A stretch of DNA of 64,000 nucleotides from an uncultured Bacteroidota bacterium (GCA_937872515.1 CALMSX010000122.1:1-64000), one strand, 5' to 3'; positions 1 through 64,000 are shown, counted from the stretch's first letter. A program made the numbers and translations. The notes: a model not told the origin generated them from the sequence alone.

Positions 1-11
1 AACTTCATAAA

Positions 12-713
12 ATGGCTGACGTAGTAGTAGCACCCACAGAAGTAAAAGCCGAACCATGGTTTGGCAAAAAAGAACAAAAGCTGATCAAAGATCCGCTTCA
101 TATTGACAATCCAATTACAGTTCAGATACTTGGTGTTTGTTCTGCATTGGCAGTTACAACCATGGTAAAACCTGCCTTAATAATGGGAATATCAGTGGCT
201 TTGGTAACTGGTTTTTCAAATTTGGTAATTTCACTTATACGTAATGGAATTCCAAAACAAATCAGGATGATCGTCCAATTGGTGGTCATTGCAGTTTTGG
301 TTACCATAGTTGAACAAGTATTAAAAGCATTTTCTTTTGATGTCTGGAAACAATTGTCTGTATTTATCGGACTCATCATTACCAACTGTATCGTAATGGG
401 AAGATTGGAAGCCTTTGCCATGAGCAATAAGCCCTGGCCGGCATTTTTGGATGGAATTGGTAACGGGCTTGGCTATGCTTGGATCCTGGTAGCCATAGCT
501 GCCATTAGAGAATTTTTTGGCAGAGGTGCTTTATTGGGCTACAAGATCATTGGTGCAGGGCCAGAATTTATGGTAAATACGAAGGCTTCAGCCCTATTAA
601 GCTGGTATCAGCCCAACGGCATGATGGTTTTACCGGCATCGGCCATGTTCCTGATTGCAATCATTATCTGGATTCAGCGCTCAAAAGAGGCTAAACTTAT
701 CGACATTTCTTAA
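12..713 (+). CDS. nqrD: Na+-translocating NADH:quinone reductase subunit D
   Basis: NqrD is an integral membrane subunit of the Na+-NQR complex, which couples NADH oxidation and ubi/menaquinone reduction to sodium export. The 233-residue protein begins with about 30 soluble residues and then shows roughly six hydrophobic segments. Conserved stretches include [13 protein letters not shown] and REFFGRG, typical of the NqrD/RnfE family. The ATG at 12 follows a TAA at 8-10 that probably ends nqrC, outside the window. nqrE begins 32 bases downstream and nqrF after that, so this is the distal half of an nqrABCDEF operon whose promoter lies upstream. Length and order are normal for the family. Confidence 0.95.
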
Positions 714-745
714 ACAGAAGGTTCTTTAAACTAAAAAAGTTAAAA

Positions 746-1357
746 ATGGATTTGCTTAACATATTTATTAAGTCGGCATTTATTGAGAATATGGTACTCT
801 CATACTTTATTGGTATGTGTTCATTTCTGGCCGTTTCCAAAAGTGTTAAAACAGCTATTGGCCTGGGTGCTGCTGTCATTTTTGTTTTGGCTATCACTGT
901 TCCGATCAACTGGGTAGTAAGTGAGTTGGTGCTTGGACCCAATGGTTTGTTCAAGACAGATCTTACATTCTTGAGGTTTATTCTTTTTATTGCCAGTATT
1001 GCTGCTACTGTCCAGTTGGTTGAAATGGCAGTAGAAAAATATTCACCATCACTATACAACGCCCTGGGTATTTTTCTCCCCCTGATTACTGTCAACTGTG
1101 CTATCCTGGGTGCAGCCCTGTTTATGGTGGCCAGAGAATACACTTTTTCAGAATCTGTTGTTTATGGTGTTGGTTCAGGATTTGGTTGGTTGATTGCCAT
1201 TGTATTAATGGCAGCCATTAGAGAAAAAATGAGATATAGTCAGGTACCTGCTGCGTTGAGGGGCTTGGGTATGGCATTTATACTTACTGCATTTTTAGGC
1301 ATTGCCTTCATGAGCCTTATGGGTATCAATCCTGCAACCTACTTTGCTAAACACTAA
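746..1357 (+). CDS. nqrE: Na+-translocating NADH:quinone reductase subunit E
   Basis: NqrE is a membrane subunit of Na+-NQR, homologous to NqrD and packed against it with inverted topology. The 203-residue protein carries about six transmembrane helices and family motifs such as [16 protein letters not shown] near residues 110-125 and [17 protein letters not shown] near 150-165. The conserved Cys in the VNCA stretch matches the family position linked to the intramembrane Fe centre shared by NqrD and NqrE. It lies between nqrD and nqrF with short gaps, so it is cotranscribed. Nothing unusual was seen. Confidence 0.96.
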
Positions 1358-1371
1358 AAGAGAATACAAAC

Positions 1372-2691
1372 ATGATACTAATGATTGATTTGATGTTTGT
1401 GCTATGGGCTATCATTGCCTTTTCTGCCATTCTGCTTATTCTTGCCTTTGGTCTGATCTTTGCGCAAAAAAAACTGGTTGCCCAGGGTGATGTTAAAATC
1501 ATCATCAATGGAGATGAGTCGAAACCCATCCTGGTTAAGCCGGGAAGTAGTCTGCTGAGCACGCTTTCTTCTGAAAAAATATTTCTGCCATCTGCCTGTG
1601 GAGGCGGTGGCACGTGTGCCATGTGTGAATGCCATGTGTATGAGGGTGGTGGCGATGTGTTGCCAACTGAAATGAACCACCTCAACAGAAAAGAAGTTGC
1701 CGAGGGTAAACGTCTGGCTTGTCAGGTGAAAGTTCGCCAGGACATGAAAATCCACGTTCCGGAGGAAGTATTTGGCATCAAAAAATGGGAATGTGAAGTT
1801 GTTTCTAATTACAACGTTGCTTCTTTTATCAAAGAGTTTGTGGTAAAACTGCCGGAAGGAGAAACACTGGATTTCCAATCGGGTGGTTACATCCAGATTG
1901 ATGTACCTGAAATCACAGTAGATTTCAAAAACATGGACATCACGGCTCACCCCAAATACCACGACGATCCAAAAAAATTCCAGTCAGAATGGGATAAATT
2001 TAAATTGTGGGATCTGAAAATGGTAAACCCTGAGGAGCAATTCAGGGCTTATTCTATGGCCAATCACCCTGCAGAAGGTAATATAGTAAAATTGAACATC
2101 AGGATTGCCACTCCTCCTTTTGATCCTAAAACCAATGGTTGGATGAATGTCAATCCGGGGGTTTGTTCTTCTTATGTATTTAATTTGAAACCAGGTGATA
2201 AATGTGTGGTTTCAGGGCCCTACGGTGAATTTTTTATCAAGCCAACCCAAAAAGAAATGGTTTACATCGGTGGAGGTGCCGGTATGGCCCCACTGCGATC
2301 ACACTTGTTCCATTTGTTCCATACCCTCAAAAACACCAATCGCAAAGTTTCTTACTGGTATGGAGGTAGAACCAAAAGAGAGCTGTTCTACATCGATGAA
2401 TTCAGACAGATTGAAAAAGACTTTCCCAACTTTAAGTTCTATGTGGCTCTTGACAATCCACTACCTGAAGACAACTGGCAGGTAAAAGAAAATTTGGATT
2501 CACCAGGCGATGGTTTTAAAGGTTTTATCATGCCCGTATTGTACGAGCAATACCTCAAAAACCACCCTGAGCCGGAAGAAATTGAATACTATTTCTGCGG
2601 TCCGCCAATGATGAATCAATCCGTAATCAAAACATTGGACTCTCTGGGAGTGCCACCAGAAAATATTGCCTTCGACGATTTTGGAGGTTAA
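1372..2691 (+). CDS. nqrF: Na+-translocating NADH:quinone reductase subunit F (diaphorase)
   Basis: NqrF is the electron-entry subunit: it oxidises NADH through FAD and passes electrons to a [2Fe-2S] cluster. The 439 residues show one N-terminal membrane anchor (about 5-30). A plant-type ferredoxin domain follows, with C76, C82, C85 and C117 as cluster ligands. Next comes an FAD domain with a RAYSMANHP motif. The NADH-binding part has [12 protein letters not shown] and a YFCGPPMM motif, and the protein ends with the family signature FDDFGG. The gene starts 14 bases after nqrE and is the last gene of the operon; an intrinsic terminator follows its stop directly. An alternative ATG lies three codons in. 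Confidence 0.97.
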
Positions 2692-2724
2692 AAAAAAAGC
2701 CGGGTTTATCCCGGCTTTTTTTTT
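2691..2724 (+). terminator. Intrinsic terminator after nqrF
   Basis: A GCCGGG/CCCGGC stem with a 5-base loop is flanked by an A-run on the left and a run of nine T on the right. It starts at the nqrF stop codon. The flanking A and T runs would let it work on both strands, but only the plus strand has a gene ending here. Confidence 0.92.
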
Positions 2725-2790
2725 GCCCTTTACTTAATTTTTACAACAAAATGTAACTATCGCTGTTTTCTCTTCATCAATAAATCAGGT

Positions 2791-5241
2791 ATGAAGAGTT
2801 TCTTTGGTGTAATCACATTTACTATTGTCGCGTCCTTTTTTAATACCGCCTTTGCCCAGGTCAATGGCAACATCGAGGGCAAGGTGACCGATGCCAATAC
2901 GGGGCAGTCCCTAATAGGGGTAACCATAGCGGTAGAAGGCACTTCTTATGGTACTGTCACGGATTTTGATGGCCATTACTCTTTGGAACTGCCTGTTGGG
3001 AGTTACAATATTTTGGCTTCTTACGTCGGCTATACTCCGGTGACCAAGTACAATCAGGTCATCACTTCGGGAAATTTGGTTCAACTTAGTTTTGCCCTCA
3101 CAGAAAGTTCTGTGACCTTAGAGGAAGTGACCGTCACCGCCAATACATCCAGGATAGCAGCAGCAGGTGATATTGTCACTCCGCTCTCTGTGCAAAGGCT
3201 CTCCACCGAAGAGATCAAAAGCAATCCAGGGGGTAATTTTGACATTTCACGAGTGGTACAGGCCTTGCCGGGTGTAGGCGGTACAGCCGGTAGTGTGGGA
3301 GGATTTAGAAACGACATCATCATCAGGGGGGGTGGACCCAATGAAAATGTTTACTACCTTGATGGCATTGAGATACCGGTCATCAACCACTTTTCAACGC
3401 AGGGAAGTGCTGGTGGACCTACCGGAATTTTAAATGTTTCTTTTATTGAGGACGTAAAGTTGAGCTCTTCTGCCTTCGATGCACGCTATGACAATGCCCT
3501 TGCTTCCGTTTTTGAATTTGATCAGAGGGATGGAAATTCTAAAAACATGCAGGGCAACTTCAGATTGAGTGCCACAGAAGCCGCACTTACGCTGGATGGT
3601 CCTTTATCAAATAAGGTAAATTACATCGTCTCTGCCCGTCGATCCTACCTTCAGCTCTTGTTTGAGGCCCTCGATTTACCTATCAGGCCCAATTACTGGG
3701 ACTTTCAGAGTAAGATTACCTGGCAGGCTGCTCCCAAAACCAGTGTATCTTTTATTGGAGTAGGCGCCATCGACGAATTTTCATTTAAGCCTGCACAGGA
3801 TGCTACTGCAGAAAATGTGTACATCCTCAATTCCAATCCCTTGATCAACCAATGGAATTATACTGCCGGTGTTTCTGTAAAACACCTGATCAACAATGGC
3901 TTTATCAACTTATCAGTCAGTAGAAACGACTACCAAAACAGACTCGATAAATTTGAAAACAACGACACCAAGCTGGAAGAGGAGCGTACCTTAAAAACCG
4001 TAAGCAATGAAACCGAAAATAAACTCAGACTTACGTTAGACAGATATGTAAATGGTTGGAAGTATGCTTTTGGGGTGATGGCCCAACAGGTTAATTTTAC
4101 CAATGACTACTACAACCGGTTTAGAAAAGAACTCAGAGATGAAAATGGAAATCTCATTCAACCAGCCATTGTTTTTGACTTTAACACAGATTTGTCATTC
4201 TGGAAGTATGGTTTTTTTGGTCAGGTATCCCGTTCATTTTTAAAAGACAAACTTGGGGTCTCGCTGGGTTTGCGATCCGATATGAATAGTTTTACCAATG
4301 CCGGCAACAAGCCCCTGGAAACGCTGTCACCCAGGCTTTCTCTGGGTTACAGGTTTAATGATCAATGGAAGGTCAATGCCTCTGTAGGGAGGTATTTTAA
4401 GATACCCATTTACACCATACTGGGATTTCAGGATGCCCAGGGTAACTATATCAACAAAAACAGCCAATACGTTGCCTCTAATCACTATGTAGGAGGGATA
4501 GAATTTTTACCCAAAGAAGACATGAGAATTACGGTTGAGGGCTTTTATAAAAAATACAGCCAGTATCCGGTATCTCTGTTAACCGGTATTTCGCTGGCCA
4601 ATCAAGGTGGTGAATTTGGTGCCATCGGCAATGAAGCCGTAACATCTGATGGTCAGGGAGAGGCTTATGGTTTTGAAATTTATGGGCAACAAAAACTGAC
4701 AGGCAGTGTGTTTGCTGTAGTATCCTATACTTTTGTCAGAAGCCGATTCTCCGGTGTGTCAGGTCAGTTGATTCCTTCTGCCTGGGACAACCGACACTTA
4801 GTTTCTTTGATCTTTGGCAAAAAACTGGGTCGTGGATGGGAGCTGGGCCTGAAATACAGATACGCAGGTGGAGCTCCGTATACTCCCTTTGATGAAAATT
4901 TGTCGCGACAAAACTACCTTACTTCCGGCACAGGTATCCTCGATTATAATCAATTGAACACCCTCAGGTTAAAAGGTTTTAATCAGGTGGATCTCAGGAT
5001 TGACAAAAAATGGAATTTTAGAAAATGGACCCTGGATCTGTTTTTGGATGTGCAAAATCTGCTGGTTACTCAGAATCCGGCCTATCCTCAATTTACCTTC
5101 CAACGTTTGGAGAACAATGAAGGATTTGCTACAACAGATGGTCAGGCCATCAAAGAAGATGGCAGCAACGCCATTCCATTTATTTTGAAGAATGAAGATT
5201 CAATTGCTACTCCCAGTATCGGCTTTATTGTAGAATTTTAA
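2791..5241 (+). CDS. TonB-dependent receptor with N-terminal carboxypeptidase-like domain
   Basis: This is an outer-membrane active-transport receptor of 816 residues. A signal peptide (1-22, ending AFAQ) is followed by a CarboxypepD_reg-like beta-sandwich (about 25-110, with the IEGKVTDANTGQSLIGV pattern). A TonB plug domain (about 125-235) contains IIRGGGPNENVYYLDGIEIP. The remainder is a long beta-barrel rich in alternating aromatic strands, ending in a phenylalanine (IGFIVEF) as expected for outer-membrane barrels. The substrate cannot be read from the sequence. No SusD-like partner lies next to it, so a polysaccharide-utilisation role is not supported; siderophore, peptide or other uptake remains open. 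It appears to be transcribed alone, and the next gene is convergent. Confidence 0.9.
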   Translation: MKSFFGVITFTIVASFFNTAFAQVNGNIEGKVTDANTGQSLIGVTIAVEGTSYGTVTDFDGHYSLELPVGSYNILASYVGYTPVTKYNQVITSGNLVQLSFALTESSVTLEEVTVTANTSRIAAAGDIVTPLSVQRLSTEEIKSNPGGNFDISRVVQALPGVGGTAGSVGGFRNDIIIRGGGPNENVYYLDGIEIPVINHFSTQGSAGGPTGILNVSFIEDVKLSSSAFDARYDNALASVFEFDQRDGNSKNMQGNFRLSATEAALTLDGPLSNKVNYIVSARRSYLQLLFEALDLPIRPNYWDFQSKITWQAAPKTSVSFIGVGAIDEFSFKPAQDATAENVYILNSNPLINQWNYTAGVSVKHLINNGFINLSVSRNDYQNRLDKFENNDTKLEEERTLKTVSNETENKLRLTLDRYVNGWKYAFGVMAQQVNFTNDYYNRFRKELRDENGNLIQPAIVFDFNTDLSFWKYGFFGQVSRSFLKDKLGVSLGLRSDMNSFTNAGNKPLETLSPRLSLGYRFNDQWKVNASVGRYFKIPIYTILGFQDAQGNYINKNSQYVASNHYVGGIEFLPKEDMRITVEGFYKKYSQYPVSLLTGISLANQGGEFGAIGNEAVTSDGQGEAYGFEIYGQQKLTGSVFAVVSYTFVRSRFSGVSGQLIPSAWDNRHLVSLIFGKKLGRGWELGLKYRYAGGAPYTPFDENLSRQNYLTSGTGILDYNQLNTLRLKGFNQVDLRIDKKWNFRKWTLDLFLDVQNLLVTQNPAYPQFTFQRLENNEGFATTDGQAIKEDGSNAIPFILKNEDSIATPSIGFIVEF

Positions 5242-5246
5242 GCTGG

Positions 5247-6068
5247 TTATTTAGCCAGCCAGTTCAGACCATTTTCGTAAGCAATGTACCACCGGTCTTT
5301 GGCCAGTCTTATTTGTTGATAAGGCTCGGCAGAAAGTCCCTTTGGCAGGGGTAGATTAAATTGGGTAGGAGGATCTAAGGCCTGAATGGCCATTCCTTTT
5401 TTGTTTTGAACCAGAATTTTATTGCCCTCAAATTGAAAGTTAATCATATCCCCGAATAGAATCCTGGATTTGAGTTGACCAAGGTTGTCAAATAAAACAA
5501 AACCATTATTGCGCTCAGCAGCCAGTAAAACATTGGATTTTTCGGTCAACATCTCTGGTTTAAAATCAACCAGTCCCAGGTCTTGGAAGATGTTGGTTTC
5601 TTTTAAAATTTCGAATGAAGCATTGATTTTAAAGATGCGCTGCCATTGCCAATCATAGATCCAAATTTGGTGGTCATTGGATAAGGCAGCCGCCGAAACA
5701 TTTAAAAATTTACCGGAATCGCTGAGTTTGATGTGTTCTATTTCCTTAAGAGTATTATCTAAAAACAACAGCACGCCAATGTCGGCATAAAAAACCATGA
5801 CCTTTAACGGATTAGAAGTGTCGATGCTGGTAATTTTTCCAAGTCGGTTGTCTGTAAAACTGTATTTCTTATTGCCATCCTGATCATAAAGGTGGATGTG
5901 GTTGTTTTTGTCTACCACCCATATCCTTCCCAATCTGTCTAACTCAAAAAAAGCAAGTTGGGCTTCTATGAAATACTTTTTTTCCTGGTTTTTTATACTC
6001 AAAATTTTTGCCTCACCAAATTTACCGGACATTGCAAGCCAACAATACATAAAAATGGTGAATGACAT
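5247..6068 (-). CDS. Exported or membrane-anchored propeller-like protein, function unknown
   Basis: A 273-residue protein I do not recognise by name. The N-terminus (1-20) is hydrophobic and could be a signal peptide or anchor. The rest consists of repeated short strands such as DRLGRIWVVDKNNHIHLYDQDG and HQIWIYDWQWQRIFKIN, which look like blades of a beta-propeller of the NHL/WD type. It lies 18 bases after the LpxH-like gene on the same strand, so it is probably the last gene of a three-gene operon. Its 3' end is 5 bases from that of the convergent TonB receptor. A role in the envelope is an inference from context only. Confidence 0.75.
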   Translation of the reverse strand: MSFTIFMYCWLAMSGKFGEAKILSIKNQEKKYFIEAQLAFFELDRLGRIWVVDKNNHIHLYDQDGNKKYSFTDNRLGKITSIDTSNPLKVMVFYADIGVLLFLDNTLKEIEHIKLSDSGKFLNVSAAALSNDHQIWIYDWQWQRIFKINASFEILKETNIFQDLGLVDFKPEMLTEKSNVLLAAERNNGFVLFDNLGQLKSRILFGDMINFQFEGNKILVQNKKGMAIQALDPPTQFNLPLPKGLSAEPYQQIRLAKDRWYIAYENGLNWLAK

Positions 6069-6086
6069 ATGACCAAAAATAGGAGG

Positions 6087-6836
6087 TTAAAAATGGATAA
6101 GGGTAGGACCCGTACTTTCATCGATCCTGATATAAGTATTGAAATGAAGCCAATCACCCAAATAATGCAAATGAGCCTTGGTGGGTAATAAAGGATAGGT
6201 CATGGCAAAATGACGATGCCCAAAAATAAAGTGGTCGACCGCATTTCCTTTATCCAGGTATTCGCGGGCAAATTGCACCAACCATTCTTTTTCTTTGTCT
6301 TTGATCTCCGTGATTTTTTCCTCGCCCAGTCGCCCTCCCCTTGAAATATTTTTCATCAGCCATAAGCCAATGTTGGGGTGGATCATGTGAAATAAAAACT
6401 GGCATATGGGATTTGAAAAAATGGCTTTGATGACTTTGTAACCTCTGTCTCCGGGTCCAAGACCATCACCATGGGCTATGTAATAGGATTTTCCGAAAAA
6501 ATTTTTCTCGATGCCCGACTTATGGAGACTCACACCCAATTCCTGCTGGACATATTGAAACATCCACATGTCGTGATTACCCGTAAAAAAGTGGATTTTA
6601 ACCCCGTCATCACTCAGTTCAGCCAATTTGCCAAAGAGCCGGGAATAGCCTTTGGGTATAGCTGACTTATATTCAAACCAAAAATCAAAAATATCACCTA
6701 CCAAATAAAGCTCGGCACAGTCATGACGAATGCTGTCTAACCAGGAGACAATTTTTTTTTCTCTGTTGACCGACAAATCCGGAAAATCAAGTCCCAGGTG
6801 GAAATCTGAGGCCAGATAAATATTTTGACGTTGCAC
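6087..6836 (-). CDS. lpxH: UDP-2,3-diacylglucosamine diphosphatase (LpxH-like)
   Basis: This is a calcineurin-like metallophosphoesterase of 249 residues, the size of LpxH. LpxH hydrolyses UDP-2,3-diacylglucosamine to lipid X at the inner face of the cytoplasmic membrane in lipid A synthesis. All metal-ligand motifs are visible: D11-x-H13, GDIFD (D48 and D51), GNHD (N87, H88), H122 in AHGDGLG, and GHRH (H207, H209). A basic/aromatic insertion between GNHD and GHRH fits the lid of LpxH. It is the middle gene of a minus-strand operon. The Bacteroidota LpxH branch is divergent, so substrate assignment rests on family membership. Confidence 0.88.
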   Translation of the reverse strand: MQRQNIYLASDFHLGLDFPDLSVNREKKIVSWLDSIRHDCAELYLVGDIFDFWFEYKSAIPKGYSRLFGKLAELSDDGVKIHFFTGNHDMWMFQYVQQELGVSLHKSGIEKNFFGKSYYIAHGDGLGPGDRGYKVIKAIFSNPICQFLFHMIHPNIGLWLMKNISRGGRLGEEKITEIKDKEKEWLVQFAREYLDKGNAVDHFIFGHRHFAMTYPLLPTKAHLHYLGDWLHFNTYIRIDESTGPTLIHF

Positions 6837-6851
6837 CGGTGTGGGAGGTAA

Positions 6852-7523
6852 TTAGTTTTGAGACTTTCCAATTGAATTGAGCTTGTCAACAACCGCCTGA
6901 ACGGTCTTTCTTTGTAGTTCAATTTCAGCTTTTTTGGCTTCCTGATCTTTTAAGTTGACCTCTATGTTTTTTTCGTTTTCAGCAATTTTCATTCTTGCTT
7001 TTTCGATCTCACTGTGGTAGTCTTTGTTTTTACCTTCTAGCTTAGAAAGGTCTTTTTCATAGTTTTTCAAAGCCTTTTCCTGGGCTTCGAGTTCTTTTTT
7101 TACCACATTTTTTCTTGCCATTACCCAAAAATCCCAAAGGAAGGTTTCTGCCCCTCTGTTTTGAGCACTGAAGTCTGTCGCATTGGCAAATCCTGTGCCT
7201 AAGTCTACCCACAAATAGGTGGTAGAAAGAGATTTACCTTCTTCGTGTCTGGCATATAGGGTAATTGGACTTGACCCATTGATCAAAGTAACCACAGCTT
7301 TCTGGCTGACAAATTCCTTTGCTTTTTTATTGTGGCTTACTTTTCCGTATTCTTTGACATATGACTTCCAGGTGTCCTCCAATAAATCTTTATCTGCGCC
7401 TTCCACTTCGACATAATAAGCGTTTTGTGGACCGAGGCTCATGGTGGTTTTTTGTTGTTTTACTTTTTGACCTGAAAGAACGACAGAAAAAAGCAGGGCA
7501 AACAGGAAGATTAGATTTTTCAT
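6852..7523 (-). CDS. Exported coiled-coil protein, function unknown
   Basis: A 223-residue secreted or periplasmic protein. The signal peptide MKNLIFLFALLFSVVLSGQ begins at the ATG at 7523; the reading frame is open further upstream, but that part overlaps a promoter motif and has no signal-peptide character. Residues 20-130 form a globular beta-rich part. From about 145 to 215 there is a Lys/Glu-rich coiled coil. I recognise no enzymatic motif. It is the first gene of the minus-strand run with the LpxH-like gene (15-base gap) and the propeller-like gene, so it may act in the envelope; that is inference. Confidence 0.8.
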   Translation of the reverse strand: MKNLIFLFALLFSVVLSGQKVKQQKTTMSLGPQNAYYVEVEGADKDLLEDTWKSYVKEYGKVSHNKKAKEFVSQKAVVTLINGSSPITLYARHEEGKSLSTTYLWVDLGTGFANATDFSAQNRGAETFLWDFWVMARKNVVKKELEAQEKALKNYEKDLSKLEGKNKDYHSEIEKARMKIAENEKNIEVNLKDQEAKKAEIELQRKTVQAVVDKLNSIGKSQN

Positions 7524-7543
7524 TTTTACAAGTTTTTGAATGG

Positions 7544-7551
7544 TAAAGATA
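7544..7551 (-). promoter_or_regulatory. Possible -7 box, TATCTTTA, for the coiled-coil/lpxH operon
   Basis: The reverse complement reads TATCTTTA, one base from the Bacteroidota -7 consensus TAnnTTTG. It lies 20 bases before the ATG at 7523. A TTTTTG about 23 bases further upstream could be the -33 element, at the long end of usual spacing. Confidence 0.45.
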
Positions 7552-7686
7552 CAAAAAATAGGCCCAATTCCGGGCAAAAACTACTTGGATATGACGATAG
7601 AAAGGGAAAAAGGTAACAAATTGCATGGCCCGGGGTTTATATTTTAAATAGGCTCATATTGTGTGGAGTCGAAGCTAAATTAGCAC

Positions 7687-7694
7687 TATTTTTG
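7687..7694 (+). promoter_or_regulatory. -7 box TATTTTTG before nadA
   Basis: TATTTTTG fits TAnnTTTG and lies 40 bases before the nadA ATG. No -33 TTTG at proper spacing is obvious. The preceding stretch 7578-7686 separates two divergent operons and shows no other recognisable feature. Confidence 0.5.
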
Positions 7695-7734
7695 AACCGG
7701 GAATCAGTCAGGCATTCCTATAAATGAAGATGAG

Positions 7735-8748
7735 ATGAACAATGCAGTAAAAGAGGCAAAACTAAATCTGAACAGAAAAGGGTTTTTGGACATAGAGATT
7801 GATCCTACCATGGATTTGGTAGCCGAGATCAAAAAGCTGAAAAAACAAAAAAATGCCATCATTTTGGCCCATTATTACCAGGAATCAGAAATCCAGGATC
7901 TGGCTGATTACATTGGCGACAGCCTGGGCTTATCTCAGAAGGCAGCAGCCACCGAGGCAGAGATGATCGTTTTTGCAGGTGTTCATTTTATGGCCGAAAC
8001 TGCCAAAATGCTGAGTCCTCATAAAAAAGTAGTGCTTCCGGATTTAAAAGCGGGTTGTTCTCTGGCAGACTCATGTCCCGCACCTTTATTTAAAAAATTT
8101 AAGGAAAAATACCCTGACCATGTTGTGGTAAGTTATATCAATTGCACCGCTGAATTAAAAACACTGACGGATATTTGTTGTACTTCTTCCAATGCTGTAG
8201 CCGTGATTGAGAGTATTCCAAAAGAAAAGGGAATCATTTTTGCACCCGATAAAAACCTGGGGGCCTACCTGATGAAAAAAACAGGAAGGGACATGGTTTT
8301 GTGGAATGGAGCCTGCATGGTACATGAGATTTTTTCACATGAAAAAATTGTAAAACTGATGGAACGCCACCCCACCGCTAAATTTATTGCCCACCCGGAA
8401 TGTGAAGCTCATATCCTTGAATTGGCTGAGTTTGTTGGTTCAACCAGTCAAATGCTTAAGTTTACCAAAGAGTCCGCTGCAAGGGAGTTTATTGTGGCCA
8501 CAGAATCGGGCATCCTCCATCAAATGGAACTGGCCTCACCGGACAAGGTTTTTATACCTGCCCCTCCCAACAACACCTGTGCATGCAATGATTGCCCACA
8601 CATGAAGCGCAACACCCTTGAAAAACTATATTTAGCCATGAAATATGAATTGCCGGAAATTATTTTGGAGGAACGAGTTATCCGTGAGGGTCGGGCTTGT
8701 ATTGACAGAATGTTGGAGATCAGTGAAAAAGCCGGTTTTAAAGCCTGA
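7735..8748 (+). CDS. nadA: Quinolinate synthase A
   Basis: NadA is a [4Fe-4S] enzyme that condenses iminoaspartate with dihydroxyacetone phosphate to quinolinate, the committed step of de novo NAD synthesis. The 337-residue protein has the expected three-fold pseudo-symmetric layout. Cluster cysteines are visible: C108 in [11 protein letters not shown]194 in NGACMVHE, and C287 in the CACNDC group. AHYYQE near residues 45-50 and YINCTAE near 134-140 are family signatures. nadB and nadC are not in the window. The stop overlaps the ATG of the next gene (TGATG), implying translational coupling. Confidence 0.97.
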
Positions 8749-9902
8749 TGGAAATCCGGTCATGGATGAAAAAAGGGTTGAAATGGCCTTTGGGGGTCAT
8801 TCTTGTTTATGCCTTCATCGGTCTGTTTAATTCGCTCATTGCCAATGATCAGCCACTTATTGGTGCACAAAATAAAAACCTCTTTTTTCCGGCTTTTTAT
8901 GACCTGGCAGCTGATTGGGGACTGGTAAGTGGTTCTCACAGAAAAAGGGAAACGGGCTTTGATTGGGCGGTCTATCCCCCCATCCATTATAAAGCAGGCA
9001 CTATAGACAAAGACAATGCCGGCTTTTGTGCACCAAGTGCATGCATCAAAGGCAGTGGCCACTGGTTGGGAACAGACCAGCTGGGTAGGGATGTAGCTGC
9101 GGGTATTGTCAGGGGTTGTTATACTTCTTTCAGAATCGGATTACTGGCTACACTGATCTGCTCTATTCTGGGCATCCTGATCGGCATGAGCATGGGCTAC
9201 TTTGGCAATAAAAAATTAAAAGTTTCGCTAAGCCAGGCAGTGGTTTTAATTTTAGGTTTGTTGGCCAGTATTTACTTTTTGATCTACCAGATCACAGCTT
9301 TCTCCCTTCACCCTCTTTTATTTTGGCTTTTGTGGCTTTTAATTTGGCTCGGCTCCCTTTCTCTTTTAGCCAGATGTCCCAATAAAAATATAGGCTTGCC
9401 CGTAGATGGAGCCTTTACAAGGGTCATTGAATGGAGACGATCAGTCCCCACTTTGATACTCATGTTGGTATTGTTTCCTCTTTTTGATAAGCCGGCAGTC
9501 AACAATGTCATCCTGGTCATTCTAATTTTGGGTTGGACCGGATTTGCGCGACATGCCAGGGCAGAAACCATGAGCATTAAAGAACGGCAATATGTGATTT
9601 CGGCCAGCATCATGGGGGCAGGGCACCTGGAAATTCTCAGAAGACACATCTTACCCAATATTCTTCACACCCTGATGATTTTGGCGGCCATGAATTTTGC
9701 AGGCAATGTGCTTTTAGAATCTACGTTATCATTTTTGGGCATGGGCCTGCCACCGGAAGAGGTAAGCTGGGGTAGTCTGTTGAGTGAAGGCCGAAAAAAT
9801 CACTATGCCTGGTGGATGGTGGTTTTCCCCGGTCTGGCACTTTTTATTCTTGTGTACAGCATCAACAGACTTACCGACCAATATTTGGAGAAAGATGCCT
9901 AA
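8748..9902 (+). CDS. ABC transporter permease, DppC/OppC family
   Basis: An inner-membrane permease of 384 residues from the oligopeptide/dipeptide importer class. After one N-terminal helix (15-33) there is a periplasmic loop of about 80 residues. The family signature GTDQLGRDV (about 105-113) follows, then further helices. The EAA loop that docks the ATPase is readable as SASIMGAGHLEILRRHILPN near 280-300. The C-terminal part, with LSFLGMGLPPEEVSWGSLL, is typical of DppC. It is coupled to nadA by a one-base overlap. No DppB, ATPase or binding-protein gene is adjacent, so its partners must be elsewhere. Confidence 0.88.
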   Translation: MEIRSWMKKGLKWPLGVILVYAFIGLFNSLIANDQPLIGAQNKNLFFPAFYDLAADWGLVSGSHRKRETGFDWAVYPPIHYKAGTIDKDNAGFCAPSACIKGSGHWLGTDQLGRDVAAGIVRGCYTSFRIGLLATLICSILGILIGMSMGYFGNKKLKVSLSQAVVLILGLLASIYFLIYQITAFSLHPLLFWLLWLLIWLGSLSLLARCPNKNIGLPVDGAFTRVIEWRRSVPTLILMLVLFPLFDKPAVNNVILVILILGWTGFARHARAETMSIKERQYVISASIMGAGHLEILRRHILPNILHTLMILAAMNFAGNVLLESTLSFLGMGLPPEEVSWGSLLSEGRKNHYAWWMVVFPGLALFILVYSINRLTDQYLEKDA

Positions 9903-9953
9903 TTTGTGCTTGGAATTAAAAATGGTTTTACCTGAATCAATACTTTTATTCAA

Positions 9954-11450
9954 TTGACTTTAAAGAGACTTGCCGGAGAAACTGCCATTTATGGATTGAG
10001 CCACATCCTACCCAGGATCCTCAATTTTTTAGTCATGACGGTTTATCTTACCTATCGGTTCAAAAACCCTTCTGATTTTGGAATTTTCAGTGAGTTGTAT
10101 GCTTATGCTACCATCATCTTATCCCTGATGGTGTTCAGGATGGATACTGCCTATTTCAGATTTGCTACACGGGAGGGTGAATCCGGAGGGGGTTTGGTGT
10201 ACGAAACCACATTTGCCATCATGGCTGTGATTTCCGGGTTGATTACCCTGGTGATGTTGGTGGCAAATCAACAGATTGCAAACTATCTTGGCTATCCCCA
10301 AGACGCACACTATGTGAGCTGGTTTGCCTGGATCCTCGCCCTGGATGCTTTTACTACCTTGGTATATGCAAGATTTAGGCTGGAAGGGAGGCCCATCAGG
10401 TTTTTAATGTTTAGGGTTGCTAATGTTTTTTTTACCATATTTTTTGTCTTACTTTTTTTAGAAATATTGCCGAGGTTTTTTCCTGGCGTTATTAACAGTA
10501 TTAGTTCTCTCACAGGCATCAACAAAGAATTGGATTATGTTTTTGTAAGCAATCTGTTAGCCAGCCTCCTGGTGTTTTTAGCCATGGTTCCGGAAATGAT
10601 GAAAATGAAGTTTGCCTTCAACAAAGACCTGGCTTACAAAATTGTTCAGTATTCTTGGCCGCTGGTCATCATCATCGTAGCGGGCAACATCAACCAAAAC
10701 ATTGCAGTTCCTCTCCAACAGTTTTTTTTGGATGGAACCCTTGAAGAAAAAAGAGCAGTGAGTGGCATTTTCAGTGCTGGAGCCAAACTTGCCATCCTCC
10801 TCAACCTTTTTACAACCGCTTTTAACTATGCCGCAGAGCCCTTTTTTTTCAATCAGGCGGCTAAGGATAAAAAATATGAAATCAATGGTGTCATTTCTAA
10901 GGCATTTACCCTGTTTTCTGCCTTTGTGATCCTGGGCACTTATTTTTACATCGACATTGTTTTGCTGATGATTGGGCAGAACTATAGGGGAGGGGTGGCA
11001 GTCGTGCCTGTACTCCTGCTATCTTATTTGTTCCTGGGCTTGTATTACAATTTTTCCATCTGGTACAAGCTGGCAGACAAAACCATTTACGGCGCATATA
11101 TAGCCTTTGGCGGTGTGTTCATCACCCTCGCCGTGAGTTGGTTGCTTATTCCTGCAACCGGCATGATGGGTTCTGCCTGGGCATCGCTTGCCTGCTTCTT
11201 ATTTATGGCCATCAGTGGGTATAAGCTTGGACAAAAACACTTTCCAATTGCTTATCCGGTCAAGGATTTGATTAAGTATAGCCTACTCACCGCCTTCCTT
11301 CTCTTCCTGGCCTGGGAGGTAAGACAATATTTTGATAATATGTGGATGAGAATGGCAATCAACACAGCATTTTTAGCCTCTTTTATCGCTTATATTCTTA
11401 TCTTTGAACGCCCATTTATCCGTCAATACATTCGCAAATCAAAAGTTTAG
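9954..11450 (+). CDS. Wzx/MATE-like polysaccharide or lipid flippase
   Basis: A polytopic membrane protein of 498 residues with about 12-14 hydrophobic segments. Its N-terminus, KRLAGETAIYGLSHILPRILNF, is typical of oligosaccharide flippases of the MOP superfamily (Wzx, polysaccharide_synt). Such proteins move lipid-linked sugars across the inner membrane. The start used here is TTG at 9954, because no ATG precedes the conserved N-terminal part; it lies 51 bases after the permease stop. No glycosyltransferases are nearby, so the cargo is unknown. The downstream biotin-carrier gene begins 4 bases after the stop. Confidence 0.82.
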   Translation: MTLKRLAGETAIYGLSHILPRILNFLVMTVYLTYRFKNPSDFGIFSELYAYATIILSLMVFRMDTAYFRFATREGESGGGLVYETTFAIMAVISGLITLVMLVANQQIANYLGYPQDAHYVSWFAWILALDAFTTLVYARFRLEGRPIRFLMFRVANVFFTIFFVLLFLEILPRFFPGVINSISSLTGINKELDYVFVSNLLASLLVFLAMVPEMMKMKFAFNKDLAYKIVQYSWPLVIIIVAGNINQNIAVPLQQFFLDGTLEEKRAVSGIFSAGAKLAILLNLFTTAFNYAAEPFFFNQAAKDKKYEINGVISKAFTLFSAFVILGTYFYIDIVLLMIGQNYRGGVAVVPVLLLSYLFLGLYYNFSIWYKLADKTIYGAYIAFGGVFITLAVSWLLIPATGMMGSAWASLACFLFMAISGYKLGQKHFPIAYPVKDLIKYSLLTAFLLFLAWEVRQYFDNMWMRMAINTAFLASFIAYILIFERPFIRQYIRKSKV

Positions 11451-11454
11451 CGTT

Positions 11455-11919
11455 TTGAAATACACGATCAACGACCACATAGAAATACCACTCGAAAGCC
11501 TCGCAAAAGGTTCGATTATTCATCAAACAGGAGATGAGTACCGCTTTCTTTACAATGAAAAATTGTATGACATCAGGGTGATGGCATACCATCCTGAAAC
11601 CAAGACCTACCAGATGAAGGTCAATGGGTATCGATTAAAAGTCCAACGTTCAGATAAAATTGACGAACTGATACAAAAGCTGGGCTTTAACCAACCGCCC
11701 AAGGTGGCTTTAAAAGAAGTATTAGCTCCTATGCCGGGACTGGTCAAAGAAGTATATGTCAAGGCTGGTGATGAAATTAAAACAGGGGACAATCTTTTTA
11801 TCCTGGAGGCCATGAAAATGGAAAACATCATCAAAGCTGCCGGAGAAGGAATCATTTCTGCTGTAATGGTCAATCAGGGAGATAAAGTAGAGAAGAACGG
11901 ATTATTAGCTAAATTATAA
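11455..11919 (+). CDS. Biotin carboxyl carrier protein (stand-alone)
   Basis: A small biotin-carrying protein of 154 residues if the TTG at 11455 is the start. The frame is open 17 codons further upstream, but that part lies inside the flippase gene. The C-terminal half (about 88-154) is a biotinyl/lipoyl domain with APMPGLV and the EAMKMEN motif; K121 is the predicted biotinylated lysine. The N-terminal half is a beta-rich linker domain like that of propionyl-/acyl-CoA carboxylase carrier proteins in Bacteroidota. The carboxylase and biotin carboxylase subunits are not in the window. The next gene starts 5 bases downstream. Confidence 0.87.
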   Translation: MKYTINDHIEIPLESLAKGSIIHQTGDEYRFLYNEKLYDIRVMAYHPETKTYQMKVNGYRLKVQRSDKIDELIQKLGFNQPPKVALKEVLAPMPGLVKEVYVKAGDEIKTGDNLFILEAMKMENIIKAAGEGIISAVMVNQGDKVEKNGLLAKL

Positions 11920-11924
11920 TAAGA

Positions 11925-12338
11925 ATGAAATTTTTAAATTACCTAACCATGGCCCTGGTCCTGGTATTATTTTCGTGTGAAAATAAGGAAAAACAGGAAG
12001 TTCAAACCTTGTTTAAATCTGTAATGGAAGTACACGACGGGGTGATGCCCAAAATGGATAACATCCATGAAGCCAGAAAGACCTTAAAAGAAAAACTGAC
12101 TACCGCCGATTCAACAGAGGTGTCTGCCCTGCTTGAAAAATTGGATTCTGCAGACGAAGCGATGATGGTATGGATGGAAGATTTTAACTCTTCTTTTGAG
12201 ACCATGCCAATTCAGGAACAAAAAAAATACCTGGAACTGGAAAAAGAAAAGATCACCAAGGTTAGGGATATGATGATGGGTTCATTGGAAGAATCACAAA
12301 AATGGATGGACAGTCATGGGGGCAATGAAAAAAAGTAA
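11925..12338 (+). CDS. Putative lipoprotein with helical C-terminal part
   Basis: A 137-residue protein with a lipoprotein signal peptide: a hydrophobic stretch ends in LFSC, with C18 the predicted lipidated cysteine. The mature part is charged and strongly helical, with heptad-like Leu/Met spacing and a Met- and Lys-rich C-terminus. It resembles small helical lipoproteins found in many Bacteroidota, but I cannot give a function. It overlaps the start of the Sco1 gene, which suggests coupling with copper/oxidase maturation genes; that is inference from context. Confidence 0.75.
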   Translation: MKFLNYLTMALVLVLFSCENKEKQEVQTLFKSVMEVHDGVMPKMDNIHEARKTLKEKLTTADSTEVSALLEKLDSADEAMMVWMEDFNSSFETMPIQEQKKYLELEKEKITKVRDMMMGSLEESQKWMDSHGGNEKK

Positions 12339-12945
12339 ACTGATTCTTGGAGCCTTGACCGTGCTGGCCCTTTCATGTCAACCGGGTTCAAAAGGCGATA
12401 AACTGCCGGTACTTGGCAATCCAACTACTGATAATGGGGTTACCAAAGAACATACCATCAGGCCATTTACCTACTTTAGTCAGGACAGTGCCGTGATCAC
12501 CAATGACAGTCTGGCAAATGGCATTTACATCGCTGATTTTTTCTTTACCAGCTGCCCTTCCATTTGTCCGAGGGTGATGAAACAGATGCTCCGCCTTCAT
12601 GATGAATTTAAAAATGTAAATGGAGTGCGTTTGGTTTCCTTTACTCTTGATCCTAAAAGAGACAGCATTGGCAAACTTTCTGTGTATGCAGAAAACATTG
12701 GCGTTAAATCTGATAAATGGTTGTTCTTAACCGGAGACAAAGACTTTACCCTGGACCTGGCCGATGACTATTTTGTTGCAGCGTTGGAAGACCCAAGTGC
12801 TCCTGGTGGTTTTGACCACAGTGGTAAGATCATCTTAGTTGACAAAAAAGGACGTGTTCGTTCTTTTTGTGAGGGCACCGACCCTACCACGATTCCAGAC
12901 TTTATTAAAGATGTTCATGCCTTGTTGAATGAAGAAGACAAGTAA
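12325..12945 (+). CDS. SCO1/SenC family copper chaperone, lipoprotein
   Basis: Sco proteins are membrane-anchored thioredoxin-fold copper chaperones that mature the CuA centre of cytochrome c oxidase. From the ATG at 12325 the protein is 206 residues with a lipobox ALSC (C18). The copper motif CPSIC (C77 and C81) is complete, and the distal histidine lies in FDHSGK near residue 170. An ATG three codons upstream is an alternative start. The gene overlaps the lipoprotein gene before it and, by 17 bases, the cytochrome c gene after it, so the three form a tight unit. The cytochrome oxidase genes themselves are not in view. Confidence 0.92.
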   Translation: MKKSKLILGALTVLALSCQPGSKGDKLPVLGNPTTDNGVTKEHTIRPFTYFSQDSAVITNDSLANGIYIADFFFTSCPSICPRVMKQMLRLHDEFKNVNGVRLVSFTLDPKRDSIGKLSVYAENIGVKSDKWLFLTGDKDFTLDLADDYFVAALEDPSAPGGFDHSGKIILVDKKGRVRSFCEGTDPTTIPDFIKDVHALLNEEDK

Positions 12946-13315
12946 GGCCTTTCTTGTTCTTACTTGCCTGGCTTTGTATCATTCTTGTCAGGACACCTTC
13001 ACCCAGGGCCAGCGCATTTATTCTACCTTGTGTGCCAATTGCCATATGGATGATGGCAGTGGCCTGAATGATTTAATTCCCCCACTGAAAGGAAGTCGGT
13101 ACCTAAATGGAGAAAAAGAGGGTATTGTTTGTATTATCAAAAATGGGATTAGGGCTGATTCATTAGGACTGACCTTAAAATACATGCCTTCTCACCAAAA
13201 GATGACAGAGGTGGAGATGACCAATCTGCTCAATTATCTAAGCACAACATTTTCTTCTGGCAAACCCTGGACACTTTCCGAAATCAAAACTTTGAAAAAG
13301 AACTGTAAGCCTTGA
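12929..13315 (+). CDS. Small class I cytochrome c
   Basis: A secreted monohaem cytochrome c of 128 residues. An N-terminal hydrophobic segment (1-19) is followed by a cysteine (C20) that may be lipidated. The haem-binding CANCH motif is at C35-C38-H39, and a methionine in KYMPSH is the likely sixth ligand. The C-terminal helix (MTNLLNYLS) is typical of cytochrome c. Overlap with the Sco1 homologue suggests a shared role in electron delivery to, or assembly of, a terminal oxidase. It is the last gene of the plus-strand run; the next gene is convergent. Confidence 0.92.
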   Translation: MKKTSKAFLVLTCLALYHSCQDTFTQGQRIYSTLCANCHMDDGSGLNDLIPPLKGSRYLNGEKEGIVCIIKNGIRADSLGLTLKYMPSHQKMTEVEMTNLLNYLSTTFSSGKPWTLSEIKTLKKNCKP

Positions 13316-13330
13316 TTTTTGTCCAAGCCA

Positions 13331-13361
13331 AAAAGGCTGCCCCCGGGGAACGGAGGCAGCC
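13331..13361 (-). terminator. Intrinsic terminator for giant protein A gene
   Basis: On the minus strand a GGCTGCC/GGCAGCC stem, extended inward by CGG/CCG after one mismatch, is followed by TTTTTGG. It lies 52 bases after the stop at 13413. In the plus direction it is followed by only a short T stretch and would be weak for the cytochrome gene. Confidence 0.8.
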
Positions 13362-13412
13362 GAAAAGAGTTTTGGTTATTACGTCATATCGAGGATTCGA
13401 CGTAAGCAATTG

Positions 13413-16400
13413 TTACTTGAGGCCGATCATCACTTTGGTTGCTGAGTAGTCACCACTTTCAATCTGGTAGTACATCACTCCACTAAAGTCTAGCGAAGCC
13501 ATGTTTACTGTGAAAGTGTTTAAGCCTTTTTGAGCTGATTTTGATTCTCTCATCAACTGTCTTCCAGTGACGTCAATGATGGTTAATACCGCTTCCTGAG
13601 ATTGGGGAAGGTAGAAGCTAATGGTAGTAAGATCTTTGAAAGGATTGGGTTCGTTTTGATAGATTTCGAAAGTATCAGGTGTGTCCTTTGCCAATTTTCT
13701 GAATACCAGTTGGATGCCGGATTCTTCCAGATTTTCACCTGTGTAGGCAGCACCCTGGAGGGCATTTTCATTGACAAACAACATGTCTGAAATCACGCCT
13801 GTTTTAAGAGCGGTCACTTCCAGTGTGAGCAATTGGGCAGGTGAAGTTCCATCAGCGCTGTTCCAGCTGACAAGGGTTGTACCCTCTTTATTGGTATGGT
13901 AAAATTCATCTGCACTCACCATGTCAAACAACACTTCGTTGATGGTTAGACCCTCAGTCTGAATGGCCATTTGCAGGGCTTTCATATTGAGGTCTTTTAC
14001 AGGAATGTGTATTTGATAGCTATTGCCTTTGATTACATCCATCTCTTCTACCACCAGATTTAGGTTGTTGGCAGTTCTGTTTTCTGACGGCTTGTCATTG
14101 ATATTGGCAACAGCATTGTTGTTGACATCACCAATTTTAATGCCTTTGAAATCCTGACCTGAAACGGCTTGATCCAATTGTGTTACATCGATGCTTTCAT
14201 CCAATGGCCATGGGCTTTGTGGATTGGCAATCGGTGTTTTGGAATCAATAAACCTCCAGCTCTTGTTGTTGACAAAAGTTGGCAATACACCCAGGATTAC
14301 TTTTCTCAACTCTACAAGGTCAGATGCAGATATTTTGGCATCACCATTGACATCGGCAGCAATTACATTTTCGGCATTTGTAAACTTACTGGCTCCCAAA
14401 ATGTGTCGTTGAATCATCACCAGGTCGAGCGTGCTCACACCATTCAATGGATCATCGTTTTTGCTGGCTGATAGTTCGTAATCGATGTACATTGGGTTGT
14501 TGGGGAACATGTAATTTCCAGTATTATCCGTTTTCAGGTTTTTGGAAATGGTATTGGATGCTCCGCTCAAATGGATGTTGGCCTGGTTGATACCCTTGTC
14601 AATAAATTTCAAACTTCCTGAGATCGGAGCAGACAAACTGCCTCCACAAGCTCCCTGGTTGTCGAGCAAACTGAGGGTTACATTACAATAGTCGAAATTG
14701 AATTTCTCATCCCACACTGTCATTTCAACATCGGCCTGTGGCAGGTCGTCGCAGTTGAAAATTTTGGAAGAACTTTTGGAAGCCGGCACCCATCTCTGTG
14801 CATCTCCTGCTGTAAATTCTGCCACGGTTGCATTTTCTCCTTTTCCTTTGAAGTAATGTTCAATGTTGAGTTTAGAAAGTACAGGGTGTGCCTGGTCAAA
14901 GGTGAACAATAAATTTCTTGACTGTGTACAGTTGTCGAAACTTCCTTTGTCAAAGTCCCTTGCCCACAATTCAACCTGGCCATTGACCATCAGGGCAGTG
15001 CTAAGGCTGATACAGTAAGGAGTTGGTTTTTTCTTGTCTACTACCATAAATGTTGCGCTGCATGCAGTTAGGTTGCCACAACCATCACTTACCTTCCACT
15101 GAATTTTGTGGTTGCTCATGCTACCGGTAATGTCTTCCGGTATGGTAATAGATACTTGTTGTCCTGATGAAGTAGGAGACAGGTATTTATCCGGAATGCC
15201 ATTGGCATTGCTGTCATTGTTAAATGAGTTGTCGGTGGGTGATACATAGCTGGTGTATTCGTAATCGGTGATACCATCACCCCATAGATCAACCAATACT
15301 ATCCATTTCAACCACTTGCTGGCACAATCACCATTGTCGTCGGCTACATTGGTCAATACCAGGTTTTTCAACTCACACTTATTGCCATCGCTGTCGGCAT
15401 CCGCATTGTCATTTACTTCAAACATCTCATCTTTACAAGTAAGTACCGGAGCAACATTGTCTAAAACTTTGATGATTTGTGTGCCGGTCCAAATTCCACC
15501 AGATTGTGGATTGTTGGGCTCGTAGGTACACCAGTCGATAACAGTAAACTTGTTTAAGATCTTCATACAAGCACCATCTTCTACGTAGAAGGTATCGCTC
15601 TGCAATGAATGGCCCAGCAAATTACATGCACCACCTGTGTAAGTAGGCTTTGGCTCTGCCGGTAAGTTTTTACAATCAGTCGTAATGTCCTTAGGAAAGG
15701 TCACATATACTGTACCTGGAGGAGTTGGTCTGACATAGATGTTTTGGAAACAATAGATTTGCGGGTGACCTTTGATCCACCACTTTCTTCGCACTGTTCC
15801 CGATCCGCAACTGTTTAAGCTGGTGTTGTCGGAATACTCCACTTCACCTGCCGCACAGGTATAGAAAGAGGTTGCTCTTCCTGTTACATCCAGATTTTTA
15901 TAATCCTGGTCGCATTCCAGTGTAATGTCTTTTGGACAATATAGGGTGGGTGCCAGCTTGTCTTCGACTCTTACATAAGACCATGTCTCATTGTAGTTGT
16001 CTCCGGCTGTACCGTAGATGCCGTTCATGTCGCCATCATCCCATACGCGCAACCATATTTTTACATTGCCAAAAGGCACACCGTTTTCAACGCCTGTCAA
16101 ATCTTTACAACAGAACTTTACAAAGGCTCCATTGTCCGGATCATAATTCGGACTGTTGGGATCTGATGAGCCGTCAAAAGAGTGACCATCTGCATTGTAA
16201 GTGGCATTGCCCGTAAACCCGCAGCTATCAACGTCTCTTCTGATTTCCAGTTTCACCGCAGTACAGCCATCATGTGAACCATTGTCAATGCTGGCAGCAT
16301 AGATTTTAGCAATACCCTTGCCGTCTCCACCATTGGTCAGTGAAACCACTACAAATTCTTTTGAAATCGCTACCGGTGAAGTTAAGTCACGCACAGATAC

Positions 16401-17612
16401 AGTAATGGTATCGATGCCGGTATTGTCACAACAGTCAACCGCTTTATAGTAAAACTGATGATCACCTTTTGGTACATTCAAGGCAATCCAGCTATGGCTC
16501 GCCTGGTGATACACAATCTGTGTTCCCAGTGGGCCACCTTCAATTCTGTATTCAACACTGGATGAACAGTTGTCGTGTAGAGTTGTGGGATCAGGGAAAG
16601 ATACATTGGCTGTACAACCCCATGGGTCAGTACTTACCGTAAGATCTTTTGCAATAACGGTTGGTGCCTTGTTGTCAGTCGCCTTGATGATTTGAACAAA
16701 GTTGATACTTTCTCCTGAACACCAATCAAGTACAGTCCAGGTTCTGATTACCTTTCTGCTATCCAAACAGGCTTGGCCACAAGCCAATATTTCTGTGTCG
16801 GTTTTGGCAGCCGCCAAATTGCAAGGTCCATCATTCGAAATAATGGCTCCGTTGATGGTAGGCCATGCATATTTTCTGGCCAGGGCTTCACCTAAAGTAG
16901 GCTTCAAATAGTTAAAGATATCAATCATACCGGTTTTTGCACCACAGGTCAATTGAACCAATGGAGCCGGTGGTGTTACATCATCCAGTGTAACCGGTGC
17001 CAGATAAAAATACGATACACACGGTGGTGATGCATTGCCATAAATGTCCTTGTAAACGTAAGAACGCTCCAATACTTTTCCGTTGCATCCATTATCGATG
17101 ATTCTTTCGGTTTCGATGATGGTGTAGCTGGAACAGTTTTCATTGACTTCAGGAGTGGGTACTATCACAGTACCTTTCTGAATGCCTTCCAGATCGCTGC
17201 ACAAAAAGTGACAATCCGGGTCGGTATTGCCTTGAGGACAAGGACAATTTTCTACAATAGGAGGAAGTTTGTCTTCCACAGTAATGTTGCCCCAACAGCT
17301 GTTGCCATTGGTGGTGTTGGTCACGGTTACCGTGTGAAAACCCGGGCGGGTTACAATGGTACCGATAACGTTGGATATCTTGACAGTAAATACACTCCAG
17401 GGTTGGTTGTACGTACCTTCAAGAATCATGTCCGGAGTAATCTCCGCTTCGCAATCACCGTCTAATGAAACCTGAACCAGGTCATTACAGGCAATGGCGC
17501 CGTTTTGTTGAGAATAGCCCATAAGGCTGTAGAAAAGCAGAAATGTGAGAATAATCGGCTTGGGAGTCCGCCACACACTTCCACCAAAGGAAAATTGAGT
17601 TAATTTTTCCAT
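13413..17612 (-). CDS. Giant secreted protein A: HYR-like modules, dockerin, T9SS sorting domain
   Basis: A 1399-residue extracellular protein. An extended signal peptide (hydrophobic 18-32) ends near GYSQ. Residues about 40-125 hold a module, VSLDGDC ... SCWGNITVEDK, that also occurs in proteins B and C. Up to about residue 1010 there are Cys-rich HYR-like/Ig-like modules, many ending in DxxAP. A small CNA-B/CarboxypepD-like domain is followed by a dockerin (about 1060-1115: STLDLVMIQRHILG ... AADVNGDAKISASDLVELRKVILG). A beta-rich, possibly cohesin-like domain follows. The C-terminal 85 residues form a type A T9SS sorting domain (YQNEPNPF, VTGRQL). It is probably exported by the Por system and surface-attached. 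An adhesive or scaffold role is inference. It is transcribed alone. Confidence 0.88.
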   Translation of the reverse strand: MEKLTQFSFGGSVWRTPKPIILTFLLFYSLMGYSQQNGAIACNDLVQVSLDGDCEAEITPDMILEGTYNQPWSVFTVKISNVIGTIVTRPGFHTVTVTNTTNGNSCWGNITVEDKLPPIVENCPCPQGNTDPDCHFLCSDLEGIQKGTVIVPTPEVNENCSSYTIIETERIIDNGCNGKVLERSYVYKDIYGNASPPCVSYFYLAPVTLDDVTPPAPLVQLTCGAKTGMIDIFNYLKPTLGEALARKYAWPTINGAIISNDGPCNLAAAKTDTEILACGQACLDSRKVIRTWTVLDWCSGESINFVQIIKATDNKAPTVIAKDLTVSTDPWGCTANVSFPDPTTLHDNCSSSVEYRIEGGPLGTQIVYHQASHSWIALNVPKGDHQFYYKAVDCCDNTGIDTITVSVRDLTSPVAISKEFVVVSLTNGGDGKGIAKIYAASIDNGSHDGCTAVKLEIRRDVDSCGFTGNATYNADGHSFDGSSDPNSPNYDPDNGAFVKFCCKDLTGVENGVPFGNVKIWLRVWDDGDMNGIYGTAGDNYNETWSYVRVEDKLAPTLYCPKDITLECDQDYKNLDVTGRATSFYTCAAGEVEYSDNTSLNSCGSGTVRRKWWIKGHPQIYCFQNIYVRPTPPGTVYVTFPKDITTDCKNLPAEPKPTYTGGACNLLGHSLQSDTFYVEDGACMKILNKFTVIDWCTYEPNNPQSGGIWTGTQIIKVLDNVAPVLTCKDEMFEVNDNADADSDGNKCELKNLVLTNVADDNGDCASKWLKWIVLVDLWGDGITDYEYTSYVSPTDNSFNNDSNANGIPDKYLSPTSSGQQVSITIPEDITGSMSNHKIQWKVSDGCGNLTACSATFMVVDKKKPTPYCISLSTALMVNGQVELWARDFDKGSFDNCTQSRNLLFTFDQAHPVLSKLNIEHYFKGKGENATVAEFTAGDAQRWVPASKSSSKIFNCDDLPQADVEMTVWDEKFNFDYCNVTLSLLDNQGACGGSLSAPISGSLKFIDKGINQANIHLSGASNTISKNLKTDNTGNYMFPNNPMYIDYELSASKNDDPLNGVSTLDLVMIQRHILGASKFTNAENVIAADVNGDAKISASDLVELRKVILGVLPTFVNNKSWRFIDSKTPIANPQSPWPLDESIDVTQLDQAVSGQDFKGIKIGDVNNNAVANINDKPSENRTANNLNLVVEEMDVIKGNSYQIHIPVKDLNMKALQMAIQTEGLTINEVLFDMVSADEFYHTNKEGTTLVSWNSADGTSPAQLLTLEVTALKTGVISDMLFVNENALQGAAYTGENLEESGIQLVFRKLAKDTPDTFEIYQNEPNPFKDLTTISFYLPQSQEAVLTIIDVTGRQLMRESKSAQKGLNTFTVNMASLDFSGVMYYQIESGDYSATKVMIGLK

Positions 17613-17648
17613 GGTAAAAAGTTTTGGTTATTAAAAAAGGTTAATAGC

Positions 17649-17665
17649 CAGCACACCATGTGCTG
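17649..17665 (-). other. Small perfect hairpin in the 5' leader of giant gene A
   Basis: CAGCACA and TGTGCTG form a perfect 7-bp stem around a 3-base loop. It lies between the predicted transcription start (near 17701) and the ATG at 17612, about 37 bases before the start codon. It may affect mRNA stability or ribosome access, but there is no direct evidence. Confidence 0.5.
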
Positions 17666-17707
17666 CGTTCAGAATTAAGAAGGGAAAATTTTAAGCAGAT
17701 TATGTTG

Positions 17708-17715
17708 CAAAGATA
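17708..17715 (-). promoter_or_regulatory. -7 box TATCTTTG for giant gene A
   Basis: The reverse complement is a perfect TAnnTTTG box and implies a leader of about 85-90 bases. No clear TTTG was seen at the -33 position. The rest of 17716-17907 is AT-rich with T- and A-runs, and I found no gene or clear terminator for the neighbouring alaA. Confidence 0.6.
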
Positions 17716-17907
17716 GGGTCGTTTATTACGGCCAGTGAAATTTTATTGTGGGTAATTTTTGAATTTTTTTTTTACTGATAAGAATTAGTTTTCATATGTG
17801 CTTATTTTTCGGCTGTCTTGCAATGTTGTATTCAAAAAGTATTTTTCTATAATTACTTTTATTTACCAAATTACCTGACCACTTGGGTAGATTTTAAATG
17901 CCCGTTT

Positions 17908-19119
17908 TTATCTTTTGTGATCATCCAGAAAACTTTCGAGCAAGTCAAAGGCCTTCGTCAATACTTCTTTATCGGCCAAAAATACCAGACGAAAATGAAA
18001 ATCATCCGTATGATTAAAGCCGGTTCCAGGCACCAATAATACATTTCGTTCGGTCAGGTACCTCAAAACAAAATCCTCGTCTGATTGAAAATCAAACCTG
18101 TTTTTTTCAAAGGAGGGAAAAACATACATGGCCCCTTTTGGTGCTATACATTGCAAACCTTCTATCGAATTGATTCTATCAACAGCATACACCTTTTGTT
18201 CATACAATCTCCCTCCGGGTGAAACTGATTTTTTAATTTCTTCAAAATGTTGAAGTGCAGCAGGAATGACAGCTTGGGCCAGGGCGTTGCTGCACAAACG
18301 CATAGATGCCAATAAGTTGATGCCCTCCCAAAAGCCGGCTGCTTTTTTTGTATCTCCACTCATGATCATCCAACCGGCTCGGTATCCCGCAGCAAAATGA
18401 TTTTTGGATAGTCCGCCATAGGTGAGAAAAAGGCCCTCTGTACTTAAGGCCGCACACGCTGTATGACTGCCTCCATCGTAATAAACATGATCATAAATTT
18501 CGTCGCTGCATACCACCAAATGGTGTTTTTGCGCCAGATCCACCATTGCCTGGAGACAGTCGATATCATAAACGGCCCCCGTGGGGTTGTTGGGGTTGAT
18601 GATGACCAGGGCCCTGGTTTTGGTTGAAATTTTTCGCTCGATATCATCGAGATCGGGCTGCCAGCCGTTTTTTTCATCACATCGATAATGTACCGCTTTG
18701 CCACCTGCCAATCCTACTGCAGCGGTCCATAATGGGTAGTCAGGTGCCGGAACCAAAACTTCTTCACCGGCATTGAGCAGGGCCTGCATTGACATCAGTA
18801 TGAGCTCACTCACACCATTGCCAATGACAATTTGTTGGGGAGTAAGTCCCACAATTTGCCCACTGGTGGCATAAGTGGCCACTGCTTCCCTGGCCTTGAT
18901 ATTGCCCAATTGATGGGTATAGCCACCTAATTCTGTCAAGCTGTCTTTCAGCTTGTTTTGGATGATGTCAGGTACCTCCAGGCCAAATGCTGCCGGATTG
19001 CCGATGTTGAGTGGAATGATGGCCTGACCCCGGGCTTCCATTTCAAGTGCCTTCAAATAAATAGGTCCCCTTATGTCATACCTGATGTCGTTCAGTCGTT
19101 GACTTTTTTCCCAGTACAT
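17908..19119 (-). CDS. alaA: Alanine/glutamate-pyruvate aminotransferase, AlaA family
   Basis: A PLP-dependent class I aminotransferase of 403 residues. It aligns by eye along its whole length with E. coli AlaA, which makes alanine from pyruvate and glutamate: YDIRGPI near the start, LNIGNPAAFG, GNGVSELI, VPAPDYPLWTAAV, INPNNPTGAVY (174-184), SDEIYD (205-210), and the Schiff-base lysine K239 in GLSKNHF. PGGRLYEQ near the C-terminal third also matches. The ATG at 19119 is chosen; a TTG six codons upstream is also in frame but lies against a possible promoter. It is divergent from fhs. Confidence 0.93.
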   Translation of the reverse strand: MYWEKSQRLNDIRYDIRGPIYLKALEMEARGQAIIPLNIGNPAAFGLEVPDIIQNKLKDSLTELGGYTHQLGNIKAREAVATYATSGQIVGLTPQQIVIGNGVSELILMSMQALLNAGEEVLVPAPDYPLWTAAVGLAGGKAVHYRCDEKNGWQPDLDDIERKISTKTRALVIINPNNPTGAVYDIDCLQAMVDLAQKHHLVVCSDEIYDHVYYDGGSHTACAALSTEGLFLTYGGLSKNHFAAGYRAGWMIMSGDTKKAAGFWEGINLLASMRLCSNALAQAVIPAALQHFEEIKKSVSPGGRLYEQKVYAVDRINSIEGLQCIAPKGAMYVFPSFEKNRFDFQSDEDFVLRYLTERNVLLVPGTGFNHTDDFHFRLVFLADKEVLTKAFDLLESFLDDHKR

Positions 19120-19213
19120 ACCTTTAATTTGCCGCAAATATCGTTAAAAAAACGGGCTCGTCATCGGCCGGAACAAAGGCATTGACAGGATAGGATGTAT
19201 ATAAAATATTTAA

Positions 19214-19221
19214 TATCTTTA
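19214..19221 (+). promoter_or_regulatory. Possible -7 box TATCTTTA before fhs
   Basis: TATCTTTA differs by one base from TAnnTTTG and ends 26 bases before the fhs ATG. The only nearby TTG (19182-19184) is about 29 bases upstream, which is too far for a standard -33 element. Confidence 0.35.
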
Positions 19222-19247
19222 CCATCCCTAATCAAATCGTCACATTT

Positions 19248-20915
19248 ATGACAGACATAGAAATTGCAAGGCAAATCAAGCTTAAGCACATCAACGAAAT
19301 CGCAGCTCAGCTGGGTATAGGTATTGATCAACTAGTCCACTATGGCAAGTACAAGGCCAAACTGCCACTAGATCTGATCGATGAAGAAAAGGTAAAAAAA
19401 TCAAAACTGGTATTGGTTACGGCCATGTCGCCCACTCCGGCGGGAGAGGGAAAAACCACAGTGAGCATTGGCTTATCCCAGGGGCTGAATCGAATTGGTA
19501 AAAAAACGTGTGTTGTTTTAAGGGAGCCCTCTTTAGGTCCGGTATTCGGAATCAAGGGAGGAGCTACCGGTGGTGGATACTCTCAGGTTTTACCCATGGA
19601 AGACATCAACCTCCACTTCACAGGCGATATCCATGCCGTTGAAAGAGCCCATAACCTGTTGGCCGCATTGATCGACAACAACCTTCAAAGTATAAAAAGG
19701 TCGCTCAACCTGGATCCCAGGCAAATCTATTTTAAGAGGGTTATGGATATGAATGACCGTTCACTGCGCAAGATTGTAGTGGGTTTGGGTGGCACAGGCA
19801 ATGGTATACCCAGAGAAACCGGCTTTGATATCACCGTGGCTTCTGAAGTCATGGCCATCCTTTGTTTGTCAAAAAGCATCAAAGACCTCAAAGAAAGATT
19901 GGGAAATATTTTTATCGGGTACACCATGGATCAGCAGCCAATTTATGCCAGGGACCTCAAAGCCCAGGGTGCCATGGCTGCCTTGCTCAGAGATGCCATG
20001 CAGCCCAACCTGGTGCAGACCCTCGAAGGGTATCCCGCCATCATCCACGGAGGTCCGTTTGCCAACATTGCCCAGGGAACCAATACCGTCATTGCCACCA
20101 AAACAGGATTGTCGCTGGCAGATTATGTGGTCACTGAAGCAGGCTTTGGTTCGGATCTGGGAGCAGAAAAATTCATTGATATCAAATGCCAAAGTGCAGG
20201 CTTATCGCCCAGTGTAATGGTAATCGTAGCTACTATCAGAGCCATCAAATACCACGGTGGCTGTGATTTGAAAGACATCAAAGAAGAAAACCTGGCAGCC
20301 CTTGAAAAGGGTTTTGTCAACCTGGAAAAACACATCGAGAATACCGCTTTATACGGACTGCCAGCAGTGGTGGCCATCAATCAATTTGTTACCGACACGG
20401 AAGCGGAATTGGCACTCTTGCAAAAATTATGTGCAGCCAAAGGGGCCAGGGCCTGTATTGCCAATGTTTGGGGCAAAGGAGGCGAAGGTGCTGAGGAATT
20501 GGCCAGAACCGTGGTGGAGATCGTAGATTCAGGAGTCGCCAACTTCAAACCACTGTATGCATGGTCTCAACCAATGAAAGAAAAAATTGAAACCATTGCT
20601 ACCCGAGTATATGGTGCAGCAAAGGTTGAATACGCACCACAGGCTCAGCTGCAGCTCAGAAGGATTGCCAAATTGGGTTTGGAAGGCGCAGCTGTTTGTG
20701 TTGCCAAAACCCAAAAGTCACTTTCTGATAATCCTGATATCATTGGCAGACCGAGTGGTTTTACCATCCATGTGAGAGATATCGAAATTGCGGCGGGTGC
20801 CAATTTTGTGGTTCCAATCACCGGAGATATGATGCGCATGCCGGGCCTCCCTGAAGTGCCATCTTCAGAAGCCATTGACATCGATGATGAAGGTAATATA
20901 TCAGGCTTGTTTTAG
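19248..20915 (+). CDS. fhs: Formate--tetrahydrofolate ligase
   Basis: Fhs makes 10-formyl-tetrahydrofolate from formate, THF and ATP in one-carbon metabolism. The 555-residue length is normal. The nucleotide-binding loop TPAGEGKTT is at 63-71. Further family stretches are REPSLGPVFGIKGGATGGGY (about 85-104), DLGAEKFIDIKC, VVAINQFVTDTEAEL and, near the C-terminus, GDMMRMPGLP. It is divergent from alaA. Its last 4 bases overlap the 3' end of the convergent Uma2-family gene. Confidence 0.97.
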   Translation: MTDIEIARQIKLKHINEIAAQLGIGIDQLVHYGKYKAKLPLDLIDEEKVKKSKLVLVTAMSPTPAGEGKTTVSIGLSQGLNRIGKKTCVVLREPSLGPVFGIKGGATGGGYSQVLPMEDINLHFTGDIHAVERAHNLLAALIDNNLQSIKRSLNLDPRQIYFKRVMDMNDRSLRKIVVGLGGTGNGIPRETGFDITVASEVMAILCLSKSIKDLKERLGNIFIGYTMDQQPIYARDLKAQGAMAALLRDAMQPNLVQTLEGYPAIIHGGPFANIAQGTNTVIATKTGLSLADYVVTEAGFGSDLGAEKFIDIKCQSAGLSPSVMVIVATIRAIKYHGGCDLKDIKEENLAALEKGFVNLEKHIENTALYGLPAVVAINQFVTDTEAELALLQKLCAAKGARACIANVWGKGGEGAEELARTVVEIVDSGVANFKPLYAWSQPMKEKIETIATRVYGAAKVEYAPQAQLQLRRIAKLGLEGAAVCVAKTQKSLSDNPDIIGRPSGFTIHVRDIEIAAGANFVVPITGDMMRMPGLPEVPSSEAIDIDDEGNISGLF

Positions 20916-21544
20916 GGTTTGAATTGGGGCACATGCAGCATCTCATCTACATCCAGTAGTAAATCTGGAAAGCGGTTGGGGCTGATCACATCGCCGGGTA
21001 TGAAGGCGTTGATGCGCTGGTATTTTCCGCCTTCATAGATAAAACACTCTATGAGTTTTTCTTCAGGCATTACAATCCAGTATTCGCCTACGCCGCATTC
21101 TTCATAGACACTGTACTTATCTTGCAGGTCTTTTTTCCGTGTGTGAGGCGAGAGAATTTCGATGATCCAGTCTGGTGACCCAAACACCCCTGTATCTTCT
21201 ATCAACCAGGTATTGCAGATGACACAAATATCGGGCTGAACCACGGTATTGGATTTTTCCCTTTTCTTGTTTTCAACAGGAAGGATGATGTCAGTGGGAG
21301 CCATAAAAACCTGACAGGGTTTTTGAACAAAATAATTGGCTATAACACGATGAAGGTTGCCTGCTATTACCTGGTGGCTTGGCCGGGGTGCAGGGCTCAT
21401 CCCAAACAACTTGCCCCGGATCAACTCTACCATTTCCTCAAAGTCAAATTTGAGGTAGTCTTCGTAGGTATATGACCCACTGTAGAAAGCTTCCAAAGGG
21501 TCATGGACTTCCTGGTCTTTTTCTTTTGAAGTAGGGTATTCCAT
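20912..21544 (-). CDS. Uma2 family (DUF820) putative nuclease
   Basis: A 210-residue protein of the Uma2/DUF820 family, which has a PD-(D/E)XK nuclease-like fold but no settled biological role. Visible features are ELIRGKLFGMSPAP, SHQVIAGNLHRVI, the acidic VVQPDICVI, and SPDWIIEILSP followed by a Lys/Asp stretch and YWIV. These are the usual catalytic-core positions. The ATG at 21544 is chosen because a perfect -7 promoter box lies at 21563-21570, inside the longer possible reading frame. Such genes are widespread, often in many copies, in cyanobacteria and some Bacteroidota. Confidence 0.87.
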   Translation of the reverse strand: MEYPTSKEKDQEVHDPLEAFYSGSYTYEDYLKFDFEEMVELIRGKLFGMSPAPRPSHQVIAGNLHRVIANYFVQKPCQVFMAPTDIILPVENKKREKSNTVVQPDICVICNTWLIEDTGVFGSPDWIIEILSPHTRKKDLQDKYSVYEECGVGEYWIVMPEEKLIECFIYEGGKYQRINAFIPGDVISPNRFPDLLLDVDEMLHVPQFKP

Positions 21545-21562
21545 AAAATGAAATTTAATCTG

Positions 21563-21587
21563 CAAAGATAGGGTGATTTTGGCTTTC
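21563..21587 (-). promoter_or_regulatory. Promoter of the Uma2-family gene (TATCTTTG with TTTG upstream)
   Basis: On the minus strand TTTG, 16 bases, then TATCTTTG matches the Bacteroidota -33/-7 pattern. The predicted start lies about 12 bases before the ATG at 21544, which supports that start over the longer frame. Confidence 0.65.
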
Positions 21588-21746
21588 AAATCAAGACCAA
21601 AGCCCGGATGGGGAAATGAGCTAGTTAGATTAAAACAACTATAATTCTGAAATTTTTTAAAAATCGAAAGAAGATTTTACAGTAGCTTCGGAACCATTTG
21701 TTGCACCAAATTATTAATATTAAGACATTCATTTACAAAATTTTAT

Positions 21747-21754
21747 TATATTTG
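21747..21754 (+). promoter_or_regulatory. -7 box TATATTTG before the Rsh gene
   Basis: A perfect TAnnTTTG box ends 22 bases before the ATG at 21777. No TTTG occurs at the expected -33 distance. The 21588-21746 stretch otherwise shows no recognisable feature. Confidence 0.55.
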
Positions 21755-21776
21755 TAATAATAGCTTTATCTAAAAA

Positions 21777-24011
21777 ATGCCTACCGGTCAAGTCATAAGT
21801 GCAACAGAATTGGTTGAGGTCAGAAAGGCCTTTGACCAGCTTATGCAAAGCATGAAGTCAAAGCTCAATGACGAAGATCCTGCCAATCTGGAAAGGGCTT
21901 ATACCATGGCAGTTGAAGCGCATAAGTTTCAGCGAAGAAAAACGGGTGAACCCTATATTTTCCACCCCATTGAAGTGGCGCGCATTTGTTTTGAAGAAAT
22001 AGGTCTGGGCCCAACTGCTGTTATTTGTGCCTTGCTGCACGATGTGGTGGAAGATACAGAGATGAGCCTTGACGACATAAAGGCAGCCTTTGGAGAAAAA
22101 ATATCATTGATCGTAGACGGCCTCACCAAATTGGATGGCAGCTACAACGATACTGAGAGTCCACAGGCAGAAAACTTCAAGAAGGTACTGAGTACCCTGG
22201 TATTGGATGTAAGGGTGGTTTTGATCAAGATGGCGGACAGGTTGCACAATCTTCGCACCATCCACGGCCAGCCCATTCACAAACAGCTGAAAATTGCTGC
22301 AGAAACCAGTTACATCTATGTACCCCTGGCCCATCGCCTCGGCTTGTACAAACTCAAAACAGAGTTTCAAGATATTTGCCTCAGGATATCAGAGCCGGAA
22401 GTTTATAATGAAATTCAGAAAAAACTTGAGCAGTCTCAGGCAGACAGGAGCAAGTACATCAATGAATTTATTGAACCATTGAAACACGGCCTGGAAGAGC
22501 TAGATGTCACCTATCGTGTGACTGGCAGGTCAAAAGCCATCTCCTCTATCTATGAAAAAATAAAAAAGAAAGGAGTTGAATTTGAAGAAATCTACGACCT
22601 CTTTGCGGTTAGAATTATTGTTGATGTTCCCGTAAACAAGGAAAAAAGCACTTGTTGGCAGGTTTATTCTGTCATTACCGATGTGTATAAACCCATTCCT
22701 GAAAGATTAAAAGATTGGGTCACAACACCAAAAAGCAATGGTTATGAATCGCTGCACACCACCGTCATTGGCCCCAAAGGTCGATTTGTGGAAGTACAGA
22801 TCAGGTCAGAGAGGATGGACGATATTGCCGAAAAAGGATTTGCGGCCCACTGGAAATACAAAGGCATAAAATCACAGGAAAACGTTTACGATTCCTGGCT
22901 CGACAATGTGCGCGACATCCTCGATACCCAACACACCAATGCGCTGGAATTTCTCAATGATTTTAAGACCAATCTTTTTAGCGAAGAAGTCTATGTGTTT
23001 ACGCCCAAAGGAGATATGCGTATCCTGCCCATGGGAGCCACTGCACTCGACTTTGCCTTTGACATTCACACCGAACTGGGTTACAGGGCCACGGCCATAA
23101 AAGTAAACAACAAGCTGGTCCCTATGGGATACAAGCTTAACAATGGCGATCAGATTCAAATTACTACCAATAAAAATCAAAAGCCTACAGAAGAATGGCT
23201 CAAGATGGTAGTAACCGGAAAGGCCCGCAGTAAGATCAGGTCCAGTATGAAGGACGAGATGAAAAAGCGGGGTGAACTCGGCAAAGAAGCCCTCGAAAGA
23301 AAACTCAAAAACCTGAAACTCGACTTTGAAGAAAACATCGAGTTTTTGGTAAAACAATATGGTTTCAAATCAAGGGCCGACCTCTACTATGCCATTGCCG
23401 AGGATAAGGTCAAAATGTTTGACATGAAAGATTTTACCGTTGAAAGCGGTAAATTGGTGGTTCCAAAGGAAGAAATTTCAGAAGATGCAGGCAGGGCACC
23501 TGAAGAAATCAAAAGGCCCAGAAGGGTTGTGCTCAACAAGAGTAAAATCCTGGTCAATGGTGAATCGGGTGACCTCTATGACTTTTCATTTGCCAATTGT
23601 TGCAATCCGGTGCCGGGAGATGAAATTTTTGGTTATACCACGTCGACCCAAAAGATGAAAATCCACCGCACCAATTGTCCCAATGCTACTCATTTGCTGG
23701 CCAACTATGGTTACCGGGTATTAAAAGTTGAATGGGATGACAACAAAGATGAAAACTTTGTAGCCGAACTGCGCATTACAGGTGTAGACAGTGGGGTAGG
23801 GGTCATTCAAAAGTTGACCAACCTTATTTCAAATGAACTGTCTCTCAATATGAGGGCCATCAGCATCCAGGGCAATGAGGGATATTTTGAAGGTAAAATC
23901 AGCATTTTTGTAGCCAATAAAGATCAGTTAAACATTGCCATGAGGAGCATCAAACAATTAGATGGAATCTCTACCGTTGAACGGGTGGACGCTGCAAAAA
24001 AGAACAATTAG
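21777..24011 (+). CDS. rsh: RelA/SpoT homologue, (p)ppGpp synthetase/hydrolase
   Basis: A long RSH protein of 744 residues controlling the stringent-response alarmone (p)ppGpp. The HD hydrolase domain is intact: H63 in FHPIEVARI and H88-D89 in [11 protein letters not shown]. The synthetase domain (about 235-370) contains [14 protein letters not shown] and [16 protein letters not shown] domain (about 400-465), a zinc-finger-like helical region with [12 protein letters not shown], and a C-terminal ACT domain (about 660-740) complete the family plan. Both catalytic halves look intact, so a bifunctional enzyme is expected. A Fur-family gene starts two bases after the stop. Confidence 0.95.
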
Positions 24012-24013
24012 CC

Positions 24014-24499
24014 ATGGAAGTAAGCTTTAATAAAACAGACAATCTGATCCAGGAGGTAAAGCAGATCTTTACAACTTATCTTGAAAAACATGAGCTCAGA
24101 AAAACGCCTGAACGTTATGCCATTCTGGAAGAAATTTACAGAAGAAACGATCACTTTGACGCGGAAGCCCTGTTTATTCACATGAAAAACCAAAACTACA
24201 GGGTCAGTAGGGCCACGGTGTACAATACCCTCGATCTGCTGGTATCTTGTGATTTGGTAACCCGACACCAATTTGGAAAAAACTTTGCCCAGTACGAAAA
24301 ATCTTATGGCTTCAGACAACACGATCACATGATTTGTGTAGACTGTGGTCAGGTGCTGGAATTTTGTGATCCCAGAATTCAGCAGATCAAAAACATGATG
24401 GGTGATTTGTTGGAATTTTCTGTGACCCACCATGCCCTCAACTTGTATGGAAAATGTCAGAAAAAGGATTGTGTCCATAAAGTCGAAAAAAAGGTTTAG
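24014..24499 (+). CDS. Fur family transcriptional regulator
   Basis: A 161-residue metal-responsive repressor. A winged-helix DNA-binding domain (about 20-85, [14 protein letters not shown] ... [14 protein letters not shown]) is followed by the metal-sensing dimerisation domain with [10 protein letters not shown]. Structural-zinc cysteines are C108, C111, C148 and C153. It could be Fur (iron) or PerR/Zur (peroxide, zinc), which the sequence alone does not settle. It is tightly coupled to the Rsh gene upstream and is followed 3 bases later by the AlkD-like gene, suggesting one operon of stress genes. Confidence 0.93.
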
Positions 24500-24502
24500 G
24501 TC

Positions 24503-25174
24503 ATGTCCGATATGGTAAAGCACCTGGCCAGGGCCTTTGAGCAGAATGCCAATGCTGACAATGCCCGGGCGATGGAGGCCTACATGAAAAATAATTTTCC
24601 TTTCTGGGGCATTAAAACAGAACTCCGCCGATCACTGGTTGCTCCCTTTATTTTGGAGTTTAAATCCATGACGGCTGCTGAACAACAAGCCCTAATTTCG
24701 GCCCTTTGGTCAAAGCCACAAAGAGAATTTCACCAGGCAGCGCTGGATTTGGCAGCCAAAATTGTAAAAAAAACTAATCTTACCTGGCTACCATTTTGGG
24801 AAGATAAGCTGATGCGCAATGCCTGGTGGGACAGTGTAGATTATATTGCTCCTTCTTTGATTGGCCCCCTTTTGATAGAAAAGCCAGACCTTCAGGAAAA
24901 ATATGCATGGGAATGGATGGAGTCGGCCTATCTTTGGAAACAAAGAGCAGCTTTGATTTTTCAGATCAAATACAGGACCAAAACCAACCAAAAACTACTT
25001 TTTGACCTGGTATTGAGCTGTGCAGACTCCAAAGAGTTTTTTCTTCGAAAAGGGTCAGGATGGGCATTGAGGGAATATGGCAAGTATGCGCCGCTGGAGG
25101 TGTCAACGTTTGTACATAACCATGAGGCCCTGCTTTCCAACCTTACCGTAAGAGAGGCACTGAAAAATCTTTGA
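24503..25174 (+). CDS. DNA alkylation repair protein, AlkD-like
   Basis: A 223-residue HEAT-like repeat protein of the AlkC/AlkD glycosylase superfamily, which removes positively charged alkylated bases such as 3- and 7-alkylpurines. The N-terminus (MEAYMKNNFPFWGIKTELRR) is typical of the family. The expected active-site residues are visible: NAWWDSVD, with the key Trp and Asp, and GSGWALREYGK, with the second Trp. It follows the Fur-family gene by 3 bases. A gap of 82 bases then separates it from uvrD. Confidence 0.88.
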   Translation: MSDMVKHLARAFEQNANADNARAMEAYMKNNFPFWGIKTELRRSLVAPFILEFKSMTAAEQQALISALWSKPQREFHQAALDLAAKIVKKTNLTWLPFWEDKLMRNAWWDSVDYIAPSLIGPLLIEKPDLQEKYAWEWMESAYLWKQRAALIFQIKYRTKTNQKLLFDLVLSCADSKEFFLRKGSGWALREYGKYAPLEVSTFVHNHEALLSNLTVREALKNL

Positions 25175-25256
25175 TCAGGCATCAATTGGCAGAAAGCCGA
25201 TTCAAACATGAAAAAATTACCTTATATATATAATTATCTCGAAATTCGCACCACTT

Positions 25257-27518
25257 ATGAGAGAACCTGCCACTTCTTATTTAAATGAGCTCAATGAAAT
25301 CCAGCGCAATGCGGTAACCAACATTGAGGGTCCTGTAATGGTGATAGCCGGTCCCGGATCTGGAAAGACCAGGGTGCTGACCTATCGAATTGCCCACATG
25401 ATCAAAATGGGCGTACCTCCGGGCAACATCCTGGCGCTGACATTTACCAATAAAGCAGCCAAGGAGATGAAACACCGGATCGAAAGTGTAGTAGGTCAGG
25501 ATGCCAACAGGGTATGGGCCGGTACCTTTCACTCCCTTTTTGCCAGAATCTTGAGAACGGAAGCCCACAGACTTGGCTTTCCCAATGATTTTACCATTTA
25601 CGATACAGATGACACTAAAAGTGTAATGGAAGAAATTATTAAAACCCTCAACCTCGACCGGAAGGTTTATGTTGCGGGTCAGGTGAGGTCCAGAATATCT
25701 TCGGCCAAAAGTAACCTCATAACTCCAAAAGCCTATGCTGCCAATGATGACCTGATGGCCATGGATCGCATGAACAGACGACCACTGATCTATCAAATCT
25801 ACGAAAAATATGTGGCCAAGTGCCAGAAAGCGGGGGCCATGGATTTTGATGACCTCCTTTTGCAAATGTTCAGGCTGCTGTACCAAAACCCTGACGGTGT
25901 TCGCGAAAAATACCAGCGCCAGTTCAGATACATCATGGTGGATGAGTTTCAGGATACCAACTATTTGCAATACGAAATCCTGAAGCTGCTTTGTCTGTAC
26001 GATGGCAGCCCCAGAAATATTTGCATTGTGGGCGACGATGCCCAAAGTATCTACTCTTTTAGGGGGGCAACGATTGAAAATATCCTGCAATACGAGCACG
26101 ACTTTAAAGATGTGAAGACCTTTAAACTAGAGCAAAACTACCGCTCGACTTCCTTTATCGTGAATGCTGCCAATGATGTGATATCATATAATGCCAAACA
26201 GATTCAGAAAAAAATCTGGACCGACCGATCCGAAGGGCCTAAGATCAAGATCATTAAATCGATGACCGAAACTGAGGAAGGAAAACGGGTGGCGGATTCT
26301 ATCATCGAGCAGAAAAACAGGTACAACCTGGCCAATAAAGAGATTGCCATCCTGTATAGGACCAATGGTCAGTCGAGGATCTTTGAAGAGGCCCTAAGGC
26401 GGTACAACCTCAACTATAGGATTTATGGGGGACTATCCTTTTACCAGAGGAAAGAAGTTAAGGACCTGATTGCCTACATGCGACTGACGGTCAATGACAA
26501 AGATGATGAGGCGCTCAAAAGGGTGATCAACTACCCCAGGAGGGGTATTGGTGATTCTACCATCGAGGGCATTACCACCATAGCCAACGACAATGACATG
26601 AGCATGTGGGAGGTCATTGGCAAAATTGAATTTAATGCACGGGCAAAAAAGAGCATAGGCGAGTTTGTCAATCTGATTCAGGCATTCAAAGACTTCAGTG
26701 CCAAAAATGACGCATACCAGACCGCTTTGTATATTTCCAAACACTCCGGCATTGTTGATCTATTTAAAGCAGAAGGCACACCTGAGGCCGAAGCCAGAAT
26801 GGAAAACATTACTTCTCTGTTGGATGGCATTCAGGAATTTGTAGAAGACGATGAATTGAGCATCAATGAAGAGTTTTCTACCGACAAGTCTCTGGCCAAG
26901 TTTCTGCAGAGCATCTCACTGATGACCGACGCCGACGAAGACAAAACAGATGTTGATACCATTACCCTGATGTCGGTCCACGCAGCCAAAGGGCTGGAAT
27001 TTAAATCCGTCTTTGTTACAGGACTGGAGGAAAACCTATTTCCCAGTTATCAGTCACTCTCTACACCCGATCAGATTGATGAAGAACGAAGGCTGTTTTA
27101 TGTGGCCATCACCAGGGCAGAAATCTATTTGGTGCTCACCTATGCCAACAGCAGGTATCAGTTTGGACAGATGCGTTTTAACGATGCCAGCAGGTTTATA
27201 GAAGAAATTTCAGAAGAAAATATTGACGCCATAACTTCAATCAGTAGGGAGGAATCAAAGCCTGCTTTTGGAGAACCCAAGTTACTGGGTAGTTTCAAAA
27301 AACAACTGGCTGCACCTAAAGTGGATCCCAGCCAGTTTAAACCCAGCCCACCTGAGAGTATCAAGACCGGACAAAAGGTTTTACACCTTAAATTTGGAGA
27401 AGGAGAGGTGACCCATATAGATGAAAGACAGGTAGCCACCATCGTTTTTCCCCAGGCTACCGATTCTAAAGAAAAAAGAATTGTGCTGCAATTTGCCAAG
27501 TTACAGATCATAGGATAG
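25257..27518 (+). CDS. uvrD: UvrD/PcrA-type DNA helicase
   Basis: A superfamily 1A 3'-5' helicase of 753 residues acting in nucleotide-excision and mismatch repair and in removing RecA or RNA polymerase roadblocks. Motif I is AGPGSGKT (31-38), followed by Ia LTFTNKAAKEM, II VDEFQDTN, III DDAQSIYSFRGA, IV QNYRS, V SVHAAKGLEF and VI VAITRAE. The C-terminal part ends with a Tudor-like domain (GQKVLHLKFGEGEVTHID), as in PcrA. No promoter box was found in the 82-base gap, so it may be read from the upstream genes. Confidence 0.96.
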   Translation: MREPATSYLNELNEIQRNAVTNIEGPVMVIAGPGSGKTRVLTYRIAHMIKMGVPPGNILALTFTNKAAKEMKHRIESVVGQDANRVWAGTFHSLFARILRTEAHRLGFPNDFTIYDTDDTKSVMEEIIKTLNLDRKVYVAGQVRSRISSAKSNLITPKAYAANDDLMAMDRMNRRPLIYQIYEKYVAKCQKAGAMDFDDLLLQMFRLLYQNPDGVREKYQRQFRYIMVDEFQDTNYLQYEILKLLCLYDGSPRNICIVGDDAQSIYSFRGATIENILQYEHDFKDVKTFKLEQNYRSTSFIVNAANDVISYNAKQIQKKIWTDRSEGPKIKIIKSMTETEEGKRVADSIIEQKNRYNLANKEIAILYRTNGQSRIFEEALRRYNLNYRIYGGLSFYQRKEVKDLIAYMRLTVNDKDDEALKRVINYPRRGIGDSTIEGITTIANDNDMSMWEVIGKIEFNARAKKSIGEFVNLIQAFKDFSAKNDAYQTALYISKHSGIVDLFKAEGTPEAEARMENITSLLDGIQEFVEDDELSINEEFSTDKSLAKFLQSISLMTDADEDKTDVDTITLMSVHAAKGLEFKSVFVTGLEENLFPSYQSLSTPDQIDEERRLFYVAITRAEIYLVLTYANSRYQFGQMRFNDASRFIEEISEENIDAITSISREESKPAFGEPKLLGSFKKQLAAPKVDPSQFKPSPPESIKTGQKVLHLKFGEGEVTHIDERQVATIVFPQATDSKEKRIVLQFAKLQIIG

Positions 27519-27848
27519 TCCAAAACAGGGATCAAAATATGACCTACCCATTGTAAGAAATCCTGCTACAAGTCCTGTCTTAAAAAAGGTCGGGACAATC
27601 AAAAAGGCTGAAGAAAATGCCGTAAAGCGTTATATACAATAATATTCAGATGTATAAATAATTGTTTTACAAATAAATACACATAAAAAAATAAAAATAT
27701 ACGTAATAGTGGCAACAACATATTATAGAAAATCTATATATTTGCCGGAGTGAATTTTGTGTTCCCTCGGGAGCGCATTTTACGACTTAATAGTACCTGA
27801 CCTGAGATCTGATAGTGGATTAAGAGTAATTCATTAATAAGGTCCAAA
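27519..27848. other. 330-base intergenic region before giant gene B
   Basis: No gene is seen. A weak hairpin (GTCCTG at 27572-27577 with CGGGAC at 27591-27596, one G-T pair) lacks a T-run, so it is a poor terminator for uvrD. The 27640-27736 part is very AT-rich. A -7 box lies at 27737-27744, and the following 98 bases are probably the leader of giant gene B. Confidence 0.6.
27737..27744 (+). promoter_or_regulatory. -7 box TATATTTG of giant gene B
   Basis: A perfect TAnnTTTG box in an AT-rich stretch, implying a leader of about 95 bases to the ATG at 27849. No TTTG is found at the -33 spacing. Confidence 0.55.
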
Positions 27849-30800
27849 ATGAAAAAAGCTGTTTTAGCACCCCGATTCCTCAAAGGCTTAGTACCTATAC
27901 TTGCCTTTTTAGCGTCACCATTTATTTCCCCTCATTTGCAGGCACAATGTGTTGCACCTTCCGGTGTCATACAGGGCAGTGTATTTAGGGATGACAACAA
28001 CAATGGAAAACGAGAGCAGGGAGAGTCTGCCGAATCCAATGTATTGGTTTCTCTGTACAATTCTTCCGGGCAACTGGTAGCCAATCAGGCGTCAGATGCA
28101 TCTGGAAATTACTCATTTGGTGGTTTGACCGATGGGGCCAAGTACAGGTTAGGTTTTGATTATCTACCCAAATTTACCAATTCATATCTGGGTGCTGACA
28201 ACAAGTCCAACGTACAGTTGGTGAGTGCGCCAGCATGCAATGCTTCGCTTGGCCTCGTGACAAGTCACGCCATTTGTGGCAGCAATCCTGAGATTTTCAG
28301 TACTTGTTTTGTACAAGGTGCCACCAATGGAGCCAATGGTTCAATGGAGACCTTGTTGGGTATTGAATACAATTTCAATAATTCATCGCAGGCCACCAAG
28401 TATGCCATGCATTCCGAAACAGGTTCTGTTTGGGGTTTGGCCTGGAAGAGTTCGACCAACGAATTGTTTTCATCAGCATTTGTAAAACAATACTCTGGCT
28501 TGACTTCCAATGGTCCTGGAGCCATTTTTAAAACCAAAATCAATGGCAATGCCAGTGCGGGTACCCAATTGTTTGCCAATTTAAGTAATCTTGGCATCGA
28601 TGTGGGTACACTTTCTGTTACCGATGTAACCGATTGTAAGTACGGCACCCATGTAGGTAAGATAGGATTGGGAGCCATGGCCATCAGTCCGGCAGAAGAC
28701 TACCTTTACGTAGTCAACCTCTATCGCAAGTCGATTGTGAGGATACCTACCCAAAACCCAACGGCAGCCAATATTGTTGAAATTTCAATTCCAAATCCGG
28801 GATGTTCCAACGGGGAATATGCACCATTTGCTTTGAAGTATCACAATGATAAATTATACGTTGGAGTTACCTGCTATGAAGAAACCAACAAATCTGCAGC
28901 CAATAGTGCTGCGGTAGTTTACGAATTGGATCTTTCAACACAGAATTTTACCAACATCTTTTCTACTACTTATTTAAAAGGATATTGGAAAGATGAACCA
29001 TATAACGATTTTACCACCCAGCATTGGTTTACCGATCTGGATTTTACCGATGAGGGTAATATGATCATCACGTTTACAGACAGGGTTGGTCATAAATATT
29101 GCAATCAGCCATCCAACCGACTGGATCATCAGTTTCCTGATATCCTCATGGTATGGAACAACAATGGAGTATGGACCCTTGAGTCAAATGGTTCTGCAGG
29201 CAGCCTGACAGGAACAGGTGTAGGAAATACACAAGGTCCGAATGGCGGTGAATTTTTTGGCAACGATTATTGGGTTACCCAACCGGCTTACCACCCTGAA
29301 ATTGCCTTGGGTAGCATTTATGTATTACCCGGCACAGGATCTGTAGTGACAGCTGCTTATGATCCGGGCACCAACTCTTATTCAGGGGGTATGCAAAGAT
29401 ACAGCACTACCGACGGAAGTAAGTTGGGCGCCAAAGAATTGTACATCAGACAAACTACTGAGCTTTTTGGTAAGGCCACCGGTTTTGGTGATCTTATAGG
29501 TAGATGCGGCTTGCCAAGCATACAACTGGGTAACCTGGTATGGTTTGATGAAAATAAAAATGGAATTCAGGATGCCGGTGAACAACCCGTAGAGAATTTG
29601 CCATTACAGTTGCTCGATGAAAATTGCGACATGATTGCCTCAACCACAACAAGTGCTGAGGGACAATATGTATTTTCAGATTTGCAGGCAGGAAAACAAT
29701 ATTATATTTCCATTCCTGCTCCTTCTATGGATGTCAATTATCAATTGGTTTCTTTGAGCGGATCTAACTATTTGTTTAGTCCTGCCACAGGAAGTCAGGT
29801 AGCAATTGACAACAACGCAGGCTTTAACAACCTCAATTGCAGCAATGCCATCATTGCGGTTAGTCATGACAGAACAAACCACAATGTAGACATAGGTCTT
29901 GTAAGCGTTTCTGGTTTTGACCTGGCCTTAAAAAATGAACTCATATCTTCTGAATTGCCCAGATACAATGACCTGGTAGAATTTAGAATGACTGTTTATA
30001 ATCAGGGCGGAGTACCGGCTAAAGACATTCAGGTGGTCAACTACATTCCATCTGGATATACTTTTAACGCCGCTGATAATCCTGGCTGGACCTTGGATGG
30101 TACTATAGCCAGAATAACCATGCCAGGTATTTTATTGCCGGGTTCTAATAATTCAGTAGTAATTAAACTAAGAATCATTACCTCTGATTTGAGCAAGTTG
30201 GTGGATGTGGCAGAAATTGCCGGAGCTACCGATCACAATGGCATAGCACAAACAGATGTTGACTCTACCCCTGATGCCATGAAAACAAATGACGAAGGAG
30301 GAGATGTAAATACATTTACAGATAATAAAATTGATGACGACGGCACCATTGATGAAGACGATCAGGACCCCGCTACTGCCAGAGTTCTTGACCTTGCCTT
30401 AAAACAAGTAGTACAGGATGAGTGCGTTTTGGGTGGTGATTGTGTTACCGTTAATGTCACTGTCTACAACCAGGGAACTGTAGCTGTTACCGGTTTTGAG
30501 GTAACCAACTACTTCCATCCTTTGATGAATTTTGACGAAGGTCAGAACCCATCATGGGCTAAGAATGGGGACTATCTTGTTTACCAGGGGGCAGCATTGC
30601 AACCGGGTGGTCAACTTACCATTCCTGTTACTTTGTGTGTAAAAGAAGGTGTATTGACAGAAGGCATTGTCAATTATGCAGAAATTTCAACCATTTTGGT
30701 AAATGGTTTGAGTACAGATAAAGATTTTGATTCTCGCCCTGATAGCAATGATGCCAATGACGCCGGTGGTACCCACAATAGTGCCCAGGACAACTACGTT

Positions 30801-33800
30801 TTGGGCGTAGAGGGAGTTGAAGAGGATGATCATGATCCGGTTTACCTTGGTGTAAGGTATGTGGATCTGGCCCTTATTTTAACCACAGAAACAAGAAAAG
30901 TAAAAGAAGGCGACCTTGTTTGTTTTGATATCACCATTTACAACCAGGGCAGTCAGTCAGTAAAAGAAGTCAACGTTGTTGACTACATTCCTTTTGGATT
31001 AAAATTAAACACCCAGGGTTGGACAGAAATCAATTCAACCACCATTAGTAAAAATTTAACATTTGAAAATGGCCTCGCTCCAGGTGTATCTTTTGTTGAG
31101 AATGTATGTTTCAATGTAGGAGATATCAAAGGAGTATATGCAACAGAGAACGTTGCTGAAATTAATGGTGCAATTGATATTTGTGGCAATGATGTCACTT
31201 CCAAAGACATCGATTCCAAAGCAGACCATATAAAGAGCAATGATATGGGAGGCCATCCACAAACCGATACAGACAATATTGTCAATGGACTCCCATCCAT
31301 AGATGAAGACGACCACGACCCGGCGTTATTGATTAATTATGAAGTTACTGCATCAGTATGCGAGTGTTTGCACAATGCTACCAATGCAGTAAATGGACAA
31401 TACGAGCAAATTATTACCATAAGGGGTCCACAAGGCATGACCTGGTACATTGATCAGGTAGTTAATTTATTTAGCGATTCAAGTCTTGATCCTCCAGCTG
31501 CACCAATTCCTTTTGTTACTGGTCCGGCTGGATATACACTTACAGAAAGTGTGGTGAATCCTACTACCAGTGAATATACTTTCAGTGCCATTTATGAAGA
31601 TGGTAAAAACTGGAGTGTTGTATTAAAAAGTACAGAAGACGACTTTGAACTTATCAAAGGCCTTGGCTGCGGTTACGATCCAATCGAAATTGCCGGTACC
31701 GCTTCTTTATGTACCAATAGTCAGCAGGTGTACAGTGTGCCTTCAAATGTAAGTGGATACCATGTAACATTGGCAGGAGGTGGCAATATCATAGCCTCAT
31801 CTGCAGACAGCAGTTCTGTTACGGTACAATGGGGTGCTGCTCCAGGTACCTATGCATTGACCTTTAGCAATAAAAATCCATTTGCCTGTGATGAACCAGG
31901 TATTTTGAATGTAGCGGTTGGAAATCCTGATCTGGCTATGGCTTGTAAAGGCCAAATCCAGGTATCGTTGGATGGTGATTGTTATGTTGAAATTACACCT
32001 GCAATGGTAGTTGCTGGCAACCTTAATCCTTCAGCTCCATACCAGATAATGCTGATGGATGACAAGGGGCAGCTTATGCCAGGAAATGCGATAACAGCAG
32101 ACCATGCGGGCAAAACAGTGATCGCAAAAATGATCGAAGGATGTAGCGGCAATTCTTGCTGGAGTACATTAAAAATTGAAGATAAAACACCACCGGTTAT
32201 GGTATGTAATGACACCGTAGAAGTATCATGTTATAAGGCAGATACTTATCCGGGTCCATTGTCATATGACAATTGTGGAGGTGCAGTAAGTATTGTAGTG
32301 TTGGATTCAATCACCAAGCCACTTTATTGTGACAGAGACTACAATATGTATATTGATAAAACCTATCAGGCAATAGATAAGTACGGAAATAAATCTTCTA
32401 TCTGTAAACAAACTATCGCTGTTAAGCGACTGCAGGTAAATGAAATTATTTTCCCTAAAGACATAGAAATGGCGAATGCCCTGACCTGCAATAATTATGA
32501 TGTAGATGAATTTGGCATGCCTTCACCAAGTGAAACCGGGGTGCCTACCCTGGAAGGTTGGCCCATTTATCCAAATTTTGCAGCAGCCTGCAACATGGGT
32601 GTTGACTATAGAGACAGAGATTTTGGATACATTGGCTGTGCCAGAAAAATAATGAGAATCTGGACGGTTTACGAAGCCTGGTGTACCTCTGGTGTCATCA
32701 GACAGGATACACAAACCATCATCATTGCAGATTTGGAAGCTCCATCATTTACCTGTCCGCAAAACATATCCGTTTCTGCAGGCCATGGCCAGTGTGAAGG
32801 CTTTGTACAGTTCCCCGCATTGACAGGAATTACAGATGATTGCAGTACTAAACTGACTGTAGACATCAAATATCCGGGAGGCTTTATAGACAACAACAAT
32901 GGCGGCAGTGCCTACTTACCGGTAGGAGTACATGCTGTAAAATACCTGGTTTACGACGAATGTTTGAATGTTGATTCTTGCACTTTCACTGTAACAGTTG
33001 AAGATAAAACCCCACCCGTTGTGGTGTGTGACCATACCACTACTGTAGGCTTAAATTCATTAGGTCAGGCGTATATCTATGCTGAAACCATTGATGATGG
33101 CAGCTACGATGTTTGTGGCCTCGATTATATGGAGATCAGAAGAATGGATGCAGAAGCCCCTTGTGGCAACAACCATGGCTTCAGAGATATTGCCTCTTTC
33201 TGTTGTGCAGATGTAGGCAAGGAGGTAATGGTAGAACTGAGGGTTTGGGATCTTGCCGGCAATTCAAACAGCTGTATGGTTGGTGTGCAGGTTCAGGATA
33301 AAACAGCCCCTACCATTTTCTGTCCCGCCAATGTGACCATTTCTTGTGAAGTGGATTATGATATCAATAATCTAACTGCTTATGGTGTAGCAACCGCTCA
33401 AGACGCCTGTGGTGTTGTTGTAAGAGAGGTAGCCAGAGCAAATGTAAACCAATGTAGAGTGGGTAGTATTGAAAGAGTATTTACAGCCAGTGACGGAAAC
33501 GGCACAGCCAGATGTACTTCTTATATTTACATCCAGAAGCCTACCAATAATTTAAACATCGTGTGGCCTTTGGATTACGCCACTACCAATGGATGTACAC
33601 CAACAGACCTGGATCCCAATAACCTTCCTTTAGCCTATAGCAAGCCAAGGTTTAACGATGGTGTTTGTGATCTGGTTGCATCCAGCAAAGACGATCAATA
33701 TTTTCCATTTGATGATGGACAGGGATCTTGCTTCAAGATTGTAAGAACCTGGACCGTTATTGACTGGTGTAGAAAAGATGAACCAGGTTATACACCTGCC

Positions 33801-36800
33801 ATTCACCAACAATTGATTAAAGTTAGCAATACGGTTGCTCCTGAAATTTTTATTGATTCTGATGACGAAGCCTGTACCGATGAAACCAGTTGTGATGAAG
33901 GTTATATTGCATTAGTTGCAGAAGGCGCAGATGATTGCACTCCTGATGAATCACTATTCTGGAGTTATGCCATCGACTATGACTTTGACGGCTCATTTAC
34001 GGCAGATGTCACTGATCAGGGAAAAGGAAGCGAAATAGATGCCAGTGGCTTCTATCAAGTGGGCAACCATAGAATTATATTTACTTTCGAAGACAGATGT
34101 GGAAATCAGATTTCTGAATTCCATGATTTTGAAATCAAAAACTGTAAGGCTCCAATAGCCAGTTGTATCAATGGCACTAGCATTAGTTTGCAGCCAATGA
34201 CAATCAATGGTCAGAATGTGAGAATGGCTTGTATTACTGCGGCATCATTAAATGTATCCAGCAGCCATCCTTGCAACTATCCATTCAGTTTTGCATTCTC
34301 TACCGATGTTACAGATACAACCATGTGTTTTGATTGTACTGATCTGGGTAGGGTAAACATCAGCCTTTATGTAATTGATATTTTCGGAAACTTCTCCGTA
34401 TGTGAGACTTTTATAGATGTTCAAAACAACAGTGGTTCAACGATCCAGATCAATGCCACTGCTGAAGAAATTTGCAATGGTCAATCAACAACCCTTACTG
34501 TGACAGGTAGCACAGGTGCTGTAATTTGGAATACAGGTGCCACAGGAACCAGTATCACGGTTTCTCCGGCAACTACAGCTACATTTACCGTATCTGTTAC
34601 CTCAGAAGATGGTTGTACATTGTCTGCATCAAAAACCATCATTGTAGATCCTAAACCTGTAGCAACCATCAGTGTTACGGCTGGCAGCGCAACCATTTGT
34701 GCTGGAAAAACGGCTACTTTGACTGCTACTGGAGGTGGAACCTACACCTGGAGTACAGGAGCCAATACGGCATCGATCAATGTATCACCTGCTACCACTA
34801 CTACTTATACAGTAACGGTAACTTCTGCTCTTGGTTGTACAGCGACAGCAACAAGTACGGTAACAGTCAATCCAATGCCTAACGCAGCCATTGCAGCGGT
34901 AAATCCAATTTGTGTTGGACAATCCGCTACTCTTACTGCTTCGGGTGGGGGTACTTATTTATGGAGTACCAATGCAACAACTGCTGCTATAACAGTAACA
35001 CCTGCAGTTACCACAACCTATACAGTGACGGTAACTTCAGCTGCCGGTTGTACGGCTACTGCTTCAAGAATTGTAACAGTCAACCCATTGCCAACGGTTA
35101 CCATCAATACAGTTAATCCAATTTGTGTGGGCCAGTCTGCCACCTTGACAGCCACTGGTACAGGAAGTTATACATGGAGTACGGGCGCAACATCTGCCAG
35201 TATCACAGTATCACCAACTACCACTACTACTTATACCGTTACAGTTACTTCTACAGCAGGTTGTACCGCAACCGCCTCCAGAATTGTAACTGTCAATCCA
35301 TTACCTGCGGCGGCTATAGCCAATGTGGCTCCTATTTGTGCAGGTCAGAGTGCTACTTTGACGGCCAGCGGTGGAGGTACTTACTTATGGAGTACCAATG
35401 CTACAACAGCCAGCATTACAGTAAGTCCAGCTTCTACCACAAGCTATACAGTTACAGTAACTTCAGCGGCAGCTTGTACTGCAACTGCTACCGCAACAGT
35501 AACGGTGAATCCATTACCGGTAGCTGCTATTGCGGGTGTTAATGCCATTTGTATTGGTCAATCCACTCAGCTTACTGCCAGTGGTGGAACCAGTTATAAC
35601 TGGAATACCACACCGGCTCAAACAACTGCAGCCATTACAGTAGCCCCTGTTGCTACAACAACTTATGTAGTGACAGTGACCAATGCCAATGGATGTACAG
35701 ACACAGAAAGCAAAATACTGACCGTAAATCCATTGCCGGTAGCGGCTATTAGTGGAGACTTGTCTATTTGTTTGGGTGAATCAACAACTTTAACAGCAAC
35801 AGGAGGAGTTGCCTATGCTTGGAACACAACTCCTGCTCAGACAACGGCTGCTATTACGGTCTCACCAACAGCCAATACCACGTATACAGTTACAGTAACC
35901 AATGCCAATGGCTGTACCGATACTGAATCAGTTATCGTAAACGTATCTACCAATAATCAACCAGTGGCTTTGTGCCAGAATGTCACAGTTTATCTGGATG
36001 CAACAGGTGCTGTGATCTTAAGTGCAGCTGCTGTTAACAACGGAAGTTCTGCAGGATGTGATAACCTGCCCATTACCCTGGCAGTTTCACCCAACCAGTT
36101 CTTCTGTAATGACATCAACTTGTCTCCATTAACGGTAACCTTAACTGTTACTTCATCCAATGGAACATCGTCTACGTGTACAGCTCAGGTTTCTGTCTTA
36201 GATACCTTGCCTCCGGTGATTACATGTCCGTCAAACCTGACATTTAACTGTGCCACTTTCAACGGAATAGGCAACTTGCCGGGAGCAACCGCAACCGACA
36301 ACTGTCCACCGGCAGGTATCACAGTAGCAGTTCTTAATGCAACCAATTCATGTAGCATAGGAACCATTACGAGATCCTTTACGGCTACTGATGCCTCAGG
36401 AAATTCATCAGAATGTACGCAACTGATTACCATTACCGGTCCTACAGATCCGCTGACAGCAGGTGACATTACCTTCCCTGCTGACATAACCATCAACAGT
36501 TGTACAACACTGGATCCATCTGTAACAGGCAATGTAGTGGTAAATACCGCAGCAGCGTCTTGTGTAAATCCATCGGTTTCTTTTGTTGATGTAAACCTCA
36601 ATCCTAACGTTCCTTGTAACTTTACGATACAGAGAACCTGGACGGTTATCGACTCTTGTACTTTAAATGTTTCAACAGGAGCTGGTATCTTTACCGACGT
36701 TCAATTGATTCTTGTCAATGACAATCAACCACCGGTGATTGCAGGTTATACTGACATTACCATCAGTGCAGATTCTTGCCCTGCCAATGTGATTTATCCA

Positions 36801-38474
36801 ATGCAGGGTGTTACCATTACAGATTGTTCTCCGGTGGTAGTTACCAACAACTCACCTTTTGCTAATAATAACAACTCTGGCAACCCATCAGGATTTTACG
36901 ATGAGGGTACTACTCAGGTTATTATAACAGCAACTGATGCTTGTGGAAATGAGGCCAAAGACACAATAAGTATAACCGTAACATTGACTGGTCCTGCAGC
37001 TGTATTCTGCGAAAAAATTGTAAGAAACATCAACGACCAGGAATTTGTGGATGTCAAAGCGGAAGAATTTGTTACTGCCATTACCGGTACTTGTAACCCA
37101 GATTCTTTTGCCTTCTCGTACACCAGGACAAATGTCAATGATACCATCCAAAGATTTTTCTGCGATGACTTAGGAGATATATTTGTTTGGGTTTACTGGT
37201 TTGAAAATGGAGTCAATTTTGATTCATGTAAATCAATTCTTACCGTATTGGATCCTGATTCTTTCTGTACAGGTAATATATTCAGAGTATTTGGATATGT
37301 ACTAACAGAGAACTCAGTACCTGTAGAAGGAGTAAACATGAATTTGGGTGGAATGGGTTCCGTTTCTACCAATAACACAGGGGCCTATCGATTTGAAAAC
37401 ATGGAATCAGCAGGCAATTACATGCTGAAACCTGAAAAGAACGATGGTCTGCTGGAAGGTGTTTCTACCCTGGATATAATTATGATACAACGGCATATAT
37501 TAGGATCGAGTAAGATCATTTCTCCATACAGGCTAGTGGCGGCTGATGTCAACAACGACGACAGAATTTCTGCCAGTGACCTGGTTGAATTGAAAAAAGC
37601 AATACTCGGAACCTCATTATCATTCAAAAACAATACAAGTTGGAAGATGATAGACAGCAAGTATAGGTTCCCTGATCCTAACAATCCATTTAATGATGAA
37701 TACCCATTGTACCACGAGTTTACGGCCCCACGAGGAAGCATGCTTTCTGATTTTGTGGGTGTAAAAGTGGGAGATGTCAATACTTCATATACCGCCAACT
37801 TTAACACATCTGCTCAAAACAGAAGTAATTTGAAACTTATTGCCAACGACAGTTATAATGAAAGTGGCGAAGATTTCAACCTTGAATTTGTGCTCAATGG
37901 AGAAGTTGATTTTGATGGAGGTCAGTTTGTATTCGATGTTAATAACTTGACAGATATCGAGGTTAATTCAGACATCTTTGCCAACAGTGATTTGAATTAT
38001 CATGTAAATAATGGCAAGCTGACAATTCTAATAGCACTAGATCAAGCTGTTACTTTGAAGGATAAAGTAATTTTTGAAATTAGCGGTAAGACAAATACAA
38101 CAGGACTGATTTCAGATCATGTGCAATTGAATTCTTCTGCTATCAAAACTGAAATCTACACCCATTTGATGCCAAGAACCGTAGGCTTGGATTGGAATGC
38201 AATTCAAAACGGTTTTTCTATCAAACAAAATGCACCTAACCCTTGGACTGAAAAGACCAGTATTGTGTGCCAGGTAGATAAAGCAGGAATTGCCGACATT
38301 AAACTGATGAATGCAACAGGGGCCTTGATTTACCAGACACAGCAGAAAATGGTGCCAGGTGAAAACAATATTGAAATCAAGGCAGATATGTTACATGGTT
38401 TTACCGGTGTAATTCTATATGAAATCCAATTGGGTAACAAGATTGCCAATGGCAAGATGATCAGAATAAAATAA
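27849..38474 (+). CDS. Giant secreted protein B (3541 aa): SdrD-B, DUF11-like, HYR, tandem repeats, dockerin, T9SS domain
   Basis: A very large exported protein. Signal peptide 1-33 (HLQAQ). SdrD_B-like domains lie near 43-105 (GSVFRDDNNNGKREQGE) and 560-680 (GNLVWFDENKNGIQDAGE). Between them, about 140-555 looks like a beta-propeller. Three DUF11-like repeats (about 688-1160) each end in an acidic DEDDQDPA/EDDHDP motif that may bind calcium. A VSLDGDC/SCW module (from about 1360) leads into Cys-rich HYR-like modules up to 2200. Seven 71-75-residue repeats (2201-2709) come next, then more HYR modules. A CNA-B-like domain, a dockerin (about 3204-3258), a beta-rich possibly cohesin-like domain and a T9SS sorting domain (about 3450-3541, KQNAPNPW) finish it. 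A surface adhesin or scaffold is the likely role. Confidence 0.9.
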   Translation: MKKAVLAPRFLKGLVPILAFLASPFISPHLQAQCVAPSGVIQGSVFRDDNNNGKREQGESAESNVLVSLYNSSGQLVANQASDASGNYSFGGLTDGAKYRLGFDYLPKFTNSYLGADNKSNVQLVSAPACNASLGLVTSHAICGSNPEIFSTCFVQGATNGANGSMETLLGIEYNFNNSSQATKYAMHSETGSVWGLAWKSSTNELFSSAFVKQYSGLTSNGPGAIFKTKINGNASAGTQLFANLSNLGIDVGTLSVTDVTDCKYGTHVGKIGLGAMAISPAEDYLYVVNLYRKSIVRIPTQNPTAANIVEISIPNPGCSNGEYAPFALKYHNDKLYVGVTCYEETNKSAANSAAVVYELDLSTQNFTNIFSTTYLKGYWKDEPYNDFTTQHWFTDLDFTDEGNMIITFTDRVGHKYCNQPSNRLDHQFPDILMVWNNNGVWTLESNGSAGSLTGTGVGNTQGPNGGEFFGNDYWVTQPAYHPEIALGSIYVLPGTGSVVTAAYDPGTNSYSGGMQRYSTTDGSKLGAKELYIRQTTELFGKATGFGDLIGRCGLPSIQLGNLVWFDENKNGIQDAGEQPVENLPLQLLDENCDMIASTTTSAEGQYVFSDLQAGKQYYISIPAPSMDVNYQLVSLSGSNYLFSPATGSQVAIDNNAGFNNLNCSNAIIAVSHDRTNHNVDIGLVSVSGFDLALKNELISSELPRYNDLVEFRMTVYNQGGVPAKDIQVVNYIPSGYTFNAADNPGWTLDGTIARITMPGILLPGSNNSVVIKLRIITSDLSKLVDVAEIAGATDHNGIAQTDVDSTPDAMKTNDEGGDVNTFTDNKIDDDGTIDEDDQDPATARVLDLALKQVVQDECVLGGDCVTVNVTVYNQGTVAVTGFEVTNYFHPLMNFDEGQNPSWAKNGDYLVYQGAALQPGGQLTIPVTLCVKEGVLTEGIVNYAEISTILVNGLSTDKDFDSRPDSNDANDAGGTHNSAQDNYVLGVEGVEEDDHDPVYLGVRYVDLALILTTETRKVKEGDLVCFDITIYNQGSQSVKEVNVVDYIPFGLKLNTQGWTEINSTTISKNLTFENGLAPGVSFVENVCFNVGDIKGVYATENVAEINGAIDICGNDVTSKDIDSKADHIKSNDMGGHPQTDTDNIVNGLPSIDEDDHDPALLINYEVTASVCECLHNATNAVNGQYEQIITIRGPQGMTWYIDQVVNLFSDSSLDPPAAPIPFVTGPAGYTLTESVVNPTTSEYTFSAIYEDGKNWSVVLKSTEDDFELIKGLGCGYDPIEIAGTASLCTNSQQVYSVPSNVSGYHVTLAGGGNIIASSADSSSVTVQWGAAPGTYALTFSNKNPFACDEPGILNVAVGNPDLAMACKGQIQVSLDGDCYVEITPAMVVAGNLNPSAPYQIMLMDDKGQLMPGNAITADHAGKTVIAKMIEGCSGNSCWSTLKIEDKTPPVMVCNDTVEVSCYKADTYPGPLSYDNCGGAVSIVVLDSITKPLYCDRDYNMYIDKTYQAIDKYGNKSSICKQTIAVKRLQVNEIIFPKDIEMANALTCNNYDVDEFGMPSPSETGVPTLEGWPIYPNFAAACNMGVDYRDRDFGYIGCARKIMRIWTVYEAWCTSGVIRQDTQTIIIADLEAPSFTCPQNISVSAGHGQCEGFVQFPALTGITDDCSTKLTVDIKYPGGFIDNNNGGSAYLPVGVHAVKYLVYDECLNVDSCTFTVTVEDKTPPVVVCDHTTTVGLNSLGQAYIYAETIDDGSYDVCGLDYMEIRRMDAEAPCGNNHGFRDIASFCCADVGKEVMVELRVWDLAGNSNSCMVGVQVQDKTAPTIFCPANVTISCEVDYDINNLTAYGVATAQDACGVVVREVARANVNQCRVGSIERVFTASDGNGTARCTSYIYIQKPTNNLNIVWPLDYATTNGCTPTDLDPNNLPLAYSKPRFNDGVCDLVASSKDDQYFPFDDGQGSCFKIVRTWTVIDWCRKDEPGYTPAIHQQLIKVSNTVAPEIFIDSDDEACTDETSCDEGYIALVAEGADDCTPDESLFWSYAIDYDFDGSFTADVTDQGKGSEIDASGFYQVGNHRIIFTFEDRCGNQISEFHDFEIKNCKAPIASCINGTSISLQPMTINGQNVRMACITAASLNVSSSHPCNYPFSFAFSTDVTDTTMCFDCTDLGRVNISLYVIDIFGNFSVCETFIDVQNNSGSTIQINATAEEICNGQSTTLTVTGSTGAVIWNTGATGTSITVSPATTATFTVSVTSEDGCTLSASKTIIVDPKPVATISVTAGSATICAGKTATLTATGGGTYTWSTGANTASINVSPATTTTYTVTVTSALGCTATATSTVTVNPMPNAAIAAVNPICVGQSATLTASGGGTYLWSTNATTAAITVTPAVTTTYTVTVTSAAGCTATASRIVTVNPLPTVTINTVNPICVGQSATLTATGTGSYTWSTGATSASITVSPTTTTTYTVTVTSTAGCTATASRIVTVNPLPAAAIANVAPICAGQSATLTASGGGTYLWSTNATTASITVSPASTTSYTVTVTSAAACTATATATVTVNPLPVAAIAGVNAICIGQSTQLTASGGTSYNWNTTPAQTTAAITVAPVATTTYVVTVTNANGCTDTESKILTVNPLPVAAISGDLSICLGESTTLTATGGVAYAWNTTPAQTTAAITVSPTANTTYTVTVTNANGCTDTESVIVNVSTNNQPVALCQNVTVYLDATGAVILSAAAVNNGSSAGCDNLPITLAVSPNQFFCNDINLSPLTVTLTVTSSNGTSSTCTAQVSVLDTLPPVITCPSNLTFNCATFNGIGNLPGATATDNCPPAGITVAVLNATNSCSIGTITRSFTATDASGNSSECTQLITITGPTDPLTAGDITFPADITINSCTTLDPSVTGNVVVNTAAASCVNPSVSFVDVNLNPNVPCNFTIQRTWTVIDSCTLNVSTGAGIFTDVQLILVNDNQPPVIAGYTDITISADSCPANVIYPMQGVTITDCSPVVVTNNSPFANNNNSGNPSGFYDEGTTQVIITATDACGNEAKDTISITVTLTGPAAVFCEKIVRNINDQEFVDVKAEEFVTAITGTCNPDSFAFSYTRTNVNDTIQRFFCDDLGDIFVWVYWFENGVNFDSCKSILTVLDPDSFCTGNIFRVFGYVLTENSVPVEGVNMNLGGMGSVSTNNTGAYRFENMESAGNYMLKPEKNDGLLEGVSTLDIIMIQRHILGSSKIISPYRLVAADVNNDDRISASDLVELKKAILGTSLSFKNNTSWKMIDSKYRFPDPNNPFNDEYPLYHEFTAPRGSMLSDFVGVKVGDVNTSYTANFNTSAQNRSNLKLIANDSYNESGEDFNLEFVLNGEVDFDGGQFVFDVNNLTDIEVNSDIFANSDLNYHVNNGKLTILIALDQAVTLKDKVIFEISGKTNTTGLISDHVQLNSSAIKTEIYTHLMPRTVGLDWNAIQNGFSIKQNAPNPWTEKTSIVCQVDKAGIADIKLMNATGALIYQTQQKMVPGENNIEIKADMLHGFTGVILYEIQLGNKIANGKMIRIK
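34450..35976 (+). repeat. Seven tandem Ser/Thr-rich repeats inside giant gene B, 213-base period
   Basis: The ATTTGY codons of the I-C-x-G-x-S/T motif occur at 34470, 34695, 34908, 35121, 35334, 35547 and 35766. Repeats 2-5 are exactly 213 bases (71 codons); repeats 1 and 6 are 225 and 219. Each unit has ICxGxSxTLTA, a Y-x-W-S/N-T strand, TTTYTVTVT, a GCT motif and a VNPLP linker. Repeats 3-5 are most alike and repeats 6-7 form a second subtype (NTTPAQTTAAITV). The units resemble PKD/Ig-like stalk domains. Confidence 0.92.
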
Positions 38475-38483
38475 GAATTTAGA

Positions 38484-38516
38484 GGAGCAGTGTTTGCCTG
38501 GCACTGCTCCCTTTTA
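38484..38516 (+). terminator. Intrinsic terminator after giant gene B
   Basis: GGAGCAGTG and CACTGCTCC form a perfect 9-bp stem around a 9-base loop, followed by CTTTTATATT. It lies 10 bases after the stop. Confidence 0.88.
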
Positions 38517-38615
38517 TATTGAATAACCAAATGATAGAACCTGAAAATAGCGAATTCTTTTATTTGCTATCGTTAATTGAAAAATCTTTAATCACTCAGT
38601 GAAATTTAAACTAAA

Positions 38616-41600
38616 ATGAAACATTCATTTTTAACAAAAAAGTGTGGTGAGGTATGGGGCCTTTTGGATCTGCCAACACAGAATTTAAAACGAAAGGTGC
38701 TTACCATCTTAGCCATAGGCTTGAGTATGTTTGCAGGGTCGGAGACATTCGCACAATGCAATGTACAAGCTTACTCAGGAACCATTTCTGCCGGGAATCA
38801 GCCATATACTGAAAGACTAGGTATGGTGTTTACGGTGAACTCACCCATTATGGTTAATGAATTGGGAGCCTTTGACAGTAATCAGGATGGACTTCAATCA
38901 GCCATCGAAGTAGGAATCATCAGAACAGATGGCACCGTCATGGCAGGTCCTGTGACACTATCAGGAAGTTCTGATCCTCTATCCGGAAATCACAGGATGA
39001 GGTCAATACCTACTGTTATTCTTCAGCCAGGCGACTATGTCATAGTGGCTGTAGGTTATTCCAATGTTGAAATGAATGGAAATATCAATTTCGGAGGTTC
39101 ACGTGTAAGTACCAATCCGGGTGGTGGTCAGCTTACCTTTATAGGCGGCTCCTTTGGAGGTGCTGGGTTTGGCTTACCGCTGTCTTCATGGATAGAGCCG
39201 GATGGCTTTCATGCAGGTACCTTCCGTTATTCCAGCTTAACTCCGGCACTACAACTAACAGTGAATGGATTTCAGATTACCAACGACAACGACGGTGCTG
39301 AAGATACAGAAGATTTATTGGTGTGCAATACAACCAACAATAACTTGTTTTTTACACAATTTGCTGACGTATCTGGAATTTCACCTTCTACCCTTATTAA
39401 AGTTCAACAGAGCTTTGTAAGAAATAATTCTAGCTTTACTCCTGCTGATGGAACATTTCCGCTCAGTGAATATGCTACACCTTTTGACAGAAACGTAGCC
39501 CTGGTTAATCCGCTTTTAAACGGTGGTCTAGAAATGAGCTTTAGGGCTTTTTATGATACCAACAACAATAACCTGGTAGATGGAAATGAGTGTCTGAGTG
39601 ATGCTGCCATTTATTTAGTTGATATCAATGACAATGTAGCTCCAAGTATAACTTGTCCAGCCAATGTGACAGTTACAACCAGCACTGGCGCAAATACAGA
39701 CCAGGAGCCAGGAGATTGCGCTGCATGGGTAAGAGGCATCAATGCCGACCCTGCAACAGATGATTGTCCTAACCCAGTTATTAGTTACTCCTCAACAGGA
39801 GCTACAATGATCAATGGCACGGGTGATGCATCTGGAAACTTTTTCTATACGGGTATAACAACCGTAAAATACAAAATTACTGACCATGGCGTTCCAGTCA
39901 ATGCGGATAGCTGTACATTTACCATTACAGTTGTAGATGATGAATTGCCAACGATATTATGTCCTCAGAATGTTACCATAGGTACCGATCCAGGGGAGTG
40001 TAGCGCCTTATATTCATATGATGTTGAATATGATGACAATTGTTATGGTGTCAATGCTGTAGGTTTTGCTGATGAATTTGAACCAGCCAACTGGAATGTA
40101 AGCAACAGTAATGGAGGTAACGGATTTGTGGATGCCACAGACGCACCCAATAGTGTGATTATTACAGGGTCAGATTTTGGATTTTTCTTTGGCCCCACAA
40201 ACAATACAGATTATTGCATAACCATACCAGGCGATTTTGCCGGTACATTGGCTTTTGATTGGGATTACAACACATCAGATATTGCTGGTCCTGGCTTTGA
40301 TAGGTTTGGATATGTAATTGATGGTGTATTTACTCAATTGACCAATAATGTTGGTAGCACCACACAAAATGGATTGGTAAGCATCATGTTAATGCCAGGC
40401 CAAACTTTCTGCTTCAGAATAGAATCAACAGATCAGGGATTTGGAGCAGCGGTTACCATTGCCATGTCATTTACTTATATGGAGAATATCAACCCGGATT
40501 TGACACAAAATGCGGGCTTACCTTCCGGTTCAATCTTTCCAATTGGTCTTACAACCAATACATTTACGGTAACAGATAATAACGACAATACTGCTTCATG
40601 TAGTTTTACTGTAACTGTGGAGGATTTTGAAAATCCTGAAATTACATGTCCTGCAGATATTGAAGTAGAATTAGATCCATTGGAGTGTGAAATAGAAGTA
40701 ACCTTTGATGCAACAGCAACAGACAACTGTCCGGGTGTAACCTACGAAGTGGACGGCTCTTTGGAATCTGGTGATTTATTCCCTATTGGCACAACAGAAG
40801 TTGTTTACGTGGCAACTGATGCAGCAGGAAACACTGGAACTTGTAGCTTTAATGTTACGGTGATTGATTACTTCAATTCTTCTTTGGGATGTATCAATCG
40901 CAATGTTTCATTGGATGAAAACTGTACTGCCCTTGTAGATCCGTTTATGGTATTGACCGGTTTTATAGATGAATTTGGTGACACCCTGGTTGGATGTCTG
41001 GATTCATTTTACGTTAATATTAAAGATGCCCACGGTAATAATATCGGAAACACAGTTACCGGAGATGATTTGGGTAAAACCCTTGATTATATTGTTTCAA
41101 ACCCTTCTCATGGCTTTTACTGCTGGGGTACTTTAAAGATAGAAGATAAATTCAGGCCATTGGTTGAGTGCACCAATGATACACTTTCTTGTATTGAGCC
41201 CCTGGCCAATGCCATCAAACCGGTTTTAAATGATAATTGTCCTGGAGGTCAGTTGATATTACTATCAGAAGTTCAGGAAAATTTAACATGCAATGTTGAC
41301 TTTTTGAAAAGAATAACCAGGGTTTGGTCTGGTGTTGATAAGGCAGGAAACCCTGCTGACACTTGTACTCAAACGATCTATATTGAAAGAACCGATCTGG
41401 CTGGCATTTCTTTTCCAGGTCATTTCACTGGAACCGATGCTTTAAATTGTGGAAGTTTTAGTGCTGATGCCAATGGAAATCCTTTGGTTTCTGTAACAGG
41501 TGTACCTAGATTGAATGGTCAAAGTTTGTATCCATTTAATCAGGCTGCGATATGTAATGGCTTTGTAGCCTACTCAGATAAGGTAACTTTTACTTCTGAC

Positions 41601-44600
41601 TGTAAAAAAATATTGACCAGAACCTGGGAAGTAGGAGAGTGGTGGTGTAATAACACCAATATTCAAACCTGGGTTCAAACCATTGAAATTAAAGACAAAG
41701 TAGCTCCTGTGATTGCTCAGATTGCTGACATGACAGTGAGCACCGGTTCCAATAGCTGTCTGGCTACATTTACCTTGCCGGCTGCTTCCATCACAGATAA
41801 TTGTAATACGTGGACTGTAAAAATCAATACAGGACAAGCAGTATTAAATACCAACGGAGGTACAACTTCACTCTCAGCAGGTGTACATTCGGTTAGTTAC
41901 GTAGCCACCGATCTTTGTGGTAATCAAAGTACCCGTAGTATGAGGGTAACAGTGGTTGACAGAGTGGAACCAATTGCTATCTGTGAAACGCGTACTGTAG
42001 TTAGTTTGAAAGAAGATGGTACTGCCTGGTTGCACAAAGAATCAATTGATGACGGTAGCTTTGATGAGTGCGGTCCGGTTGATTTAAAGATTAGAAGGAT
42101 GGCAACTACTTGTGATGCCATTGGTACCCAATGGAGTGACCAACTGCTTTTCTGCTGTGCAGATTTAGGAGCTCAAAATATGGTAATTCTGCAGGTCACT
42201 GACCAGGTTGGCAGAACCAATCAATGTATGGTAAGTGTTGAAGTTCAAGATAAAAGAATTCCTACCTTGGCTTGTCCCAACAATATTACTGTAGACTGTA
42301 CAACTGCTTATGACGAAAATGACCTAAGTGCTACTTTTGGTTATCCGGTTGTTGCAGGGGGTGGATGTTCTACCGTTGATGACGTAGTTGAAACGTTTAC
42401 AGATAATATCAACAATTGCAGAATTGGTGACGTGGTAAGAAATTTCACACTTACCCACAACGGTATCCTGGTAGGCGCATGCAGCCAAACAGTATCTTTG
42501 AGACCCGTTCAGGCATTCTCAGCAAGTATGATTCAATGGCCAAAGGACACTACCTTTGTCAATAGTGCTTGTACCTCGTTTGATCTTGATCCGGAAAACC
42601 TTCCAGCAGGATATGGCGAACCAGGTATTTCAGGAGAAGGCGTATGCGATTTGGTAGCCAGTAGCTACGATGATGATGTCTACAATTTTACAACCAATGG
42701 TGCTTGTTTCAAAATCGTAAGAAGATGGACGGTTATCAACTGGTGTGTAAGAAGAACTGACGGAACCCTTTGGCAGGAAAGCAGGGATCAGGTGATAGTG
42801 GTAATGAACAATATTGCCCCCAGAATCCTTAGCCAAACTACAAAAAGAGAAGTTTGTAGCTATAATGCAGATTGCACTCCTACATCCATTAAACTTACTG
42901 CTTCAGCAGATGACGATTGTACGCCGGCAGTTGAATTGAGGTGGAGATGGACCATTACCCTTGAAAACGGAAGTAAAATTTACGGTACAGGCAATGATGC
43001 TTCTGGCACCTATCCATTTGGAAGTCACAGAGTCGATTATGAGGTTGAAGACAAGTGTGGTAATATCAACTACACCGGCTATCCTTTCGATGTTAAGAGT
43101 TGCAAGGCACCTGTTGCCTATTGTAAACAAGGCTTAAGTACAGGCCTCGTACCTATGGATATGGATGGCAATGGTACACCTGAAGTCGAAATGTCGATCC
43201 TGACACCTTCATTCTTTGACAATGGCAGCTATCAAAGTTGTGGCAACACCGTACAGCTGAGCTTTTCAGCAGATGTAAACGATGATACGCTTGCCCTGGA
43301 TTGCAATGACATTGGATTGTATGCAGTTGAACTTTGGGTTACCGATGAAAATGGTAATCAGGGTTATTGTAAAACTTTTGTGGATGTGCAAGACAACAAT
43401 AATGTTAACATCTGTCCTCCGGGATTGGTTGATTCTGATATCTCAGGTAAAATACATACACCAGATAACAAGGGTGTAGAAGCTGTAAGTGTAAGGTTGT
43501 TGTCAAATGAAGAAAACATCAACAACACCACTGAAACAGGCGATTATGCCTTTAATAACAAAGCCAAAGGAATGGACTATGTGGTTAAACCTGTAAAGAG
43601 TGATGATTTCCTCAATGGTGTAAGTACCCTTGATTTGGTTATGATGCAAAGACACATCCTGGGTATCAGCAAATTAAATACGCCATGGAAATTGCTTGCT
43701 GCAGATGTAAATCAAGATGGTAAAATCAGTGCTTCTGACCTTGTAACTTTAAGAAAGTTGATTTTAGGCACAGAAAGCACTTTGCCTAATGACAAGAGCT
43801 GGATGTTTATTTGGGATGGTCATAGTTTTGCAGATCCGGCCAATCCTTGGACTGCCGGACTTACTGAAACCTACAACATAGAAAAACTGAATAGCAATAT
43901 GGGCATCGATTTTACCGGTATCAAACTGGGTGATATTGATGGAAATGTGGTAGCCAACGCAAACGTTATCCCATCAACCAACAGAAGTCAGGAAAGCTTA
44001 GGCATTTGGTTTGAAGATAAAGTAGTTGCAGCTGGAGACAAACTAATAATTCCAGTTTATGCCAATGAAACACACTTGATTCAAGGTATGCAGTGGCAAT
44101 TGGAAGCCAATGGATTGACCATAACAGGTATTAATGCCATCAATGAACTCGGCCTTGGTGCTGATGACTTTGTATCAGAAGACGGTAGAATCATCAAAAC
44201 TAGCCTTGCCATCCAAAATGGAAAGGTAGTGGGTAAAGATCAATTGATGTTTGAAATCGAAGTAGTAGCTGAAACAACCGGAACCCTCAGCAACATGCTT
44301 TCCTTGGATACCAGATTTGCAGCTGAAGCTTATGTAGGTGATGCATTGTCAACACTTCCAATAGAACTGATAGCAAGAAACAATAAGTTGGCTTCTGCTT
44401 TTGAAGCTGAGCAGATCAAACCAAATCCATGGAACGAGGCATCGGTGTTAACGATCCAACTACCGGCATCCGGTATTGTTAACCTCGTTGTGAGAGATGC
44501 TGCGGGAAGATTGGTAGTTTCAAAATCTGTGTCTATGACTGCAGGAAAACAAAACATTGAATTTAACAGAGAAATGATTCAACATCCAGGTGTGTACATC

Positions 44601-44657
44601 TACAGTGTTGAGTTTGGCGGACAAATCAAGCAGGGCAAAATGATTGTCCTGGATTAA
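38616..44657 (+). CDS. Giant secreted protein C (2013 aa): HYR modules, dockerin, T9SS sorting domain
   Basis: A paralogue of A and B by architecture. The signal segment is extended (hydrophobic about 28-46, ending ETFAQ). An N-terminal beta domain (about 50-210) is unrecognised. HYR modules lie near 339-442, 443-668 (split by an insertion at about 477-625) and 669-756. A VSLDENC ... YCWGTLKIEDK module (about 759-850) matches those of A and B. Further Cys-rich modules lead to a CNA-B-like domain, a dockerin (about 1668-1720: STLDLVMMQRHILG ... AADVNQDGKISASDL), a beta-rich possibly cohesin-like domain (about 1790-1920) and the T9SS sorting domain (about 1929-2013). It sits 141 bases after gene B with a terminator between, so it has its own start. 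A role at the cell surface is inferred. Confidence 0.9.
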   Translation: MKHSFLTKKCGEVWGLLDLPTQNLKRKVLTILAIGLSMFAGSETFAQCNVQAYSGTISAGNQPYTERLGMVFTVNSPIMVNELGAFDSNQDGLQSAIEVGIIRTDGTVMAGPVTLSGSSDPLSGNHRMRSIPTVILQPGDYVIVAVGYSNVEMNGNINFGGSRVSTNPGGGQLTFIGGSFGGAGFGLPLSSWIEPDGFHAGTFRYSSLTPALQLTVNGFQITNDNDGAEDTEDLLVCNTTNNNLFFTQFADVSGISPSTLIKVQQSFVRNNSSFTPADGTFPLSEYATPFDRNVALVNPLLNGGLEMSFRAFYDTNNNNLVDGNECLSDAAIYLVDINDNVAPSITCPANVTVTTSTGANTDQEPGDCAAWVRGINADPATDDCPNPVISYSSTGATMINGTGDASGNFFYTGITTVKYKITDHGVPVNADSCTFTITVVDDELPTILCPQNVTIGTDPGECSALYSYDVEYDDNCYGVNAVGFADEFEPANWNVSNSNGGNGFVDATDAPNSVIITGSDFGFFFGPTNNTDYCITIPGDFAGTLAFDWDYNTSDIAGPGFDRFGYVIDGVFTQLTNNVGSTTQNGLVSIMLMPGQTFCFRIESTDQGFGAAVTIAMSFTYMENINPDLTQNAGLPSGSIFPIGLTTNTFTVTDNNDNTASCSFTVTVEDFENPEITCPADIEVELDPLECEIEVTFDATATDNCPGVTYEVDGSLESGDLFPIGTTEVVYVATDAAGNTGTCSFNVTVIDYFNSSLGCINRNVSLDENCTALVDPFMVLTGFIDEFGDTLVGCLDSFYVNIKDAHGNNIGNTVTGDDLGKTLDYIVSNPSHGFYCWGTLKIEDKFRPLVECTNDTLSCIEPLANAIKPVLNDNCPGGQLILLSEVQENLTCNVDFLKRITRVWSGVDKAGNPADTCTQTIYIERTDLAGISFPGHFTGTDALNCGSFSADANGNPLVSVTGVPRLNGQSLYPFNQAAICNGFVAYSDKVTFTSDCKKILTRTWEVGEWWCNNTNIQTWVQTIEIKDKVAPVIAQIADMTVSTGSNSCLATFTLPAASITDNCNTWTVKINTGQAVLNTNGGTTSLSAGVHSVSYVATDLCGNQSTRSMRVTVVDRVEPIAICETRTVVSLKEDGTAWLHKESIDDGSFDECGPVDLKIRRMATTCDAIGTQWSDQLLFCCADLGAQNMVILQVTDQVGRTNQCMVSVEVQDKRIPTLACPNNITVDCTTAYDENDLSATFGYPVVAGGGCSTVDDVVETFTDNINNCRIGDVVRNFTLTHNGILVGACSQTVSLRPVQAFSASMIQWPKDTTFVNSACTSFDLDPENLPAGYGEPGISGEGVCDLVASSYDDDVYNFTTNGACFKIVRRWTVINWCVRRTDGTLWQESRDQVIVVMNNIAPRILSQTTKREVCSYNADCTPTSIKLTASADDDCTPAVELRWRWTITLENGSKIYGTGNDASGTYPFGSHRVDYEVEDKCGNINYTGYPFDVKSCKAPVAYCKQGLSTGLVPMDMDGNGTPEVEMSILTPSFFDNGSYQSCGNTVQLSFSADVNDDTLALDCNDIGLYAVELWVTDENGNQGYCKTFVDVQDNNNVNICPPGLVDSDISGKIHTPDNKGVEAVSVRLLSNEENINNTTETGDYAFNNKAKGMDYVVKPVKSDDFLNGVSTLDLVMMQRHILGISKLNTPWKLLAADVNQDGKISASDLVTLRKLILGTESTLPNDKSWMFIWDGHSFADPANPWTAGLTETYNIEKLNSNMGIDFTGIKLGDIDGNVVANANVIPSTNRSQESLGIWFEDKVVAAGDKLIIPVYANETHLIQGMQWQLEANGLTITGINAINELGLGADDFVSEDGRIIKTSLAIQNGKVVGKDQLMFEIEVVAETTGTLSNMLSLDTRFAAEAYVGDALSTLPIELIARNNKLASAFEAEQIKPNPWNEASVLTIQLPASGIVNLVVRDAAGRLVVSKSVSMTAGKQNIEFNREMIQHPGVYIYSVEFGGQIKQGKMIVLD

Positions 44658-44687
44658 GAATATATTCGATTGAGGTCTCTTATTACG

Positions 44688-44719
44688 AAAAGAGCGGGAG
44701 AAGTTCCCGCTCTTTTTTT
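44688..44719. terminator. Bidirectional intrinsic terminator between giant gene C and rnpB
   Basis: GAGCGGGA and TCCCGCTC form an 8-bp stem with a 5-base loop. T7 follows on the plus side and T4 on the minus side. It can end giant gene C and the convergent rnpB transcript. Confidence 0.9.
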
Positions 44720-44725
44720 AAATAA

Positions 44726-45094
44726 GCATATCTGTAAGCCGGATTCTGTCCACCGGTAAACCGGATGTCCTGTCATTTATCTAAGCTGCCTACCCCTTCC
44801 GGTACACCGTTGCCGGTGTTCAGGCGAGTCACCTTTTCTGCAATGCAGACCGGAATATACATGGCATTTCAACCCACAAGGTTTATCCATGACCGCGGTT
44901 ACCCGAAGCCATCGTGGGCTCTTACCCCACGTTTTCACCCTTACCCCATTCAGAGAATGAGGCGGTATAGTTTTCTGCGACACTGTCTGTACTACAAGCT
45001 TCCCTGTAGCCCCATCCGTTAGATGGTGTGGTGCTCTACGTTGTCCGGACTTTCCTCCCCCATCCAAACAGATGGGAGCGACAGGCCGATATGC
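44726..45094 (-). ncRNA. rnpB: RNase P RNA, bacterial type A
   Basis: This is the catalytic RNA that removes 5' leaders from pre-tRNA. On the minus strand the universal 5' core GAGGAAAGUCCGGAC is present (plus-strand complement near 45043-45057), and the 3' part carries the conserved ACAGAAUCCGGCUU segment. The ends are set by helix P1: GCATATC at 45088-45094 pairs with GATATGC at 44726-44732. The length of about 369 bases is normal for type A. A promoter with both elements lies just upstream, and a terminator follows within 7 bases. Open frames across this region on either strand are incidental. Confidence 0.95.
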
Positions 45095-45099
45095 GGATA

Positions 45100-45134
45100 C
45101 AAATGTAGCTTTTTTTGTACTTTTGAAACAAAAA
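45100..45134 (-). promoter_or_regulatory. rnpB promoter (TTTTTG, 21 bases, TACATTTG)
   Basis: On the minus strand TTTTTG (45129-45134) is followed after 21 bases by TACATTTG (45100-45107), a full Bacteroidota promoter. The predicted start falls at about 45094, agreeing with the end set by helix P1. The promoter calibrates this pattern for the rest of the window. Confidence 0.8.
45118..45125 (+). promoter_or_regulatory. Possible -7 box TACTTTTG for the symporter gene, overlapping the rnpB promoter
   Basis: TACTTTTG fits TAnnTTTG on the plus strand and lies between the -33 and -7 elements of the opposing rnpB promoter. It would start transcription near 45132, just before the GTG at 45138. Confidence 0.4.
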
Positions 45135-45137
45135 GGT

Positions 45138-46037
45138 GTGGAAAGTCTGGATCACATAAGAGTAAACTTTAACGCTGAACAGCTTTTTTTACTCAACTTC
45201 TGTTTGGGATTTTTAATGTTTGGCATTGCTCTTGAACTTACCCCCGACGATTTTAAAGCCCTTTTGAAAAATAAAAAAAGTACGCTGGTGGGTTTGATAA
45301 GCCAAATGGTCTTGCTCCCAATCTTCACTATTGTTTTGATAGTAATCATTGACCCCCATCCTGCCATTGCTGCCGGTATGCTGCTGGTTGCTGCTTGTCC
45401 GGGTGGCAATGTTTCCAACTATGCTGTCCACCTAAGCAAGGCCAATGCCCCTTTGTCGGTGCTTTTAACCACGTTCTCTACCCTTGCCGCAGCATTTACA
45501 ACCCCTTTTGTGTTTAAATTTGGTATGGGTACGCTCTCCACACTCAAAAATCAGACTGCTTACTTCAGCATTGACTTTTACAGCATGTTTATTTCTATCG
45601 TTCAACTTATTTTGGTCCCCCTGGTCCTTGGTATGCTGCTTCGGTACTGGAGGCCCGGTTTTACCTTAAAAGTGATTCCAGGTGTGAAGCGCTTGAGCCT
45701 GGTTATTTTTATAGCCTTTATCTTATTTGCTGTTGCCGGTAATCTTGAAAATATTCAACAACATTTGCACAGGGTATTTTTTATTGTTCTCATCCATAAT
45801 GGCCTTGCCCTGGCTTTGGGATATTATTTTTCAAAAATTATGGGAAGGGGTAGGCAGGATGCAAGAACCATTGCCATTGAAACAGGAATTCAGAACTCAG
45901 GTCTGGCATTAATTCTTATTTTTAATTTTTTTAATGGTAACGGCGGAATGGCGCTAATTGCCGCCTGGTGGAGTGTTTGGCACCTTGTTTCATCCTTTGT
46001 GCTTGCTTTGTATTGGAAAAACCACCCGGTAGCATGA
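45138..46037 (+). CDS. Bile acid:sodium symporter family (BASS) transporter
   Basis: A membrane protein of about 299 residues with nine to ten hydrophobic segments. It belongs to the BASS/SBF family, which couples organic-anion uptake to sodium. Motifs include MFGIALELTPDDFK in the first helix, VAACPGGNVSNYAVHLSKAN near the sodium site, and AIETGIQNSGLAL near residue 250. The frame is open back to 45072, but that part overlaps rnpB and its promoter, so the GTG at 45138 is preferred; a TTG at 45123 is another option. The substrate is not bile acid in a free-living bacterium and remains unknown. Sodium coupling would fit the presence of Na+-NQR. Confidence 0.85.
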   Translation: MESLDHIRVNFNAEQLFLLNFCLGFLMFGIALELTPDDFKALLKNKKSTLVGLISQMVLLPIFTIVLIVIIDPHPAIAAGMLLVAACPGGNVSNYAVHLSKANAPLSVLLTTFSTLAAAFTTPFVFKFGMGTLSTLKNQTAYFSIDFYSMFISIVQLILVPLVLGMLLRYWRPGFTLKVIPGVKRLSLVIFIAFILFAVAGNLENIQQHLHRVFFIVLIHNGLALALGYYFSKIMGRGRQDARTIAIETGIQNSGLALILIFNFFNGNGGMALIAAWWSVWHLVSSFVLALYWKNHPVA

Positions 46038-46066
46038 CAAAAAATGAGTCCTCGATTTTTATAGGC

Positions 46067-46110
46067 TAAATAAAAAGTAGGTTGGCAGAAGAATCTTTTT
46101 CCACCAACCT
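46067..46110 (-). terminator. Intrinsic terminator for the FecA-like receptor gene
   Basis: On the minus strand AGGTTGG and CCAACCT form a 7-bp stem, followed by ACTTTTTATTT. It begins 7 bases after the stop at 46117. Confidence 0.75.
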
Positions 46111-46116
46111 TTTATT

Positions 46117-48312
46117 TTAAAACCGGATAGTCGCCATAGCTGTCAGACTTCTTCCATCTGAGGGCCAAACTCCCTGGCCGGGATATCCGGTTGGTCTTTT
46201 GGTAAAATACTGCTTATCGGTCAGGTTATTAAGGCTCACCCGCAAATTAAAAGCGGAATTGAACTTGTAAGCCAGATTCACATCCCATAATGCATAGGAG
46301 GGTACCCTGCCTCTTGCCCCATTAGCAGTTGGTGTTTCTGTGTTTAAAGCATCAGAATAGGAGGCTGATACATAAGAATATTGGACGTTCATAGACCATT
46401 TTTTATAGGCTGTCTGCAATCCATTTCTGGATATCCAGCTTGGCACCGTTTCCAGTTTATTACCTTTAATAACAATATTTTCATTGCCATTTCTCAACTC
46501 GCCTGAGGTATACTTTGCATCCATGTAAGTGGTAGCAGAAAAAATGGAAATCCTGCTATTATCTGATTCCCAGATTCTGAAGTCTGAAAGCCACTCTACT
46601 CCCTGGGTACGACTATTGCCAATATTGGTTTTGTAAATATAGGAGCTGCCCAAATCATCGGTTAGGATCAGGCTGCCAATTCTATTGTCGTATTGCATCA
46701 TAAAAGCGGTCACATCAAGGGTTAACCAGGGTAGAATTTTTCCTTTAATGCCAATATCCAAATTGTAGCCAAAAGCATCTTTGATATCCGGATTGTTTTT
46801 TTCGAGAACAGATCCCGGAATCAAATCAGCCAAAACAACCGGTCTGTATGCTTTTGAAAAACCACCGTACAATTGTAAATTGGGTTTGAGGTACCAGGAC
46901 ATGCTGATGCCGGGTAAAATGTAGTAGTGTTTTACCAATTGTGGAATGGCTTCGTTGGGAAGGTAGGAGATTTTTCCCGACATCTTACTCTCCCCATTTT
47001 CAATTCTAAAACCAGGAGAAATGGCAAAAGAGGGGCTAAGTTGAAATAAGTTTTCTACAAAAAAGGCAATGTTTTTGGTCTTAAAATGGAGGTCCCTTCC
47101 GAAAACGTTGTCTTTGATGCTAAGATCAAAATCGGTGCCGGTTGTACCCACACCTTGTTGCTTTCTTTGGAGATCATTTTGTGTATATCGGACACCTGCC
47201 ACCAATGTGTTGGTGCATTGAAATAAACCATGGTTGAATCTGGCCTTAATTTCCGTATTGTGTGAGTTGAAGTTGTCTATATCTACCTGTCGGTTTTTGT
47301 ATTCCAGGGTGGAGGATTGAATGGTATCTGCCACATCTGCAAATCCAATGAACTGTACAGAATTTCTATTGCCCAGAATTTGTGAACTGGTTAATACAAA
47401 ACTCAGCTTTTCAGAAGCATTGTACTGCAGCGTCAATGAAGGTACATAGATATCGGGGTTAAAATAATTTCTGCTTCTGGTAGCCTGAGTTGGATCGGTA
47501 TAAAACTGCTGATCTGTAAGCGGACCTGGTATTCTATAAGTATACGTACTTCTGCCCAACTCAGCTCTGAGGGAAAGGCGAGAGGACAACTGACCCTGAA
47601 TGGAAAAGAACTGAGCCTGGGCATCAGAGCGGGCATTTTGCCTGTATCCATTGGCTACCCTTCGCTGGTAATAGGTCATGTATTTCCATTTTCCTATTTT
47701 ACCACCCAAAGACAGATAGCCACTCATCAATCCAAAACTACCTCCAGTTAAGATGGCCTCTCCTCCCAGCGACTTGGTTGTATCCGCTTCTTTGGTAACA
47801 TAATTGATGGCACCGCCAAACTGCGCTCCATACTGAAGAGCGGAAGTGCCCCTCACCAGTTCTATTTGTTTGATCGACTCAAGCGGAGCACTATAATGAG
47901 AAGCCGGATAGCCGTAAATATCAGAATTGGTGGTTATGCCGTTTTGGCTTATATAATATTCCCAGCTCCTGTGTGGATCCAGGCCGCGGGTGGCTATGTT
48001 CAACTGGTTGCCTGCCCCATCCATATCATAAATAAAGGCGCCTGGCACTTTGGCAAAGACTTGTCTGCCCGATTTTTCAGCTATGTTCACCGGAGCGTCC
48101 TGAAGGGAAATCAGTTCATTTTTTTTACCCGCCACAATAAAATTGCCATTGATATTGGGCAAAAATTTTACTTCTTGCGAAGGAAACCTGTAAGAAGTAA
48201 TGGTTACCGCATCTATATTGATCTTTTTCATAGTGTCCTGAGTTTGGGCCCAGGAAGCTATATTGAGCCCTGCCAGAACAACAATCAACCATAAAAATTT
48301 TTGTATTCTCAT
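46117..48312 (-). CDS. TonB-dependent receptor, FecA/siderophore-like
   Basis: An outer-membrane receptor of 731 residues from the ATG at 48312. The frame extends to a TTG two codons upstream, but the ATG begins the signal peptide (MRIQKFLWLIVVLAG ... SWAQ). The plug domain (about 55-175) includes LQDAPVNIAEKSGRQVFAKV and LVRGTSALQYGAQFGGAINYV, close to FecA-type ferric-citrate and siderophore receptors. The rest is a 22-strand-type barrel ending in TAMATIRF. No CarboxypepD domain is present. Iron uptake is likely by family resemblance. A -7 box lies just upstream, but no Fur box was recognised by eye. Confidence 0.88.
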   Translation of the reverse strand: MRIQKFLWLIVVLAGLNIASWAQTQDTMKKINIDAVTITSYRFPSQEVKFLPNINGNFIVAGKKNELISLQDAPVNIAEKSGRQVFAKVPGAFIYDMDGAGNQLNIATRGLDPHRSWEYYISQNGITTNSDIYGYPASHYSAPLESIKQIELVRGTSALQYGAQFGGAINYVTKEADTTKSLGGEAILTGGSFGLMSGYLSLGGKIGKWKYMTYYQRRVANGYRQNARSDAQAQFFSIQGQLSSRLSLRAELGRSTYTYRIPGPLTDQQFYTDPTQATRSRNYFNPDIYVPSLTLQYNASEKLSFVLTSSQILGNRNSVQFIGFADVADTIQSSTLEYKNRQVDIDNFNSHNTEIKARFNHGLFQCTNTLVAGVRYTQNDLQRKQQGVGTTGTDFDLSIKDNVFGRDLHFKTKNIAFFVENLFQLSPSFAISPGFRIENGESKMSGKISYLPNEAIPQLVKHYYILPGISMSWYLKPNLQLYGGFSKAYRPVVLADLIPGSVLEKNNPDIKDAFGYNLDIGIKGKILPWLTLDVTAFMMQYDNRIGSLILTDDLGSSYIYKTNIGNSRTQGVEWLSDFRIWESDNSRISIFSATTYMDAKYTSGELRNGNENIVIKGNKLETVPSWISRNGLQTAYKKWSMNVQYSYVSASYSDALNTETPTANGARGRVPSYALWDVNLAYKFNSAFNLRVSLNNLTDKQYFTKRPTGYPGQGVWPSDGRSLTAMATIRF

Positions 48313-48328
48313 ACCCAATTTTTTTTTG

Positions 48329-48336
48329 CAAATCTA
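48329..48336 (-). promoter_or_regulatory. -7 box TAGATTTG for the FecA-like gene
   Basis: The reverse complement is a perfect TAnnTTTG box, 16 bases before the ATG at 48312. A TTTG lies 24 bases upstream of it, slightly further than usual. The remaining 48337-48522 stretch holds no gene. Confidence 0.5.
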
Positions 48337-48522
48337 TGGCATTGTGGTGTCTGAAAGTAGCAAATTGGAATGATTCTAATTACATTTTAAGTTGTCAAAA
48401 GTTGAAGCCCTGCCTTGTTGGTTTTGTATATAATTACTAGATATTCTGTGATTTATGTGAATTTTTTTTAAAAAATACTAAGAAGGTCTAAACATTTTTC
48501 AAGTATGCCAAATAACAGCCAA

Positions 48523-48550
48523 TAAAAAAGGCCGGCTGTTGGGCCGGCCT
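48523..48550 (-). terminator. Intrinsic terminator for the DoxX-like gene
   Basis: On the minus strand AGGCCGGC and GCCGGCCT form an 8-bp GC-rich stem with a 6-base loop, followed by six T. It lies 25 bases after the stop at 48576. Confidence 0.9.
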
Positions 48551-48575
48551 GATCTTAAACAAATATTATCCGTAA

Positions 48576-49052
48576 TTATGAAACATATCTTCCGTCTTTT
48601 GCCAAAGCAGCGTAAGCCAGGGCGCCCCCTGCCATCGAAATGTTTTTTAATATATTGATCATCTGCATGGCCTTTGTGCCTTCGTCTGTGGCATTCATCA
48701 TTCCCTGAACATGAGGAATAAGAAAAAGAAGCAACAGGAGGGCAATCAGTACACTTGCGAGTTTATCGTACTTACCCATCATAACAGAAACAGACCCTGC
48801 TAAAAGGCACAAGCCGGTAAAATATACCATAAAGGCACCACCTTGCGCCATGGAGGCCATTTGGTCGGCACTCATCAAATGCATTAGTCCAAAAATAAAG
48901 AGTGGGATGGCAATAAATATTTGCCTAATCTGATTACTGTTTGCATGTACATTTTGTTTTTTGATTAAATAATGGATAAATATATTAAAAATTAGAGTAT
49001 TGTTGTATTTATATTTGTATTTAAAAAAATACATATAAAAACTACCCAACAT
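48576..49052 (-). CDS. DoxX-like small membrane protein
   Basis: A four-helix membrane protein of the DoxX/DoxD type, up to 158 residues. The recognisable family part begins near residue 40 (QIFIAIPLFIFGLMHLM), followed by three more hydrophobic helices and a short Lys-containing tail. Family members are linked to redox or quinone functions, but no reaction can be assigned. The start is uncertain: the only NTG codons in frame are near residues 1, 2 and 7, giving an AT-rich Tyr/Lys/Asn-rich extension of about 30 residues unlike homologues as I know them. An ATT start or a frameshift near residue 35 could explain this. It has its own terminator. Confidence 0.72.
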   Translation of the reverse strand: MLGSFYMYFFKYKYKYNNTLIFNIFIHYLIKKQNVHANSNQIRQIFIAIPLFIFGLMHLMSADQMASMAQGGAFMVYFTGLCLLAGSVSVMMGKYDKLASVLIALLLLLFLIPHVQGMMNATDEGTKAMQMINILKNISMAGGALAYAALAKDGRYVS

Positions 49053-49154
49053 TTGTAACTAAGTGGTGTCTTGAACGGATCTACAAATGATCACGTGTGA
49101 GAAACTTGGCTTGTTGGATTTTCAGCTCCGGGGTATTAAAAAAGAATTCAAAAG

Positions 49155-49186
49155 TTTGATTTTCAACAAATTTTGATATATCTTTG
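49155..49186 (+). promoter_or_regulatory. Promoter of the rimP-nusA-infB operon
   Basis: TTTG (49155-49158), 20 bases, then TATCTTTG (49179-49186) is a complete Bacteroidota promoter. Transcription should start near 49193. This places the first 26 codons of the open frame outside the coding region and supports the TTG at 49251 as the rimP start. Confidence 0.8.
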
Positions 49187-49205
49187 CAGTGAATCATTCA
49201 AAGGA

Positions 49206-49230
49206 AAGGGAACAAAAAGTTCCCTTTTTT
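49206..49230 (+). terminator. Terminator-like hairpin in the rimP-nusA-infB leader
   Basis: GGGAAC (49208-49213) and GTTCCC (49219-49224) form a perfect 6-bp stem, extended by A-T pairs, with an A5 loop and a T6 run. It lies between the promoter and the rimP start, about 20 bases before the TTG. It has the form of an intrinsic terminator placed as a leader attenuator. Confidence 0.7.
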
Positions 49231-49250
49231 ATTTAAATTCGAGATATTGT

Positions 49251-49718
49251 TTGGAAACAGGTGGAATCAAAGAAATAGTTGAGAAGTTTTTCACGGACAA
49301 TGCCATGGAAAATTGTTTTTTTGTGGATGCCAAAGGCAGTGGTAAAAAACTGGAAGTATTTGTAGACAAGGACGGAGGCATCTCATATGACGTGTGTCGT
49401 TTGTTATCGAGGCATCTTGAATCGATTTTTGATGAGGATAAAAGATACGGTGAATCGTACATCCTGGATGTGTCTTCACCTGGAGTTGGAAGTCCTTTGA
49501 AACTCAGCCGGCAATACAGGAACAATGTGGGAAGGACCATCGCAGTAAAGACCGCTGAAGCCAAACTGGAAGGAATTTTAAAAGAAGCCGATGAAGACGG
49601 CTGCACTATAGAATACACCTTGGAAACAAAGGTAGACGGTAAGAAGAAAAAAGAAATTATTAACCACAAATTGAATTACGTGGATATTATTGAAGCAAAA
49701 ATTAAAATAAGCTTTTAA
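49251..49718 (+). CDS. rimP: Ribosome maturation factor RimP
   Basis: RimP helps assemble the 30S ribosomal subunit. The 155-residue protein (from TTG 49251) has the two-domain family plan. The N-terminal domain holds LEVFVDKDGGISYDVCRLLSRHLE, and the centre carries the signature YILDVSSPGVGSPLK. A C-terminal SH3-like barrel ends with the lysine-rich loop and NYVDIIEAKI. Longer starts are ruled out by the promoter at 49155-49186, which lies within the extended frame. It precedes nusA by 2 bases, the classic rimP-nusA-infB order. Confidence 0.92.
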   Translation: METGGIKEIVEKFFTDNAMENCFFVDAKGSGKKLEVFVDKDGGISYDVCRLLSRHLESIFDEDKRYGESYILDVSSPGVGSPLKLSRQYRNNVGRTIAVKTAEAKLEGILKEADEDGCTIEYTLETKVDGKKKKEIINHKLNYVDIIEAKIKISF

Positions 49719-49720
49719 TC

Positions 49721-50956
49721 ATGAATTTGGTTGAATCTTTCTCAGAATTTAAAGCCGGTAAAAACATAGACCGGCCTACCATGGTCAGAGTATTGGAGGA
49801 CGTGTTCAGAACACTGATCAAAAAGAAATATGGATCGGATGACAATTTTGACGTAATCGTAAATACACAAAATGGTGACCTTGAAATGTGGCGTATCCGG
49901 TCTATTGTTCCGGATGGTGAGGTCACAGACGAAATGGGTCAAATCTCAGCTACCGAAGCCAAGGCTATCGATGCAGACTACGATGTTGGAGATGAGTGTT
50001 ACGAACAACTTACCTTAGAAGAGTTTGGCAGAAGATCCATTATGGCTGCAAGACAAACCCTGATCTCCAGAATTATGGACCTTGAAAAAGATGAGGTTTA
50101 TAAAAAGTATGTGGAGAGACTGGGTGAGATCGTTGTGGGTGAAGTAAGTCAGATCATGAAAAAAGAAGTTCTGATCCTGGACGATGCTACCGGCAATGAG
50201 CTGGTACTGCCAAGAACAGAAATGATCAAGGGCGATTTTGTGCGCAAGGGTGATATGATCCGTGCTGTGATCAAAAAAGTGGAAATGCGGAACAATGTGC
50301 CGCATATTATCATTTCCAGGACCGACAATCTTTTCCTTGAAAAACTACTTGAGCAGGAAGTACCAGAAATCGAAGATGGACTTATCACCATCAAACGAAT
50401 TGTGAGGCTTCCGGGTGAAAGAGCCAAGGTAGCTGTTGAGTCTTACGACGACAGGATTGACCCTGTTGGAGCCTGTGTGGGAATGAAAGGTAGCAGGATC
50501 CATGGCATCGTCAGAGAATTGAAGAATGAGAACATTGATATCATCAATTATACCACCAATACTTCTTTGTACATTCAAAGGGCATTGACACCTGCCAAGG
50601 TTTCTTCCATCAACCTGGATGACAACCAGAAGAGAGCAGCCGTGTTTTTGAAACCAGATCAGGTTTCACTTGCCATTGGTAAAGGAGGTTCTAACATCAA
50701 ACTGGCCGGAAAGCTGGTGGATTATGAAATTGATGTGTACAGAGACAGTGATGAAGCAGAAGTTGACGATGTTGAACTCGAAGAATTTTCTGATGAAATC
50801 GATGAGTGGATCATCACAGAGCTCAAAAATATCGGATGCGATACGGCCAGAAGCGTATTGAATCTGAGCAAAGAAGAATTGTTAAGAAGAACAGACTTAG
50901 AAGAAGAAACCATCGACGAAGTTCTCGGCATTTTGGCTGCAGAATTCGAAGATTAA
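49721..50956 (+). CDS. nusA: Transcription termination/antitermination factor NusA
   Basis: NusA binds RNA polymerase and RNA to modulate pausing, termination and antitermination. The 411-residue protein shows the N-terminal polymerase-binding domain (about 1-130), an S1 domain (about 135-205), and two KH domains (about 235-350). The KH part contains VGACVGMKGSRIHGIVREL and LAIGKGGSNIKLAGKL. A short acidic helix-hairpin-like tail (about 365-411) replaces the two acidic repeats of E. coli NusA, which is usual outside gammaproteobacteria. It is coupled between rimP and infB. Confidence 0.96.
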   Translation: MNLVESFSEFKAGKNIDRPTMVRVLEDVFRTLIKKKYGSDDNFDVIVNTQNGDLEMWRIRSIVPDGEVTDEMGQISATEAKAIDADYDVGDECYEQLTLEEFGRRSIMAARQTLISRIMDLEKDEVYKKYVERLGEIVVGEVSQIMKKEVLILDDATGNELVLPRTEMIKGDFVRKGDMIRAVIKKVEMRNNVPHIIISRTDNLFLEKLLEQEVPEIEDGLITIKRIVRLPGERAKVAVESYDDRIDPVGACVGMKGSRIHGIVRELKNENIDIINYTTNTSLYIQRALTPAKVSSINLDDNQKRAAVFLKPDQVSLAIGKGGSNIKLAGKLVDYEIDVYRDSDEAEVDDVELEEFSDEIDEWIITELKNIGCDTARSVLNLSKEELLRRTDLEEETIDEVLGILAAEFED

Positions 50957-50986
50957 GCAAAGACACTTTATTACTAAAACCAATAA

Positions 50987-53740
50987 ATGGGAGGAAATTT
51001 ATTTAAAATTGCCAAGGAATTCAATGTTGCAACGACAACGATCGTTGACTTTTTGATTTCCAAAGGCTTTTCCATTGAAAACAAACCGAACGCAAAGGTA
51101 TCAGACGAGATGTATGATGCCCTGGGCAAGGAATTTAAAGGGTCTGCCGATATCAAAGAAAAGGCAGATCAGATTCAGATTGGCACCAGTTTCAAAAAAG
51201 CGGAAGAAAAACCTGTATTTAAGCCAATCATTAAACCGATTGAAAAAGAGCCCGTCAAACCGGAGCCTGTTGCTGAAGAGCCAGTTAAACCAGCCCCTCC
51301 CGTGGTTGAAGAGGAAGTTGTTGAAGTTAAAGCTGAAACACCTAAGTTAAAGATCCTTGGTAAGATTGACCTTACTCCCAAACCCAAAAAAGCTGCACCC
51401 AAGGCCGAGCCGGCTCCTGTTGAAGAAATAAAAGAAAAAGCTCCTGAACCAGTGGCAGAAGAGCCAAAAGTAGAAGTGAAACCGGAACCGGAACAAGCAC
51501 CTGCCAAGGAAGCTGACGAGGTTGATGAATACCGCGCTACTACGCCTCAACTGGCGGGCTTAAAAATTTTGGGTAAAATTGATACCGATAAATTTGCCCC
51601 AAGTTCAAAAGGTAAAAAAGTAGCCGATAATAAAAAAGGTGCTGTACCTGCTAAAAAGGCTGGTGGAAAATCTGATGATAAAGCAGCCCCGGCACCAGCC
51701 ACAGGTGATGCTTCTGATGCCACCAAACGCAAACGCAAACGCAAAAAAATTACTGCCGACAACTTCAATAAAGACAATGCTGCGGCAGGTCGTCCAAAAA
51801 ATGATAAGGAAGAAGTAAAGGAAGTTTCAAAAAAAGAAATTGACGAAAAAATCAAGGCAACCCTTGCCCGACTCAATGTCACCGGCAAGAACAAACGCCA
51901 GAAAATAAGGAGAGACAGCCGGGAGGTGAAACGTGAAAAAGCAGAAATGCAAAACGTAGCCGATGGCGAACTGAAGCTTAAGTTAACCGAATTTGTCTCG
52001 GTATCAGAGTTGGCCAGCCTAATGGATGTTCCGGTAGCTGAGGTCATCACTACCTGTATGAATCTTGGGGTAATTGTATCTATCAACCAGCGTTTGGATG
52101 CAGAGGTCATCGAACTGGTAGCCAACGAATATGGCCACGAAATAGAATTTACCACAGCCGAATCCATCACTGACGAAGAAAAAGACGAGGTTGACGATCC
52201 AAACGATTTGGAACCACGGGCACCCATTGTCACTGTGATGGGTCACGTTGACCACGGTAAGACATCCTTACTTGACCACATCAGGTCTGCCAATGTTGCC
52301 AGTGGTGAAGCCGGGGGTATTACCCAACACGTGGGTGCCTACGAAGTAATGGTAAATGGTAAAAAAATAACTTTCCTGGATACACCGGGTCACGAAGCCT
52401 TTACTGCCATGAGAGCCAGGGGTGCCAAGATCACAGACGTAGTTATCATTGTGGTAGCAGCGGATGATCACATCATGCCCCAGACCAAGGAAGCCATAAG
52501 TCACGCAATGGCTGCCGGTGTGCCAATTATATTTGCCATCAACAAGATTGATAAAGACGGAGCAGATCCTGAAAGGATAAAACAAGAACTTGCTGCTATG
52601 AACTTCCTTGTAGAAGATTGGGGTGGCCCATATCAATCACAGGATATTTCTGCCAAAAAAGGACAAAATGTAGATAAACTTTTGGAGAAGGTTCTTCTTC
52701 AGGCAGAAATGCTTGAACTTAAGGCCAATCCAAAACGACCAGCTTTGGGCGCTGTAATTGAAGCTTCGCTCGATAAGGGAAGGGGTTACGTAACTAAAAT
52801 TTTGATCCAAAACGGTACATTGAACATTGGCGACCCTGTTGTTGCAGGTGCTTATTCTGGCAAAATCAAAGCCATGTTTAATGAAAAAGGTAAAAAGTTA
52901 AAAACAGCCGGTCCATCTACACCTGTATTGGTTTTGGGATTGAGCGGTGCTCCTCAGGCTGGTGAAAAATTCAGAGAAACTGAAAACGAACAGGATGCAA
53001 GGCAAATCGCAGCCAAACGAGCACAGATAGAGCGAGAACAATTTAATAGAGCCTCAAAACGAATTTCACTCGATGAAATTGGTAGGAGGTTGGCATTGGG
53101 TACCTTCAAAGAACTCAACCTCATTGTGAAAGGTGACGTGGATGGTTCGATCGAAGCGTTGACAGACTCCCTGATCAAACTATCAGTAGAGACCATCGCC
53201 GTAAGGGTGATCCACAAGGCGGTAGGCCAGATTTCAGAATCGGATGTACTCCTGGCTTCTGCTTCAGATGCCATCATCATTGGTTTCCAGGTACGACCCT
53301 CTTCCAATGCCCGTCAGTTGGCTGAAAAAGAAGGGGTACAGATCAAGACCTATTCTATCATTTATGAAGCCATCGATGAAGTCAAGATGGCGATGGAAGG
53401 CTTGTTGGAACCAACCAAAGAAGAAAAAATTGTATCACAGGTCCAGGTGCGCGAGGTTTACAAAATCAGTAAGCTGGGTACCATTGCAGGTTGTTACGTC
53501 ATGGAAGGTAAAATCACCAGGGGCAATCACATTCGGGTTATCAGGGATGGCATCGTAGTATTCCCAACAAGAGAAGGTGCACATGGTGAAATCGATTCAT
53601 TGAAACGATTTAAAGACGACGCCAAAGAGGTAAAAGCCGGCTTGGAATGTGGTATTTCTATTAAAAACTTCAATGACATCCAGATGGGTGACACCATTGA
53701 GGCTTATGAAATCATAGAAATCAAACAAAAGCTTAAATAA
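50987..53740 (+). CDS. infB: Translation initiation factor IF-2
   Basis: IF-2 is the GTPase that brings initiator tRNA to the ribosome. The 917 residues begin with an IF2_N domain (about 1-60). A low-complexity Lys/Glu/Pro/Ala linker (about 65-270) and a second IF2_N-like part (about 320-390) follow. The GTPase domain begins near residue 415, with G1 GHVDHGKT, G3 DTPGHEAF and G4 NKID. Domains II, III and IV fill the rest, up to [13 protein letters not shown]. The long linker is typical of Bacteroidota IF-2. It follows nusA by 30 bases. Confidence 0.97.
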
Positions 53741-53754
53741 GCTTTAGTCCGGGG

Positions 53755-54543
53755 GTGGAATTTTTGTCTTTAAAAGACCTGCTCGAGACAAAGTACCAAC
53801 AGTACCACAACAATGGTTTTATTGATAAAGACCCCATTTCGGTCCCTCACCGGTATAGCCGTAAACAGGATATTGAAATAGTTGCCTTTATAACGGCTAC
53901 CATTTCCTGGGGCAATCGCACCTCCATTATTAAAAATGCCGATGCTCTTTTTAGCAAAATGGGCTCAAGTCCCTACGACTTTGTGCTAAACCATGGCACA
54001 AAAGACCTTAAAACTTTGGATAATTGGGTGCACCGTACCTTTCAAACAGCCGATTTATTGGGTTTTATCCATTTTTTGCAGCGACATTATCAAAATTTCG
54101 ACTCCCTCGAAGAGGCTTTTGTGGGCAACCAACCGTTTCGGTCGGTGGCAGATTCACTCACTTTTTTATCAGATTATATGTTTTCGGCAAACGAAACGAT
54201 CCTGGAGCGCACACGAAAGCATGTGGGCAATCCTCAAAGGGGTTCTGCGTGTAAACGGCTAAACATGTTTTTGAGATGGATGGTGAGGCCCGGCGATGGT
54301 GGTGTAGATTTTGGGTTGTGGAAAAAAATACCCCTAAAAAGCCTGATGATGCCCCTCGATGTGCATGTAGATAGGGTGGCCAGAAGTCTGGGAATGTTGC
54401 AAAGAAAACAGAGTGATTGGAAAAGTGTAGAAGAATTGACGACTTTTTGTCGTCTTTTGGATGCTGAAGATCCCGTTAAATACGACTATGCCTTATTCGG
54501 CATGGGTATTGAGCAAAAAAAAATCAGCCCTGTTATTCTTTAA
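53755..54543 (+). CDS. TIGR02757 family protein (DUF2400)
   Basis: A 262-residue protein of a conserved Bacteroidota family known as TIGR02757, without assigned function. Family-like stretches are DPISVPHRYSRKQDIEIVAFITATISWGNR near the N-terminus and LDVHVDRVARSLGML near residue 200. YDYALFGMGIE lies at the C-terminus. Its helical plan recalls HhH-GPD DNA glycosylases, but no catalytic residue can be claimed. The start is GTG at 53755, 14 bases after infB; a TTG three codons later is possible. Its last codons contain one arm of a hairpin that terminates transcription on the other strand. Confidence 0.85.
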   Translation: MEFLSLKDLLETKYQQYHNNGFIDKDPISVPHRYSRKQDIEIVAFITATISWGNRTSIIKNADALFSKMGSSPYDFVLNHGTKDLKTLDNWVHRTFQTADLLGFIHFLQRHYQNFDSLEEAFVGNQPFRSVADSLTFLSDYMFSANETILERTRKHVGNPQRGSACKRLNMFLRWMVRPGDGGVDFGLWKKIPLKSLMMPLDVHVDRVARSLGMLQRKQSDWKSVEELTTFCRLLDAEDPVKYDYALFGMGIEQKKISPVIL

Positions 54544-54557
54544 TAGCAAGGCTGATT
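54513..54557 (-). terminator. Minus-strand intrinsic terminator embedded in the 3' end of the TIGR02757 gene
   Basis: AATCAGCC (54522-54529) and GGCTGATT (54550-54557) form an 8-bp stem with further inner pairing. On the minus strand it runs into a stretch of nine T. The plus side lacks a T-run. It serves as a second stop for minus-strand transcription coming from the small-ORF region. Confidence 0.7.
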
Positions 54558-54603
54558 CTAAAACTTAAAAGCACAATATTATATCTTGAGTTAACTTACT
54601 TTC

Positions 54604-54645
54604 TTAAAAAAATAACCCACAACTACTTTAAGGATGTGGGTTATT
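54604..54645 (-). terminator. Intrinsic terminator of the 44-codon ORF transcript
   Basis: AATAACCCACA and TGTGGGTTATT form a perfect 11-bp stem with a 13-base loop. On the minus strand the stem runs into a T7 stretch. It starts 78 bases after the stop of the small ORF at 54723. Confidence 0.85.
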
Positions 54646-54722
54646 AAAAACTTACACTTACAGCACAATATATTAATAGTCAATATATTATTCGTTTCTA
54701 ATAACCTCTTTTCTGAGGTTTA

Positions 54723-54857
54723 TTATAGGCCTGAACCTTCTTCATCTCCTACCCAGTCCATATATTGAGACTGACTGCTCTGAGGCATGTTGTTGAATTC
54801 ACTAGAAGAAGAAATAAGGCCAAGCGCCATCAAAAGTCCAATTACATAAGCTACCAT
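54723..54857 (-). CDS. Small exported or membrane peptide, 44 aa, unknown
   Basis: A short ORF on the minus strand (ATG at 54857, TAA at 54723-54725). The N-terminal half is hydrophobic (MVAYVIGLLMALGLISSSS) and could be a signal or membrane segment, although it lacks the usual basic residues at the very start. The second half is polar and acidic: NNMPQSSQSQYMDW, then VGDEEGSGL. I do not recognise it. Support for a real gene comes from its surroundings: a -33/-7 promoter ends about 37 bases upstream, and a strong intrinsic terminator follows, giving a transcript of about 285 bases. It is divergent from a TPR-like gene. It could be a peptide precursor; that is inference. Confidence 0.6.
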   Translation of the reverse strand: MVAYVIGLLMALGLISSSSEFNNMPQSSQSQYMDWVGDEEGSGL

Positions 54858-54893
54858 TTTGAAAAAATTTAATTTGAGTTATAAAATCTATTG

Positions 54894-54921
54894 CAAAATT
54901 ATTGCCAGATTATCACTCAAA
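54894..54921 (-). promoter_or_regulatory. Promoter of the 44-codon ORF (TTTG, 16 bases, TAATTTTG)
   Basis: The minus strand reads TTTTTTG, then 16 bases after it TAATTTTG (54894-54901). This matches the promoter pattern of the Uma2-family gene at the same spacing. Predicted start near 54887, leader about 30 bases. Confidence 0.6.
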
Positions 54922-54935
54922 AAATGACAGTTTAC

Positions 54936-54968
54936 TAATTGGAATTGAGTCTAAAATAGACCAATTAA
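54936..54968. other. Imperfect inverted repeat upstream of the small-peptide promoter
   Basis: TAATTGG and CCAATTA flank an inner GTCTA-AAA-TAGAC hairpin. It lies 15 bases beyond the -33 element of the peptide promoter, a position suited to a regulator site, but no protein can be linked to it. Confidence 0.4.
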
Positions 54969-54970
54969 TT

Positions 54971-55013
54971 GCTATTAATCACCTCAATATCTTCATAATG
55001 AGGTGATTATAGC
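54971..55013. other. Long stable inverted repeat (15-bp stem, one bulge) in the small-ORF region
   Basis: GCTAT(T)AATCACCTCA pairs with TGAGGTGATTATAGC across a 12-base loop, with a single bulged T. Neither strand has a T-run after it, so it is not a normal intrinsic terminator. It lies between the two small ORFs and could be an RNA processing site, an operator or a structured RNA. Confidence 0.6.
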
Positions 55014-55062
55014 AAGTAGATTTGAAATAGTATTCTAAGTTTTCAATGCAAACTACTTAGGA

Positions 55063-55182
55063 TTACGGCATAAACCATAATAAAAATAGAATACACAGAT
55101 ATCCTGTTAAATCTTTATCCCGCCTTTTGTCATCATCTAGTTTATAAGAACTGCTAATGGAGCACACTTGGTATTCCTCCAT
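55063..55182 (-). CDS. Possible small membrane peptide, 39 aa, unknown
   Basis: A very short ORF (ATG at 55182, TAA at 55063-55065). The first half is charged (SSYKLDDDKRRDKD) and the end is hydrophobic (GYLCILFLLWFMP), as in a tail-anchored peptide. A perfect -7 box, TATCTTTG, lies 13 bases before the ATG, which is the main support. An ORF of this size can arise by chance in AT-rich DNA, and the product is unrecognised. An 8-bp imperfect inverted repeat (55033-55062) abuts the stop. It lies on the same strand as the 44-codon ORF, about 205 bases upstream of it. Confidence 0.35.
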   Translation of the reverse strand: MEEYQVCSISSSYKLDDDKRRDKDLTGYLCILFLLWFMP

Positions 55183-55195
55183 TTCTTTCACATGA

Positions 55196-55203
55196 CAAAG
55201 ATA
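55196..55203 (-). promoter_or_regulatory. -7 box TATCTTTG before the 39-codon ORF
   Basis: The reverse complement is a perfect TAnnTTTG box with start predicted near 55189. No TTTG is found at -33 distance. Confidence 0.45.
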
Positions 55204-55257
55204 TGTCCGCGTCAATGATTAAAAAATGCCATTTATCAGATTAAAATTATATTAAAA

Positions 55258-55286
55258 TTTGGCCTGAAAATTGCATTATAAATTTG
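55258..55286 (+). promoter_or_regulatory. Promoter of the TPR-like gene (TTTG, 17 bases, TAAATTTG)
   Basis: TTTG (55258-55261) and TAAATTTG (55279-55286) are separated by 17 bases, a full Bacteroidota promoter. The predicted start near 55293 gives a leader of about 75 bases, which contains a 10-codon ORF. Confidence 0.7.
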
Positions 55287-55338
55287 TAATATTCACTAAA
55301 TCAATATTATAGTATGTGTGAAATTCAAAATTATTTTC

Positions 55339-55371
55339 ATGATTGATTTAATAAAATTGGAATTTTTATGA
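55339..55371 (+). other. 10-codon upstream ORF overlapping the TPR-like gene start
   Basis: ATG at 55339 begins MIDLIKLEFL, and its TGA (55369-55371) overlaps the ATG of the next gene as ATGA. Such overlaps often couple translation. At this length chance occurrence is quite possible. Confidence 0.25.
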
Positions 55372-56891
55372 AAACTCTACTTCCATTAGCGCAATTTTTG
55401 GTCCAAAACTTAAAAAAAGCCGATCTTTTATGGATAAAAAATTTTTTGACACCGGAAGAAACCCTTCTTTTTGAAAAAATCCTGGTAGCAAAGTACCAAA
55501 CGGATATTCAAGCGGCTCAAGAAGTATTCAATATAAAATCCAATACCCCCAGATACCAGAAAATAAAAAAGCAGCTCTCAGATAAGTTGTATAATTCACT
55601 TCTATTCATAACCCCCTCTGTAAAAGGAGTGCCAAAAGAATATGATGAATTTGTGGAATTGCATAAAACAGGGGCTGTATTAAATGTCATTGGGTATTTT
55701 TCAAGGAGGGATTTGTACATGCCTTTGATTAACCAATCTTTTAACATTGCCTATAAATACTTTTTTCACAATGAAGTGCTTTTTATGGCAAACATTCTGA
55801 GGCTCTACTATGGAATGACAGAGCCGAATGTATCAAAATGTAAATATTATACTCAAATTTATGCCGATACAATTGATTATCTGCATTGGGAGAACAAATC
55901 AACATTGTATTACGAATCCATCAATTTGCAGTTTGGAAAAAATAAAAAAGTGAATAAAGAAATGATGGTGATAGAAATTGAAGAGTATTTAAAAGAACTA
56001 CATCCATTTGAGAATAAAATCAGATCATTTAAATTTCACCGGAATTATTACAATCTAAACATGGTATTTCACCACATTCAAAATCAATACCATGAAGTTA
56101 TAGAATATTGCGATAAACTATTGGATTACATTGAAACCATTGGCTTTCCTTCCATTGTAATAAAAAGAAACACCATCAGACAAAAAGCGGAGCACTTGGT
56201 ATTGCTCAACAACTTTGATGAAGCACTCGTGGAGGTGGAAAAAATTTTGAGCTTAGAAACGGAAGGCACCTCAACCTGGATCAATGCTCAAAAAATGCTA
56301 TTGCTAATCTATATGAATAAGCGAGAATATTTAAAGGCAGATCAAATTACTACTGAATTGCTAGCCAATCAAAATTATACTAAGGCAGTTAGTGCTTATA
56401 AGAGACAAATCGCCCTGATTGGTGTTTATCTATATATTTTTAGACTCATGCACATCATACCTGGCTATCAACAAGACCAGAAATCGCAAGTCAAAAAATA
56501 CATGAATGAGTATCCGGAGTTCAGTAGAGATAAATCCTCTATGAACATTCCCATAATCATTGCCCAATTGCTTGAAGCCATCGTGCTGAAAAGAGAAGGG
56601 GAAGTTATTGATAGAATTGACGCCCTCAAAAAATATTCAAGCCGATATATTACAAAAAGTGATAGCATTCGAAGTAACTGCTTTATCAATATGCTGCTGG
56701 AAGTGGTGCGCAACAATTATCATATAGTTGCCATTGAGCGACATGCTAAAAAATACTATGCTAAATTATTGGCAAACCCAAAATTAACTTCTGATGAAGC
56801 AGCGGAAGTAGAATTTATTCCATACGAACATTTGTGGGAGATCATCATGAACTTCATGAAGCATAGGAGAAATCAAGATAATAGGTGGTAA
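55368..56891 (+). CDS. TPR-like helical repeat protein, unknown
   Basis: A 507-residue, almost entirely alpha-helical cytoplasmic protein without signal peptide or membrane segment. Residues about 240-400 show helix pairs in the style of tetratricopeptide repeats (HEVIEYCDKLLDYIE, FDEALVEVEKILSLE, YLKADQITTELLAN). The N-terminal 80 residues (SNTPRYQKIKKQLSDKLYNSLLF) form another helical part without a clear DNA-binding motif. The gene is richer in A+T, and in Lys, Asn and Ile, than its neighbours, which hints at a different origin. It has its own promoter and stands alone, divergent from two small ORFs. I do not recognise the family; a regulatory or scaffold role is plausible for TPR proteins. 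Confidence 0.75.
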   Translation: MKTLLPLAQFLVQNLKKADLLWIKNFLTPEETLLFEKILVAKYQTDIQAAQEVFNIKSNTPRYQKIKKQLSDKLYNSLLFITPSVKGVPKEYDEFVELHKTGAVLNVIGYFSRRDLYMPLINQSFNIAYKYFFHNEVLFMANILRLYYGMTEPNVSKCKYYTQIYADTIDYLHWENKSTLYYESINLQFGKNKKVNKEMMVIEIEEYLKELHPFENKIRSFKFHRNYYNLNMVFHHIQNQYHEVIEYCDKLLDYIETIGFPSIVIKRNTIRQKAEHLVLLNNFDEALVEVEKILSLETEGTSTWINAQKMLLLIYMNKREYLKADQITTELLANQNYTKAVSAYKRQIALIGVYLYIFRLMHIIPGYQQDQKSQVKKYMNEYPEFSRDKSSMNIPIIIAQLLEAIVLKREGEVIDRIDALKKYSSRYITKSDSIRSNCFINMLLEVVRNNYHIVAIERHAKKYYAKLLANPKLTSDEAAEVEFIPYEHLWEIIMNFMKHRRNQDNRW

Positions 56892-56907
56892 TTTTTATTA
56901 CAACAAT

Positions 56908-57540
56908 TTAGTAATTTAGCAATTCATCCAGCCTTTCATAAAACTGGCCGGCATGATAACCATCGGCTAAGGCATGGTGCAGGTGGATGGAAACAGGCAG
57001 GAAATATCGGCCATTTTTTTCCATCAATTTGCCAACAGAAATTTTTGGTACACTACCCGGATTTTTGATCACGCCGGCATGACTCAAATGGGTAAAGGCT
57101 ACCCAGGGCAAGGCTGAAAAATGAACTACATCTGGTCTATTGGCAGCATCACTCAGACACAAGCCCTGCTTTTGCTGCACCGCCTTCATTTCTTCTGTAG
57201 CAACTTGGACAAACTGTTCAAAATTTTCATAATAAGGCATGAAAGAAAAACCAAAGGTATGATCGGCCCTGCCCACCGTTGGCGATACATGGATGGTGTC
57301 ATAAATTCTTACCCTGTCTTCCTCTATTCTATACTTTAGGTTTTCTACTGAGTTGACCGCTACCAGGCATTTGTGCAGATAGTAAAGAAAAAATGAGGAC
57401 CCATGCCTTTTACAATTTTGCAAGGCACCACCGCATTCCACCTCCGCCACCAGTCCAAAAAAAGGCTGGTCCATGGCACTGAAAAAATGGAAGTGCTCTT
57501 TTCTGTTCCATTGCTCTATATTCAGATACTTTGCCGACAT
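56908..57540 (-). CDS. Chloramphenicol acetyltransferase-like (CAT, type A) acyltransferase
   Basis: A 210-residue protein of the CAT family, homotrimeric enzymes that transfer acetyl groups from acetyl-CoA. The N-terminus (IEQWNRKEHFHFF) and the catalytic HHALADG (H188-G194, with H189 the likely catalytic base) are clear. PWVAFTHL near residue 150 and LPVSIHLHHALADGYH also match. Chromosomal CAT-like proteins in environmental bacteria often act on other substrates, so chloramphenicol resistance should not be assumed. It follows the HAD gene by one base on the same strand, so the two form an operon. Confidence 0.87.
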   Translation of the reverse strand: MSAKYLNIEQWNRKEHFHFFSAMDQPFFGLVAEVECGGALQNCKRHGSSFFLYYLHKCLVAVNSVENLKYRIEEDRVRIYDTIHVSPTVGRADHTFGFSFMPYYENFEQFVQVATEEMKAVQQKQGLCLSDAANRPDVVHFSALPWVAFTHLSHAGVIKNPGSVPKISVGKLMEKNGRYFLPVSIHLHHALADGYHAGQFYERLDELLNY

Positions 57541-57541
57541 T

Positions 57542-58240
57542 TTATAACATGGTAAGCAGCTCAGTCAGGCTGGTTTTTTGAAAAAATCTGTCATTTTCGA
57601 TGGTTATGTCGATGGCTTCATGGGCCCAAGTTGTATGATACGGAATGTGTACCCCATAACCACCTATGTTTAATACAGGCAAAACATCCGACTTCAGTGA
57701 GTTGCCGACCATCATAAGTTCTCTTGCTTCTATGTCGAGGTGGTGGATCAGTTTTTGATAATCCTGCTCAGCTTTTTCTGTCATGATCTCTATGTGGTGG
57801 AAATAACCCATTAATCCGGATTTTTTCAATTTGCGTTCCTGATCTAGTAAATCTCCCTTGGTGGCTACAACCAACTTGTATTTTTTGGATAGTTCTTGCA
57901 GTACCAACTCAACATCCGGTAGCAAGGTTACGGGCTTGCTCAACATTTCTTTGCCAATACCAATGATTTCATCGACGGCAGTTGCGGGTAAAGTATAGCT
58001 GGTTTCTTTTATGGCTGTTTCGATCATCGACAGCATAAAAGCTTTGATACCATAACCGTAAAGTCCCAGGTTGTCGATTTCGGTTTTGAGCAAGGCCCTT
58101 AATGTAGAGTGAGGTGGGAGATAGTTTTCCAGCAATGACACAAATTTTTCTTCCGCCGCCCTGAAATAAGTTTCATTGTCCCACAAGGTATCATCGGCGT
58201 CAAAGGCAATGACTTTTAGTGAATTGATCATGATTTCCAT
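57542..58240 (-). CDS. HAD family hydrolase
   Basis: A haloacid-dehalogenase superfamily phosphatase of 232 residues. Motif I is FDADDTLWDN (nucleophile D14, acid D16). A helical cap lies at about 20-110, motif II in VVATKG, the lysine region near KKSG, and motif IV as MVGNSLKSDV. The size fits small-molecule phosphatases of the Gph/YjjG type; substrate unknown. An internal ATG three codons in (58231) may be the true start. A -7 box TACTTTTG ends 4 bases before the first ATG. The CAT-like gene follows directly. Confidence 0.87.
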   Translation of the reverse strand: MEIMINSLKVIAFDADDTLWDNETYFRAAEEKFVSLLENYLPPHSTLRALLKTEIDNLGLYGYGIKAFMLSMIETAIKETSYTLPATAVDEIIGIGKEMLSKPVTLLPDVELVLQELSKKYKLVVATKGDLLDQERKLKKSGLMGYFHHIEIMTEKAEQDYQKLIHHLDIEARELMMVGNSLKSDVLPVLNIGGYGVHIPYHTTWAHEAIDITIENDRFFQKTSLTELLTML

Positions 58241-58244
58241 ATTG

Positions 58245-58252
58245 CAAAAGTA
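58245..58252 (-). promoter_or_regulatory. -7 box TACTTTTG just before the HAD gene
   Basis: The reverse complement fits TAnnTTTG and ends 4 bases before the ATG at 58240. Transcription would start at or just inside that ATG, which favours either a leaderless mRNA or the internal ATG at 58231. Confidence 0.5.
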
Positions 58253-58320
58253 GGCATTTTCTGCAGACGGGTAAAAAGACCTGTATGAGATAAATTTTTA
58301 GATTAGTGAGTCGATGTACT

Positions 58321-58328
58321 TATCTTTG
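58321..58328 (+). promoter_or_regulatory. -7 box TATCTTTG just before the DMT permease gene
   Basis: A perfect TAnnTTTG box ends 6 bases before the ATG at 58335. It lies inside the longer frame that begins at 58314 and argues for the downstream start. Confidence 0.5.
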
Positions 58329-58334
58329 ACCTCT

Positions 58335-59216
58335 ATGAATCAAAAAACGGAAATCACCTTAGCCAGCTGGCTTCAACTTTTTATCCTTGGGGTCATTTGG
58401 GGAAGTTCATTTATTCTGATCAAAAGATCGCTGGTTGGACTTAGTCCTGTTGAAGTAGCAAGCTTCAGAATTGCCATTGCCTGTGTTGCCTTAATGCCCT
58501 TTGTTATTGCCCAGTTCAGAAATATAGAATGGAAAAAGTGGTATAAATTTTTATTTGTCGGCTTGACCACTACGGGCATACCTTCTTTTTGTTTTGCCTT
58601 TGCGCAGACCCATGTTGATAGTGCCACCGCAGGTATCCTGAATGCGTTGACCCCCATTTTTACCCTTTTGATCAGTGTGTGGCTATTCAATGCCCGATTT
58701 GAATGGGGCAAATTGGCGGGTGTATTGATTGGTTTTGTGGGTGCCGGTCTCCTGGTGTACAATGCAGGTGGTGGGGTACAAGGCAGCAATGCCTGGTATA
58801 GCCTGCTGATCCTTTTGGCTACCATTTGTTATGGCTTCAATGCCAACGCTGTGAAACAATTTTTTCCTTCTACGAGTTCTGTCACGGTGTCGGCTGTGGC
58901 CTTTGTAATGGTTGGTTTTCCAGCCCTCTTATACCTTATTTTTTCCGGATCACTGATCCATGCCTTTCAAAATACAGCAAGCCATCCGTCACTTATGGCT
59001 GTAGCCCTGCTTTCATTGTTGTGTACAGTGCTGGCCAATATTGTCTTTTACCGCTTGATTCAGCATACCAACGCTGTTTTTGGGTCTTCAGTCACCTTTT
59101 TGATTCCGGTGGTGGCTTCACTGTGGGGATTATTCGATGGAGAAGATTTTGGCATTTACCATGTAATATCCATGTTTTCTATCCTTATCGCTCTGCTCAT
59201 CATTCGCAGAAAGTAG
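58335..59216 (+). CDS. EamA/DMT family permease
   Basis: A ten-helix inner-membrane transporter of about 293 residues from the drug/metabolite transporter superfamily. Two EamA halves are visible: the first begins LFILGVIWGSSFILIKRSL and ends near residue 140, the second begins near LLILLATICYGFNANAVK. The C-terminus is short and basic (IRRK). Substrates of this family range from amino acids to purines and cannot be read here. The ATG at 58335 is preferred over 58314 because a -7 promoter box separates them. The TrpF-like gene is convergent, 3 bases away. Confidence 0.9.
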   Translation: MNQKTEITLASWLQLFILGVIWGSSFILIKRSLVGLSPVEVASFRIAIACVALMPFVIAQFRNIEWKKWYKFLFVGLTTTGIPSFCFAFAQTHVDSATAGILNALTPIFTLLISVWLFNARFEWGKLAGVLIGFVGAGLLVYNAGGGVQGSNAWYSLLILLATICYGFNANAVKQFFPSTSSVTVSAVAFVMVGFPALLYLIFSGSLIHAFQNTASHPSLMAVALLSLLCTVLANIVFYRLIQHTNAVFGSSVTFLIPVVASLWGLFDGEDFGIYHVISMFSILIALLIIRRK

Positions 59217-59219
59217 GGT

Positions 59220-59768
59220 TTATAAATTTTCAAGCATTTCAAACAAAGCATCTACCTCATCAAATGATTTGATGCCTGGCTTGTCTTCTGAACCCGTTCT
59301 TACTACAATTCCTGTGTTGGGAAAGGAAGCCAGAAATTGAACCCACTCCGGGCTGAATTGAGGAAGATCAAAATAGACGGTGCGGTCTTTTATTTCTGTT
59401 AAAATAGGTGTATCTACCTCGGAGGGTTTAAGGCTGGTCCCCACTTTGTAAACAACAATGGCTGCATCCGCTGCCTGGTTGATATCATCGATAACAACAA
59501 TAGATGGCACCAGGCATTCAGAAGCCCTGTCATAGGGTAGCAGCAAATAATCCGTGCCCGAGGTAAGAAACAAATCTTCCTGGTCATCTGCGCTGGTTGT
59601 GTGATCAAATTCGGCAACCGTTTTTGGACCTTCAATCCACTCTTTGATGCTGTAAATTGTGCCTATGTTTTGGGAATTGATAGCAAAACCGGCCAGACTC
59701 ACATCCATGGCGGCAAAATACCTGGCTACAGTGAGGTCTTGGATACCTGACGCATAAATTTTTATCAT
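59220..59768 (-). CDS. TrpF-like (phosphoribosylanthranilate isomerase-like) protein, probably not TrpF
   Basis: A 182-residue alpha/beta protein. The beginning (MIKIYASGIQDLTVARYFAAMDVSLAGFAI) follows the TrpF pattern of first strand, helix and second strand. The end (GIVVRTGSEDKPGIKSFDEVDALFEML) resembles the phosphate-binding end of TrpF. However, the catalytic cysteine of the KxCG motif is replaced (KIYASG), and the protein is about 20 residues shorter than TrpF. No other trp genes are nearby. It may be a non-catalytic relative. A -7 box lies 4 bases before the ATG. Confidence 0.55.
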   Translation of the reverse strand: MIKIYASGIQDLTVARYFAAMDVSLAGFAINSQNIGTIYSIKEWIEGPKTVAEFDHTTSADDQEDLFLTSGTDYLLLPYDRASECLVPSIVVIDDINQAADAAIVVYKVGTSLKPSEVDTPILTEIKDRTVYFDLPQFSPEWVQFLASFPNTGIVVRTGSEDKPGIKSFDEVDALFEMLENL

Positions 59769-59772
59769 GTCA

Positions 59773-59780
59773 CAAAGATA
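59773..59780 (-). promoter_or_regulatory. -7 box TATCTTTG just before the TrpF-like gene
   Basis: The reverse complement is a perfect TAnnTTTG box with only 4 bases between it and the ATG at 59768. Transcription would begin at about the start codon, implying a leaderless mRNA. Confidence 0.5.
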
Positions 59781-59956
59781 AAAGACAATTGTAATTCCAG
59801 AAACTTCCCCAACAAGTAGCAGTCATCGGACACAAAGGATTTACCCTACACTCGGAGGCAATTTAATTTTTTTCAAATAATGATAGAAATGTGACCATAA
59901 TAGACGAGGGCATCATTTTTTTTTTGAAATTTGTCGTCAATTCAAAAATCAGCAAA

Positions 59957-60421
59957 GTGGCAAAAAAACCAAAATTTGTAGTAATGGATTCTCCTGTACA
60001 TGGCAGGGGGGTATTTGCAGCAAAAGACATAAAAAAGGGCAAAAAAATCATCGAATATACCGGTAACGTTATTTCCTGGGAGGAGGCCAATAAAAGATTT
60101 ATTGACAACGAAGAACACTCATTTACCATGTTTTTTGGTATCGATGAAGACAAGGTAATAGATGGTGCTGATAATGGAAATGAGGCCCGGTACATCAATC
60201 ACAGTTGTAAACCCAATTGTGAGGCTAAAAATAAGGATGGAAGGATTTTTATTTATGCCAAAAAGGACATTAAAAAAGGCAAAGAGCTTTTTTATGACTA
60301 TCTCCTGGAAATCGAGGGAAAAATCACGAAAAAGGTGCTGAAAAAATATGCCTGCTTCTGTGGTTCTAAAAATTGTAGGGGAACACAACTCGATGTTAAG
60401 CCCAAAAAAGAAAAAGCCTAA
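59957..60421 (+). CDS. SET-domain protein-lysine methyltransferase-like
   Basis: A 154-residue protein made almost only of a SET domain, the fold of histone-lysine methyltransferases. Visible are HGRGVFAAKDIKKGKKI near the start, ARYINHSCKPNC with the SAM-binding NHSC (81-84), ELFYDY (catalytic Tyr region, about 110-115), and a post-SET zinc motif CFCGSKNC (C133, C135, C140). The start is uncertain: GTG at 59957 gives a compact domain, and an in-frame GTG at 59891 would add 22 residues across a T-run. The target protein is unknown. It overlaps the 3' end of the convergent NTF2-like gene by 4 bases. Confidence 0.88.
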   Translation: MAKKPKFVVMDSPVHGRGVFAAKDIKKGKKIIEYTGNVISWEEANKRFIDNEEHSFTMFFGIDEDKVIDGADNGNEARYINHSCKPNCEAKNKDGRIFIYAKKDIKKGKELFYDYLLEIEGKITKKVLKKYACFCGSKNCRGTQLDVKPKKEKA

Positions 60422-61281
60422 CCCCTTTTTCGCCGTTGAGCTCCTATTGACTGAAGCACTCCATCGATTTTATCGTTGGGCACGGTCATGGATAAGACAT
60501 ATTGTTTGATTTTTAATTGGTCGCCTTCAATGGCTATCCATCCAGACCCTCGGCAGGGGCCCATCCAGGTATCCAAAACCTCGTCAAACCAGATCATCCT
60601 TCTTTCTCCATCGAAGTGAAGGTTTCTGCTGATTTTTACAAAATCCCAGGCCTTTCCCTTTTTAAAGTAGGGGGCTGCAAAGTCGAGAAATTGTTTTTTG
60701 TTCCAGACCTCAAAGCTATCTGTTCCAATAAAAACCGCATCCTCGGCAAGGGCATCAAAATAGGCAGCGCTGTCTGCTTTAGTGGCAGCCGCATGCCAGG
60801 CATCCAGTAAAAGTCCGGCTGCTGCTTTTTGATCTCCCAAACAATTCGTTTTGTTCCTGGTGTCGTCAATGCCGGTTAGTTTCCACCCCGTCTCTGATTT
60901 CAAAAAGTGGAAAACATTGACCCCGCAATGACTGAATTTGCCTCGAAAAAAGAAATCATAGTCCATGCTCACGGTTGCTGCCTTGTCCCTGACTTCTTCT
61001 CTTAAATCACGGATCTGTTCATCCAGGTCTCCGGCTTTATACGATTTCAATGACCGCGTGAAGTCTTCCATCTGGATACAATCTATGTCATGGGACCCTT
61101 TTTTGCCAACAGACGATGAACATAGTCTGGCACCTGGCATGCTCATGTTTTTGATGACAAGTGTATCAATCTTGGACATGCCTTTGAAAAATGATTTTAC
61201 CAACTCAATGGGTGTTTGAGAATGGCATAGAAAAGGCAAGAACAAACAGCAAAGTACCAGACTTTTTAATTTCATTTTCAA
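60418..61281 (-). CDS. Exported protein with two NTF2/SnoaL-like domains
   Basis: A 287-residue protein with a signal peptide (MKMKLKSLVLCCLFLPFLCHSQ). Two domains of about 120 residues follow, both with the NTF2/SnoaL pattern. The first runs about 23-140 (IELVKSFFKGMSKIDTLVIKNM ... GWKLTGIDD). The second is about 150-280 (LLLDAWHAAATKADSAAYFDALAEDAVFIG ... GSGWIAIEGDQLKIKQYVLSMTVPND). This fold often binds small ligands or acts as an enzyme scaffold; no active site can be assigned. An ATG two codons in may be the start. It is a single gene, convergent with the SET gene. Confidence 0.78.
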   Translation of the reverse strand: MKMKLKSLVLCCLFLPFLCHSQTPIELVKSFFKGMSKIDTLVIKNMSMPGARLCSSSVGKKGSHDIDCIQMEDFTRSLKSYKAGDLDEQIRDLREEVRDKAATVSMDYDFFFRGKFSHCGVNVFHFLKSETGWKLTGIDDTRNKTNCLGDQKAAAGLLLDAWHAAATKADSAAYFDALAEDAVFIGTDSFEVWNKKQFLDFAAPYFKKGKAWDFVKISRNLHFDGERRMIWFDEVLDTWMGPCRGSGWIAIEGDQLKIKQYVLSMTVPNDKIDGVLQSIGAQRRKRG

Positions 61282-61419
61282 TAATTTAAGAGGCTAATGT
61301 AGCGTTTTGGCAGAGATATTCAAAAATTGTCGATAAAATCGATGCATTAATCGAAGAAACAGAATTGTCCTGCAACGGGGTGCGAATTTGCATCGTCTTT
61401 ACCCTCACAAATCACTTTT

Positions 61420-63864
61420 ATGAAATCATTGTTTATTTTTTGTTTTTTGTTTTCAATTTCCAGCCTTTTTGGCCAGCAAATCAGCGGCACCATCAAAGAT
61501 GCAAATGGTAATGCAATAGAATTTGTTTCTGTTACCCTTTTTCAATCATCCGATAGTTTATTGGTTAAAGGAGAAGTTACCGACGAGCAGGGCAAATTTT
61601 ATATCTCAGGAACGCTACCGGGCAAATATTATATTGAATGTTCATTTGTAGGATTTGAAACATTCAGATCCACAGAATTTACTCTGGATGACAAAAACGG
61701 TATGGATTTAGGCATTATTGCCCTGCAAGCCTCCACTCAAATGATTGAGGAAGTAACGGTCAAAGCCAGAAAACCGCTGATTGAAATCCAGGCAGATAAG
61801 ATGATTTTAAATACCGATGCCAGTATCTCAGCTGTTGGCTCCAATGGTCTCGACTTATTGAGAAAGGCACCTGGGGTAACGATAGATAACAACGAAAACA
61901 TCCAACTCAAAGGTAAAAACGGTGTCAATGTATATATCGACGGCAAGCCCAGCTACCTGAGTCCATCAGAATTGGCCAGTCTGCTAAAAGGCCTTACCTC
62001 TTCCGATATTGAAGCCATTGAAATTATCACCAATCCATCTGCCAAATTTGATGCGCAGGGAAATGCCGGTATCATCAACCTGAGACTCAGAAAAAACAAA
62101 AATTTTGGAACCAATGGAAACCTTAACCTAAGTGGAGGATACGGTAAGTACCACAAATCCTATGCCTCGCTTAACCTCAACAACCGAAACCAAAAGGTCA
62201 ACACCTTTGGCAATTTTGGTATAGGCAATAATAAATATTACAACGAACTCAATTTAAGACGTGAGCAAGATGGCGCTATTTACGACCAAAAACAATCGCA
62301 GGTAAATTCCAATGTGCCTGTGAATGCTAAGATTGGAGTGGATTACTATGCCAATGACAAGCATACTTTTGGTATTCTGTTTAATGGAAATACACAAGTG
62401 GTTGACAAGGAATACATCAGCACCAGTAGAACCAATATATACTCTCAGCTGAGTCCAACCCGGATAGACTCAACCCTTGATGCATCCAATAACATTATCA
62501 ATCACTCTTACAATGCCAACGTCAACCTGAATTATCGATTTACGGATACCATTGGCAATGAGCTATCTGTAGATCTTGACAAAGGCTTGTTTACAGCCAC
62601 CTCTACCAGTATGCAACCCAACCGATACATCAACGGGAATACAGGTGAGGTTACCACCCGAAGAGATTTTACAAACAATACACCATCCAATATAGATATA
62701 TCCACTGCAAAGCTGGATTATACACACACCTTTAAAAAATCAGGACTTCGATTGAGTTCAGGGGGAAAATATGCCAGGGTAAAAACAGAAAATACCTTTG
62801 ACTTTTTCAATTTGGTTGATGGAAGTCCAATTAAAGACATCGATCAATCCAACAATTTCAATTACACCGAAGAGGTTTCCGCCTTGTACTTAAACCTGGC
62901 TGGTGCAAAAGGTAAATGGAACTACCAGGCGGGTGTTAGGATGGAAAATACCCACTCTATTGGAGACCTTAGAAGAGATACTAGCATAACTGCCCAGCCC
63001 AATGACTATGTAGACAGAAATTATACAGGCTTGTTTCCAAGCGCAGCGTTGACCTATAACCACAGTGAGATGCACTCTTTTAATCTAACTTACAGCAGGA
63101 GGATTGACAGGCCCAACTATGAAGACCTCAATCCTTTTGAGTGGCGGTTAGACGAACTCAGTTTTAGAAAAGGAAACCCATTTCTGCTGCCGCAATACAA
63201 CAATAATCTGGAGCTGTCTTACACTTTAAAACAAGCTGCCACCATCAGTTTGGGATACAGTAATTCTCAGGATGTAGTAACAGACATAGTTGAAAATGAA
63301 CCTGATAAACCAGGTCGCTCTTTTATCAATTATCGCAACCTGGCAAGTCAGGAGCAATACTCTCTGAGCATTAATTCTCCTCTTCCTCTAGCCAAATGGT
63401 GGAACGGTTATTTTTCTGCCACCTTATATAAAGCTTATTATAAAGCAAGATTTCCTGAATACAACTTCGATGTAGAAACTCCTATAGCCACAAATATCTA
63501 CATGGAACACAATTTCACCCTGCCGAAAGATTATACCTTCGAGATTTCCGGTTGGTTTAATTCTGCCTCTATCTGGGGAGGTTCTTGGCTGACAGAACCC
63601 CAGGGCAGTTTGGACCTGGGTCTAAAAAAAGTATTGATGGGGGGTAAGGCATCGATCAAGTTGGGGGTAACAGATATATTATATACAGCCCCCTGGAATT
63701 CTTATAGTGAGGCAATTCCCGGTCTGAAAATTCGGGGTGGGGGAGCCTGGGAAAGCCAAAGGGTCAATTTGAACTTCAATTATCGTTTTGGCAATTCTGA
63801 GGTTAAATCAGCCAGAAGGCGGACTACAGGCCTTGAAGACGAGAACAAAAGAATTAAAAATTAA
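61420..63864 (+). CDS. Outer-membrane beta-barrel receptor with CarboxypepD-like domain (OMP_b-brl_3 type)
   Basis: An 814-residue outer-membrane protein. The signal peptide (MKSLFIFCFLFSISSLFGQ) is followed by a CarboxypepD_reg-like domain (about 20-105, ISGTIKDANGNAIEFVSVTL) and a plug-like domain (about 120-215, DLLRKAPGVTIDNNENIQL and NVYIDGKPSYLS). The remainder is a large barrel with RRIDRPNYEDLNPFEWRLDELSFRKGNP, typical of the TonB-dependent receptor-like 'outer membrane beta-barrel' family of Bacteroidota. It ends in a basic tail (SARRRTTGLEDENKRIKN) beyond the last strand. Ligand unknown. No clear -7 box was found in the 138-base upstream gap. Confidence 0.87.
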   Translation: MKSLFIFCFLFSISSLFGQQISGTIKDANGNAIEFVSVTLFQSSDSLLVKGEVTDEQGKFYISGTLPGKYYIECSFVGFETFRSTEFTLDDKNGMDLGIIALQASTQMIEEVTVKARKPLIEIQADKMILNTDASISAVGSNGLDLLRKAPGVTIDNNENIQLKGKNGVNVYIDGKPSYLSPSELASLLKGLTSSDIEAIEIITNPSAKFDAQGNAGIINLRLRKNKNFGTNGNLNLSGGYGKYHKSYASLNLNNRNQKVNTFGNFGIGNNKYYNELNLRREQDGAIYDQKQSQVNSNVPVNAKIGVDYYANDKHTFGILFNGNTQVVDKEYISTSRTNIYSQLSPTRIDSTLDASNNIINHSYNANVNLNYRFTDTIGNELSVDLDKGLFTATSTSMQPNRYINGNTGEVTTRRDFTNNTPSNIDISTAKLDYTHTFKKSGLRLSSGGKYARVKTENTFDFFNLVDGSPIKDIDQSNNFNYTEEVSALYLNLAGAKGKWNYQAGVRMENTHSIGDLRRDTSITAQPNDYVDRNYTGLFPSAALTYNHSEMHSFNLTYSRRIDRPNYEDLNPFEWRLDELSFRKGNPFLLPQYNNNLELSYTLKQAATISLGYSNSQDVVTDIVENEPDKPGRSFINYRNLASQEQYSLSINSPLPLAKWWNGYFSATLYKAYYKARFPEYNFDVETPIATNIYMEHNFTLPKDYTFEISGWFNSASIWGGSWLTEPQGSLDLGLKKVLMGGKASIKLGVTDILYTAPWNSYSEAIPGLKIRGGGAWESQRVNLNFNYRFGNSEVKSARRRTTGLEDENKRIKN

Positions 63865-63872
63865 GCCTATTT

Positions 63873-63907
63873 TTTGTGCCGGTTGATCCTTTGACAGCCG
63901 GCACAAA
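63873..63907. other. 10-bp perfect inverted repeat after the barrel protein gene
   Basis: TTTGTGCCGG and CCGGCACAAA form a perfect 10-bp stem with a 15-base loop, 8 bases after the stop. There is no T-run on either side, so termination by this element is uncertain. Confidence 0.6.
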
Positions 63908-63937
63908 TAATTTATGGCCTCTACCGTGTTATTTTGA

Positions 63938-63945
63938 TATTTTTG
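63938..63945 (+). promoter_or_regulatory. -7 box TATTTTTG before the last, partial gene
   Basis: TATTTTTG fits TAnnTTTG and ends 19 bases before the ATG at 63965. No -33 TTTG is evident. Confidence 0.5.
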
Positions 63946-63964
63946 CTCACTTAACTATAAAACT

Positions 63965-64000
63965 ATGCGTTTAACCGTTCTTTTTTGCTTGCTATTTGCT
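63965..64000 (+). CDS. Start of an exported protein, cut by the window end
   Basis: The last 36 bases encode MRLTVLFCLLFA, the beginning of a signal peptide. A -7 box lies just upstream. Nothing more can be said about the product. Confidence 0.55.
   Translation, partial: MRLTVLFCLLFA

Follow-up and report, generated by a model that had tools for sequence, protein, structure and literature searches.

A candidate peptide pheromone and TPR receptor pair in an AT-rich island of a Bacteroidota genome

The window, a 64,000-nt stretch of DNA from an uncultured Bacteroidota bacterium, is part of contig C122 of a 4.7-Mb genome (G000). Its positions 54544-56891 had been described in an earlier note, made from the sequence alone, as an AT-rich islet with one or two small minus-strand ORFs, several inverted repeats, and a divergent helical-repeat protein with a full promoter of its own. 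The islet has a GC content of 0.322 versus 0.419 for the window, which makes it the lowest 2.3-kb stretch of the 64 kb (z about -4.3), and it is enclosed by a DUF2400 gene and a chloramphenicol-acetyltransferase-like gene (Table 1). It contains a minus-strand ORF of 44 aa and, divergent from it, an ORF of 507 aa. The 44-aa ORF was retained; the second small ORF (TTG start, 55063-55215) was dropped, as it has a different end in the sister species (G001), and its region looks like conserved non-coding DNA. Inverted repeats were found at 54976-54990/54995-55009 and at 54611-54621/54635-54645, besides weaker ones. The former may represent an operator or an RNA hairpin, and the latter, followed by a T run, is likely the terminator of the peptide transcript. 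The intergenic DNA contained no Rfam family at gathering score, so that a known RNA was rejected, and a repeat or mobile element was rejected as well, since positions 54968-55230 are single-copy in the genome.

Table 1. Features of the island and its flanks, in positions of the window
Feature	Position	Strand	Basis or remark
DUF2400 gene	53755-54543		Flank of the island
Hairpin followed by T run	54611-54645	-	Inverted repeat; sequence
Pro-peptide gene (candidate), 44 aa, MVAYVIGLLMALGLISSSSEFNNMPQSSQSQYMDWVGDEEGSGL	54723-54857	-	ORF; N-terminal HMM family; dN/dS 0.19 versus G001
Codons of the last nine residues (VGDEEGSGL), E at -5	54726-54752	-	Family C-terminal consensus; GG position in L041 and L034
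Hydrophobic leader, residues 1-18, without basic n-region	54804-54857	-	First 35 nt 100% identical to G001
Putative peptide-gene promoter: CTGTC box, N24, TAATTTTG (-7 box)	54894-54930	-	Promoter pattern of peptide genes
Inverted repeat TAATCACCTCAATAT/ATAATGAGGTGATTA	54976-55009	none	Kept in G001; one change in G002
Putative receptor promoter: TTTG-N17-TAAATTTG	55258-55286	+	Direct reading of the sequence
TPR receptor (candidate), 507 aa	55368-56891	+	ORF; family profile; AlphaFold
Codons P383-I397 (with K389 and N393)	56514-56558	+	Motif of peptide-linked receptors, lost in the core clade
Chloramphenicol-acetyltransferase-like gene	56908-57540		Other flank of the island

The full promoter ascribed to the 507-aa protein could be read directly, as a Bacteroidota-type promoter with TTTG at 55258-55261 and, after 17 nt, TAAATTTG at 55279-55286. 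The genes of the small peptides follow another pattern. Of the peptide genes, 49% had a -7 box (TAnnTTTG) in their 200 upstream nt, versus 14% in shuffles; the canonical -33 TTTG at standard spacing showed no excess over shuffles in these promoters. In its place, a TGTC box occurs farther upstream, TGT(C) preceding the -7 box by 27-29 nt at 16 of 30 peptide-gene sites, whereas the background had it at 97 of 1139 (p=1e-9). Throughout the genome of the window, this promoter pattern had no excess (6 occurrences versus 9 for the reversed-pattern control), and hence no regulon is visible.

The 507-aa protein had no match in Pfam, NCBIfam, or PADLOC and no informative PHROG model, and by itself it did not match a Pfam TPR model. 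In Pfam scans of 89 members of its family, single members matched TPR models weakly, and the family profile, compared with PDB sequences, matched an engineered TPR protein over its central part (E 8.5e-18). The AlphaFold model of the window protein is an all-helical superhelix (pLDDT 91.8), in agreement with the divergent, TPR-like protein of the earlier note. The family, which has neither a name nor a Pfam model, is of the TPR type as judged from its profile. The lack of a clear DNA-binding domain was borne out too, no HTH family recurring in the Pfam scans of the 89 members, and an effector domain was not recognised either. An anti-phage defence system was rejected, since no PADLOC family matched more than one of the 89 members (best E 2e-4), and a phage origin was rejected because two scans of viral contigs retrieved no relatives. 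Relatives of about 490-530 aa were found in 38 of 61 related genomes, in up to 12 copies. The family was present in 240 of 298 Saprospiraceae genomes, representing 98 of 112 genera; a phylum-wide sample of 395 genomes had it in 26, other Bacteroidota classes among them. A search for the FMO protein, as a sign that distant families might be green sulphur bacteria, retrieved nothing, but its control gave no signal either, so that it carries no weight. As the named relatives are nearly all Saprospiraceae (e.g., Flavilitoribacter nigricans DSM 23189 and Lewinella cohaerens DSM 23179), the family of the window is taken as Saprospiraceae. The culture-collection strain F. nigricans DSM 23189 carries a peptide-receptor pair.

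Divergent pairing of a small ORF with this receptor is far beyond chance. A detection rule requiring a divergent small ORF with a hydrophobic start and an acidic end, which was set after examples had been seen, picked out such an ORF in 24 of 92 loci; the three control positions gave 1, 0, and 2 of 92, and shuffled sequences 0.5%. Because of the origin of the rule, it was then left unchanged and tried on a new set of loci, with 8 of 61 positive at the divergent position (one of these, L234, being dropped later as spurious) versus 0/61, 0/61, and 1/61 at the control positions. An early peptide call (L038) was dropped as spurious, and so were two matches in the core clade of receptors described below (L167 and L102). 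An HMM of the first 20 peptide residues, run on 19,875 small ORFs (E<1e-3), gave 34 matches. All those with a detectable receptor gene were divergent from it and started 85-829 nt upstream of the receptor; one match (L066) had no complete receptor ORF, as the contig ends there. The two genes of the window are divergent neighbours with no gene between them, at a distance of 510 nt (median 204 nt). The expectation that a small ORF always lies divergent to the homologues thus stood for dozens of loci across genera and failed in the 63-member core clade, where none was found. Outside this clade, 68 of 139 receptors were without a detected peptide, some of them being second tandem copies.

The peptides share their C-terminus. 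When ORFs were chosen by their N-terminus only, D or E occurred at position -5 from the stop in 94% of them versus 6% of the background, I at -9 in 21/32, and V or I at -8 in 19/32; the combined motif was present in 19/32 versus 71/9028 (p=4e-31). Among 71 peptides, 60 had D or E at -5 and seven more had it at -6. The consensus end of about nine residues reads I-V-x-x-D-hydrophobic-[DE]-[GE]-hydrophobic-COOH, as in MDLITEILILLGLINEDLDGI (L071), GVVIIDTDEL (L068), RIVIFDELEV (L075), and NDDLDGY (L214); the F. nigricans peptide ends in VVGTDLDSM, and the window peptide in MDWVGDEEGSGL, of which VGDEEGSGL would be the mature pheromone region. In another family of Bacteroidota, the peptides end in IDR[TRL]ED or FDRYED (L128, L129, L132, and L134). 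The same nine-residue end occurs behind three unrelated leaders. First, there are hydrophobic leaders, which do not possess the basic n-region of Sec signals. Second, a double-glycine leader was found in five loci (L106, L112, L041, L227, and L034); in L106 and L112 the family end comes after it (IKGG/TSDTSSTTSILGVDMDVM), and in L041 (KGG/LVVTDVLAF) and L034 (KGG/IIEQDILVG) the nine residues follow immediately on the glycine pair. Third, the same-strand peptides of receptor clade 2 (see below) have a polar leader without a recognisable export signal (e.g., VIIIDITGV as end). The constancy of the end behind such different leaders speaks for activity residing in this end and for a role of at least some leaders in export. 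Double-glycine leaders are a mark of C39-peptidase ABC exporters, and their presence suggests an exporter other than the Sec or PptAB type.

A tree of 209 receptors, made with a quick method, contained two clades without divergent peptides, namely a core clade of 63 members (low branch support, 23) and a clade 2 of 36 members (high support, 99); among the remaining receptors, 59 of 104 had a divergent peptide. K389, G391, and N393 (window numbering) are conserved in the peptide-linked receptors as well as in clade 2, the window receptor having K389 and N393 with S at 391, and are replaced in the core clade, mostly by Q, I, and T. If this motif serves peptide binding, clade 2, which keeps it, is expected to have a peptide. 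A scan with a C-terminal matrix, trained on the divergent peptides and hence independent only in clade 2, unassigned receptors, and the core clade, indeed revealed a same-strand upstream peptide in part of clade 2 (7/35 under the stricter cut-off), while the 61 core-clade loci had none. A linked peptide was present for 65 of 126 receptors with K/R389 and N393 versus 5 of 73 without them (p=2e-11, counts that ignore relatedness). The core clade supplies much of this contrast. Homologues without a small ORF, which the earlier note had named as evidence against a peptide-receptor pairing, thus do occur, in the core clade, and fit rather than refute the pairing, since the K-G-N motif is lost there too.

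The locus was also compared with close relatives. The flanking genes differ from those of the sister species by a dS of 0.23-0.75, versus 1.17 for the peptide gene (orthologue L032; dN/dS 0.19) and saturation for the receptor gene (63% protein identity); the 150 nt behind the peptide gene are nearly identical between the two. The receptor is closer to that of another relative, G002 (75% aa identity), though G001 is the sister species by its flanks (identity 93-97% versus 60-81% for G002). The contig of G002 breaks in the intergenic region, and its peptide orthologue (L331) is found at the end of another contig, as MVAYVIGLLMALGLISSSTEFNNLPQSTKSVYMDWVGEDDPSGM. By these distances, peptide and receptor are a diverged island within conserved flanks, which is the picture of an allele that was moved, or kept under diversifying selection, inside these flanks. 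Known pherotype loci consist of divergent alleles within conserved flanks as well.

Concerning the fold, the receptor of F. nigricans also gave an all-helical superhelix (AlphaFold pLDDT 89.4), and the receptor models have five N-terminal helices. The window model had no PDB match at E 1e-3 or better, RapI reaching the highest target-normalised TM (0.72) among the matches listed. The top PDB match of the F. nigricans model was AimR (6hp3; E 9.8e-4), and AimR and Rap entries recurred in its top 50. TPR superhelices resemble one another. The Foldseek scores were weak (E 1e-3 to 1e-2, TM mostly below 0.5) and other TPR proteins matched too, so that these predicted structures are support, not proof, of an RRNPP-like receptor fold.

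The islet is best read, with a probability of about two in three, as a gene pair for a peptide pheromone and the cytosolic TPR protein that receives it, an RRNPP-like system in a diderm phylum. The small gene would give rise to a pro-peptide, its leader directing export, and processing would free a short acidic C-terminal peptide of about nine residues, which would re-enter cells. There, it may be bound in extended form inside the TPR superhelix, with receptor residue K389 meeting the acidic residue at peptide position -5 and N393 meeting the peptide backbone. Binding would switch the receptor, leading to altered gene expression or acting on a partner protein. Gene linkage, the shared end, the exchange of leaders, the joint loss of receptor motif and peptide, the allelic divergence, the promoter box of the peptide gene, and the fold class follow from the sequences; export, processing, uptake, binding, and output are inferences. 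A wider reading, in which Bacteroidota as a whole possess a peptide-pheromone system of separate origin from RRNPP, or at most distantly related to it, with a nine-residue acidic pheromone, three interchangeable leaders, a TPR receptor of about 500 aa with a K-x3-N anchor, and pherotype-like alleles, is tentative, its chances being somewhat below even.

Four alternatives were weighed. In the first, the small protein stays in the producing cell as an intracellular regulator, whereby the leader is a membrane anchor and the acidic tail serves to recruit or inhibit the TPR protein. This would account for leaders that are short for a signal peptide and lack a basic n-region, and for the polar clade-2 leaders without export signal. 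It is nevertheless unlikely, as five loci have a double-glycine leader before the shared motif, with the glycine pair directly at the nine-mer in two of them, such varied leader types are unexpected for a membrane anchor, and the allelic divergence has the pattern of recognition between cells. The second is a toxin-antitoxin or bacteriocin-immunity pair, with a toxic hydrophobic peptide that the TPR protein neutralises. The small hydrophobic ORFs have a size like that of type I toxins, double-glycine leaders are found on bacteriocins too, and the locus is variable and AT-rich. Yet conservation is strong in the acidic C-terminus and the leader alike, the peptides of clade 2 lack hydrophobicity, a TPR protein of 500 aa would be unusual as antitoxin or immunity protein, and no PADLOC family matched, which makes this pair improbable. 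Slightly more improbable still is a RiPP precursor with a TPR accessory protein, the C-terminal motif being a modification site: the FxSxx-COOH layout also combines a C-terminus-anchored motif with a TPR protein, and one of the 89 members matched the NCBIfam TPR model of those systems (E 0.0034), but this match is single and weak, no maturase (radical SAM or ATP-grasp) adjoins the pair in the window, and the neighbours vary between loci. Lastly, small ORFs that are coincidental or hitch-hiking beside a TPR protein of unrelated function would agree with the 68 of 139 receptors without a detected peptide, but are hardly credible in view of the positional specificity, the C-terminal motif, the dN/dS of 0.19, and the joint loss of receptor motif and peptide.

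Signalling by re-imported peptides that TPR receptors bind is documented in Firmicutes, including the phages and plasmids of these bacteria; searches of an open-access library yielded no description of it in Bacteroidota. If the pheromone-receptor reading holds, a major Gram-negative phylum would have its own version, near-universal in Saprospiraceae, and cell-to-cell signalling by imported peptides would extend to diderm bacteria. This would pose the question of how a peptide exits and re-enters a cell with two membranes, the outer membrane included. In addition, the dozens of natural peptide-receptor pairs could be used for specificity studies.

The layout that the earlier note had likened to RRNPP systems of Firmicutes can be compared with these in detail. 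The RRNPP signature consists of a small secreted pro-peptide (10-100 aa), exported via Sec or a PptAB-type system, a TPR receptor of 250-500 aa, and adjacency of the two genes (PMC10075063). The called peptides measure 17-90 aa (n=61; 44 aa in the window), the family profile and the AlphaFold model indicate TPRs in the receptor, and the genes are directly adjacent. The receptor, with 507 aa in the window and about 490-530 aa in most members, is just over the length limit. It belongs to no Pfam, NCBIfam, or PHROG family, no RRNPP chain was found at E<=1 among the best 60 of 63 matches to PDB sequences, and an N-terminal HTH of the Rgg/PlcR/ComR/AimR subtype was not recognised. The large RRNPP survey that set this signature covered only Firmicutes and viruses, with software defaults of 500 aa and 400 nt (PMC10075063), limits that the window pair exceeds, the latter through its 510-nt distance, and by which it would be missed. 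Hence, the likeness stands as far as a peptide and TPR layout recurring in dozens of loci with a shared end motif and a matching receptor motif is concerned, and fails with regard to sequence homology and the HTH. By analogy, the pair probably works like RRNPP systems; it is not filed as a member, because of the receptor length and the missing homology.

Among the individual systems, Rgg/SHP and ComR/ComS share with the present pairs very short hydrophobic pro-peptides, a C-terminal mature peptide (inferred here), and divergent genes. ComS of Streptococcus mutans is 17 aa long and lacks a basic n-region, SHPs have 22-23 aa and carry a conserved Asp or Glu, as the present peptides do, and shp/rgg groups I and II are divergent (PMC5167397, PMC3679016). 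In contrast, the present receptor is of about 507 aa, without recognised HTH or sequence homology, the host is Gram-negative, and several leader types occur. FxSxx-COOH systems combine a C-terminal peptide motif with a TPR protein, as is the case here, but their motif is unrelated, no maturase lies next to the pair, and the TPR match is a weak one (1/89). The arbitrium receptor AimR was the top structural match in the PDB for the F. nigricans model; AimR is phage-borne and DNA-binding, and two scans of viral contigs gave no copy of the present family. Finally, Rap/Phr systems have a TPR receptor too, and by target-normalised TM the window model resembled RapI most among the matches listed, but sequence homology is lacking and the peptide gene is divergent or tandem-upstream here. 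RapF grips the peptide backbone by a conserved Asn, and its conserved Asp forms a pair with an Arg that is conserved in the peptide (PMC3601957). The charge pairing proposed for the present family is the reverse, with an acidic peptide and a Lys in the receptor, so that K389 and N393, together with D at -5, would be a charge-swapped parallel to RapF.

The intergenic region between the divergent peptide and receptor genes contained a block of approximately 55 nt that was nearly invariant in the sister species (G001) and in the farther relative (G002), within surroundings that had diverged. Its hairpin, AATGGAG/CTCCATT, was changed into AAAGGAG/CTCCTTT in the farther relative, representing a compensatory change. 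A search of Rfam gave no match for this block, which looks like a structured RNA or a regulatory element of the genus concerned.

The Lys at receptor position 389 is proposed to contact the acidic residue at position -5 of the peptide, counted from its C-terminus. In a single locus (L130), Leu replaced this Lys and the peptide, ending in VVVPGQDD, lacked an acid at position -5, which is consistent with the proposed contact.

Several receptors without a linked peptide, mostly of the core clade, were preceded by a conserved 73-aa gene (MYWTLELAYHLEDAPWPATRDELIDYAIRSG...). The receptor loci L269 and L270 had equal match length, identity, and E-value in two MAGs of one series, ALOHA_ZT_18 (named Kordia) and ALOHA_ZT_62 (Saprospiraceae), suggesting either mis-binning or a recent transfer.

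Tandem receptors occurred (L058, L054, L087, L082, L050, L209, and L213), one copy frequently being without its own peptide; the copies may have one peptide in common or each may respond to a separate one. One receptor of a distant Bacteroidota family (L128) was adjacent to two consecutive peptide genes, whose products end in IDRTED and IDRRED, possibly making this a two-pheromone locus.

Features of the receptor loci and their positions
Feature	Locus	Position	Strand
Conserved block	Window	55139-55195	
Peptide gene	L128	471-656	
Peptide gene	L128	1067-1240	
73-aa gene	L092, L098, L099, L100, L101, L102, L118	Upstream of receptor	Same as receptor
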